Shown here piece by piece: positions 1 to 39,615 of a DNA stretch of 39,615 nucleotides. Position 1 is the stretch's first letter. Every line of letters starts with the position of its first letter. The notes under the pieces are model-generated. The model was not told where the DNA came from and did no database searches. It saw nothing but the letters and a program-made list of their open reading frames with translations. Made by a program: the position numbers and the translations under genes. Source of the DNA: an uncultured Eubacteriales bacterium (GTDB taxonomy: Bacteria; Bacillota; Clostridia; Peptostreptococcales; Anaerovoracaceae); assembly GCA_902774265.1 (NCBI GenBank), contig CACYHR010000016.1, forward strand, positions 1 to 39,615. Reading direction: 5' to 3'.

Positions 1-1
1 G

Positions 2-364
2 GAGCATGCTAAGCAGATCGTTGAGGGCGGCTGCAAGTTCTACTGCGAAGGCGCTAACATGCCTACAACAAACGATGCTCTTGAGTATCTGATCGAGAAT
101 ATGACAGCTGTAGGTCCTGCAAAGGCTGCTAATGCCGGCGGCGTTGCTTGCTCCTGCATCGAGATGGGCCAGAACGCAGGTCACACTGCATTCCAGCACC
201 AGGCTGTTTATGATCAGCTCCACACTATCATGAAGAACATCTACAACGCTTGCTCAAAGGCCGGTGAAACATATTACGGCGACAAGAACGCTCTGGTTCC
301 TGGCGCTAACATTGCCGGCTTCGAGAGAGTTGCAAACGCTATGATGGCTCAGGGTCTTGTATAA
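2..364 (+). CDS. gdhA: NADP-type glutamate dehydrogenase, C-terminal part (5' end outside window)
   Basis: The open frame enters from the left edge and ends at a TAA. The visible 120 residues match the C-terminal nucleotide-binding domain of hexameric glutamate dehydrogenase: a GANMPTT-type segment that contacts the cofactor, a conserved run rich in Ala, Gly and Asn (AKAANAGGVACSCIEM), and the closing helix ending in GFERVANAMMAQGLV. The enzyme interconverts glutamate with 2-oxoglutarate plus ammonia in the cytoplasm. Codon choice is strongly biased (many GCT and AAC/AAG codons), as expected of a highly expressed gene. A clear terminator follows within 50 bases, so this is the end of its transcript. 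The first available ATG (base 59) is internal, because the homology runs to the window edge. The family assignment is firm; the cofactor type is from memory of the subfamily. Confidence 0.93.
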   Translation, partial: EHAKQIVEGGCKFYCEGANMPTTNDALEYLIENMTAVGPAKAANAGGVACSCIEMGQNAGHTAFQHQAVYDQLHTIMKNIYNACSKAGETYYGDKNALVPGANIAGFERVANAMMAQGLV

Positions 365-409
365 ATCGATGACTCTGTAGAAATCGCGAATAACGATTGA
401 GACAAAAGG

Positions 410-447
410 GATTGCTGCGAATCAAGAGATTTGCGGCAATCTTTTTT
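410..447 (+). terminator. Intrinsic terminator of gdhA
   Basis: Two 14-base arms (410-423 and 428-441) pair over their whole length with two G-U type mismatches and an AAGA loop, followed directly by six T. It lies 45 bases after the gdhA stop. Confidence 0.9.
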
Positions 448-502
448 GTGCGTGAGTTTCATCGCAGGTGACTCTGCTCAATCACTGATGAATAGTGGGG
501 AT

Positions 503-697
503 GCGGCAGAGAGGGCGCCGGCGGAAACATTCGCGGCCGAACCGATGCAGTTCACAAGTGAGCGGCAGCAGGACCGGCTGGAATTATGTGCTCTAGCGTC
601 ACAGACGCGATTTGCACTAATTCCCCGATCCTGCCGAGCGAACGCCGATGAAATGCACGGTGAGTGCCGCATGGATCCGCCGGCCCCTCTCTGCCGC
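503..697. ncRNA. Candidate structured RNA with a 6S-like rod-and-bubble fold
   Basis: The gap between the gdhA terminator and pcrA holds a nested set of inverted repeats. Arms 503-524 and 677-697 pair over 21 bases with one bulged C (516). Inside, 563-568 pairs with 631-636, 580-591 pairs with 614-624 (one bulged T), and 596-600 pairs with 604-608 around a three-base loop, giving one long terminal rod. Between the outer stem and the rod are two unpaired stretches of about 38 and 40 bases, each with a small hairpin (530-541 and 655-667). A closing stem, a large central bubble and a terminal rod totalling about 195 bases is the general architecture of 6S RNA. I saw no convincing promoter on either strand and cannot fix the strand, so the 6S identity is only a suggestion. 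The frames through it have no recognisable protein. Confidence 0.45.
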
Positions 698-813
698 TCT
701 TTCGTTTCTGCAGTTTCTGCCGCTTCAGACCGGCGCTTTAAGCGCTTTATATGCTTTATATGTCGCAAAAAATACACGAATCAGGCCTCCTTATATGATA
801 AAATTAAATAACT

Positions 814-3123
814 ATGAGCATGAATCTTAACAGCGAACAGAATAAGGCGGTCAGACATATTGACGGTCCTGTACTTATACTGGCCGGTGCCGGTTCGGGC
901 AAGACTGCGACTATGACTCACCGTATGGCATATATGATAGAGCATGGTGTTGATCCGCATCGCATCCTTGCAGTTACTTTTACCAACAAGGCTGCGTCTG
1001 AGATGAGGAGCCGCGTTTCAGAGCTGGTTTCAGATACGCGCGGTATGTGGGTGATGACTTTTCACGCCATGTGTCTTAGGATGCTCAGATATTCCTGCGA
1101 GAGCCTCGGCTACAAGGCAGGCTTTACGGTCTATGATGAGACGGATCGCAAGTCGCTGCTCAAGAGGGTCTGCAAGGATCTTAAGGTGGATGATAAAGAG
1201 AATCCGATAGCTATGCTGCAGTCCGTGATCAGCAAATGCAAGGAGAGCGAGCAGGGACCGGATGAATATCTGATGCAGTCTTCCGGATTTCCGCAGGATA
1301 AAACGATCGCAGAAATCTACAGACGCTATCAGAGCGAACTTATGGCGGCTAACGCGATGGATTTTGACGATCTCCTTTGGAATGGCGTCAGGCTGCTCGA
1401 AAATAATCCGGAGATACTGGAATATTATTCTGACAGATTCAAATACATAATGGTAGATGAGTACCAGGATACAAATTATCTGCAGTACAAGCTTATAAGC
1501 ATGCTTGCATCCCGACACGGCAATCTGTGTGTGGTTGGCGATGATGACCAGTGCATATATCAGTGGAGAGGCGCTGATATACGTAATATCCTGGATTTTG
1601 AGAATGATTTCAAAAACGCTTTTACAGTCAGACTCGAGCAGAATTACCGCTCCGACGGAAATATACTCAGGCTGGCAAACTCTGTGATAAAGAATAACAG
1701 AGCACGCAAACAAAAGGCTCTGTGGACAGATAAAGAGGATGGGGAAAAGATCACATACCGCAGGCTCGAGGACGAAAAACAGGAAGCCTGGTGGATAGGA
1801 TCCGAGATAGAAAGCCTCAGGACCGCGGGCTATGATTACAAGGATATTGCGGTGCTTTACCGCAAGAATGCCCAGTCAAGGTCCTTTGAAGAAAAATTCA
1901 GTATCAGGGGGATCCCGTACAGAGTGCTGGCGGGACTCAGATACTATGACCGCAAAGAGGTCAAGGATGTCATGGCTTATCTTCGCCTGATAGAGAATCC
2001 GGGCGATAATGTTTCCATGCTGAGGATAATAAACGAACCTAAAAGAGGTATCGGTGCCAAGACTCTTGCAGGTATAGAGGGATATGCCGCTTCATATGGA
2101 GAGAGTATTTATGAAGCTATATGCGATGAGTCTCTGCAGGCTGCTCTGAGCAATAAGAGCAGGAATGCTGTCCATGAGCTGGTACAGATGATACAGGACC
2201 TTCGCAGAGAGCAGTCAAATATGATGATATCCGATATCTACGACAGCGTTCTGAACAGATCCGGCTATCTCAAGGCTCTTGAAGATGCCGGAACCGTTGA
2301 GGCTGACGGGCGTATAGAGAACATAATGGAATTCAAATCCGTTATCACTGAATTTGAAAAGGGCTTAGAGGATGGCAGCGTCGCTGAGCTGCAGGACGAG
2401 ATCAGATCTGACAGGCTGGCTCTGATGGGAGAAGGCCTCGGAGCGGAGGAGACGACCATGCTGGGAACTTTCCTCGAACAGATAGCTCTGATGTCGGACA
2501 TAGATAATCATGACGAGGATGAGGATGCCGTGACACTGATGACGATGCATTCCGCCAAAGGCCTTGAGTTTCCGGTCGTTTTCATTCCGGGAATGGAAAA
2601 CGGAATGTTCCCCGGAATATCTGCTTTCGAGGATTCCGAAAAGATGGAGGAGGAAAGGCGCCTTTGCTATGTCGGAATCACACGCGCCATGAAAAAACTG
2701 TATCTGACCGGTGCTCAGGTGAGGACTATGTACGGCAGGACGGAATGGCAGACTGAGTCAATGTTCCTCGATGAGATGGACAGAAAATGTCTTGATGGAG
2801 ACTGTCTGGTCAAAGACAGGACTAATTCCGGACAGACTATGCTGGGAGATTATATTTTTGCCGGACGGATGCACGGTACGGCTGACGGATATTTCGGCGA
2901 ACCGAAGCCCAAACCTTTTGACAGCCTGAGTGCTGCACGAAGAGCGACAAAGAACAAAGAGAAGATAAGCAACGAATTCGAGAACGGAGATATCGTGAGA
3001 CATCCGAAATTCGGCGAGGGTATGGTCATAATGCAGGATGCCAAGACCATGACGGTTATCTTTGATGAATTCGGCGAAAAAAAGCTCGGTAAGGGATTTG
3101 TAAAAATGGAGAAAGTGCGCTGA
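814..3123 (+). CDS. pcrA: UvrD/Rep-family ATP-dependent DNA helicase PcrA
   Basis: A superfamily 1A 3'-5' DNA helicase that unwinds DNA in repair and replication and clears RecA filaments. The motifs run in family order: Walker A GAGSGKT at residues 25-31, motif Ia with TFTNKAA, the Walker B/DEXX segment VDEYQDT near 215, motif III GDDDQCIYQWRGAD, motif IV LEQNYRS, motif V/Va MTMHSAKGLEFPVV near 578, and motif VI RRLCYVGITRA near 620. The last 60 residues form the small Tudor-like PcrA tail (GDIVRHPKFGEGMV). At 769 residues it is slightly longer than usual. The ATG at 814 (next in-frame ATG at 820) has no Shine-Dalgarno site; a -10-like TATGAT at 794-799 would place the transcript start only a few bases before it, so the mRNA may be nearly leaderless. 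ligA follows after 39 bases, probably on the same transcript. Confidence 0.95.
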   Translation: MSMNLNSEQNKAVRHIDGPVLILAGAGSGKTATMTHRMAYMIEHGVDPHRILAVTFTNKAASEMRSRVSELVSDTRGMWVMTFHAMCLRMLRYSCESLGYKAGFTVYDETDRKSLLKRVCKDLKVDDKENPIAMLQSVISKCKESEQGPDEYLMQSSGFPQDKTIAEIYRRYQSELMAANAMDFDDLLWNGVRLLENNPEILEYYSDRFKYIMVDEYQDTNYLQYKLISMLASRHGNLCVVGDDDQCIYQWRGADIRNILDFENDFKNAFTVRLEQNYRSDGNILRLANSVIKNNRARKQKALWTDKEDGEKITYRRLEDEKQEAWWIGSEIESLRTAGYDYKDIAVLYRKNAQSRSFEEKFSIRGIPYRVLAGLRYYDRKEVKDVMAYLRLIENPGDNVSMLRIINEPKRGIGAKTLAGIEGYAASYGESIYEAICDESLQAALSNKSRNAVHELVQMIQDLRREQSNMMISDIYDSVLNRSGYLKALEDAGTVEADGRIENIMEFKSVITEFEKGLEDGSVAELQDEIRSDRLALMGEGLGAEETTMLGTFLEQIALMSDIDNHDEDEDAVTLMTMHSAKGLEFPVVFIPGMENGMFPGISAFEDSEKMEEERRLCYVGITRAMKKLYLTGAQVRTMYGRTEWQTESMFLDEMDRKCLDGDCLVKDRTNSGQTMLGDYIFAGRMHGTADGYFGEPKPKPFDSLSAARRATKNKEKISNEFENGDIVRHPKFGEGMVIMQDAKTMTVIFDEFGEKKLGKGFVKMEKVR

Positions 3124-3162
3124 AGACGGCACGAATGCGGGTATTTCGCAGGGGTAAAGACA

Positions 3163-5163
3163 GTGGCAGCAGAAGAGAATAAGGCAGTGGATGAGGCATT
3201 GGACAAGAAAAAAAGAATTGACGAGCTGACGGAAAAACTGAATGAGGCTTCAAAAGCCTACTATACGGACGGCATCGAGATCATGACGAATTTCGAATAT
3301 GATGAGATGTACGACGAACTGCTGGCGCTCGAAGACGAGACAGGATATATACGGGATGACAGCCCGTCCGTAAATGTCGGCTATGATACTGCTGCAGGAC
3401 TTCCGAAGGTTACGCATGAAATAAAGATGCTTTCCCTTAACAAGACAAAGGACCGCGAGGAGCTGAAGGCGTGGCTTGGAGATCAGAAGGGCCTGCTTTC
3501 GTGGAAGCTTGACGGACTCACGGTCGGTCTGACATATGAGAACGGAAGACTCGTGCAGGGTGTGACCAGAGGAAACGGTACGGAAGGCGAGCTGATAACG
3601 GCGAATGTTCTCGCGTGCGGAAATGTGCCTAAGACCATTTCGCACAAAGGTAAGGTAATGATCAGAGGCGAGGCCGTGATCAGATATTCCGATTTTGAAA
3701 AGATAAATGAAGCGATAGATGATGCCGATGCAAAATACAAAAATCCGCGCAATCTGTGCAGCGGCAGTATCAGGCAGCTTGATCCAAAGGTTACGGCAGA
3801 GAGGAAGGTAAGGTTTTACGCCTTCAGCCTGACTCTGGCGGAGGGACTTGATCTGAACAGCCGCGCAGAAAGGATGGAGTGGCTTAAAACGCAGGGCTTT
3901 GATGCAGTCGATTATGTAATTGTCGACAGAGACAGCCTGTCCGCTGCAATAGACGGTTATGAATCTGCGATAAAGGAGTTCGACATTCCTTCCGACGGAC
4001 TTGTACTGACTCTCGATGACGGATCATATGCGGCTTCGCTCGGAGAGACCGCCAAATTCCCGAGAGATTCCATAGCTTTCAAATGGCGGGACCAGTATGC
4101 TGATACGATCCTTCGTGAGATAGAGTGGAGCCCGTCGAGAACTGGGCTTCTCAATCCGGTCGCGATATTCGATCCTGTCGAACTCGAGGGAACTACGGTA
4201 TCGAGAGCATCTGTACACAATATCAATATAATGGAGGATCTTGAGCTTGGCATAGGGGACACCGTACGCGTGTACAAGGCCAATATGATAATACCTCAGC
4301 TCAGCGACAATCTGACGAGGAGCGGCAGTATTGAGATACCTTCGGAATGTCCGGTATGCGGCGGAAAGGCCGTCGTCAGAGACGACGATGGAACTAAGAC
4401 GCTGAACTGCACCAATCCGGATTGTATTGCAAAGCATGTCAAGAAATTTTCACATTTCGTATCGCGCGATGCGCTCAATATAGAGGGCCTGTCGGAAGCC
4501 GGGCTGCTCAAACTGATAGGGATTTCCGCGATAAGGACCTTTCCGGATCTGTTCAGGCTTGAGGATCACAGGGATGAGATCGTAGAGATGGAAGGCTTCG
4601 GGCAGAAATCATTTGATAATCTCGTCGCTTCCGCGCAGAGGGCGTCGCACACTACGCCGGCGAGACTGCTGTACGGACTCGGCGTTCCCGGGATAGGAGT
4701 CGCGACATCGAATCTGATTGCAGGAGCCTGCCGCAACAAGTGGAGTGAAATCGAGTCTCTCGACAGGGAGAGCCTGACTGATATAGACGGTGTGGGCGAT
4801 GTGATGGCGGGAGATTATGTCAGATTCTTTGAGGATGAAGAAAACAGGGCGGTGATAAGCGAACTGCTCGGTCTGCTTGAGCTCGACGAAAGCTATGAGG
4901 CTGCCGGGACGGAGCTTGAGGGCAAGGTGTTCGTTATCACAGGAAGCCTTGAACATTATAAGAGCCGCAAGGAGCTCAAAGCGGATATTGAGGCGGAGGG
5001 AGGCAAGGTCACCGGCTCGGTATCGGCGAAGACGGATTATCTGATAACAAATGACCCGGGCTCGGGATCGTCCAAAAACAGGACGGCGCGCGAACTCGGC
5101 GTCGCAGTCATAACCGAGGAAGACATACTCGGAATGCTGGGTAAACAGATTACAAGCCGGTAA
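3163..5163 (+). CDS. ligA: NAD-dependent DNA ligase LigA, divergent subtype
   Basis: Seals nicks in DNA using NAD+. Start is GTG at 3163 with AGGGG eight bases upstream. Domains in order: an N-terminal NMN-binding Ia domain (about 20-75), the adenylation domain with the nucleophile Lys115 in the motif WKLDG, an OB fold, a four-cysteine zinc finger near 403-430 (CPVCGG ... CTNPDC), helix-hairpin-helix repeats (about 445-580) and a C-terminal BRCT domain (about 590-662). The length of 666 residues is normal. Several motifs differ from the common form: TRGNG replaces TRGDG, the Ia segment reads TNFEYD instead of SDAEYD, and KWRDQY stands where KFPAEE is usual. The catalytic lysine, zinc cysteines and BRCT are intact, so it is probably active. 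It lies between pcrA and mgtE, in line with a DNA repair pair. Confidence 0.93.
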   Translation: MAAEENKAVDEALDKKKRIDELTEKLNEASKAYYTDGIEIMTNFEYDEMYDELLALEDETGYIRDDSPSVNVGYDTAAGLPKVTHEIKMLSLNKTKDREELKAWLGDQKGLLSWKLDGLTVGLTYENGRLVQGVTRGNGTEGELITANVLACGNVPKTISHKGKVMIRGEAVIRYSDFEKINEAIDDADAKYKNPRNLCSGSIRQLDPKVTAERKVRFYAFSLTLAEGLDLNSRAERMEWLKTQGFDAVDYVIVDRDSLSAAIDGYESAIKEFDIPSDGLVLTLDDGSYAASLGETAKFPRDSIAFKWRDQYADTILREIEWSPSRTGLLNPVAIFDPVELEGTTVSRASVHNINIMEDLELGIGDTVRVYKANMIIPQLSDNLTRSGSIEIPSECPVCGGKAVVRDDDGTKTLNCTNPDCIAKHVKKFSHFVSRDALNIEGLSEAGLLKLIGISAIRTFPDLFRLEDHRDEIVEMEGFGQKSFDNLVASAQRASHTTPARLLYGLGVPGIGVATSNLIAGACRNKWSEIESLDRESLTDIDGVGDVMAGDYVRFFEDEENRAVISELLGLLELDESYEAAGTELEGKVFVITGSLEHYKSRKELKADIEAEGGKVTGSVSAKTDYLITNDPGSGSSKNRTARELGVAVITEEDILGMLGKQITSR

Positions 5164-5223
5164 GGCTCGATATGTCCGGGTGAAAAAATACAGTCATGAG
5201 TTTTGGAAAGGAGGAACGGACCC

Positions 5224-6621
5224 ATGGATACAATCAATGTCGTGCCTGATATGGAACAGGCATACGATGAGTCCATCGAAAAAATATTTGAGCTGCTGGA
5301 AGAGAAGAAATACTTCCGATGCAGGGACGAACTCCTTAAACACAATGAGGTAGAGATCGCGGAAATGCTGGTCGACATCAGGCGTGAGTTCGATCTTCAG
5401 AGGATGGTCGTGCTTTTCCGCGCGCTGCCGAAGGACATAAGCGTAGATGTTTTTGCAGAGCTCAGCATAGATGATCAGATCGATATCATCAATATAATAA
5501 CCGATCCCGAGATCAAATACATTCTCGATGAACTCGATTTCGACGATATGATCGACGTTCTTGAAGAGCTGCCGTCAAATATCGTAGATAAGATTCTTGA
5601 TAAAACGCCAAAGACCGAGCGCAGGCTGATCAATACTTTCCTCAAATATAAAGAGGACAGCGCCGGCGCACTGATGACGCCGGAATACATCAACCTGAAC
5701 AAGAGCTTTACAGTCAGGCAGGCGCTCGATCACATCAAGGAGGTCGGACTCGATTCCGAGACGATCTATACCTGTTATGTACTCGACAGAGGCCGCAAAC
5801 TGATCGGAGTCGTTTCGCTCAAAGCGCTGGTTATTTCTGACGATAATTTGCTCGTTTCGGATATCATGCATGATGACCCCGTGGTTGCGCATGTCGATGA
5901 CGACCAGGAGGAGGTATCGGATCTGTTTACCAGATACGGATATCTGGCTATACCTGTGGTTGACAATGAATTCAGGCTCGTCGGTATCGTTACCGTCGAC
6001 GACATCCTGGACGTAATCGAAGAGGAGGCTACCGAGGATATCGAGCGTATGGCGGGTATCATCGATACATCGGACAGGGAATACCTCGACCAGTCGGTGT
6101 TCCAGCATGTCAAGGCAAGGCTGCCGTGGCTCTTCCTGCTGATGTGCTCATATTTCATCACGGGCGGGATACTTGCAACATTTGAAGATGCGATGTCTTC
6201 TGTGATCGCTCTTGTAATCTATATGCCTATGCTGATGGGTACGGGCGGTAACTCCGGCTCGCAGTCATCGACACTTATAATCCGCGGTATGGCCACGGGC
6301 GAGATAGAGCTGAGAGACTTCATCAAGGTAATGTGGAAAGAGATCAGGGTCGGCGTTGTGGTCGGACTGTGCCTCAGCGTTCTGAACTATTTCAGGATAG
6401 TGCGCCTTGATCATAATCCGCCGATGGTCGCAGTAACAGTCTGCGTTTCCATGATACTCATAGTCATCATTGCAAAACTGATCGGTTCCATGCTGCCGAT
6501 GGTAGCTAAAAAGATAGGCATAGATCCTGCTCTTATGGCGGGTCCTATGATGGCGTCTATCACTGATATGATATCTCTGTGTACATATTTTCTGATGGCG
6601 GGGGTATTCCTCCATATTTAG
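5224..6621 (+). CDS. mgtE: Magnesium transporter MgtE
   Basis: A homodimeric Mg2+ channel of the inner membrane, gated by its cytoplasmic domains when internal Mg2+ is high. I start at ATG 5224 because AAAGGAGG lies about ten bases upstream; an in-frame TTG at 5203 precedes that site and is less likely. The 465-residue product has the N-terminal acidic superhelical domain (about 10-125, with repeated DELDFDDMIDVLEELP-type helices), a pair of CBS domains (about 130-255), a connecting helix, and five membrane helices from about 285 to the end. The pore signature GTGGNSGSQSS lies near residue 340. The many Asp and Glu residues in the cytoplasmic part fit Mg2+ sensing. No M-box riboswitch was seen upstream; the 60-base gap from ligA suggests co-transcription. 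Confidence 0.95.
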   Translation: MDTINVVPDMEQAYDESIEKIFELLEEKKYFRCRDELLKHNEVEIAEMLVDIRREFDLQRMVVLFRALPKDISVDVFAELSIDDQIDIINIITDPEIKYILDELDFDDMIDVLEELPSNIVDKILDKTPKTERRLINTFLKYKEDSAGALMTPEYINLNKSFTVRQALDHIKEVGLDSETIYTCYVLDRGRKLIGVVSLKALVISDDNLLVSDIMHDDPVVAHVDDDQEEVSDLFTRYGYLAIPVVDNEFRLVGIVTVDDILDVIEEEATEDIERMAGIIDTSDREYLDQSVFQHVKARLPWLFLLMCSYFITGGILATFEDAMSSVIALVIYMPMLMGTGGNSGSQSSTLIIRGMATGEIELRDFIKVMWKEIRVGVVVGLCLSVLNYFRIVRLDHNPPMVAVTVCVSMILIVIIAKLIGSMLPMVAKKIGIDPALMAGPMMASITDMISLCTYFLMAGVFLHI

Positions 6622-6734
6622 CATAAAAAACATTACATTATTTGCGAAAAAACTCTATTTCATTGGTAAAGGGTTTTGGGTATATTATAAGCTAATGCAC
6701 AATGGGGATAACGAATAAGAGGAGGACAAACATT

Positions 6735-7556
6735 TTGAAAACTGTACAAGAGCTGAAAGAAATAGCGAGCAGTGTAAGAATCGATGCTTTGAGAGGCATC
6801 CACGCAGTCGGCGCCGGACATCCGGGCGGATCGCTTTCGGTCACAGATATACTTGTCTCGCTTTATTTCAATGTAATGAACGTGGATCCGCAGGATCCAT
6901 GCGCTGAGGGACGCGACAGACTGGTGCTTTCAAAGGGCCATGCTGCGCCGGGACTTTACTCAACACTTGCGCACAGAGGTTATTTCGATCCTGAAGAAAT
7001 GCTTACTCTGCGCAAACTGGGCAGCAGACTTCAGGGCCATCCTGACATGCATAAATGTCCGGGTGTCGAGATGTCTACGGGATCTCTCGGACAGGGATTC
7101 TCAAACGCAGTCGGCATGGCTCTCGCCGACAAAATGGATAAGAGAGATCGCAGAACCTTCGTAGTTACGGGTGACGGAGAGCTGCAGGAAGGTATCATCT
7201 GGGAAGCAGCACTGACTGCAGCAAAATACGGACTTGACAATCTGATCGCTGTTGTCGACCTTAACGGTCTTCAGATCGACGGACGTGTCGATACTGTAAA
7301 GAAAGTCGTTCCTGTAGAAGATAAATTCGAGGCCTTCGGCTGGGAGACTTTCAGCGTTGACGGACATGACATGCAGGCACTTCTGGATGTATATGAAAAG
7401 GCTATGGCTGTAAAGGGCAAGCCGGTATGCATCGTTGCAAAGACCGTTAAAGGCAAAGGCGTATCCTTCATGGAGGATCAGGCGGGCTGGCACGGCAAGG
7501 CGCCTAATGATGAACAGCTTGAAGCAGCAATCAAAGAACTGGGAGGTGACAGATAA
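6735..7556 (+). CDS. tktA: Transketolase, N-terminal (thiamine-diphosphate-binding) subunit
   Basis: Split transketolase, first half: it moves two-carbon ketol units between sugar phosphates in the pentose phosphate pathway and is active only with the partner encoded next. I place the start at TTG 6735, nine bases after GGAGG (6721-6725); the in-frame ATG at 6702 lies upstream of that site. The 273-residue protein contains GHPGGSLS, LSKGHAAPGLYSTLA and STGSLGQGFS, and the thiamine-diphosphate/Mg2+ motif GDGELQEG...N near residue 155. The stop overlaps the next start (TAATG), the usual arrangement for stoichiometric halves. Codon bias suggests good expression. The gene may serve ribose synthesis in an anaerobe lacking the oxidative branch, but that is inference. 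The symbol is generic for the family. Confidence 0.93.
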   Translation: MKTVQELKEIASSVRIDALRGIHAVGAGHPGGSLSVTDILVSLYFNVMNVDPQDPCAEGRDRLVLSKGHAAPGLYSTLAHRGYFDPEEMLTLRKLGSRLQGHPDMHKCPGVEMSTGSLGQGFSNAVGMALADKMDKRDRRTFVVTGDGELQEGIIWEAALTAAKYGLDNLIAVVDLNGLQIDGRVDTVKKVVPVEDKFEAFGWETFSVDGHDMQALLDVYEKAMAVKGKPVCIVAKTVKGKGVSFMEDQAGWHGKAPNDEQLEAAIKELGGDR

Positions 7557-8488
7557 TGGCAGATGTCAAAAAGATCGCAACGAGAGAATCTTACGGAAAG
7601 TTTCTGGTTGAATACGGCGCCGATCATGAAAATCTTATAGTTATGAGTGCCGACCTTTCAGGTTCAAACAAGACAGACGGTTTTGAAAAAGCTTATCCTG
7701 ACAGATTTGTAGAATCCGGCATATCGGAGCAGGATATGCTGGCGGAAGCAGCAGGAATCGCACATTCAGGTCATGTAGTTGCAGCAAGCTCTTTCGCAAT
7801 GTTCGCTGCAGGACGCGCTTTTGAGATAGTCCGCAACTCTATTGCCCATACGAATGCAAACGTAAAGATCTGCGCTACACACGGCGGTATCACTGTAGGC
7901 GAGGACGGAGCAACTCATCAGACTTTCGAGGATGTTGCTCTTATGAGAGTTCTGCCTAATATGAAGGTCATCGTACCTGCAGACGATATCAGCACCAAAA
8001 AGCTTATGACAGCGGAATTCGGTGAAGAAGGTCCTGCATATTTCAGACTCGGAAGAGCTGCTGTTCCTAATGTATATACTGAAGATTCCGTTCTTGAAAT
8101 CGGCAAAGGCGCAGTCCTCAGAGAAGGAAACGACGTGGCAATCATAGCTTCGGGAATTATGGTCGCTCCTGCACTTGAGGCAGCGGAAACACTGCATGCA
8201 GACGGCATAGAGGCAAGAGTTATCGATATGCATACAATAAAACCTCTGGATGAGGATATTATCGTTAAGGCTGCTGAGGAGTGCGGAAAGATCGTTACAG
8301 CCGAAGAGCACTCGGTGATCGGAGGCCTTGGCGGTGCGGTGGCAGAGGTAACTGCGCAGAAATGTCCTTGCAGAGTCGCTATGGTAGGTCAGCATGATGT
8401 GTTCGGTGAATCCGGAAAACCTGCTGAACTGCTCAAAAAATACGGCATGACTGCGGAAGACATTGTAAAAGCGGCTAAATCACTCTAA
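7556..8488 (+). CDS. tktB: Transketolase, C-terminal (pyrimidine-binding) subunit
   Basis: Second half of the split transketolase (310 residues). It starts one base inside the previous stop, with GGGAGGTGA six to fifteen bases upstream, so translation is coupled. The pyrimidine-binding domain spans about 1-165, with the catalytic glutamate in the segment ESGISEQDMLAEAAG near residue 47 and THGGITVGEDGATHQ near 105. The C-terminal transketolase domain spans about 185-300 (VIASGIMVAPALEAAE, VTAEEHSVIGGLGGAVAE). The fold is shared with 1-deoxyxylulose-5-phosphate synthase and pyruvate dehydrogenase E1 beta, but the pairing with the upstream N-terminal half and the length point to transketolase. 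No downstream gene shares the transcript: a GC-rich hairpin follows. Confidence 0.93.
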   Translation: MADVKKIATRESYGKFLVEYGADHENLIVMSADLSGSNKTDGFEKAYPDRFVESGISEQDMLAEAAGIAHSGHVVAASSFAMFAAGRAFEIVRNSIAHTNANVKICATHGGITVGEDGATHQTFEDVALMRVLPNMKVIVPADDISTKKLMTAEFGEEGPAYFRLGRAAVPNVYTEDSVLEIGKGAVLREGNDVAIIASGIMVAPALEAAETLHADGIEARVIDMHTIKPLDEDIIVKAAEECGKIVTAEEHSVIGGLGGAVAEVTAQKCPCRVAMVGQHDVFGESGKPAELLKKYGMTAEDIVKAAKSL

Positions 8489-8520
8489 ATTTAAAGATCA
8501 GCATAACAGAGTTTAAGAGA

Positions 8521-8554
8521 CCGGCGCCGGTGCACTGCATCGCCGCCGGCTTTA
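8521..8554 (+). terminator. Probable terminator after the transketolase pair
   Basis: A GC-rich imperfect hairpin (CCGGCG near 8521 with CGCCGCCGG ending 8549) followed by CTTTA. The T tract is short, so efficiency is uncertain. Confidence 0.4.
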
Positions 8555-8619
8555 AAAATGCGCTGCATCCGGTGTAAGATGGCCCGGCGTAAGATTTTCA
8601 GAAAAATTCGCAGCGGGCA

Positions 8620-8647
8620 TTGCAATTAGCTTAGGATGTGTTACAAT
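8620..8647 (+). promoter_or_regulatory. Sigma-A-type promoter for the secreted acidic protein
   Basis: TTGCAA (8620-8625) and TACAAT (8642-8647) are separated by 16 bases, with TGTG just before the -10. Transcription would start near 8654, giving an 80-base leader with a small CCCTGGGTTGACAGGG hairpin ahead of the ribosome site AGGGAG. Confidence 0.65.
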
Positions 8648-8733
8648 ATTCAAAGGAGAAGACAAAAGGATTTTGCAGATTGCATATGGCTGGATCTCGT
8701 TCCCTGGGTTGACAGGGTAGAGGGAGTGCAATT

Positions 8734-9624
8734 ATGAAAATCACAATACGAAGGATCTGTTCTGTGATTCTGAGTCTAATGGTCGCGCTCAGCATGAGTG
8801 CCGGCCTTGTTTTCGTTAGTTTCGCTGACGATGGCATGGCCGGAACAGTACTTAAGCTTGCGGCTGTTACTGAGGATGTCGCGGATACAGAAGAACCGGG
8901 CGAGGATGAAGAGACGCCGTCCGAAGACACATCGGATGATGACACCGAAGATATCCAGGATGATCTGCTTGTTACACCGGAAGACGGTGACTACAGTGTT
9001 AAAGAGCTCAGCGCTGAATCCGGCGCAGGTTCTTTCCGTGTGCAGGTTCCTGATTCGGGATATCTTGAACTGACTAATGACTGTGACGGTCTCGGTGCCG
9101 GTCCGACTATAGGGATCAGAACTGAAGAATCGGGGGAATTTCAGACTCTGGAACCGGACGGATCGATGTATCTCGGCGTCAAAGAAGGCATCTACAGCTT
9201 TGAAGTAAGTACGGATTCCGAATCCTATGTGATAGGAGCGACCTTCAATAAGACATCAGAATCCGATTACGGCAGCAAAAAAGTTGACGCTGCCCTGATC
9301 AAGAGCAGTAAAACTTATGCCGGAGTATTCTTCTCCGGTGAAGGCAAGCAGGTTCACTGGTATAAATTCAAAAATCCTAAAGACCAGAAGGTCTGCCTGG
9401 ATCTTTTTTCCAAAATGAATGAAGGAACATCATCCAAAGCGATCAAAGTATCGGTATACAGCGGTAAGAAGCACAAGGATTTTTCGTTCACTTCGGGATC
9501 TATAGGAAAGAGGATAAATATCTATAATGCCAGGAACAAGGGAAGGCTTGTCAAAGGCACTTACTATATAAAAGTAGTAAATCCGGGAAACAGCAGCGGT
9601 TATTTCAAAATGAGATTGAATTAA
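8734..9624 (+). CDS. Secreted protein with acidic linker and PPC-like C-terminal domain, unknown function
   Basis: I do not recognise a named family. The 296-residue product begins with a signal peptide (residues 1-30: basic MKITIRR, a hydrophobic core, and a likely cut after FVSFA). Residues 45-75 are an acidic Asp/Glu/Thr linker with no predicted fold. Residues 80-170 look like a beta-rich domain (SGYLELTNDCDG, GIYSFEVSTDSESYVIGATF). Residues 185-296 resemble bacterial pre-peptidase C-terminal (PPC) beta-sandwich modules: VHWYKFKNPKDQKVCLDLF, then GTYYIKVVNPGNSSGYFKMRLN. There are no catalytic motifs and no LPXTG anchor. The ATG has AGGGAG upstream, a good promoter precedes it and a terminator follows, so it is a single-gene unit. 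It may be an exported surface or matrix protein. Confidence 0.7.
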   Translation: MKITIRRICSVILSLMVALSMSAGLVFVSFADDGMAGTVLKLAAVTEDVADTEEPGEDEETPSEDTSDDDTEDIQDDLLVTPEDGDYSVKELSAESGAGSFRVQVPDSGYLELTNDCDGLGAGPTIGIRTEESGEFQTLEPDGSMYLGVKEGIYSFEVSTDSESYVIGATFNKTSESDYGSKKVDAALIKSSKTYAGVFFSGEGKQVHWYKFKNPKDQKVCLDLFSKMNEGTSSKAIKVSVYSGKKHKDFSFTSGSIGKRINIYNARNKGRLVKGTYYIKVVNPGNSSGYFKMRLN

Positions 9625-9660
9625 CAACGTGATTCTGACATAATTGAATATGATGTGAGC

Positions 9661-9696
9661 GGACCTGCGCATCGGCTGATGTGCAGGTCCTTTCTG
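9661..9696 (+). terminator. Intrinsic terminator after the secreted protein
   Basis: Thirteen-base arms GGACCTGCGCATC and GATGTGCAGGTCC pair with one G-U and a GGCT loop, then TTTCT. It lies 37 bases after the stop. Confidence 0.85.
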
Positions 9697-10028
9697 ATGG
9701 TCTTGCAGAGCGGCCGGGGGTCTCCGGCTGAGGATTTACGGGAAGTTCCGTACAGTTCCGAAGATGCGAAAAAATATTTTTTAAAATTTTTAAAATTTTT
9801 TTAAAAATGATGCAATAAAATGCAGTTCCCGCGTGTTTCATTAATAGAAGGGCACGAAAGACCTTCTGAATGAAAATGAAATAATGAGCGCAAGATAGCT
9901 GCGAATGATGGAAAGGCTAAGCGAAATCCTGTAGAATTAAATGCAGAATAATGATTCCCGACCGGCGGGCTGCATTACAGGCAGATACTTTCCGGAGCAT
10001 CAGATTTATAAAGGTATGACGGTTAAGG
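9697..10028 (+). other. Intergenic leader region upstream of the ECF sigma gene
   Basis: There is no gene here. It contains an A/T-only tract (about 9772-9807, alternating runs of T and A), a short hairpin formed by AGAAGG and CCTTCT around GCACGAAAGA (about 9846-9867), and a larger interrupted inverted repeat in which AATGCAG (near 9939) can pair with CTGCATT (near 9970) around CCCG and CGGG. The promoter of the sigma factor should lie here, possibly recognised by the sigma factor itself, but I could not identify a convincing -35/-10 pair. The A/T tract could act as an upstream (UP) element or bend. Confidence 0.35.
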
Positions 10029-10589
10029 ATGCACGCAGCAGATCTTGATGAAAACTTAATAATACTCATGGCTCAGGGTGATGGCGATGCGTTCACTGAA
10101 TTCTATAATCAGACAGCCAGCATAGTATACGGATTTGCGCTCTCGATTTTACGAAACAAACAGGATGCTGAAGACGTTATGCACGATGCATTCATCAAGG
10201 CGTATACGAGTGCTGTCACCTACAGACCGATGGGTAAGCCGATTGCCTGGCTGCTCACGATAGTAAAGAATCTGTGCTATAACCGGATCAGATCAGGCAG
10301 GATCTTTGAAGACATAGACGACTATCAGGATGCTGCCGTAAGCGAAACACAGGATCAGGATACGGTAACAGACAGAGCTGTACTGCAGCAGGCGCTGAAG
10401 ATACTCGATGCAGATGAACGACAGATCGTTACACTGTATTCGGTGAGCGGACTGAAACACCGCGAGATAGCGGAGATCATGGAAATGCCGATGGGTACGG
10501 TGCTTTCAAAGTACAACAGGGCATTGGCTAAGATGAGAAAGGAACTTACCGGTGATGGAGACAGAAACAGAAAGGGGGTAAAGAAATGA
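10029..10589 (+). CDS. ECF-type RNA polymerase sigma factor
   Basis: A 186-residue sigma-70 family regulator of the extracytoplasmic function class. Region 2 spans about 10-85 (FTEFYNQTASIVYGFALSILRNKQDAEDVMHDAFIKAY, then the -10-contacting helix ending PIAWLLTIVKNLCYNRIR). A variable acidic linker follows, then region 4 at about 125-175 with a helix-turn-helix (SGLKHREIAEIMEMPMGTVLSKYNRALAKMRKEL). There is no region 3. The stop overlaps the next start by four bases (ATGA), and that gene encodes a membrane protein of anti-sigma type, so the pair should form a signal-responsive switch. The ribosome site is weak (AAGG directly before ATG). Its targets are unknown; the neighbouring secreted protein is one possibility, by proximity only. 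Confidence 0.9.
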   Translation: MHAADLDENLIILMAQGDGDAFTEFYNQTASIVYGFALSILRNKQDAEDVMHDAFIKAYTSAVTYRPMGKPIAWLLTIVKNLCYNRIRSGRIFEDIDDYQDAAVSETQDQDTVTDRAVLQQALKILDADERQIVTLYSVSGLKHREIAEIMEMPMGTVLSKYNRALAKMRKELTGDGDRNRKGVKK

Positions 10590-12091
10590 CTTACAACAGA
10601 GATGAGATCAATGAAGAAATCATTATGAAATCTCTGGCGAATGCCATTCAGGATTCCACCCCTGATATACTTCAAAGTCTCCGCGCCGAACTCAATATAG
10701 AAAGCAGGTCAGCAGATACTCCGGTCATGACTGTATCTGAAACAGACAGAGCAGATGCATACAGACCTGTAAAGGCTAAAGCCGATACATCACAGAGACA
10801 GAAAGCAAGGGTAAGATCAACTGCATATAAGGTTGCAAGCTGTGCAGCAGCGCTGATCGTAATCTTCGGCGGAGTCTCACTGGTCAACAGGACCGGGCCT
10901 GCGTTTGCGGTAGTCGGACTCGATGTCAATCCGGGCATTGAGCTTACTATAGATAAGAATGAAAAAGTTATTTCTGCAGTGGCGGTCAATGAAGATGGAC
11001 AACATATCCTTTCGGATTTGAGAATCGAGAAACGCAATGTCAATTCAGCGTGCGACGAAGTAGTCGAGGCGATGATGGACGAGGGCTATCTCACCGACAC
11101 ATCCAATTCCGTTCTGCTTTCAGTCAGGGCTGATGATCCTGACAAGGGCAGGGAGATCGAAAGAGAGATCTCGGATAACCTCAACGGGTTCCTCGAGGAT
11201 TCCGAAATCTCACCGGCCATATTCGGCCAGTACGTCGAAGCGGACGACGAACTCGATAAATTTGCAGGAACCCACGGTATCTCGATAGGCAAGGCGTGGC
11301 TGATACGCAAGCTCTCGGATGAAGAGGATTTGAGCGGAACGGCTGATTCATTGCTTGGACTGACAACGCAGGAACTTGTCCTACTCGGCCAGGACAGGGC
11401 GTTGAGTACAGGAACATCTTACGGAACCCCGAATACCAGTAAGTATGTCGGTACAGACGGCGCTTTGATAGCGGCTCTTGAGGCGGCAGGACTGAGCAAA
11501 GAAGAAGCTGAGAACGTTAAAGTCAACTTCAGCTGTGAGAACGGATCGATCGTATATTCAGTCGGTTTCGATGCGAATAGCTGCATTTACGGATTCAATG
11601 TTGATGCACTCACCGGGATGGTGATGTTACATGACAGCGTGATCCCGGGTGTATCAGCCGAATCGCCTGCTGGAATAGCAGATGCCATAAATGATCTGAT
11701 CAGCAATGAGCACAGTCTTTCTCAGAACAAGGCTGATCAGAACACATCCGGAGCATCAGGAAACACTGATTCCGGATCCGGTAATACCGGTAACAGCGGT
11801 ACGGGCAGTGATCCAGGAAAGATCGCAGGCGATGCTGAAGATATCACCGATACAGATCCTGACGATAAGCCGGGAGATATAAGCGGAGATACAGAAGATA
11901 TAGAAGACATTGACGATGCTGATGAGGATAAGGAATGTACGCTTCCTGATAACAGCGACAAAGCGGAAGGCAGCAGTTCTGATAAGAATGACGGAATCAG
12001 CAGCGATTCAGATAAGGAAGACAGTAATAAAGAAAAAACAAATAAAGAAAGCGAAGATAAGGATAAGGAAAAAGCAAGCGATAATAATTAG
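10586..12091 (+). CDS. RsgI-type transmembrane anti-sigma factor with PepSY-like and acidic tail regions
   Basis: A 501-residue single-pass membrane protein. Residues 1-78 are cytoplasmic and would hold the ECF factor encoded upstream. Residues about 80-100 form the membrane helix. Residues 107-240 match the RsgI-family extracellular domain: GLDVNPGIELTIDKNEKVISA, in which the Asn115-Pro116 bond corresponds to the self-cleavage site described for clostridial RsgI proteins, followed by the usual lysine/acid-rich alpha-beta part. Residues about 290-350 resemble a PepSY module (ALIAALEAAGLSKEEAENVKVNF). From about 375 to the end the chain is low-complexity, first Gly/Ser/Thr-rich and then Asp/Glu/Lys-rich, and probably reaches into the cell wall. 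No carbohydrate-binding module is seen at the end, unlike cellulosome RsgI proteins. The ATGA overlap makes translation coupled with the sigma gene. Confidence 0.82.
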   Translation: MTYNRDEINEEIIMKSLANAIQDSTPDILQSLRAELNIESRSADTPVMTVSETDRADAYRPVKAKADTSQRQKARVRSTAYKVASCAAALIVIFGGVSLVNRTGPAFAVVGLDVNPGIELTIDKNEKVISAVAVNEDGQHILSDLRIEKRNVNSACDEVVEAMMDEGYLTDTSNSVLLSVRADDPDKGREIEREISDNLNGFLEDSEISPAIFGQYVEADDELDKFAGTHGISIGKAWLIRKLSDEEDLSGTADSLLGLTTQELVLLGQDRALSTGTSYGTPNTSKYVGTDGALIAALEAAGLSKEEAENVKVNFSCENGSIVYSVGFDANSCIYGFNVDALTGMVMLHDSVIPGVSAESPAGIADAINDLISNEHSLSQNKADQNTSGASGNTDSGSGNTGNSGTGSDPGKIAGDAEDITDTDPDDKPGDISGDTEDIEDIDDADEDKECTLPDNSDKAEGSSSDKNDGISSDSDKEDSNKEKTNKESEDKDKEKASDNN

Positions 12092-12148
12092 CTAAATACA
12101 GTTCTTAACTGATATTTATAAGTAAAGCAAAGTAGTTAATGAATGGAT

Positions 12149-12266
12149 TCGGCACTCGGTCATCCGACCTAAAACAAATCATCAGAGAGTATCACCATAT
12201 GCAATCTGACACAATCCAATAATGTCTCCTCCTTACATTTACATATAAGGATGACCGAAGTGCTGA
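12149..12266. repeat. Imperfect inverted repeat flanking an 83-base core
   Basis: Arms 12149-12165 (TCGGCACTCGGTCATCC) and 12249-12266 are reverse complements except for one mismatch and one extra base. The core includes CCTCCTT, which on the minus strand is a perfect Shine-Dalgarno sequence. No gene on the plus strand explains it. Confidence 0.6.
12169..12219 (-). CDS. Possible 16-residue leader-type peptide (speculative)
   Basis: On the minus strand an AAGGAGG site (plus bases 12228-12234) stands eight bases before a TTG that opens a frame of 16 codons (MDCVRLHMVILSDDLF, then TAG). The whole unit sits between the arms of the inverted repeat at 12149-12266. Spacing is ideal for translation, but the start codon is rare, no minus-strand promoter was found and such a short frame can occur by chance. 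Confidence 0.15.
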   Translation of the reverse strand: MDCVRLHMVILSDDLF

Positions 12267-12289
12267 TACGACATTACTTCTTTTGACAG

Positions 12290-12340
12290 ATCACCGGCAG
12301 AGCCGGTCTGAGTGATCAGGCCGGCTTTTCCGGTGATTTT
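12290..12340 (+). terminator. Terminator after the sigma/anti-sigma operon
   Basis: ATCACCGG (12290-12297) pairs with CCGGTGAT (12330-12337), and inner CCGG segments can extend the stem. TTTT ends the element. Confidence 0.75.
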
Positions 12341-12402
12341 AAAAGGAATGAGAAAGATTGAGTATTTCTATTTTTATGTTCATCTTTATTTAAAGAGTCA
12401 AT

Positions 12403-12431
12403 TTGTCATATTCATATATGAAAATTACAAT
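12403..12431 (+). promoter_or_regulatory. Strong sigma-A-type promoter for the PrdA-like/reductase unit
   Basis: TTGTCA (12403-12408) and TACAAT (12426-12431) are separated by exactly 17 bases. The start would be near 12438, giving a leader of about 54 bases ahead of the ribosome site GGGAGG. Confidence 0.75.
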
Positions 12432-12491
12432 TTAGAGAGGCTGTTTTAAGCTTTAGAATAATCAAACATCAGATTACGGGAGGAAATAAAT

Positions 12492-12896
12492 ATGTCAATT
12501 GAACTGGAATATGCATTAGAGCATAAGAATGATCCTGCAGTACTTTGCTGCAGAATGGAGCCGGGTGAAATATCTCACCACAATCTTGAAGATCCTGCTA
12601 TATTCCCTGATCTTATCGATACAGGTCTGCTCAATATTGATGGATGCATCACTATAGGACAGGCTCTCGGAGCTACACTCAAGGAAACCAGCGATTCTCT
12701 GACACCGCTGACACCTGCTATCGTTGATAACATTCAGGATCCTGATGCAGGCGAAGAAGAAGCTCCGGCTGAGGAAGCAGCAGAGGCTGCACCGGCTATA
12801 GCTGCACCTGCCGGAACACAGATGACTTTCAGCGGCGGAGTTGTCAAGCTCTACATCGCAGAGGGTAAAGATATCGCTATCGAGTTTCCGGTATAA
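12492..12896 (+). CDS. Small protein resembling the N-terminal segment of D-proline reductase PrdA
   Basis: A 134-residue acidic, soluble protein with an excellent ribosome site (GGGAGG nine bases before ATG) and a strong promoter. Residues 1-80 (DPAVLCCRMEPGEISHHNLEDPAIFPDLIDTGLL, then ITIGQALGATLKETSDSLTPLTP) read, from memory, like the start of the PrdA proprotein and its PrdD/PrdE relatives. Residues 85-112 are an Ala/Glu/Pro linker, and the last 20 (VVKLYIAEGKDIAIEFPV) look like the beginning of the domain that normally follows. It stops there: the large subunit region and the cysteine that yields the pyruvoyl group are absent, and no continuation lies in another frame. Only Cys19, Cys20 and one near 57 remain. 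It precedes a double-cubane-type reductase. Good codon use argues against a decaying pseudogene. The family match is moderate, not proven. Confidence 0.6.
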   Translation: MSIELEYALEHKNDPAVLCCRMEPGEISHHNLEDPAIFPDLIDTGLLNIDGCITIGQALGATLKETSDSLTPLTPAIVDNIQDPDAGEEEAPAEEAAEAAPAIAAPAGTQMTFSGGVVKLYIAEGKDIAIEFPV

Positions 12897-12921
12897 ACTA
12901 TAATATAGATTTTTCCGGATA

Positions 12922-12992
12922 ATACGGTGCTGCCGTATATTCAGAGTGGTATTATTACAGAGGTATTTATAGCTGAGCTATGGATACCTCTG
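12922..12992 (+). promoter_or_regulatory. Two stem-loops between the PrdA-like and reductase genes
   Basis: ATACGG/CCGTAT (12922-12927 with 12933-12938) forms a short hairpin. CAGAGGTAT/ATACCTCTG (12958-12966 with 12984-12992) forms a perfect nine-base stem with a further inner ATAG/CTAT pairing, followed by ATGTTTT. The second could be a partial terminator or an mRNA stabiliser that sets unequal expression of the two genes. Confidence 0.6.
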
Positions 12993-13024
12993 ATGTTTTA
13001 GAGAATTAAGAAGAGGAGATGAAA

Positions 13025-14176
13025 ATGGAACTTATCAAGGATCTGCCTGCGGTATTTGATGATTTTGCAGAAGCAAGAAGAAATGCATTCGTTAATGTCA
13101 AGAAAGTAAAGGATCAGGGAATTCCTGTCATCGGTGCGTACTGTACATATTTTCCTGTAGAGATCGCACTGGCAGCAGGAGCTGCTCAGGTAGGACTCTG
13201 CTCGACATCAGGAGAGACTATTCCTGCCGCAGAGAAAGATCTTCCGGCAAATCTCTGTCCTTTGATCAAATCCAGCTACGGGTTTGCAAAAGAGGATAAG
13301 TGCCCGTTCTTCTATTTCAGCGACATAGTAGTAGGCGAAAACACCTGTGACGGAAAGAAAAAGATGTATGAGCTGATGAGTGATTTCAAAGATGTTTTCG
13401 TGATGGATCTGCCTAATTCACAGAGCGAAAACGGACTTGCTCTTTACAAGGCTGAGTGCCTCCGTCTTAAAAAATACATCGAAGAAAAATTCGGTATCAC
13501 GATCACAGATGATGATCTTCGCAAAGCCGTAAAGATCGAAAATGAGATCAGGGTAGCAAAAAAACATCTTATAGATACAATGAAGACCGATCCGTGTCCT
13601 GTTTCAGGTCTGGATATGTTCAAAGTCCTCTACGGAAGCGGATTCAAATTTGACCGTACAGGTATCGCGGCAGAAATGTATGCTGTTGCCGACAAGATCG
13701 AAAAGGAATACGCAGAAGGCAAGAATGTCGGCAAAAAACCTCGTATAGTAATAACCGGATGCCCTATCGGAGGCGTAACCGAAAAAGTAATTGCAGCAGT
13801 AGAGGATAACGGCGGAGTCGTAGTTGCAATGGAGAACTGCGTAGGAGCCAAGCAGTATGACAGACTTGTGGATGAAGATGCCGAAGACATCTGGGGCGCA
13901 CTCGCAGAGAGATATCTCAACATCGGCTGCTCTGTAATGACACCGAATCCTAACCGCTATGACCTGCTCGGAAGAACGATCGATGAGTATAAGGCAGACG
14001 GCGTACTCGAGATGACACTCCAGGCATGCCATACCTACAATGTTGAACACAAATCCATCGAGAGATTCTGCACAGAACAGAAGAACACACCATACTTCAT
14101 GGTAGAAACAGACTACTCGACAGCAGATGTAGCGCAGCTGAATACAAGAATAGCTGCATTTATCGAGATGCTGTAA
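13025..14176 (+). CDS. Double-cubane-cluster-type reductase (2-hydroxyacyl-CoA dehydratase D-component family, YjiM-like)
   Basis: A 383-residue cytoplasmic member of the HgdB/HgdC-like dehydratase superfamily, closest in length and motifs to the double-cubane cluster proteins (E. coli YjiM type), which carry an iron-sulfur cluster and do low-potential reductions of small substrates. I use ATG 13025 because AGAGGAG abuts the alternative ATG 13019 with no spacing. Likely cluster cysteines: GAYCTYFPVE near 40, NLCPLIKS near 79, KCPFFYFSDIVVGENTCDGKK near 97-112, then TGCPIGG near 246 and ENCVGAK near 270. The usual partner, an ATPase activator of the YjiL/HgdC type, is not adjacent. Expression is tied to the PrdA-like gene upstream. 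The substrate is unknown. Confidence 0.82.
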   Translation: MELIKDLPAVFDDFAEARRNAFVNVKKVKDQGIPVIGAYCTYFPVEIALAAGAAQVGLCSTSGETIPAAEKDLPANLCPLIKSSYGFAKEDKCPFFYFSDIVVGENTCDGKKKMYELMSDFKDVFVMDLPNSQSENGLALYKAECLRLKKYIEEKFGITITDDDLRKAVKIENEIRVAKKHLIDTMKTDPCPVSGLDMFKVLYGSGFKFDRTGIAAEMYAVADKIEKEYAEGKNVGKKPRIVITGCPIGGVTEKVIAAVEDNGGVVVAMENCVGAKQYDRLVDEDAEDIWGALAERYLNIGCSVMTPNPNRYDLLGRTIDEYKADGVLEMTLQACHTYNVEHKSIERFCTEQKNTPYFMVETDYSTADVAQLNTRIAAFIEML

Positions 14177-14297
14177 AAAGAGCGTATTTTGCGCATAGCT
14201 TTGTCTACGCCTGCCCGTACGTGCTCACATACTACCTGGTATGCTGCGCGCGCCGTGCAGGCGTATTCTCGCTCTGCATCAAAACTACGCTCTTTTT
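14175..14297. repeat. Long palindromic element, possible bidirectional terminator
   Basis: Outer arms AAAAAGAGCGTA (14175-14186) and TACGCTCTTTTT (14286-14297) are perfect reverse complements, and the A and T runs act as T tracts in both directions. A second perfect pair, TACGCCTGC (14206-14214) and GCAGGCGTA (14257-14265), is nested inside, with a third, CATAC/GTATG, at the tip. The left arm uses the stop codon of the reductase gene. The layered design resembles mobile intergenic repeats (MITE- or REP-like) as well as a large terminator. Confidence 0.75.
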
Positions 14298-14328
14298 GCC
14301 GCTATAGGTATTATTGATAATACCCGGA

Positions 14329-14371
14329 TTGAGCATCGACGTTTGCTGTGATAAACTAAGTATGCTGTAAT
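14329..14371 (+). promoter_or_regulatory. Probable promoter of the B12 locus
   Basis: TTGAGC (14329-14334) with TAAACT (14352-14357) at 17-base spacing, the latter preceded by TGTGA. An alternative is TTTGCT (14342-14347) with TGTAAT (14366-14371) at 18. Either places the start just before the riboswitch. Confidence 0.4.
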
Positions 14372-14379
14372 AGCAGCGC

Positions 14380-14584
14380 ATATCCGGTGCCGTGTCATTA
14401 TCTGATAATGGCAGGGGTAAAAGGGAAACAGGTGAAAATCCTGTACGATCGCGTCACTGTGACAGAGGAGCTGCAGCCAGCTGAGTCACTGCGGGATGCA
14501 TCCATGACGGTCGCAAACCATGGATGTATGCTGCGGGAAGACGGCTGCCGCATTGATACTGGAGCCAGGAAACCTGCCGGATAT
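14380..14584 (+). ncRNA. Cobalamin (adenosylcobalamin) riboswitch aptamer
   Basis: P1 is formed by ATATCCGG (14380-14387) and CCGGATAT (14577-14584), a perfect eight-base match. Inside are the class hallmarks: GGGAAACAGGTGAAAATCC near 14420, a CACTGTGA segment near 14455, AGTCACTGCGGGA near 14483, and the B12-box-like GAGCCAGGAAACCTGCC near 14562. Binding of adenosylcobalamin should favour the terminator downstream and lower expression of the whole locus. Confidence 0.93.
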
Positions 14585-14660
14585 AAGGGTGCAGGCTTAG
14601 GGACTAGCCGGGCCACGCGGGATTGGCCGTACCTTGAACAGCGATTATGTTGTTTTATGG

Positions 14661-14692
14661 TGCCTTTGTTCCGCCCGGAATGAGGCATTTTT
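14661..14692 (+). terminator. Riboswitch-controlled terminator
   Basis: TGCCTTTGTTCC pairs with GGAATGAGGCA around GCCC, followed by five T. It lies between the aptamer and the cbiK ribosome site, the expected position of the expression platform. The intervening 75 bases (14585-14660) would hold the antiterminator. Confidence 0.8.
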
Positions 14693-14730
14693 ATTCCGTA
14701 ATCATTCAGTATGAAAAGGAGCGTAACACG

Positions 14731-15717
14731 ATGAAAAGGAAATTATTGGTGCTGCTTCTGGGACTCTCAATGATCATGATGTTTGCATTTGCGACCGGAT
14801 GCAGCAAGCAGGAAAGTGAGCCTGAAGAAGCCGAAACAGAAGAAGCTGCAGAAGCAGAAGATGATGAAAATTATGACACAGGAGATGCATCGTTGGATAA
14901 CCCGAGAAACCAGGACGAAATAGGTGAAAACGAATTACTGGTCGTCAGCTTTGGTACCAGCTTTAATGACAGCCGCCGTCTCACTATAGGAGCGGTAGAG
15001 CAGGCTATCGAGGATGCTGTAGGAGATGACTGGAGCGTTCGCCGCGGATTTACCGCACAGATCATTATTGATCACATTATGAAGAGAGATAATGTAAAGA
15101 TCGATAATGTAAAAGAGGCTCTTGACAGAGCAGTTGACAACGGAGTAAAGACACTTGTAGTTCAGCCGACTCATCTTATGAACGGTATTGAATACGATGA
15201 GCTCAAGGAAAGTCTTGCCGGTTACGCAGATTCCTTCGAAAAGGTCGCTGTCGGCGATCCGCTGCTTACATCGGATGAAGATTTCAGCAGAGTCGCTGAT
15301 GCTATGATAGATGTCACCAAGGATTATGATGACGGTGAGACCGCTATCGTATTCATGGGACACGGTACAGAGGCTGAGTCCAATGCGATTTATGAAAAAA
15401 TGCAGGGCGTAATGAAAGATAAGGGAATGGACAACTACTATATAGGAACAGTAGAGGCCAGTCCTTCTCTTGAAGATGTTCTTGCAGAGGTAGGCAAAGG
15501 AGAATACAAGAGAGTCATCCTGAGACCTATGATGGTAGTTGCAGGTGATCATGCCAATAATGATATGGCTGATCCTGAGGATCCTGAATCGTGGTATTCG
15601 CAGTTCAAGGCTGCCGGATATGACGTGGAATGCGTTCTTGAGGGTCTCGGACAGGTACCTGCGGTACAGAAGATCTATGCAGAGCATGCGCAGGCTGCCA
15701 TCGATTCACTCAAATAG
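14731..15717 (+). CDS. cbiK: CbiK-type sirohydrochlorin cobaltochelatase, lipoprotein form
   Basis: First gene behind the riboswitch. CbiK inserts Co2+ into sirohydrochlorin in the early-cobalt B12 pathway. The 328-residue product, however, opens with a lipoprotein signal (MKRKLLVLLLGLSMIMMFAFATGC, lipid-carrying Cys24) and a 40-residue acidic linker before the chelatase fold. The N-terminal half has the family's SFGTSFNDSRRLTIGAVE; metal-site histidines lie in PTHLMNG (His148), MGHGTEAES (His211) and AGDHANND (His274). So the enzyme should sit outside the membrane. A periplasmic CbiK that binds haem is known in Desulfovibrio. Here it precedes an ABC uptake system, which suggests a role in handling tetrapyrrole or cobalt at the surface. 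ATG 14731 is chosen for its AAAAGGAG site and the signal peptide; upstream ATGs fall in the terminator. Confidence 0.9.
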   Translation: MKRKLLVLLLGLSMIMMFAFATGCSKQESEPEEAETEEAAEAEDDENYDTGDASLDNPRNQDEIGENELLVVSFGTSFNDSRRLTIGAVEQAIEDAVGDDWSVRRGFTAQIIIDHIMKRDNVKIDNVKEALDRAVDNGVKTLVVQPTHLMNGIEYDELKESLAGYADSFEKVAVGDPLLTSDEDFSRVADAMIDVTKDYDDGETAIVFMGHGTEAESNAIYEKMQGVMKDKGMDNYYIGTVEASPSLEDVLAEVGKGEYKRVILRPMMVVAGDHANNDMADPEDPESWYSQFKAAGYDVECVLEGLGQVPAVQKIYAEHAQAAIDSLK

Positions 15718-15786
15718 TGAAATGATGCAGCAGAGCGTAGGACAAGTGATTAACTGCAGAAAAGGAAACTGCATATAAGGAAGAAT

Positions 15787-16680
15787 ATGAGTATAAAAAG
15801 AAAAAGGCCGGCGGTGCTGCTGCTGACTCTCATCATGCTGCTTACCCTCGCGGCCTGCGGCGGAAACGGAGACAGCAGCGAAAAGCAGGACTCTCAGGGT
15901 GATTCTTCTCAGGTAGCCTCGTCAGAGGAGATGACTGATATCGAAGATGTAGGCTATGAGGGCATGATGCCGGTAACAGCAGATCAGCTGAACAACGGTA
16001 CATATGATATAAATGTCGATTCCAGCTCTTCAATGTTCAATATCGAGGAATGCAGCCTCACAGTTGCTGATGGAAAGATGTCCGCGGTCATGACTATGGG
16101 CGGAACAGGTTACAGATATATCGTGATGAAATCAGCCGAAGAAGCTGCAGCATCAGACGAAAAAGAATATATCTATCCTGAGGAGGATAAGGAGGGACGG
16201 CATACCTTCACTGTGGATGTTGAGTCTCTGGATAAGGCTGTCAAATGTGCCGCCTTCAGTGACAAAAAAGAAAAATGGTATGACAGGACTCTGGTGTTCA
16301 GCGCGTCATCCCTTCCTCTGAGTGCGTTCAAAGAGGGCGTTCTCACTACACCTGCTGTGCTCGGTATAAAAGACGGAGAGTATAAGGCGGAGGTAAGTCT
16401 GTCAGGCGGCAGCGGAAGGGCGGAAGTCGATTCGCCGGCGGTCATCAGGCAGTCGGGAGATAGCTGCATAGCCGTGATCAGATGGAGCAGTCCGCACTAC
16501 GACTACATGATAGTGGATGGTGAAAAGTATCTGCCGGTCAATGAAGAGGGTAATTCGGAATTCGAGATACCGGTGCTTTTCTTTGACAGACCGATGCCTG
16601 TAATCGCAGATACGACTGCTATGAGCGAGCCGCATGAGATAGAATACACTCTTCTTTTCGACTCTAAGTCAATGAAATAG
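15787..16680 (+). CDS. Lipoprotein with two tandem copies of a beta-rich domain, putative metal- or haem-handling surface protein
   Basis: 297 residues with a lipoprotein signal (lipobox LTLAAC, Cys24) and a Ser/Asp/Glu linker. Two related modules follow: about 64-172 (NGTYDINVDSSSSMFNIEECSLTVADGKMSAVMTMGGTGYRYIVM ... HTFTVDVESLDKAVKCAAFS) and about 193-297 (DGEYKAEVSLSGGSGRAEVDSPAVI ... IAVIRWSSPHYDYMIVDGEKYL ... FEIPVLFFDRPMPVIADTTAMSEPHEIEYTLLF). The pattern is like domains often annotated next to clostridial iron or haem transporters and is reminiscent of, but not the same as, NEAT domains; I cannot name it with certainty. A Tyr pair in each module could be a ligand. RBS AAGGAAG is close to ATG. 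It sits between cbiK and the ABC binding protein, so it probably passes cargo to the transporter. Confidence 0.72.
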   Translation: MSIKRKRPAVLLLTLIMLLTLAACGGNGDSSEKQDSQGDSSQVASSEEMTDIEDVGYEGMMPVTADQLNNGTYDINVDSSSSMFNIEECSLTVADGKMSAVMTMGGTGYRYIVMKSAEEAAASDEKEYIYPEEDKEGRHTFTVDVESLDKAVKCAAFSDKKEKWYDRTLVFSASSLPLSAFKEGVLTTPAVLGIKDGEYKAEVSLSGGSGRAEVDSPAVIRQSGDSCIAVIRWSSPHYDYMIVDGEKYLPVNEEGNSEFEIPVLFFDRPMPVIADTTAMSEPHEIEYTLLFDSKSMK

Positions 16681-16693
16681 TTTTAAACTCAAT

Positions 16694-16738
16694 AGCGGAG
16701 ATGCTGCCGTGCGAAAACAGGCAGTATCTCTGCTGTCT
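16694..16738 (+). terminator. Intercistronic 15-base-pair hairpin, partial terminator or attenuator
   Basis: Arms 16694-16708 and 16720-16734 pair along 15 positions, two of them G-U, with an 11-base loop. Only a weak TCTTG tract follows, so some transcripts should read through into the transporter genes. Confidence 0.55.
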
Positions 16739-16758
16739 TGTATATTATTATTAACAAA

Positions 16759-17931
16759 ATGACAAAAATCACAATATTATTAAAAAGAATATGCTGCATT
16801 ACTATTCTTGCAGCTTGTGTCTGCTGTGCTTCAGCCTGCGGGAGCGAGAAAGACGATACGCGGAGCTCTTTGCCGGATGAGCATAGAACGGGCAGTATGG
16901 AACTTGAGAATGCAGACCAGTTTCAGGTGGACTATTACGATGATGATATATCTCTGATAAAGATCGAAGACGGGCTTGAATATCTGCTGGTCCCTGATCA
17001 GGATAAACTGCCTGAATGGCTCGGACCGGATGCTGTCAAAGACAGGACCGTAATAGAGCTGCCGGCTGATTCGATCTATATGGCGGCTTCTTCGGGTATG
17101 GATCTCATAAATGCGGTCGGCGGTCTGGATTCTGTAATCATGACCAGTACTGATGCCAAAGACTGGGCCATACCGGAGATAAAGGAGGCGGTCGAAAAGG
17201 ATGCCATTCATTATATCGGCAAGTACAGTGCGCCTGACTATGAGGCTCTGGTTGAGGAGGATGCAGATCTAGCGATAGAATCAACCATGATCTATCACAG
17301 CCCGCAGGTAAAGGAAGAGATCGAAGAACTCGGCATACCTGTACTGGTTGAGAGATCAAGCTATGAGAACGATCCGCTGGGACGCCTTGAATGGATAAAG
17401 CTTTACGGTCTGCTCCTGGGAAAAGAAAAAGAGGCGGCGGAGTTCTTTGATGAAGCTGCATCAAAGATAGCTGAGGTAGATACCGATTCCGTAAAGAATA
17501 CTCCGTCTGTCGCATTCTTTTCGGTCAATTCAAACGGCTCTGTGGTTGTCAGAAAGCCGGGTGACTATGTTACAAAAATGATAGAAACAGCAGGAGGCAG
17601 CTACGCCCTCGATGATATATCCGGGGAAGAGGATAATGCTCTTTCGACGATGAATATGCAGATGGAGGCATTTTACGACAAGGCTGTCAATGCTGATATA
17701 CTTATATATAACAGTGCTATAGAATCAGATCTTTCTTCGGCAGATGATCTGATAGCGCTGGCCGGACAGTTTGCAGATTTTAAAGCTGTCAGAAACGGTG
17801 ATGTCTGGTGCACCAATAAAAACGTATTTCAGAAGACGACCGGCGCAGCGGACATGATAACAGAGATGAATCGTATATTCTGCGGTGCTGACGACGACAG
17901 CGGTATGGAGTATTTCCACAAACTGAGATGA
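16759..17931 (+). CDS. ABC transporter substrate-binding lipoprotein (FecB/BtuF type)
   Basis: Captures a metal chelate or corrinoid and delivers it to the permease encoded next. About 390 residues; the hydrophobic start ends in a lipobox-like CASAC, giving a lipidated Cys. The class III periplasmic-binding fold follows: DRTVIELPADSIYMAASSGMDLINAVGGLDSVIMTST, then the middle helix and YIGKYSAPDYEALVEEDADLAIESTMIYHSPQVKEEIEELGIPVLVERSSYENDPLGRLEWIKLYGLLLGKEKEA, typical of FecB/BtuF proteins. I use ATG 16759; a TTG at 16738 is the alternative. Neither has a good ribosome site. Ligand is not determined by sequence; the B12 riboswitch upstream makes corrinoid, cobalt chelate or tetrapyrrole the best guesses. 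Confidence 0.87.
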   Translation: MTKITILLKRICCITILAACVCCASACGSEKDDTRSSLPDEHRTGSMELENADQFQVDYYDDDISLIKIEDGLEYLLVPDQDKLPEWLGPDAVKDRTVIELPADSIYMAASSGMDLINAVGGLDSVIMTSTDAKDWAIPEIKEAVEKDAIHYIGKYSAPDYEALVEEDADLAIESTMIYHSPQVKEEIEELGIPVLVERSSYENDPLGRLEWIKLYGLLLGKEKEAAEFFDEAASKIAEVDTDSVKNTPSVAFFSVNSNGSVVVRKPGDYVTKMIETAGGSYALDDISGEEDNALSTMNMQMEAFYDKAVNADILIYNSAIESDLSSADDLIALAGQFADFKAVRNGDVWCTNKNVFQKTTGAADMITEMNRIFCGADDDSGMEYFHKLR

Positions 17932-18029
17932 GCACGCGGCAGTCCGTGCGCATGGAGTCCGACACCCCTGAACGCATGGAGCCGGGCAGTCCGGTTTCCC
18001 GCAGAGTATCGCACTGATATGAATAATAT

Positions 18030-19037
18030 ATGAATAAAAAAAGGATAATAATATCTTACTCAGTACTGGGGATACTGCTTCTGGTGCTGGTCATTATGAA
18101 TATTCTGATGGGAAGCTCCTCGATGACTGCCGGGGATGCTTTTCGCATACTCTTTTCTCACGATAATGCTTCAAAATTCGGCAGGATAGTGTGGGACATA
18201 CGCATGCCGAGAATTATCGCAGCAGCTCTGCTTGGAGGAGCTCTGGCGGTATCCGGATTTCTGCTTCAGACTTTTTTTGCGAATCCTATTGCCGGCCCGT
18301 ACATACTCGGGATATCTTCGGGAGCTAAGCTGGTTGTTGCCTGCGCAATGGTTTTTGCTCTGACACACGGTTTGCTGCTGCATTCGCTTGTCATGATAAC
18401 AGCAGCTTTTGTCGGATCGCTTGCCGTAACAGCTGTGATACTGTTTATATCCGGCAGGGTCAGAAGCATGTCCGTTCTGATAGTCTGCGGCGTCATGGTG
18501 GGCTATATCTGTTCTGCTGTCACGGAATTTCTGATAACATTTGCCGATGATTCCAATATAGTGAATCTTCACAACTGGTCGATGGGGAGCTTTTCCGCTG
18601 TCAGCTGGGATAATATAAAAGTGATCACGCCTGTTGTGGCTGCTGCTGTGCTGATGTCCTTTTTGCTTTCAAAACCTATGAACGCATTTCAGATGGGTGA
18701 ACGCTATGCTCTCAGCGTCGGTGTAAATTTAAAAGCATTCAGGCTCAGCCTGATTACGCTGTCGAGCATACTGTCGGCGACAGTGACGGCTTTTGCCGGA
18801 CCGGTCTCCTTTGTCGGCATTGCAGTTCCTCACCTCATCAGGTCTGTTACGGATACATCCCGGCCGATTGTGATGATACCGCAGTGTTTCCTCGGAGGTT
18901 CCGTTTTCTGCCTGCTATGCGATCTGCTTGCGAGAAATCTGTTTGCTCCTACAGAAATGAGCATAAGCTCGATGACTGCTGTGTTCGGTGCGCCTGTCGT
19001 TATCGCAATGCTGATAGGAAGGAAGTCGGGAAGATGA
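18030..19037 (+). CDS. ABC transporter permease, FecCD/BtuC family
   Basis: A 335-residue inner-membrane permease with about ten hydrophobic helices. Family markers are DIRMPRIIAAALLGGALAVSGFLLQTFFANPIAGPYILGISSGAK near 55-100, and the loop AGPVSFVGIAVPHLIRS near 255-272, which contacts the ATPase. It would form a homodimer that passes the ligand from the binding protein across the membrane. The stop overlaps the ATPase start (ATGA). The 98-base gap upstream holds GC-rich repeated GGCAGTCCG and GCATGGAG words and a small hairpin but no gene. The ribosome site is poor. Confidence 0.92.
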   Translation: MNKKRIIISYSVLGILLLVLVIMNILMGSSSMTAGDAFRILFSHDNASKFGRIVWDIRMPRIIAAALLGGALAVSGFLLQTFFANPIAGPYILGISSGAKLVVACAMVFALTHGLLLHSLVMITAAFVGSLAVTAVILFISGRVRSMSVLIVCGVMVGYICSAVTEFLITFADDSNIVNLHNWSMGSFSAVSWDNIKVITPVVAAAVLMSFLLSKPMNAFQMGERYALSVGVNLKAFRLSLITLSSILSATVTAFAGPVSFVGIAVPHLIRSVTDTSRPIVMIPQCFLGGSVFCLLCDLLARNLFAPTEMSISSMTAVFGAPVVIAMLIGRKSGR

Positions 19038-19846
19038 TAAATAAAGCTGTAAACCGGGAGCCCGTTATTAAAACAGAGAATCTTGATTCGGGTTACGGTA
19101 AAAAGGTTATCGTCGCCGGCGCGGAAATCAAAGTCAAGCCGGGCGAGATAGTATCTCTGATCGGACCGAACGGGGCCGGTAAATCGACATTGCTGAGGAC
19201 GATTGCGGGTCAGCTTGAACCTATAGCGGGATCTGTATATATAGACGGAAAGGAAAGGCACGGCTATGCATCGGCTGAGATAGCCCGGAAGCAGGCCGTA
19301 ATGCTGACGGAGCGACCTCCGGCGGAACGGATGAGCTGTATGGAGGTCATATCCCTCGGCAGATATCCTTATACCGGCAGACTGGGGATACTGTCGCAGG
19401 ATGACAGGCGGATAGTACAGGAAGCCATGGAACTCGTACATGTATCTGAGCTGGCAGGCAGCAGCTATGACCAGATCAGCGACGGGCAGAAACAGCGTGT
19501 GCTGCTTGCAAGGGCGGTTTGCCAGGAGCCTGAGATAATGATACTCGACGAACCGACAGCCTATCTCGATATAAAGCACAAACTCGAATTTCTCGATCTG
19601 CTCAGAGATCTCACCGGCAAGAGGGGCATAGCCGTCATTATGTCGATGCACGAACCGGAGCTTGCTCATCTTGTTTCCGACAGGGTCATATGTGTGTCTG
19701 CGGACGGCAGAGTCGAAATGACCGGAACGCCTGATGAAGTATTCAGAGATGAGATCATCAGCAGACTGTACGGACTGGATGACGGCAGACTCAGGGACTT
19801 ATATACAGGCTTTGTCAGAAGTCTTGAGGGATCCGCCGGATGCTGA
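19034..19846 (+). CDS. ABC transporter ATP-binding protein, FecE/BtuD type
   Basis: 270-residue ATPase powering the transporter. I start at ATG 19034, which overlaps the permease stop; the frame is open further upstream, but that part is inside the permease gene. Walker A is GPNGAGKST near 43-51, the Q-loop region follows, the signature is ISDGQKQR (Asp in place of the first Gly of LSGGQ, as in several FecE proteins), Walker B is IMILDEPTAYLD near 172-183, and the switch His is in SMHEPELA. With the preceding two genes it makes a complete importer. Confidence 0.93.
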   Translation: MINKAVNREPVIKTENLDSGYGKKVIVAGAEIKVKPGEIVSLIGPNGAGKSTLLRTIAGQLEPIAGSVYIDGKERHGYASAEIARKQAVMLTERPPAERMSCMEVISLGRYPYTGRLGILSQDDRRIVQEAMELVHVSELAGSSYDQISDGQKQRVLLARAVCQEPEIMILDEPTAYLDIKHKLEFLDLLRDLTGKRGIAVIMSMHEPELAHLVSDRVICVSADGRVEMTGTPDEVFRDEIISRLYGLDDGRLRDLYTGFVRSLEGSAGC

Positions 19847-19889
19847 TGAGAAGATGCATTCCCGTTTACATATCTAAAGAGAAAGAATA

Positions 19890-21416
19890 ATGTCTAAAGT
19901 AATAATGATACAGGGCACCATGTCAAATGCCGGCAAGAGTCTGCTGGCGGCCGGTCTTTGCCGCATTTTCAGACAGGACGGATACAGGACAGCGCCTTTC
20001 AAATCGCAGAATATGGCTCTTAACTCCTTTGTCACAGAGGAGGGTCTTGAGATGGGTAGAGCTCAGGTGGTGCAGGCCGAGGCGGCCGGCATAGAACCCC
20101 TTGTCTGTATGAATCCAATTCTGCTCAAACCGACTGATGATGAGGGCTCGCAGGTAATAGTCAACGGCCGGTCCATAGGAAATATGAAGGCGAGGGATTA
20201 TTTTGCCTTTAAAAAGCAGCTCGTCCCGACAATAAAAGATGCTTTTCGTAAACTCGAAGAGATTGCGGATATCATAGTCATAGAGGGCGCAGGCTCTCCT
20301 GCCGAGATCAATCTGAAGGAAAATGATATAGTCAATATGGGCCTTGCCGAAATGGTCGGTGCGCCTGTCCTGCTTGTCGGTGATATAGACCGCGGGGGCG
20401 TTTTCGCGCAGCTGCTGGGAACGATCATGCTGCTCGAGGAGAGCGAAAAAGAGCGAGTCAGGGGGCTTGTAATAAATAAATTCAGGGGCGATGCATCGCT
20501 GCTTGACAGCGGTATAGAGATGCTTGAAGATAAGTGCGGCATAGCTGTTGCCGGGGTCATACCCTATATGGATATCAAGGTCGAGGACGAGGACTCTCTG
20601 TCCGGCAGGCTGACGTCGGCAGGAAGCGGAGGCGATATCGATATTGCTGTGATAAGGCTTCCGAAATTATCGAATTTTTCGGATATGGATGTGTTCGGAC
20701 AGTTCCCGGATGTATCTGTAAGATATGTCAGCAGAGCCGGAGAACTCGGAGAACCTGACATGATAGTGATACCGGGGTCAAAGAGTACGATAGCCGATCT
20801 GAAGTGGCTGAGAGCTGCGGGATTTGAAGACTGTATAAAAAAATGCAGCAGCAAGGGGATCCCTGTATTCGGGATATGCGGAGGCTATCAGATGATGGGC
20901 GAAGCGGTCTCCGATCCTGAGGTCGTCGAGGGTGGCGGCAGCATAAAAGGTCTCGGTATGCTCCCCGTAACGACGGTGCTGGCGGGAGAAAAGAAGACCT
21001 GCCGATACAGCGGATGCTTTGAGGATGCGGCAGGCCTGTTCAGCGGCCTTAAAGGTCTTGCAGCTGAAGGATACGAGATACATATGGGACGGACAGTCAT
21101 AGCCGGCATGAACGGCGTAAGCAGCGATGCTTCTCAGAGCGGCAGCGGACAGCTTTCAGGGTTTACGTCCGAAGGCACGGGATGCTGCCGTGAAAATATA
21201 TACGGAACCTATATACACGGGATATTCGACCGGGCCGAGATAGCTGAGACCATAGTCAGAGCGCTCGCTGACAAAAAAGGCCTGAGCCTTCAGACGGTTG
21301 CGATCGATGATCACCGGGATTTCAAAGAAAAGGAATATGACAGGCTTGCTGATATACTCAGGGCTTCGATGGATATGGACATGATATACGATATGCTTGA
21401 GGAGGCTGCATTTTGA
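19890..21416 (+). CDS. cobQ: Cobyric acid synthase CobQ/CbiP
   Basis: Amidates four side chains of adenosylcobyrinic a,c-diamide using glutamine and ATP. The 508-residue protein has the dethiobiotin-synthetase-like ATP domain at 1-240 ([22 protein letters not shown], then [10 protein letters not shown] and [11 protein letters not shown]) and the class I glutamine amidotransferase domain from about 255, with the nucleophile cysteine in [12 protein letters not shown] near 330 and the histidine in YIHGIFD near 447. The CobQ-specific motif [11 protein letters not shown] is present, separating it from CbiA, which occurs later in the locus. The next frame begins within its stop codon (TTGA), so translation is coupled. 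Confidence 0.96.
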
Positions 21417-23020
21417 TAAGCATTGATCCTTTTAACAGGGAAAGATATGAAGAAATAAGACAGAGATGGGACAGGGTGGCAAAACCTCTCGGAAGTCTCG
21501 GCCGCTTTGAGGATATTACCGCCAGGATCGGTGCAGTTCATGATTCTGCAGATATCGATATAAGAAAGCGTGCAGTAATAATGATGTGCGCTGATAACGG
21601 TATAGTCGATGAAGGCATAAGTCAGTCAGGACAGGATGTGACCGCTGCGGTCGCTGCCTGGATGGGCAGGGGCGAAAGCTCTGTATGCAAGATGGCAAAA
21701 ACCTGCAGAACGGACACTATAGCAGTGGATGTCGGTATCAATATGGACGGCAGTCCGGCCGGGGTCATGGACCGGAAGGTAATGAAAGGGACGAGGAATT
21801 TTGCCGTCGAAGCTGCGATGAGTGAAGATGAATGCATGGAGGCGATAGATGCGGGCATAGATGTAGTCTGTGATTGCAGCGCAAAAGGATACAGACTTCT
21901 GGCGACCGGGGAGATGGGTATAGGTAATACAACCACCAGCTCGGCGATAGCTGCTGCCCTTCTCGGAGTGGATGTGCGGGATGTGACAGGCAGGGGAGCA
22001 GGGCTCAGCACAAAAGGGCTGGAAAAGAAGATTGCAGTGATACAGAAGGCCCTTGATATTTACTGCCCGGATGATGACGAAGACAGGGAAAGCCCGGAAT
22101 TCACGCTTCGTATGCTCTCGTGCGTGGGAGGTCTCGATATAGCAGCTCTTGCCGGAGTTTATATAGGCGGCGCCATGAATCATATTCCGGTGATAATAGA
22201 CGGATTTATCAGCGCGGTTGCAGCTCTTGTTGCTGAGAGGCTGGTGCCCGGAACAAAGGACAGCATGATAGCATCGCATATGGGCAGGGAACCGGGCATG
22301 AAGCTGATCCTCTCAAATCTCGGACTCGAGCCCGTCATAGACGGAAATCTTTCTCTCGGAGAGGGCACAGGTGCAGTTATGCTCATCCCTCTGCTTGACG
22401 CCGTTCTGGCTCTTTATTCAGACGGGCTGAACTTTGAAGAGACTGAGGTAGGGCAGTATAAGCACTTTGATGAGCATTCGATCGTGCTCATAATCGGCAC
22501 TCCGGACAGCGGCAAGTCTGAAATAGCGGAGAATATAGCGGCTGAGCTGTCCGAACCCGGCAAAGCCATATACCTTGCTACGATGATACCTTACGGAAGC
22601 GAGGGAAAAGCGAGGATAGAAAAACACCGCCGAATGCGTGAAGGCAAGGGCTTTATCACTGTTGAAAAACCTTTTGACATCTGTGATATTTCCGGTGAGG
22701 AGCTTCAGTCATATTCCGGTGAATATGAAGACCTTAGCGAGATGACCGTATTGCTGGAATGCGTATCGAATCTGACGGCAAACGAACTCTTTGAGCGCCG
22801 TACCCCTGCTGCAGAGGCTGCGGACAGGATATGCGGAGACATTGAGCGCCTCGCCGCTTCGGTCAGAAATCTGGTCATAGTCAGCAATCATTTCGAAAAA
22901 GAATGCGGATTTGATCATGAAACTGCCGAATATGCAGAAATACTTGATATAATAAATGACAGACTCGCAGATCTGGCGGACAGAGTCATCAGAATTGACA
23001 GATCAGATAAAGAAGAATGA
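21413..23020 (+). CDS. cobTU: CobT-CobU fusion: DMB phosphoribosyltransferase plus cobinamide kinase/guanylyltransferase
   Basis: One 535-residue chain joins two enzymes of lower-loop assembly. Residues 1-350 are CobT, which makes alpha-ribazole phosphate from nicotinate mononucleotide and a base: [46 protein letters not shown], and the catalytic-base glutamate (317) in GEGTGA. Residues about 357-535 are CobU, which phosphorylates adenosylcobinamide and transfers GMP: P-loop GTPDSGKS near 361-368, IYLATM, and EKHRRMR, holding the histidine that carries GMP. Start is TTG 21413, overlapping the cobQ stop with GAGGAGG upstream. The join around 345-358 is short. Both active sites look intact. The CobU P-loop differs from the usual GGARSGKS. 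Confidence 0.93.
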
Positions 23021-23811
23021 GATTATTCAGAACCATAGCCGTAACATTTGCATTGTATTCCAGGATACCGATGCCGCATTTTGAGTGGAAGGACGAGGAT
23101 ATGAGGTACAGTATTGCCCTGTTCCCGTGGGTCGGTGCGGTGATCGGCGGAGTTTTTGTCTGTGTATTTGAAGCTGCTCACAGACTGCAGCTGCCTCTTA
23201 CGGCTGTATGCCTTCTTATGGCGGCTGTACCGTTGCTGCTGACGGGAGGATTTCACATCGACGGATTCATGGATGTTTCCGATGCTCTCAGTTCGTTCGG
23301 AAGCAGGGAGGAAAAACTCAGGATAATGAGCGATCCTCACACAGGAGCCTTTGCTGTAATCAGGCTATGTATATGCGGCATGATATATATAGCTTCTCTT
23401 GCGGTCGTGCTTGACTGCGGACAGGCATCGGATCTTGTGCGTGTGCTTGGAACGGGCTTTTTTGCGGCAAGAGGGCTGAGCTCTGTTTCCGTACTTAATT
23501 TCAGATCGGCAAAGAATGAAGGCATGCTGTATTATGAGGCGTCATGTGCCGGACAGAGCCGAAAAACAAATAATATACTTTGTGTCGTTTGGCTGGCACT
23601 TTCTGCTATACTGATGGTATATTTTCATAAGACGGCGGGGGCAGCCGTGATGCTGACAGCTGCTGCCTGTTTTGCATGGTACAAATATAAAAGCAGCAGA
23701 GAGTTCGGAGGGATAAGCGGCGATACTTCAGGATGGTTCGTTACCGTATGCGAGACGTCAATGGCGGCTGCCGCTGCGGTGACGGCGGTATATATAAACA
23801 CTTGCAGATAA
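23017..23811 (+). CDS. cobS: Cobalamin (5'-phosphate) synthase CobS
   Basis: Joins adenosylcobinamide-GDP to alpha-ribazole (phosphate) at the membrane, the last assembly step. 264 residues with about six to seven hydrophobic helices. Family motifs: YSRIPMPHFEWKDEDMRYSIALFPWVGAVIG at the start, then LLLTGGFHIDGFMDVSDALSSFGSREEKLRIMSDPHTGAFAVI, which carries the acidic Mg2+-binding residues (DGFMDVSDA), and PKH-like SAKNEGMLY later. ATG overlaps the cobTU stop. It directly follows CobU, its substrate supplier. Confidence 0.94.
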   Translation: MRLFRTIAVTFALYSRIPMPHFEWKDEDMRYSIALFPWVGAVIGGVFVCVFEAAHRLQLPLTAVCLLMAAVPLLLTGGFHIDGFMDVSDALSSFGSREEKLRIMSDPHTGAFAVIRLCICGMIYIASLAVVLDCGQASDLVRVLGTGFFAARGLSSVSVLNFRSAKNEGMLYYEASCAGQSRKTNNILCVVWLALSAILMVYFHKTAGAAVMLTAAACFAWYKYKSSREFGGISGDTSGWFVTVCETSMAAAAAVTAVYINTCR

Positions 23812-23893
23812 ATGTGTTTCCGGGACACGATCCGGGCCTGATGTCACGATTCAGCCGGAACGTTGAAACGATAATATGGAGACAGAAAACACA

Positions 23894-24571
23894 ATGAGAG
23901 TGACACTTATAAGACATGGAAAGACCAGAGGCAATATAGAGAGGAGATTCTGCGGCTGCAGGACTGATGAGCCTCTGACGGAAGAAGGGCGTTCGGCTCT
24001 TAAATGCATAGACGGAGCTGCAGAGGACAGCCTTATTTTTGTAAGTCCTATGCTGAGGGCCCGTGAAACCGCCGGAATACTGTTCCCGGGACGCGATCTT
24101 ATCGAGGTCGATGAACTGAAAGAGATGGATTTCGGAATCTTTGAGCCTCACAATCATGAGGAACTGGATGGAAATCCTGATTATCAGGCGTGGATAGACA
24201 GCGGCGGAACGATGCAGGTACCGGGCGGTGAGAGCATGAAGAGTTTTGTCCAAAGGACAATGACCGGACTCGCAAAGGCAGTGAAGCATGCCTCATCGAA
24301 TGATACGGATGAAATTTATATAGTAGCGCACGGCGGAACGATAATGTCGGTAATGGGTGCTCTTACGCATCTGAATTATTATGACTTTCTGGTCGAAAAC
24401 GGATGCGGCTTTACTTTTGATCTGGAGGTGGATGATGCAGGGAATATCGTTGCTGCAGGCACATATGACAGCTTTCGCAGCGGGGTACGTGCTGGATCTT
24501 CTGATAGGGGATCCTCACAGAATGCCTCATCCGGTAAAATGGATAGGTTCGTTGATCGCATTTTCAGATAG
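23894..24571 (+). CDS. cobC: Alpha-ribazole phosphatase CobC, histidine phosphatase family
   Basis: Removes the phosphate from alpha-ribazole phosphate or cobalamin phosphate. The RHG motif is at the very start (MRVTLIRHGKTRGNIERRFCG), and the second conserved histidine is in VAHGGTIMSVMG near 139. I prefer ATG 23894, which has GGAGA eleven bases upstream and brings RHG to the normal place; ATG 23876 would add six residues. The core ends near residue 185. The last 40 residues (YDSFRSGVRAGSSDRGSSQNASSGKMDRFVDRIFR) are Ser/Arg-rich, outside the normal family length, and are read from DNA that encodes the start of cbiB in another frame. Assignment to CobC rather than a general phosphoglycerate-mutase-like phosphatase rests on context. 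Confidence 0.85.
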   Translation: MRVTLIRHGKTRGNIERRFCGCRTDEPLTEEGRSALKCIDGAAEDSLIFVSPMLRARETAGILFPGRDLIEVDELKEMDFGIFEPHNHEELDGNPDYQAWIDSGGTMQVPGGESMKSFVQRTMTGLAKAVKHASSNDTDEIYIVAHGGTIMSVMGALTHLNYYDFLVENGCGFTFDLEVDDAGNIVAAGTYDSFRSGVRAGSSDRGSSQNASSGKMDRFVDRIFR

Positions 24572-25439
24572 AAAACTGCTCGGAGATATCACGGATCCTG
24601 CAAAACGTGATCCTGCTGCAGAGAGACGGCATGGAGCATTTCTTGTTCTTATCGTTTTAACTGTGACTGTGTTCGCTGCAGCGGCTTTGATGATCACAGC
24701 GTACAGCATTTCAACTGCAGCCGGTATCATAGCTGAAACGATTCTCACCTGCTATACGCTTGCAGCAGCAAGCCTTCGCAGAGAGAGCATGAATGTATAC
24801 GAAGAGCTTGAAAAAGGAGATCTCGAAGGAGCCAGGAGAGCTGTATCGATGATAGTGGGACGTGATACCGCGGTGCTCGATGAAAAAGGCGTCACTAAGG
24901 CTGCGGTAGAGACTGTAGCAGAGAATTTCTCTGACGGTGTGATCGCTCCCATGCTGTATGACGCAGTGGGCGGACCGGTCCTCGGTCTTGCCTATAAGGC
25001 TGTAAATACCATGGATTCCATGATAGGATATAAAAATGACCGCTATCAATGGTTCGGGACTGCGGCTGCGAAGCTCGATGATATAGTTAATTATATCCCT
25101 GCAAGGATAAGTGCTCTGCTCCTTATAGCTTCGAGCTCTTTTGCGGGAAGAGATTATGATGCGGCGTCTGCATTCAGGATATGGAAGAGGGACAGGCGCA
25201 ATCATAAAAGCCCTAATGCTGCACAGACAGAAAGCGCCTGTGCCGGTTCACTGGGACTGCAGCTGGCGGGCGATGCAAGTTATTTCGGTAAAATCGTTCA
25301 TAAGCCGACGATAGGTGATGATACAAGACCTATAGAGTCTTATGATATAGTAAGGGTAAACAGACTGATGATCATTTCATCAGTACTTGGGGAAATCATA
25401 TGTCTTCTGGCTATATTTTTGATGAGTACAATAAAATGA
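24435..25439 (+). CDS. cbiB: Adenosylcobinamide-phosphate synthase CbiB
   Basis: Attaches the aminopropanol (phosphate) arm to cobyric acid at the membrane. 334 residues, several membrane helices. Family landmarks: AFAAGYVLDLLIGDPHRMPHPVKWIG near 12-38, MIVGRDTAVLDEKGVTKAAVETVAENFSDGVIAPMLYDAVGGPVLGLAYKAVNTMDSMIGYKNDRYQWFGTAAAKLDD in the middle, and NAAQTESACAGSLGLQLAG near 275. I start at ATG 24435, six bases after GGAGG (24424-24428). ATG 24465, nearer the canonical start, has no comparable site. Either way the gene begins well inside cobC, in another frame. The end overlaps the next gene by 40 bases. The usual symbol in aerobes is cobD; I use cbiB to avoid confusion with the decarboxylase. 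Confidence 0.94.
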   Translation: MQGISLLQAHMTAFAAGYVLDLLIGDPHRMPHPVKWIGSLIAFSDRKLLGDITDPAKRDPAAERRHGAFLVLIVLTVTVFAAAALMITAYSISTAAGIIAETILTCYTLAAASLRRESMNVYEELEKGDLEGARRAVSMIVGRDTAVLDEKGVTKAAVETVAENFSDGVIAPMLYDAVGGPVLGLAYKAVNTMDSMIGYKNDRYQWFGTAAAKLDDIVNYIPARISALLLIASSSFAGRDYDAASAFRIWKRDRRNHKSPNAAQTESACAGSLGLQLAGDASYFGKIVHKPTIGDDTRPIESYDIVRVNRLMIISSVLGEIICLLAIFLMSTIK

Positions 25440-26539
25440 GTGATGAGGCTCATGCCAAGGCTGAGGGGAGAGTTCTCAAAAAAAAGGAGGAACCCGATAT
25501 TATAGCCGACAGAGCCAGTCACGGTGGTGATATATACAGAAACAGGGTAAGACTCGATTTTTCGGTCAGTCTTAATCCCATGCCTCTTCCGCAGAGCGTA
25601 ATGGATGCGGCTCTTATAGGGCTGAGCGAGATGCATCAGTATCCGGATCCGGTCCAGCAAAAGCTGAGAGAGAGCATTGCTTCCGTTGAAAACGCTGCTG
25701 TACGCAATGTTATATGTTCTAGCGGTGCATCCGAACTGCTTATGTCAGTATGTCACGCTTTCAGACCCCGCAGGGCTCTCGTGACTGCACCGTGCTATTC
25801 AGGTTATGAAAGAGCTCTCAGCGCAGTGGGTGCTGAGATCATCAGGTATCCTCTGGATGAGAATAACGGTTTCAGGCTTGATGACGGATTGTTGTATACA
25901 CTTCCCGGCGAAGATATAGATATGGTTATACTTGCCGATCCGAACAATCCGGACGGAAAGCTTATGGATGCGAAGCTCAAGAGGCGGCTGGCGGATGTCT
26001 GTGACGGTATGGGTATTACCCTTGTTATAGATGAGTGTTTCCTGCCTCTCACAGTCCGCGGACTTGAAAGTGATCCGATCAGGGGCAGCGCGCTGCATCT
26101 GAGAGCCTTCACAAAATCATTTGCAATGCCTGGCATCAGGATAGGATACGTGCTTTCCGCAGATACAAAAAAACTTTCGGAGATATCCCGGCACCTGCCG
26201 GAATGGAATGTTTCGCGAATCGCCGAGAGAGCGGGTGAAGCAGCTGCAGAGGTGATGCGTAATACATCATATATGAAGAATTCCGTAACATATATAAATG
26301 CGGAAAGGCGCAGGCTGATGCAGGGCCTCGGCATGATGGGAATAAAGTTTTATGACAGTGATGCAAATTTCATTCTGTTCAGGAGCAAACCGGGATTATA
26401 TCAGAAACTGCTTTCCAGGGGAATAATGATAAGACGATGCTCGGATTACAACGGGCTTGACGACAGCTATTACAGAATAGCTGTCAGGAATCGTGAGGAT
26501 AATGATGTGCTTCTCAGAACGTTAAAAGAAATACTCTGA
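25400..26539 (+). CDS. cobD: L-threonine-O-3-phosphate decarboxylase CobD (PLP-dependent)
   Basis: Makes (R)-1-aminopropan-2-ol phosphate, the arm used by CbiB just upstream. 379 residues of the fold-type I aminotransferase family, like HisC: HGGDIYRNRVRLDFSVSLNPMPLPQSV near 35-62, SSGASELLMSVCHAF near 110, ADPNNPDGKLMD near 182, and the PLP lysine (about 239) in FTKSFAMPGIRIGYVLS. Context decides CobD over HisC. Two starts are possible: ATG 25400 has GGGGA seven bases upstream and overlaps cbiB by 40 bases; ATG 25436 gives a four-base ATGA overlap and a protein 12 residues shorter. The family's usual start fits either. Confidence 0.9.
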   Translation: MSSGYIFDEYNKMSDEAHAKAEGRVLKKKEEPDIIADRASHGGDIYRNRVRLDFSVSLNPMPLPQSVMDAALIGLSEMHQYPDPVQQKLRESIASVENAAVRNVICSSGASELLMSVCHAFRPRRALVTAPCYSGYERALSAVGAEIIRYPLDENNGFRLDDGLLYTLPGEDIDMVILADPNNPDGKLMDAKLKRRLADVCDGMGITLVIDECFLPLTVRGLESDPIRGSALHLRAFTKSFAMPGIRIGYVLSADTKKLSEISRHLPEWNVSRIAERAGEAAAEVMRNTSYMKNSVTYINAERRRLMQGLGMMGIKFYDSDANFILFRSKPGLYQKLLSRGIMIRRCSDYNGLDDSYYRIAVRNREDNDVLLRTLKEIL

Positions 26540-26548
26540 AATCGTATT

Positions 26549-27184
26549 ATGAGACCTGAAGAAATCGAAAAGAAAAGTTTTGAAATAATACATAATGAGC
26601 TTGCTGAAATGGGAATCGAGCTCGATCCCGAAAAAGATGCTGTGATCAGGCGGGCCATACATACTACAGCAGATTTTGAGTATGCTGAAAGTCTGGTCTT
26701 TTCCGAGAACGCCGTCCGGGCAGCAAGGGACCTTCTGGCCGGCGGAGCAGACATAGTTACGGATACAGGCATGGCTCTTTCGGGTATAAACAAAAAACGT
26801 CTGGCTGCATACGGAGGATCTGTCCGCTGCTATATGTCTTGCGAGGATGTCGCCCGGGAGGCGGCGGAGAGAGGCGTGACTCGCGCCTCCGTCAGCATGG
26901 AGCATGCAGCTTCGGATATAGCTGCTTCCGGCCGCAGGACTATCTTTGCTGTAGGAAATGCACCTACGGCGCTTATTACGCTGCGGGCTATGTATGATGA
27001 GGGACGCTTCAGACCTGATTTTATAATCGGAGTGCCTGTCGGATTTGTCAATGTTGTCGAATCCAAGGAACTTATAATCGATACGGATATTCCGTATATA
27101 GTGAACCGCGGGCGCAAGGGCGGGAGCAATGTAGCGGCCGCAATAGTGAACGCTCTGCTGTACGGGATAGATCCTGCGCGGTGA
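26549..27184 (+). CDS. cbiC: Cobalt-precorrin-8 methylmutase CbiC
   Basis: Moves the methyl group from C11 to C12 of the ring to give cobyrinic acid. 211 residues, normal for the family. The opening PEEIEKKSFEIIHNEL, the catalytic histidine (about 38) in RRAIHTTADFEY, and VTDTGMALSGINK, GNAPTALITL and GVPVGFVNVVESKE are all family signatures. It lies at the point where the locus turns from lower-loop to corrin-ring genes. Confidence 0.96.
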   Translation: MRPEEIEKKSFEIIHNELAEMGIELDPEKDAVIRRAIHTTADFEYAESLVFSENAVRAARDLLAGGADIVTDTGMALSGINKKRLAAYGGSVRCYMSCEDVAREAAERGVTRASVSMEHAASDIAASGRRTIFAVGNAPTALITLRAMYDEGRFRPDFIIGVPVGFVNVVESKELIIDTDIPYIVNRGRKGGSNVAAAIVNALLYGIDPAR

Positions 27185-27237
27185 AGTACAGCATCAAAAT
27201 ATGATTCCGGCCGGGTAACGGACTGTGAAGAAATGAT

Positions 27238-28455
27238 ATGATGAAAAATGATACCCTGAGAAAAGGTTTCACAACGGGGAGTTGTGCAGCTGCGGCCGCA
27301 AGAGCTGCATGCCTTATGCTGCTGACCGGTAATATTGCGGATAAGGTCTCACTGATCACACCAAAAGGACTTACATTTGACGCGGATATTCTGGATATAA
27401 CAAAAACAGAGGATTATGTCAGATGTGCCGTCAGAAAGGACGGAGGAGACGATCCGGACGTTACAACAGGTGCGCTTATCTATGCCGAAGTAAGATATGC
27501 AGATCCTGTTTCTGCAGCCTGCAGAGAAGGAAGATTTTCGGACGGATACAATGTCTGTGCAGCGGATGAAGAGACTGTACGCACTTCAGAGCCGCATATC
27601 ATCATAACAGGAGGTGAAGGCGTAGGCCGTGTAACAAGGCCGGGCCTGGATCAGCCTGTCGGAGAATATGCCATCAACTCAGTCCCGCGACGGATGATCA
27701 CGAAAGAACTCATGGAGATCTGCAGACTGTGTGATCACAGCGGTGATCTGAAGGTGACTATCTCTGTCCCCGGAGGATCGGAGATAGCGAAAAAGACTTT
27801 CAATCCGAGACTCGGGATAGAAGGCGGTATCTCAATAATAGGGACATCAGGCGTGGTGGAACCCATGAGTGAAAGGGCTATAGTCGATACAATAAGAGTG
27901 GAGCTCAGACAGAAGAAAGCTGAGGGAAACACGACAGCCTTTATTTCTCCGGGCAATTACGGTCTTGATTTCATGAAAGAGACCTACGGAGCTGATCTTG
28001 ACCGCAGTGTCAAATGCAGCAATTTCATAGGAGAAACGATCGATATAATAGTTCAGCTCGGTTTTGACAGTGTTTTGCTGACAGGACACGCAGGCAAGCT
28101 GGTCAAGATAGCGGGCGGAATAATGAATACACATTCACATATGGCTGACTGCAGGATGGAGATAATAGCTGCAGCTGCAGCAAGAGAGGGCGCTGATAAT
28201 GCCCTGCTCGTCAGGATACTGGACTCGCTTACGACAGATGAAGCGTTTCATGCTCTGGACGAAAACGGGCTGATCAGGCCGGTATGTGCGGGGATAATGG
28301 AAGGGATACTGAAGCATCTCGAAAAGAGGGCAGAACTGTCTGCCGGAAACGGATCGCTGCCGCGTATTGAATGCATCATGTATACAAAGGAGCATGGACT
28401 GCTTGCCGCATCAGAGGGCGCAGCAGATCTCATAAAGCAGATGTATTTCGCATAG
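27238..28455 (+). CDS. cbiD: Cobalt-precorrin-5B C1-methyltransferase CbiD
   Basis: Adds the methyl group at C1 using S-adenosylmethionine. 405 residues. Diagnostic start LRKGFTTGSCAAAAARAA, then ITGGEGVGRVTRPGLDQPVGEYAINSVPRRMI near 120-150, GTSGVVEPMSE near 202, and LTGHAGKLVKIAGGIMNTHSHMADCRMEIIAAAAA near 280-315. Two consecutive ATGs (27238 and 27241) are possible starts. A 53-base gap from cbiC holds no site of note. Confidence 0.96.
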   Translation: MMKNDTLRKGFTTGSCAAAAARAACLMLLTGNIADKVSLITPKGLTFDADILDITKTEDYVRCAVRKDGGDDPDVTTGALIYAEVRYADPVSAACREGRFSDGYNVCAADEETVRTSEPHIIITGGEGVGRVTRPGLDQPVGEYAINSVPRRMITKELMEICRLCDHSGDLKVTISVPGGSEIAKKTFNPRLGIEGGISIIGTSGVVEPMSERAIVDTIRVELRQKKAEGNTTAFISPGNYGLDFMKETYGADLDRSVKCSNFIGETIDIIVQLGFDSVLLTGHAGKLVKIAGGIMNTHSHMADCRMEIIAAAAAREGADNALLVRILDSLTTDEAFHALDENGLIRPVCAGIMEGILKHLEKRAELSAGNGSLPRIECIMYTKEHGLLAASEGAADLIKQMYFA

Positions 28456-28474
28456 AATCTGATTAAGAAAAGAA

Positions 28475-29326
28475 ATGGAAAATCATAAAAATATAAGAAC
28501 AGATGCACAGAAGAACACGAATAAGAACCCGCAGGTGTATTTTGTAGGAGCGGGGCCGGGTGCAGCGGATCTTATAACGGTGAGGGGGATGAAGCTTATA
28601 GGCATGGCTGATGTCATCATCTATGCCGGTTCGCTTGTAAATCCTGAACTGCTCGGATATGCGAAGCAGGACGCCGAGATACATAACAGCGCCTACATGA
28701 CTCTTGAGGATGTCATAGATGTCATGAAAAAGAGCGCTGATTCAGGCCTTACTGTCTGCCGACTGCATACGGGAGATCCCAGCCTTTACGGCGCTGTAAG
28801 GGAACAGATGGATGCCCTTGACGAACTCGGGATCCGCTATGAATCATGCCCGGGCGTTTCGGCGGCTTTCGGAGCCGCGGCGGCAATGGATCTTGAATTT
28901 ACTCTTCCGGGCATATCGCAGTCTCTTATTATAACAAGGATGGCAGGAAGGACTTCCGTGCCTCCTAAGGAGAGCATAGAGAGCTGGGCTGCTCATGATT
29001 CGACCATGGCTGTTTATCTCAGCACCGGAATGCTGGCTGAACTGAGCAAAAGACTTATCGACGGAGGATACAGAGAGGATACTCCGGCAGTGATCGCGAG
29101 CAGGGCAACATGGCCTGACGAGGGATATTTCCGCTGCACTGTAGCTGCGCTTGCAGAGACTGCGGCCGAACACGGCATCACTAAAACAGCACTTATCCTG
29201 GTTGGCGATGTTTTAGGCGGAAAAGATTACGAAAAATCCAGGCTTTATGACAAGGGCTTTGCGACAGGGTTCAGACCAGCTTCAACGGACGGCAGGAGTG
29301 ATGATGCTGACGGCGGGCAGCTCTGA
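28475..29326 (+). CDS. cbiF: Cobalt-precorrin-4 C11-methyltransferase CbiF
   Basis: SAM-dependent methylation at C11. 283 residues with the tetrapyrrole methylase fold: VYFVGAGPGAADLITVRGMKLIGMADVIIYAGSLVNPELL near 22-62, LHTGDPSLYGAVREQMDALDE near 97, CPGVSAAFGAAAAMDLEFTLPGISQSLIITRMAGRTSVPPKES near 128-170, and ATWPDE near 210. The order of motifs (AGSLVNP, TRMAGRTPVP-like) is specific to CbiF/CobM. The first 20 residues are a polar extension (NHKNIRTDAQKNTNKNPQ), and the tail is also polar. Confidence 0.95.
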   Translation: MENHKNIRTDAQKNTNKNPQVYFVGAGPGAADLITVRGMKLIGMADVIIYAGSLVNPELLGYAKQDAEIHNSAYMTLEDVIDVMKKSADSGLTVCRLHTGDPSLYGAVREQMDALDELGIRYESCPGVSAAFGAAAAMDLEFTLPGISQSLIITRMAGRTSVPPKESIESWAAHDSTMAVYLSTGMLAELSKRLIDGGYREDTPAVIASRATWPDEGYFRCTVAALAETAAEHGITKTALILVGDVLGGKDYEKSRLYDKGFATGFRPASTDGRSDDADGGQL

Positions 29327-29340
29327 TTCAGCGCAGACTT

Positions 29341-30327
29341 ATGGCAATGGATGCAGTAATAATCACATTCACAAAAAAAGGATATGAGCTCGGCAGATTT
29401 ATCAGAGACAGTCTTGACGGATATGAAAGCAGACTGGTGTTCAGAGATGCCGTTATTCAGGACGTCTGCAAAGCAGCTTTTGAAAAGGCGGTCCCTCTTA
29501 TATTTATAGGAGCGGCCGGTATAGCCGTCAGAACTGTTGCTCCTTTTATAAAGGACAAGCTGAGCGACCCTCCGGTGATAGTGATAGACGAACTCGGCAG
29601 ATTCGTTATTCCGATACTTTCGGGCCATATGGGAGGAGCAAATGAACTGGCTGCAAAACTGTCTGAATGTATGGCAGCCTCGTACAGTGCTGTTCCTGTG
29701 ATCACGACGGCAACTGATATAAACGGCGCTTTTTCAGTTGATCTCTTCGCAAAGGAAAACAGCCTCAGCATCATGAACAGGGACGGGATCGCAAGGGTCT
29801 CATCATCGGCGCTGGAAGGACGGCCTGTGACGGTTTCCGTCGAAGGCTTCCCGCCACAAAGGAAAGTGGATGTGCTTGTCAGCGAATCCATGCCGGAAGG
29901 ATGGCTCAGAGATGCGGCGTCTATCGTTCTCTGTCCTAAAAAATATGCGCTCGGCATGGGATGCCGCAGAGGCTTATCATTTGAGGAACTGAGAGACTTT
30001 GCAGAGAAAGTGATGCGTGAAAAAGACGTCAGCCTGAGAGACGTCGGATGCATTGCTACTATCGATATCAAAAGAGCTGAAGCAGGGCTCAGGGCTCTTT
30101 CTCAGGCATGGAGAGTGCCGCTGATAACATTCGAAGCGGAGCTGCTGGCAAAGGCGCCGGGAGAATTCTCACATTCTGAATTTGTTATGGCAAAAACAGG
30201 CGTAGATAATGTTTGCGAACGAGCAGCAGTGCTTGCAGCGGGACCCGGATCGGAGCTTATAGTCCGCAAACGCGCGGAGAACGGAATGACGGCGGCGATT
30301 GCGGCCGTGGAGTCCGGTCTCAGATGA
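29341..30327 (+). CDS. cbiG: Cobalt-precorrin-5A hydrolase CbiG
   Basis: Opens the delta-lactone ring and releases the two-carbon fragment as acetaldehyde. 328 residues. The N-terminal domain has IFIGAAGIAVRTVAPFIKDKLSDPPVIVIDELGRFVIPILSGHMGGANELA near 56-106; the C-terminal domain has LGMGCRRGLSFEEL near 203 and TIDIKRAEAGLRALSQAWRVPLITFEAELL near 240-270. Both parts are complete. No clear ribosome site precedes the ATG, and 14 bases separate it from cbiF, so translation is probably re-initiated. Confidence 0.95.
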   Translation: MAMDAVIITFTKKGYELGRFIRDSLDGYESRLVFRDAVIQDVCKAAFEKAVPLIFIGAAGIAVRTVAPFIKDKLSDPPVIVIDELGRFVIPILSGHMGGANELAAKLSECMAASYSAVPVITTATDINGAFSVDLFAKENSLSIMNRDGIARVSSSALEGRPVTVSVEGFPPQRKVDVLVSESMPEGWLRDAASIVLCPKKYALGMGCRRGLSFEELRDFAEKVMREKDVSLRDVGCIATIDIKRAEAGLRALSQAWRVPLITFEAELLAKAPGEFSHSEFVMAKTGVDNVCERAAVLAAGPGSELIVRKRAENGMTAAIAAVESGLR

Positions 30328-30374
30328 AAATCTTTTGAAAAGATTATTAAAATACATAAAGAAAGAATGATTAT

Positions 30375-31127
30375 ATGGACACTGCGGGAGATAATAGAGG
30401 AAGGATAACAGTTATAGGCATCGGACCGGGAGCGGAATCGATGATGACTCTGCAGGCGCTGCGTGCTCTGGATCAGGCTGATGTGATAGTCGGTTATAGC
30501 GTATATCTTGATCTGCTCGGAGAGAGGTTCAGAGGCAAGGAAATGCTTTCGACTCCTATGAAACAGGAAGCGGAAAGATGCAGGATGTGTTTCGAAGAGG
30601 CGGCGAAAGGGAAAAATGTTGCCATGGTATGCAGCGGAGATGCCGGAATATACGGCATGGCCTCTCTGATGTTTGAGATCGGAGAGGGATATGCAGGCGG
30701 CGCGGAGATAGAAATATTGCCGGGCATTACTGCAGCTTCGAGCGGAGCCGCGGTATTGGGCGCGCCTCTCAACCACGATTTCTGCGTGATCAGTCTGTCA
30801 GACCTGCTGACACCGTGGGAGCTGATCGAAAAAAGACTGAGAGCAGCGGCGGCAGGTGATTTTGCCATCGCAATCTATAATCCGTCGAGCAAAAAGCGCC
30901 ATGACTATCTTAAGAAAGCGTGCGATATACTGATGGAGATTGTCGAAGCTGAAAGGGTCTGCGGATATGTACGCAGCATAGGCAGGGACGGCGAAGAATA
31001 CAGGACCTGCAGTCTGGCCGAACTCAGGGATGCAGAGGTCGATATGTTTACTACTGTATTTATAGGTAATTCGCAGAGCCGCATAAGCGGAGGCAGAATG
31101 ATAACACCGAGAGGTTACGTGATCTGA
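30375..31127 (+). CDS. cbiH: Cobalt-precorrin-3 C17-methyltransferase CbiH
   Basis: Methylates C17 and contracts the ring. 250 residues with GRITVIGIGPGAESMMTLQALRALDQADVIVGYSVYLDLL near 9-48, VCSGDAGIYGMASLMFE near 86, ILPGITAASSGAAVLGAPLNHDFCVISLSDLLTPWELIEKRLRAAAAGDFAIAIYNPSSKKRHDYL near 113-178, and TTVFIGNSQSRI near 222. All are specific for CbiH/CobJ. Length is that of a stand-alone enzyme without the extra domain seen in some clostridia. Confidence 0.95.
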   Translation: MDTAGDNRGRITVIGIGPGAESMMTLQALRALDQADVIVGYSVYLDLLGERFRGKEMLSTPMKQEAERCRMCFEEAAKGKNVAMVCSGDAGIYGMASLMFEIGEGYAGGAEIEILPGITAASSGAAVLGAPLNHDFCVISLSDLLTPWELIEKRLRAAAAGDFAIAIYNPSSKKRHDYLKKACDILMEIVEAERVCGYVRSIGRDGEEYRTCSLAELRDAEVDMFTTVFIGNSQSRISGGRMITPRGYVI

Positions 31128-31168
31128 TAAAGATCACGATGTAAGATAAAGAATCGCAGGAGACAGCA

Positions 31169-33334
31169 ATGGAAGACATGATCAAGACGACTGAGACTAC
31201 AGAAAAGACAGAAATAAGCGGAGCTGCAGAGAGGGCTTCGGTATCCGGAAAACCTGTGATATTCGCGGGGACGACGGAAGGCCGGCAGATGTCGGAAAGA
31301 TTATCCGATGCCGGAATAGAACACATAGTCTGTGTCGCTACAGCATACGGCAATTCTGTGATGAAGGCCGGCGGCTTTGCAGATGTGAGGCAGGGCAGGC
31401 TTAATGTGTCAGAAATGGAAGCGCTGATGACAAATGAGGCTTCGATCGTATTCGATGCTACTCATCCTTATGCTTCGGAGGTGACCCGCAATATCAGAGA
31501 GGCCGCCGTAATGACCAAAACCGAATATGTCCGGATAGCGCGTAAAGAAAGCCGCGGCAGTGAGGATGGAAGCATGCACGTGTTCAGAGATGCTGCATCG
31601 TGTGCGGAAGCTCTGGCTGAGACAAAAGGCAATATCCTTCTTACAACCGGAAGTAAGGATCTGCATGTTTATGCGCAGGATGAAAAAGTAAGGAAAAGGC
31701 TGTTCGCAAGAGTGCTTCCTTCCGTGGAGAGTATAACTCTCTGTGAGGCTTTCGGATTGAAGGGAAGGCAGATCATAGCTATGCAGGGGCCTTTCAGCCG
31801 TGAGACTGATCTTGCTCTGATCAGTCAGTTCGATATACGCACTATAGTAAGCAAATCGAGCGGTTCTGCCGGCGGATATGACGAAAAGTTAGAAGCGGCA
31901 GCAGAGGCGGGGACAGATGTGTTTGTGATAGGAAGGCCTGCGGATCAGAAAGGAATTTCCGTAAACGAGGCGCTGCGGGAGCATTTCGGTATAAGGCCGC
32001 TGATGCAGGTCGATCTCGTCGGTACGGGACCGGGCAGAGCGGGACTGCTTACTGCTGAGGCGTCTGAAGCCGTAAAAAAAGCGGAGCTGCTGTTCGGGGC
32101 TCCTCGAATGATAGAACCATATAAAGAAAAACAGGCATATCCATATTACCGGGCAGCTGATATCATTCCGATTATCAGTGAAGAAAGGCCGGACAGGATC
32201 GCAGTATTGTTTTCGGGCGATACAGGGTTTTACAGCGGAGCAGCTGCTATGAAGCCTGAGCTTGAAAAATGGCTCGGTGATAACGGATTCGAATACAGCA
32301 TCAATATCCACCCGGGCATTTCTTCATATTCATATCTGGCCGCGGCTGCAGGTGTATCATATACTGATGCCGGATTCTGCAGTATACACGGCAAGTCGAC
32401 GGATGAGGATGCCATAGCCCGTGTTATCAGCACTGTCAGGAAACATCATTATAGCTTCATACTGCTTTCCGGTTCCGAAGATGTCAGGATGCTCGGCGGT
32501 CTGCTTAATGAGAACGAACTCGGTCACTGCACTGTTGTACTCGGCAGCCAGCTCTCGTATGACGATGAGATAATCGCTGCTCTGACTCCGGAGAGATGTA
32601 TTTCTGTCGTCAGAGACGGTCTGTATACGGCGCTTGTAGTGAATGATAATGCAGCTCAGCAGGATACGGAAAATACAGACGCGGTAATAATTGAGGCGGC
32701 AGAGCCTGAGACTGCCGGCGTTCTGAATCCTACAGGAAGACGCATTATGCCGGTTATCGGCGATGACAGCTTTGTTCGCGGCAGAATGCCGATGAGCAAG
32801 GAGAATATAAGGCATCTCAGCATAGTGAAGATGGATCTGAGAGATGATTCGGTCGTTTATGATATAGGAAGCGGTACCGGATCGGTAGCATGCGAGATAG
32901 CAGCGCTTGATGAAAACATCAGAGTGTACGCTGTTGAAATGAAAGAGGACGCCTGCGCCCTCATCAAACAGAATTCCGAGAGATTCGGACTGGGGAATAT
33001 AGGCATTATTTACGGTAAAGCGCCTGAAGCCTTTGCTGAACTGGAGACTCCGACACATGTGTTCATAGGAGGCAGCTCAGGCAACCTTGCGCGTATAATA
33101 GAAGCATTGAGAACTAAAGCAGAAGCTGCAGGAAGCAGGATAAGGGTGGTCGTAAATGCCGTAAGCCTCGAGACTATGGCTGCAATCCAGAGTCTGATAA
33201 AAGGAAGCGGCATAAGTGATGTCAGCATAGAGCAGGTAGCTGTAAGCAGAGCAAAAGAAATCGGGAAATATCATATGATGACGGCAGAGAATCCTGTAAT
33301 AATCGCGGCATTTACAATCGGTGGCGGTAAATGA
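31169..33334 (+). CDS. cbiJET: CbiJ-CbiE-CbiT triple fusion: precorrin-6A reductase, C5/C15 methyltransferase and decarboxylase
   Basis: One 721-residue chain covers three consecutive steps. Residues about 28-275 are CbiJ (VIFAGTTEGRQMSERLSDAGIEH, DATHPYASEVTRNIREA, LLTTGSKDL, GPFSRE), the NADH-dependent reductase. Residues about 278-495 are CbiE (MQVDLVGTGPGRAGLLTAEASEAVKKAELLFGAPRMIEPY, FSGDTGFYSGAAAM, IHPGISSYSYLAAAAGVSY), the C5/C15 methylase. Residues about 524-721 are CbiT (GDDSFVRGRMPMSKENIRHLSIVKMDL, SAM motif DIGSGTGSVACEIAALDENIRVYAVE, FIGGSSGNLARIIEAL), which methylates and decarboxylates. CbiE-CbiT fusion is common (CobL); joining CbiJ in front is less so. The first 27 residues are a Thr/Glu-rich tag. 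All three cofactor motifs look intact. Confidence 0.95.
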   Translation: MEDMIKTTETTEKTEISGAAERASVSGKPVIFAGTTEGRQMSERLSDAGIEHIVCVATAYGNSVMKAGGFADVRQGRLNVSEMEALMTNEASIVFDATHPYASEVTRNIREAAVMTKTEYVRIARKESRGSEDGSMHVFRDAASCAEALAETKGNILLTTGSKDLHVYAQDEKVRKRLFARVLPSVESITLCEAFGLKGRQIIAMQGPFSRETDLALISQFDIRTIVSKSSGSAGGYDEKLEAAAEAGTDVFVIGRPADQKGISVNEALREHFGIRPLMQVDLVGTGPGRAGLLTAEASEAVKKAELLFGAPRMIEPYKEKQAYPYYRAADIIPIISEERPDRIAVLFSGDTGFYSGAAAMKPELEKWLGDNGFEYSINIHPGISSYSYLAAAAGVSYTDAGFCSIHGKSTDEDAIARVISTVRKHHYSFILLSGSEDVRMLGGLLNENELGHCTVVLGSQLSYDDEIIAALTPERCISVVRDGLYTALVVNDNAAQQDTENTDAVIIEAAEPETAGVLNPTGRRIMPVIGDDSFVRGRMPMSKENIRHLSIVKMDLRDDSVVYDIGSGTGSVACEIAALDENIRVYAVEMKEDACALIKQNSERFGLGNIGIIYGKAPEAFAELETPTHVFIGGSSGNLARIIEALRTKAEAAGSRIRVVVNAVSLETMAAIQSLIKGSGISDVSIEQVAVSRAKEIGKYHMMTAENPVIIAAFTIGGGK

Positions 33335-34842
33335 ATCGTTTCCGCATAATGACAGCGGCTGTTTCGAGCGGGAGCGGCAAGACTATTATCACATGCGGCC
33401 TGCTGTCCTTTATGAAGAACAGGGGACTGAATGTCAGCTCGTTCAAATGCGGACCGGATTATATTGATCCGATGTTCCATCGCAGGGTGCTCGGTATCCC
33501 GGGAGGCAATCTGGATACTTTTTTCGCCGGCGAAAATGAGATACGCAGCCTTGCTGCCGGCAGAACAAGTGATGACGCTGATGACGGATATGCAGTGATA
33601 GAAGGCGTGATGGGTATATATGACGGCATCGCGTCAGCTGCAGGAACGGGCGCATCGGGATCGTGTTATGAGGTAGCGAAGATAACGGAGACGCCTGTAG
33701 TGCTTATCGTGAATAGCCGGGGCATGGGGCAGACTGTGATCTCTGTCATCAGAGGCATTCTGGCAGATGACAGGGAATGTCTGATAAGGGGGATCATTCT
33801 GAACAGGATATCCCCTCATTATTATGAACAAATAAAACCTTTGCTGGTAAGCGCCCTTGATGAGATAAGCAGACGGCGCGGCGTCAGTGCAGAGCTGCTC
33901 GGAGGTATCCCGACGGCAGAGAACATAAAGCTCGAAAGCCGTCATCTCGGACTCATGATGCCTCATGAAATAGAAGATTTACAGGAACAGATAAAGAATG
34001 CAGAAAGACTGATAGCCGATAATCTGGATACCGGAAGGCTGCTTGAGATAATGTCCGGGGCCGGATCTCTTATAACGGAGGATAAGACTGCGGTATATCA
34101 CAGCTGTCATAATGAGGAGTCCCTACGCTGTTCGGCTCCGGGGACAGATCTGCATGACGGCAGCATAAGCGTTGAAAAAACCGGAGTAATAAACAGCGAC
34201 GCGCCGGTACTGGCGGTCGCACGGGATGAGGCATTTTGTTTTTATTACGAAGAGAACCTCCGGATGCTGGAACAGAACGGCATACGGATAAAGGAATTCT
34301 CGCCTCTTCATGACAGATGCCTGCCTGAGGATGCAGACGGAATACTGCTCGGAGGAGGATATCCCGAGCTGTACGCTGAGACTCTGAGCGGCAACACAGG
34401 CATGAGAGTATCTGTTCGCGATGCAATAAGAGGAGGAATGCCGAGCCTTGCGGAATGCGGCGGCTTTATGTATCTTCTTGAGATGCTTGAGGACAGCGGG
34501 GACAAACTCCGGCCCATGGCCGGCGTGCTCAGAGGAACAGCATCGAACAGAGGCAGACTCGGAAGATTCGGATATATCACGCTGCACGACAGGGGAATGT
34601 CCGATGAGACTCTTATAACGGGGCTTTGCATCAAAGGCCACGAATTCCATTATTTCGACAGCGATAACAACGGCAGTGCCGCTGTCGCAGTCAAACCGGG
34701 CAGCGGCAGATCGTGGGAATGCATGCATGCAGGTCCCGGACATCTGTGGGGCTATCCGCATCTCTACTATCCTTCGTGTCCTGAATTAGTGGAGAGATTC
34801 AGAAAGCGTATGATCGCTTTTGCGAAATACAGCAGAGCATAG
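33331..34842 (+). CDS. cbiA: Cobyrinic acid a,c-diamide synthase CbiA
   Basis: Amidates the a and c side chains with glutamine and ATP. 503 residues, starting within the preceding stop (ATGA). ATP domain: AAVSSGSGKTIITCGLLSFMKNRGLNVSSFKCGPDYIDPMFHRRVLG near 6-52, VIEGVMGIYDGIA near 90. Amidotransferase domain from about 285: LLGGGYPELYAETLSGN near 341, nucleophile cysteine in LAECGGFMYLLE near 371, and GHEFHYFD near 433. The pairing of this enzyme with the separate CobQ earlier completes side-chain amidation. Confidence 0.96.
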   Translation: MNRFRIMTAAVSSGSGKTIITCGLLSFMKNRGLNVSSFKCGPDYIDPMFHRRVLGIPGGNLDTFFAGENEIRSLAAGRTSDDADDGYAVIEGVMGIYDGIASAAGTGASGSCYEVAKITETPVVLIVNSRGMGQTVISVIRGILADDRECLIRGIILNRISPHYYEQIKPLLVSALDEISRRRGVSAELLGGIPTAENIKLESRHLGLMMPHEIEDLQEQIKNAERLIADNLDTGRLLEIMSGAGSLITEDKTAVYHSCHNEESLRCSAPGTDLHDGSISVEKTGVINSDAPVLAVARDEAFCFYYEENLRMLEQNGIRIKEFSPLHDRCLPEDADGILLGGGYPELYAETLSGNTGMRVSVRDAIRGGMPSLAECGGFMYLLEMLEDSGDKLRPMAGVLRGTASNRGRLGRFGYITLHDRGMSDETLITGLCIKGHEFHYFDSDNNGSAAVAVKPGSGRSWECMHAGPGHLWGYPHLYYPSCPELVERFRKRMIAFAKYSRA

Positions 34843-34887
34843 TCGATGCACTAAGCACAGTTATGATGATAAACAGACTGCTGAGAG

Positions 34888-34930
34888 GAAGCAGGCAGCT
34901 TTGAAGCAGGCAGGCGTTTGAAGCAGGTAG
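34888..34930 (+). repeat. Three short direct repeats of GAAGCAGGCAG
   Basis: Copies start at 34888, 34903 and 34920; the last has T for C at position nine. They fill the 92-base gap between cbiA and the VWA gene and supply its only weak ribosome site (AGGTAGG). Confidence 0.7.
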
Positions 34931-34934
34931 GATA

Positions 34935-36308
34935 ATGAAGAAAGATAATGCTGCGGCGGCAAATGAGGGTAAGGCAGCCGCTCTTGCGGAGGAAGTGCTG
35001 GATATGACGAGAAACAGGCTGCTTGTCAGCCTGCGTTTTCTTGATGTGGCACTCAATATGCAGAGCCGTAGGATTTACGGCAGCAGTATCGCGGCAGACG
35101 GCAGCAGCATTTATTATTCGCCTCTTTATATACTCAGAACATACAGGGATTCGCCCGAAGAACTTACAAGGGAGTATCTTCATGTCGTACTGCATTCGGT
35201 TTTCATGCATCCGTATCTCGGCGGAAGACAGGACCGGCAGAAATGGGATCTTGCGTGCGATATCGCTGTAGAGGCGGCAATAAACGATCTCGGTCTCGCA
35301 TGTGTGAGGAGCAGCCGCGGAGAACGGCAGACCGCTGTTCTGAAAAAGATGAAGAGGGAGATAAGGCCGCTGACGGCCGTGAGGATTTATCGGGAACTGG
35401 TTTCGGGAAATATATCGCAGAATATATCGCAGAAGAAAACAGATGAACTGATAAGCATTTTTTCTCCGGACGATCACAGTGTCTGGTATGAAGGCGACAG
35501 CAGCGAATTATCAGGAAACACGAGAGCTTCTCAGCTGACAGGCGTAAACACGGATGATAATACCATTGATCCGGATAAGTGGAAGGATATCGCAAGGCGC
35601 ATAGATATGGAACTTGAAATGTTCGCAAAAGTACGGGGCGCCGCAGCGGGGACTCTTGTACAGAATATCAGAGATGTCGTCCGTGAACGATGTGATTATG
35701 CTGATTTTCTGAGGAAATTTGCCGCGTTCGGCGAGGAGATCCGGCCTTCGGAAGATGAATTCGATTATATATATTACACATACGGGCTGTCGCATTACGG
35801 CAATATGCCTCTGATAGAGCCTGTAGAGTACCGTGAGGATCACAGGATCAGGGATTTTGTGATCGCGGTGGATACATCGGGATCCGTTGCGGGTGATGAG
35901 GTTCAGACCTTTATCAGCAGGACCTGCAGCATACTTAAGCAGCAGGATTCTTTTTTCAGAGAGATAAACATACATATCGTGCAGTGTGATTCCGAAATAC
36001 AGAGTGATTATGTCATCAGAAAGACTGCAGATATCGACAGATATCTTGAGGAGATGGAAATAAAGGGTCTGGGCGGTACGGATTTCAGACCTGTATTTGA
36101 TTATGTGAACGGTCTTATCAATGCCGGTGCGTTCAGCGACCTGAAGGGACTGATATATTTCACTGACGGCCTCGGCATTTTTCCTGAAACAAAGCCTCCT
36201 TACAGGACTGCCTTTGTGTTTGCCGATGACGGCAGCAGCCATCCGAAGGTACCGGCATGGGCGATAAGGGCAGTTATAGACCGTGATGAACTCAGAGAGG
36301 ACAGATAA
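34935..36308 (+). CDS. VWA-like protein with degenerate metallopeptidase-like N-domain (DUF2201-type)
   Basis: 457 residues. The N-terminal half resembles the putative metallopeptidase region of DUF2201 proteins: REYLHVVLHSVFMHP at 79-93 followed by WDLACDIAVEAAINDLGL. Where such proteins often read HEVLH, this has REYLH (Arg79), so peptidase activity is doubtful. The C-terminal part (about 305-455) is a von Willebrand A fold with a full metal-ion-dependent adhesion site: DTSGS near 313, GGTDF near 380 and TDG near 410. Such VWA proteins act with MoxR-type AAA+ ATPases, and the next gene is exactly that, with overlapping TAATG. The pair is laid out like the ATPase and VWA subunits of Mg- or Co-chelatases, but no large chelatase subunit is present. 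Role in B12 metabolism is inference from position. Confidence 0.85.
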   Translation: MKKDNAAAANEGKAAALAEEVLDMTRNRLLVSLRFLDVALNMQSRRIYGSSIAADGSSIYYSPLYILRTYRDSPEELTREYLHVVLHSVFMHPYLGGRQDRQKWDLACDIAVEAAINDLGLACVRSSRGERQTAVLKKMKREIRPLTAVRIYRELVSGNISQNISQKKTDELISIFSPDDHSVWYEGDSSELSGNTRASQLTGVNTDDNTIDPDKWKDIARRIDMELEMFAKVRGAAAGTLVQNIRDVVRERCDYADFLRKFAAFGEEIRPSEDEFDYIYYTYGLSHYGNMPLIEPVEYREDHRIRDFVIAVDTSGSVAGDEVQTFISRTCSILKQQDSFFREINIHIVQCDSEIQSDYVIRKTADIDRYLEEMEIKGLGGTDFRPVFDYVNGLINAGAFSDLKGLIYFTDGLGIFPETKPPYRTAFVFADDGSSHPKVPAWAIRAVIDRDELREDR

Positions 36309-37858
36309 TGAACATCAGCAAGGCCAAAATACAGATAAAAAATGCGGTCAGAGCATATCTGAGCCGCGATGCAAACGGCGACTATGTGATCCCGACAGAG
36401 AAACAGCGGCCGGTACTGCTGATCGGCCCGCCGGGTATAGGCAAGACTGCGGTAATGGAGCAGATCGCTTCGGAACTCGGAATAGGGATAATGGCGTATT
36501 CCATGACTCACCATACGCGTCAGAGCGCCATAGGACTTCCGTTCATTTCGCACAGAAAATATAACGGTGTCGAATATGATGTTACGGAATATACAATGAG
36601 CGAGATCATCGCGTCGATATACGATCTGATGGAGGAGACCGGAGTCAGAGAGGGCATCCTGTTTCTCGACGAAATCAACTGTGTCTCGGAGACTCTCGCG
36701 CCTCTTATGCTGCAGCTGCTGCAGTACAAGGTCTTCGGGCGGCACAGGATACCTGACGGCTGGATCATAACGGCTGCAGGAAATCCTCCTGAGTACAACG
36801 ATTCCGTACGGGAATTCGATATTGTTACTCTGGACAGGGTGAAGAAGATCGATGTTGAACCTGACTACGAAGCCTGGAAAGGCTATGCGGCCGGTGCTGG
36901 GATTCATCCTGCTGTCACGGCTTTTCTGGATGGCCGCAGGGACAGGTTTTATTCAGTAGAGACCACGGTGTCAGGAAGGAGGATAGTAACGCCGAGAGGC
37001 TGGGAAGACCTTTCCGGTATGCTGAGGCTGTATGAGCAGAACAGCATCGATGCCGACAGGGATCTGATGATACAGTATCTGCAGGATCCGGAGACCGCAT
37101 CGGAATTTGCCGTATATTATGATTTGTACAGAAAATATCAGAGCGAATATCCCGTATCAGACATCCTGAGCGGGAAATACAGCGAAGAGATAAGGCAAAG
37201 GGCAGCGGAAGCCGGATTCGATGAGGTTTATACACTGACGGGACTGCTTCTCGAAAGAGTAAAAGAGGATGTGCGGGACTGTCTTGATGAGCTGCATTCA
37301 GCTGAGAAGCTCAGAGAATATATTCACGAATATAAAAGCAGTGCGGATGATCAGACCAGTCCGTCTGAAAACATGGACCGCATCGCTGCCCGTGTCCGCG
37401 ATGAACTTGCTGCAGCTGCCAAAGCAGGTTCGATAAGCAGAAATGAAAGAGCTGTTATGCGAAAGACCGCGGACATGCTGACTGATCTCGCGATGAAGAT
37501 CTCCCGGGTTTCCGGCTATGATGAATCATTTGATATGATCAGGAATTCATATTCGGAGATCGTAAGGAATATCAATGATGAAGTGTCGGTGTCCCGCGGA
37601 AATATGTCGGGGCTTATAAAATTTGCGGAAGACTGCTGGGGAGACGGAAGGGAAATGCTTCTGATCGTAACGGAACTCACAGCGGACCCGTCGTGCGTGG
37701 ATTTCATATACCGCTTCGGATGCGAAGAATATTTCAGACATAACGAGAGTCTTCTTACGGGTGAGATAAAGAGCAGGATAGATGAGAAGCTGGCGGAGCT
37801 CGAACTGTATACAAATAGTGGCGAAACCGGGACAGATCATACGGGAGGAAGATTTTGA
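36308..37858 (+). CDS. MoxR-type AAA+ ATPase
   Basis: 516 residues. The AAA+ module occupies about 30-300: Walker A GPPGIGKTAV near 39-47, Walker B ILFLDEINCVSETLAPLMLQLLQ near 117-139, sensor 1 GWIITAAGNPPEYND near 155, arginine-finger region FDIVTLDRVKKIDVEPDYEAW. This order (EIN, sensor GNP, DRV) is that of the MoxR/RavA group. Residues 330-516 are a helical acidic tail with coiled-coil character and no recognised domain. Its start overlaps the VWA stop, so the two are made together. Expected to be a hexameric ring that, with the VWA partner, remodels or loads metal or cofactor into a client. It is the last gene of the B12 locus. Confidence 0.9.
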   Translation: MNISKAKIQIKNAVRAYLSRDANGDYVIPTEKQRPVLLIGPPGIGKTAVMEQIASELGIGIMAYSMTHHTRQSAIGLPFISHRKYNGVEYDVTEYTMSEIIASIYDLMEETGVREGILFLDEINCVSETLAPLMLQLLQYKVFGRHRIPDGWIITAAGNPPEYNDSVREFDIVTLDRVKKIDVEPDYEAWKGYAAGAGIHPAVTAFLDGRRDRFYSVETTVSGRRIVTPRGWEDLSGMLRLYEQNSIDADRDLMIQYLQDPETASEFAVYYDLYRKYQSEYPVSDILSGKYSEEIRQRAAEAGFDEVYTLTGLLLERVKEDVRDCLDELHSAEKLREYIHEYKSSADDQTSPSENMDRIAARVRDELAAAAKAGSISRNERAVMRKTADMLTDLAMKISRVSGYDESFDMIRNSYSEIVRNINDEVSVSRGNMSGLIKFAEDCWGDGREMLLIVTELTADPSCVDFIYRFGCEEYFRHNESLLTGEIKSRIDEKLAELELYTNSGETGTDHTGGRF

Positions 37859-38176
37859 GTTCGGGGATCCGGACTGAAAAGACGCCTTGTATGTTGTGTA
37901 AACACGTTGCATAAACAATAATCATATTTAATATGCTGTTAAGTATAACTGAATAAATAGGCTGTTCCTGTGAAATGACACAATAAACATCTGAGATGCT
38001 TGTTGCTTTTATATAATTATAGATTTGTTTAATAATTAACGCAGAAACAGCAGCTTCGAAATAATTTTACATTTAAGCAAAAACAAATTAAACTGGTTAA
38101 CGCTGTGTAAAAATGCAGCTTTTTATTTGTTATGAAATATCAGGTATAAATCAAAGGAAAAGGAGTTATTTCAAAC
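37859..38176 (+). other. AT-rich intergenic region between the B12 locus and the antiporter
   Basis: No gene. Apart from the hairpin listed separately it holds an A/T-rich stretch with several -10-like words (TATAAT near 38012; TTAAAC at 38088-38093 lies 16 bases after TTTACA at 38066-38071) that could serve the antiporter. The ribosome site AAAAGGAG lies about eleven bases before the next ATG. Confidence 0.4.
37981..38012 (+). terminator. Possible terminator of the B12 locus
   Basis: CAATAAACATC (37981-37991) and GATGCTTGTTG (37994-38004) pair imperfectly, with CATC/GATG at the core, followed by CTTTTAT. The loop is only TGA, so stability is modest. Confidence 0.4.
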
Positions 38177-39535
38177 ATGAACAATCAGAAAAAAGGCAAC
38201 GGACTGGCACTGGTACCATTCGCTGTTTTCATTGTCATCTACCTCGGCGCAGGAATCGTACTGCAGTCCAAGGGTGTAGAGATGGCATTCTACCAGTTCC
38301 CTGCAGTAGTAGCAATGTTTATTGCTGTTCTCGTAGCATTCGCTATGAATTACAAGGCAGGCATCAACGCTAACTTCAGCATCTTTGCAAAGGGCGCAGC
38401 CAACGAAGATGTAATGGCAATGCTCATGATCTACCTGCTCGCAGGAGCTTTCTCTGCAGTAGCAGGCGCTATGGGCGGAGTAGATGCTACGGTCAACATG
38501 GGTGTTTCGATCATACCTTCATCTCTGCTTACAGCAGGACTCTTCGTTATCGCAGCATTCCTCGCTACAGCAACAGGAACATCGATGGGTACGATCGGAG
38601 CTCTCGTTCCTATCGCACTCGGTGTTGTAGACAAGGCCGGACTCAGCCTCCCGCTCGTTATGGCAGCTGTAGTATCCGGAGCTATGTTCGGAGACAACCT
38701 GTCCATGATCTCGGATACGACTATCGCAGCTACAAGGACTCAGAAGGTAGAACTCAAAGATAAGTTCAGAACTAACTTCTGGATCTCGCTTCCTGCAGCA
38801 GTAGTTACTATCCTGCTGCTAGTCATCTTCGGCAGGCCTGATACAGCACAGGCTCTCACAGTTGAGCCGTTCTCGTTTATTAAGGTAATCCCTTATCTGC
38901 TCGTACTCATCCTTGCCCTTATTGGCATGAATGTATTCGCAGTACTGACTATCGGTATCTTCTCAGCAGGAATTATCGGAATGGCTTACGGTGACATCAC
39001 ATTCATGGATTTCGCAGTCAAGATCTGGGAAGGTTTCCAGGGCATGATCGAGGTATTCCTCCTGTCCATGTTCTGCGGCGGTATCGCTGAGATGGCTAAG
39101 CACTACGGCGGTCTTGACTGGCTCATTGACAAACTGTCAAAGACTTTCAAAGGCAAGAAATCCGCACAGGTCGGTCTCTCCGCTCTTGCAGCACTGACTG
39201 ACATGGCTACAGCCAACAACACTGTTGCTATCATAGTTGACGGACCTATGGCCCGCGAGATCAGCGAGAAGTACGACATCGACCCTAGAAAGACAGCTTC
39301 CATCCTCGACATGTTCACATGCATCATGCAGGGCATTATCCCTTACGGAGCTCAGTTCCTCGTAGTTGCAAGCATGTGTGAGGGAAGAGTAAGCCCGCTC
39401 GACATCATTCCGAGAAACTGGTATCTCTTCCTCCTTGCAGGATTCGCTATCCTTTCGTACTTCATGCCTTGGTATGAGAAAATCACTCTCAAGGGCAAGT
39501 GGGACTGGAAGAATAACAAAGTAGTAAACGAGTAA
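38177..39535 (+). CDS. NhaC-family Na+/H+ (or organic-solute) antiporter
   Basis: A 452-residue inner-membrane protein with about eleven to twelve hydrophobic helices. Signature segments are GTSMGTIGALVPIALGVVDKAGL near 133-155, GAMFGDNLSMISDTTIAATRTQ near 170-191 (the helix with acidic residues typical of NhaC), and ALTDMATANNTVAIIVDGPMAREI with GIIPYGAQFLVVAS in the second half, a repeat-like echo of the first. The family exchanges Na+ for protons, and some members swap amino acids or organic acids. Codon use is strongly biased like gdhA, so it is probably abundant. It has its own leader and ribosome site and is separate from the B12 genes; the substrate cannot be told from sequence. Confidence 0.9.
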   Translation: MNNQKKGNGLALVPFAVFIVIYLGAGIVLQSKGVEMAFYQFPAVVAMFIAVLVAFAMNYKAGINANFSIFAKGAANEDVMAMLMIYLLAGAFSAVAGAMGGVDATVNMGVSIIPSSLLTAGLFVIAAFLATATGTSMGTIGALVPIALGVVDKAGLSLPLVMAAVVSGAMFGDNLSMISDTTIAATRTQKVELKDKFRTNFWISLPAAVVTILLLVIFGRPDTAQALTVEPFSFIKVIPYLLVLILALIGMNVFAVLTIGIFSAGIIGMAYGDITFMDFAVKIWEGFQGMIEVFLLSMFCGGIAEMAKHYGGLDWLIDKLSKTFKGKKSAQVGLSALAALTDMATANNTVAIIVDGPMAREISEKYDIDPRKTASILDMFTCIMQGIIPYGAQFLVVASMCEGRVSPLDIIPRNWYLFLLAGFAILSYFMPWYEKITLKGKWDWKNNKVVNE

Positions 39536-39569
39536 GTTATAGATTCCATTTAGTTTAATAGCAGTCTGG

Positions 39570-39595
39570 TGCCGGAGCCGGTAGTGGTTCCGGCA
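39570..39595 (+). terminator. Hairpin after the antiporter gene
   Basis: TGCCGGA and TCCGGCA pair perfectly, extended by CC/GG across one mismatch. No T tract follows before the window ends, so it may be a stabilising hairpin instead. Confidence 0.5.
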
Positions 39596-39615
39596 TCGCT
39601 TGCGTAATGAAAGAG

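Follow-up and report, generated by a model that had tools for sequence, protein, structure and literature searches.

A MoxR-VWA gene pair adjoining cobalamin synthesis and corrinoid methyltransferase genes in a clostridial lineage

In a tetrapyrrole context, AAA+ ATPases with a VWA partner are the motors of the chelatases BchI/BchD and CobS/CobT. Corrinoid proteins also have an ATP-using partner, RACo, which is an ASKHA/ferredoxin protein and not an AAA+ ATPase; beyond a few G-protein and ASKHA helpers, the receipt and retention of cofactor by corrinoid proteins are, to our knowledge, poorly understood. NorQ/NorD, a MoxR-type AAA+ protein with a VWA partner that serves FeB insertion into nitric oxide reductase, drives metal insertion according to PMC13036017 and PMC9976466. 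For the Rubisco activase CbbQ/CbbO, PMC4660213 describes release of inhibited enzyme, which is one model proposed here for the pair. In PMC7159879, MoxR proteins are defined by a helix 2 insert in the AAA+ core, and MoxR-vWA ternary systems are described in which the pair is accompanied by a conserved third protein (VMAP, iSTAND, FtsH or beta-propeller).

The locus considered here lies in a stretch of 39,615 nucleotides, analysed as a whole and called the window. It resembles NorQ/NorD in combining a MoxR-type AAA+ ATPase with a VWA partner, and differs in the DUF2201_N domain of the VWA protein, in about 200 extra, mostly helical residues of the AAA+ protein, in an LRR neighbour in related loci, and in a context that is corrinoid rather than non-haem iron. 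CbbQ (6l1q, E 2.7e-6) is also among the matches of the AAA+ model, whereas the VWA partner and candidate client differ from those of CbbQ/CbbO and the LRR neighbour is additional. Unlike the chelatase motors, the pair stands among anaerobic-type cob genes with CbiK; as the sequence-only reading had claimed, no CobN-type subunit is seen, the CobN/BchH large subunit (PF02514) being found in 0/7 genomes by a search that detects it in 5 of 14 genomes used as controls. In the MoxR-vWA ternary systems the third protein is not of the LRR kind found here, and "LRR" occurs once in the text of PMC7159879, within a reference title. The literature searched, which covered few subscription papers, contained no paper joining corrinoid with MoxR, or corrinoid with a VWA domain, and yielded no experiment bearing on the function proposed below.

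The gene pair and its surroundings

Both open reading frames of the pair were confirmed with their exact ends, and the features of the window are as follows.

13019..14176, + strand: 2-hydroxyglutaryl-CoA dehydratase D-component family gene (Pfam PF06050)
14368..14595, + strand: cobalamin riboswitch heading the cob genes (Rfam RF00174, 90.4 bits against a gathering cut-off of 31.5)
14647..15717, + strand: the single CbiK found in the genome, bearing a signal-peptide-like start and a lipobox (Pfam, 250.5 bits)
33331..34842, + strand: cobyrinic acid a,c-diamide synthase gene cbiA, the pair's upstream neighbour (NCBIfam NF002204, 380 bits; cut-off 254)
34935..36308, + strand: VWA partner, 457 aa, DUF2201_N plus VWA domain (ORF, Pfam PF13203 and PF09967, 40-row alignment, AlphaFold2)
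35181..35210, + strand: H83-x3-H87-x4-H92, a zincin-like His triad lacking the catalytic Glu (invariant in 40/40 alignment rows)
35871..36167, + strand: MIDAS of the VWA domain, D313-T-S315-x-S317, T382 and D411 (all invariant in the alignment)
36308..37858, + strand: MoxR-like AAA+ ATPase, 516 aa, its C-terminal part helical and unclassified (Pfam AAA, AAA_5)
36425..36673, + strand: from Walker A (GPPGIGKT, residues 40-47) through Walker B (LFLDE, residues 118-122) (39-row alignment)
38102..38119, + strand: terminator-like hairpin with T-run between the AAA+ gene and nhaC (weak; the scan gave 7 sites against 4.7 expected)
38177..39535, + strand: NhaC-family transporter (Pfam PF03553), in or beside the methyltransferase cluster in relatives

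Because the VWA stop codon TAA (36306-36308) and the AAA+ ATG (36308-36310) have one base in common, the translational coupling asserted from the sequence is plausible; the pair was also rightly placed after cbiA in the same direction, 92 bp separating the end of cbiA from the VWA start. The description of the pair as the last two genes of a B12 locus holds locally, with the weak hairpin downstream, but the next gene is NhaC-like, and its counterparts in relatives belong to the methyltransferase cluster: copies 90% and 95% identical lie beyond MtxX (L010, L011), with others at 91% in L153 and 62% in L148. The contig stops at 39615, just past nhaC. The 2-hydroxyglutaryl-CoA dehydratase D-component gene likewise recurs in the methyltransferase clusters of relatives (65% copy in L148, 86% in L153). 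Since the promoter scan (11 against a shuffled expectation of 10.0) and the terminator scan stay close to shuffled expectation, statements about transcription units rest on spacing.

In the AAA+ protein (AlphaFold2 model, mean pLDDT 82.7), residues 40-47, L118-E122, N159, R177 and R230 are invariant or nearly so in 39 aligned rows, the last three being, we assume, the sensor 1 and arginine finger candidates. A two-strand insert (residues 80-93) lies between Walker A and Walker B and corresponds to the helix 2 insert of the AAA+ core, with strands predicted at 80-85 and 88-93 and flanked by helices 69-73 and 97-111; pLDDT falls below 50 over residues 70-79, so part of the insert region is of low confidence. 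NorQ(D) and CbbQ entries occupy Foldseek ranks 1-6 (E about 1e-6), the first four all being NorQ(D) chains (best E 1.1e-6) and RFC standing at rank 7. The TM scores of ranks 1-6 are 0.54-0.62 over the target and 0.30-0.33 over the whole model, the latter low because only the AAA core aligns. Against solved structures, the sequence profile recovered mostly AAA proteins, via the P-loop region, and one designed helical bundle. ATPase motifs, helix 2 insert, nearest folds and a VWA partner with complete MIDAS are all those of a MoxR AAA+/VWA chaperone pair.

The VWA protein (mean pLDDT 82.9) matches DUF2201_N at 39.8 bits and DUF2201 at 52.5 bits, both above the Pfam cut-off, which places it in the DUF2201 family, presumably COG3864, in all but the catalytic HExxH glutamate. 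Its MIDAS is complete in 40/40 rows, D313, S315, S317, T382 and D411 being the residues to which we assign that role. The N-domain had been called a degenerate metallopeptidase-like domain. The catalytic Glu is indeed gone, the window protein reading HVVLH, and one of the 40 rows (L014) reads HEIFH, the remaining rows having a residue other than Glu after the first His; all three His of HxxxHxxxxH are nevertheless invariant, so the domain is not simply degenerate, and it may still hold a metal site. In the window genome, three distant paralogues (C4, C65, C86) retain HExxH. A metallopeptidase reading was rejected on the missing Glu in the window protein and nearly all rows, L014 excepted. No solved structure was related to the VWA profile by sequence at E up to 1; the best 50 fold matches were generic VWA/integrin domains and a few proteins that contain VWA, Ro60 among others, with no useful match to the N-domain among them. 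No RavA/ViaA family model of Pfam or NCBIfam appeared among matches at E up to 0.001.

Corrinoid methyltransferase genes and the LRR neighbour

Downstream of the pair, on 10 contigs with a VWA protein of the same clade and from about 8 clearly distinct lineages, come genes for a methyltransferase of UroD fold (Mtx1), for a corrinoid protein (CorP) and for RACo. In close relatives the order on one strand is VWA-AAA-Mtx1-CorP-RACo-Mtx2-LRR-MtxX, with gaps mostly under 150 bp and 68-444 bp between AAA and Mtx1. Mtx1 matches methylcobalamin:CoM methyltransferase (E 4.5e-16) and CorP the trimethylamine methyltransferase corrinoid protein (E 7.6e-48); RACo was identified by Pfam and by 3zyy (E 1.9e-96), an entry titled iron-sulfur cluster binding protein that we take to be the RACo structure. 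In L007 Mtx1 has HxC and CorP has DxHxxG, motifs to which we ascribe their usual meaning. Methyltransferase, corrinoid protein with B12 motif and RACo, the constituents of a corrinoid methyltransferase cluster, are thus all present.

The association extends beyond the close relatives. Mtx1 (E up to 1e-60) was found in 11 of 296 family genomes, in nine of which VWA-AAA lies within 8 kb on the same contig; two of the nine belong to other genera, with VWA proteins 42% (G076) and 36% (G218) identical to that of the window. In G032, from a fourth genus, VWA-AAA-LRR has RACo about 60 bp upstream. Three further genera accordingly have divergent VWA homologues (36-42% identical) beside Mtx1 or RACo, and in the VWA tree the corrinoid-linked members fall in at least two separate places, L008 and L009 being labelled by clade, as their contigs end before Mtx1. 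Across the 80 named loci, Mtx1, CorP or RACo occurs in the flanks examined (at most 10 kb) at 6 only. L159 and L160 were covered in part where gene neighbourhoods were compared.

Exceptions were also found. In the window genome itself Mtx1-CorP-RACo-Mtx2-LRR-MtxX lies on a separate contig (C55), preceded by unrelated genes. G283, whose assembly is 86% complete, has Mtx1-CorP-RACo but no pair of matching type, and its 5.7-kb contig carries at the pair's expected place a 540-aa open reading frame that is transposase-like by eye. G292 keeps part of the cluster, including the LRR gene, with no match to a pair of this type, cbiD, Mtx1 or RACo. Order-wide, RACo occurs in 190 of 388 genomes and the pair's VWA family in 47, so corrinoid methyltransferases generally do without that family.

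A BspA-type LRR protein, apparently cytosolic, adjoins 57 of the 76 loci that have an AAA gene, and in the window's VWA clade it is encoded inside the methyltransferase cluster. The LRR partner and this cluster lie outside the window, which was all that the earlier reader saw. A profile built from 28 LRR proteins matched 61 of the 138 adjacent ORFs and 14 of the 998 others, a contrast that leans in favour of adjacency because most of the 28 came from positions adjoining a pair; one adjacent match is marginal (L014, E 5e-06). In L022, VWA and LRR are joined within one ORF. An acidic-Phe pattern at the LRR C terminus, written after inspection of the tails, is found in 54 of 75 LRR matches against 54 of 804 other ORFs.

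Proposed function and alternative explanations

Gene order suggests, with a probability of about one half, that VWA, AAA+ and LRR proteins form a three-part machine loading, remodelling or rescuing a corrinoid methyltransferase complex. The MoxR-like AAA+ protein would be the motor, presumably as a ring, the VWA protein its co-chaperone and the LRR protein the third part, a putative adaptor. The most likely client in this lineage would be Mtx1 with CorP and the reductive activator RACo, held by the VWA MIDAS, the LRR protein or both; ATP hydrolysis by the ring would pull the VWA protein and remodel the client, allowing insertion of the corrinoid cofactor or release of a stuck complex. NorQD and CbbQO would offer a parallel, acting in this way on other metal or cofactor enzymes. 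If reductive activation falls to RACo, the pair would act at a different step. The corrinoid-loading chaperone and the B12-enzyme reactivase of the sequence-only reading both fit a context in which Mtx1-CorP-RACo follows the pair and Mtx1 or RACo recurs in three other genera.

That the pair instead serves B12 synthesis, helping SirC or a cob enzyme or inserting cobalt without a CobN subunit, seems unlikely, yet gene order speaks for it too: sirC or cbiA is as close on the pair's other side as the methyltransferase genes. At 10 loci, three of which repeat another, the pair is directly 3' of sirC (gaps -23 to +45 bp), in L011 it follows cbiA and a Cys-rich gene, and in the window it remains with cbiA while the methyltransferases lie elsewhere. 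Within the genus, 8/9 cbiD+ and 0/12 cbiD- genomes have a pair of this type, taken as one whose full-length VWA shows 53-64% identity (69% in G277, where a fragment was compared), other VWA types in the cbiD- genomes being placed elsewhere by the tree (G135, G283, G292) or judged by identity only (G214, G246, G294); G283 and G292 have methyltransferase genes and neither cbiD nor the pair. This correlation, however, stems from one linked gene block in related genomes and does not amount to 21 independent tests. Beyond the genus, VWA homologues and cbiD are unassociated (28/53 vs 91/222, Fisher p = 0.13), so the recurrent linkage to B12 genes on which the earlier reading had staked its proposal is borne out in the genus but not in the wider VWA family. 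Its claim that the only CbiK is a surface lipoprotein agrees with the window assembly (90.8% complete), where the CbiK search gave a single match, PF01903 found only the same gene, and its N terminus has, as judged by eye, a signal-peptide-like start and lipobox-like FATGC. Six relatives, on the other hand, combine the pair with a CbiK without signal peptide, and the congener G259 has a long cob locus but no Mtx1, RACo or pair. With CobN/BchH found in 0/7 genomes as well, a class I Co/Mg chelatase motor was rejected, and the proposed motor of cobalt insertion gains no support; the pair probably services a B12-using enzyme. Lipoprotein-type cbiK is preceded by a cobalamin riboswitch in G286 (L170) and G259 (L147); none reached the cut-off at L007, L011, L145, L148, L149, L166, L136, L141, L146 or L168.

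A general-purpose or passenger MoxR-VWA-LRR module, its client unrelated to B12 and its operon place due to shared expression or history, is doubtful; in its favour, cob or corrinoid genes occur in the flanks (at most 10 kb) of close relatives only among the 80 named loci. Paralogues in the genus adjoin a different enzyme pair, an FAD oxidoreductase and its ferredoxin-reductase-like partner (L081, L135, L142, L151), which can be read as the mark of a general module; because that partner recurs, it suggests client-specific paralogues rather than passengers, and the association of divergent VWA proteins with Mtx1 or RACo in four genera points the same way. An immunity-like MoxR-vWA conflict system is very improbable. 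Its third-component architecture, as set out in PMC7159879, is similar, and weak bpMoxR and IetA matches exist; but bpMoxR, the test for a MoxR-vWA-beta-propeller system, scores 22.7 bits against a cut-off of 27, no effector domain is among the Pfam matches of the proteins that were scanned, and the linkage is to metabolic genes. The PADLOC IetA matches span only about residues 9-62, the P-loop region, and a defence system was set aside on this ground.

The three-part machine acting on corrinoid methyltransferases may be carried further, though tentatively: the locus could represent an unrecognised MoxR-VWA-LRR system in which the acidic-Phe tail of the LRR protein docks on the VWA MIDAS and each paralogue serves one enzyme, the present one being the first AAA+ machine dedicated to corrinoid methyltransferases, for cofactor loading or rescue beside RACo. 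The LRR neighbour is a candidate client-recognition part for the MoxR-VWA systems of Lachnospiraceae and relatives, with a short, mutable tail motif, and a dedicated AAA+ machine, if real, would be a new step in the B12 metabolism of anaerobes.

The pair, its locus and the cobalt chelatase question

The two open reading frames that the sequence-only reading had placed at the end of a B12 locus were found at exactly the coordinates claimed; the two share one base, within TAATG (36306-36310), and lie downstream of cbiA after a gap of 92 bp. Their contig, C16 (39,615 bases), belongs to a 3.26-Mb assembly of 110 contigs that is 90.8% complete.

14368-14595: cobalamin riboswitch, heading the cob genes
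14647-34842: cob gene run, from lipoprotein-type cbiK (14647) to cbiA (34842), with this single riboswitch ahead
34935-36308, + strand: VWA protein gene, DUF2201_N plus DUF2201 in Pfam
36308-37858, + strand: MoxR-like ATPase gene, AAA/AAA_5 in Pfam

Downstream of the pair lie a weak terminator-like hairpin and then an NhaC-like gene that stops 80 bp short of the contig end. Unrelated to the pair, a sigma-70-family factor (region 2 and 4) and then an RsgI-like anti-sigma factor are encoded at 10029-12091. A secreted protein (15787-16680) that adjoins BtuF and CbiK resembles one preceding SirC in a relative (L007:8728-9402); neither has a Pfam match, and both possibly serve corrinoid or metal uptake.

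The pair had been suggested to be a cobalt-insertion motor. The absence of a CobN-type subunit was confirmed, CobN/BchH being found in 0/7 genomes by a search that was positive in 5/14 control genomes, and among eight genomes searched there was no separate CbiX, PF01903 matching CbiK genes only. The sole CbiK found in the window genome is indeed the lipoprotein. Six pair-carrying relatives have two CbiK each, one of 261-287 aa without a signal peptide (by eye), and in these six there is no missing function that the pair would have to replace. No VWA homologue was found in G259, a genome of the same genus whose cob locus, on a 118-kb contig, begins with lipoprotein-type cbiK, reaches cbiA and extends further to cbiL and a second cbiK. 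In light of the lack of CobN/BchH, the coexisting CbiK and this pairless locus, the chelatase-motor proposal was rejected.

In relatives (L116-L124, L170) the CbiK without signal peptide has a gene nearby that by eye resembles a homocysteine methyltransferase, and the exported lipoprotein type is also present; in L170 a riboswitch separates the two cbiK. The window genome retains the lipoprotein alone (14647-15717).

The corrinoid methyltransferase cluster

In close relatives, the context of METHYLTRANSFERASE runs cbiA, Cys-rich protein, a membrane protein in some, hemB, hemC, cobA/hemD and cbiL, continuing with two ABC genes, a secreted protein, sirC, VWA, AAA, Mtx1, CorP, RACo, Mtx2, LRR and MtxX (cbiL and ABC labelled by eye or similarity, the remainder by Pfam). 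By PDB and Pfam searches the UroD-fold methyltransferases Mtx1 and Mtx2 are nearest methylcobalamin:CoM methyltransferase, the corrinoid protein CorP is nearest that of trimethylamine methyltransferase, and RACo, a reductive activator of corrinoid proteins, falls within the RACo families. At L011 the hem-sirC block is absent, and VWA comes after cbiA and the Cys-rich gene. Mtx1 lies immediately 3' of AAA on 10 distinct contigs: L006, L007 (G280), L010, L011, L015 (G270), L017 (G238), L136 (G286), L137 (G169), L141 (G265) and L152 (G277), of which about 8 are clearly distinct given AAA identities of 98% (L006-L007) and 94% (L011-L152); contigs L008 and L009 stop before the Mtx1 position.

In the window genome the methyltransferase cluster, including the LRR gene, lies apart from the pair on contig C55 (L145), and contig C38 groups hemB, hemC, cobA/hemD, cbiL, ABC, secreted protein and sirC. 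The NhaC-like gene and an HGD-D gene 5' of the riboswitch are both found in methyltransferase clusters elsewhere. A DUF1638 gene (L145:8902-9597) sits between MtxX and another UroD-like gene.

Across the family, Mtx1 (E up to 1e-60) occurs in 11 of 296 genomes, and in nine of these (seven of the genus, G076 and G218) VWA-AAA lies at most 8 kb away on the same contig. The exceptions are the window genome, with pair and Mtx1 on separate contigs, and G283, where on a 5.7-kb contig a 540-aa ORF, transposase-like by eye (L150:4015-5637), stands directly 5' of Mtx1 at the pair's expected place. VWA identity to the window's is only 42% in G076 and 36% in G218; in G032, VWA-AAA-LRR is preceded by a RACo gene at a distance of ~60 bp. 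In a VWA tree (103 rows, quick method, SH-aLRT support only) the window and 11 other rows form one clade (99), and G076, G218 and G032 fall in a different one (97) with five rows lacking a corrinoid label; the supported branches require at least two changes of that label. L149 and L166 sit on long branches, so their exact position is uncertain.

Among the 21 genomes of the genus, a pair of the window's type occurs in 8/9 with cbiD against 0/12 without, and likewise in 8/9 with Mtx1 against 0/12 without; each p value (4.4e-5) comes from linked genes in related genomes, and G277 contributes through a 164-residue fragment at the end of a contig. Co-occurrence with cbi genes holds in the genus but not across the rest of the family, where cbiD is found in 28/53 VWA-positive and 91/222 VWA-negative genomes (Fisher p = 0.13, no association; homologues at E up to 0.001, hence including distant paralogues), a result that also counts against a cobalt-insertion role. 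The pair might be tied to the cob genes instead of the methyltransferases, and the discriminating genomes conflict. G283 (cob-negative, Mtx1-positive, pairless) favours the cob link, as does, weakly, G292 (cob-negative and pairless, its partial cluster retaining LRR, with neither Mtx1 nor RACo matched); in both, cob, pair and some cluster genes could be absent as one unassembled block. G259, with cob genes and neither Mtx1, RACo nor pair, favours the methyltransferase link. Because of this conflict the link to the methyltransferases is the preferred reading, not a proof.

Motifs and proposed mechanism

In an alignment of 40 rows the VWA MIDAS residues (D313, S315, S317, T382, D411), the triad H83-x3-H87-x4-H92, and D109, E113, D179 and H181 are invariant. 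The HExxH glutamate is absent from the window protein and nearly all rows (L014, with HEIFH, is the exception) and present in three distant paralogues of the window genome (HEIMH, HEVMH, HEVMH). The N-domain, which had been called degenerate and metallopeptidase-like, has thus lost its likely catalytic residue and retained its likely metal ligands, a conserved state rather than decay. Walker A and B of the AAA protein are intact in the alignment, a predicted two-strand insert in its structure model occupies the position of the MoxR helix-2 insert, and NorQ and CbbQ entries are the model's top matches among solved chains. Its last 200 residues, mostly helical by prediction, have no assigned family.

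Given these parts, motifs and gene order, the AAA ring would engage the VWA protein, and ATP hydrolysis would strain it, by analogy with the proposal for NorQD. There, NorQ remodels a NorD linker, enabling metal insertion (PMC13036017), and client carboxylates are required (PMC9976466). As RACo is already present for reductive activation, the pair would most likely either load the cofactor into CorP or remodel the complex of Mtx1 with CorP. Among the papers searched, none combined 'corrinoid' with 'MoxR' or with 'VWA domain'.

A putative third component with leucine-rich repeats

Elsewhere in the family, a BspA-type leucine-rich-repeat (LRR) protein is usually encoded directly 3' of AAA or between VWA and AAA; PF13306 is present in the three scanned, and no obvious signal peptide was seen in the N-termini inspected. 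A profile built from 28 such proteins matched 61/138 pair-adjacent ORFs versus 14/998 others at the same 80 loci, and 6 of those 14 are LRR genes within methyltransferase clusters. An adjacent LRR is found at 57 of the 76 loci with AAA found; of the 19 loci lacking one, six belong to close relatives of the window and have LRR ~5 kb downstream. Locus L018 has four LRR genes in tandem, and at L022:2648-5386 a single 912-aa ORF holds VWA and BspA-type repeats. MoxR-vWA systems with third components are already known, namely VMAP, iSTAND, FtsH and beta-propeller (PMC7159879), and iSTAND2 and TERNS3 (PMC8195603); unlike here, LRR is not among the third components described in the available portions of these papers.

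An E-(I/M)-x-A-(L/Y/F) stretch recurs in many LRR C-termini, together with an acidic-Phe tail (DPF, DFFxGLxL, DEFEL). In a 28-row alignment, E233 and D255, numbered as in L007, show conservation of at least 90%. The tail pattern, composed after viewing the tails, occurs in 54/75 LRR matches versus 54/804 other ORFs; we infer that the acidic tail may be a ligand of the VWA MIDAS.

The genus also has a paralogous VWA-LRR-AAA set (L135:7913-14101, L142:2793-8962, L151:3682-9854, and L081:7012-11278, whose contig has VWA only). This set adjoins an FAD oxidoreductase that by eye looks CrtI-like, together with a ferredoxin-reductase-like protein with FAD, NAD and 2Fe-2S domains. This enzyme pair is a candidate second recurrent client, and the presence of a paralogous set beside a different enzyme pair suggests one VWA-LRR-AAA set per client enzyme.
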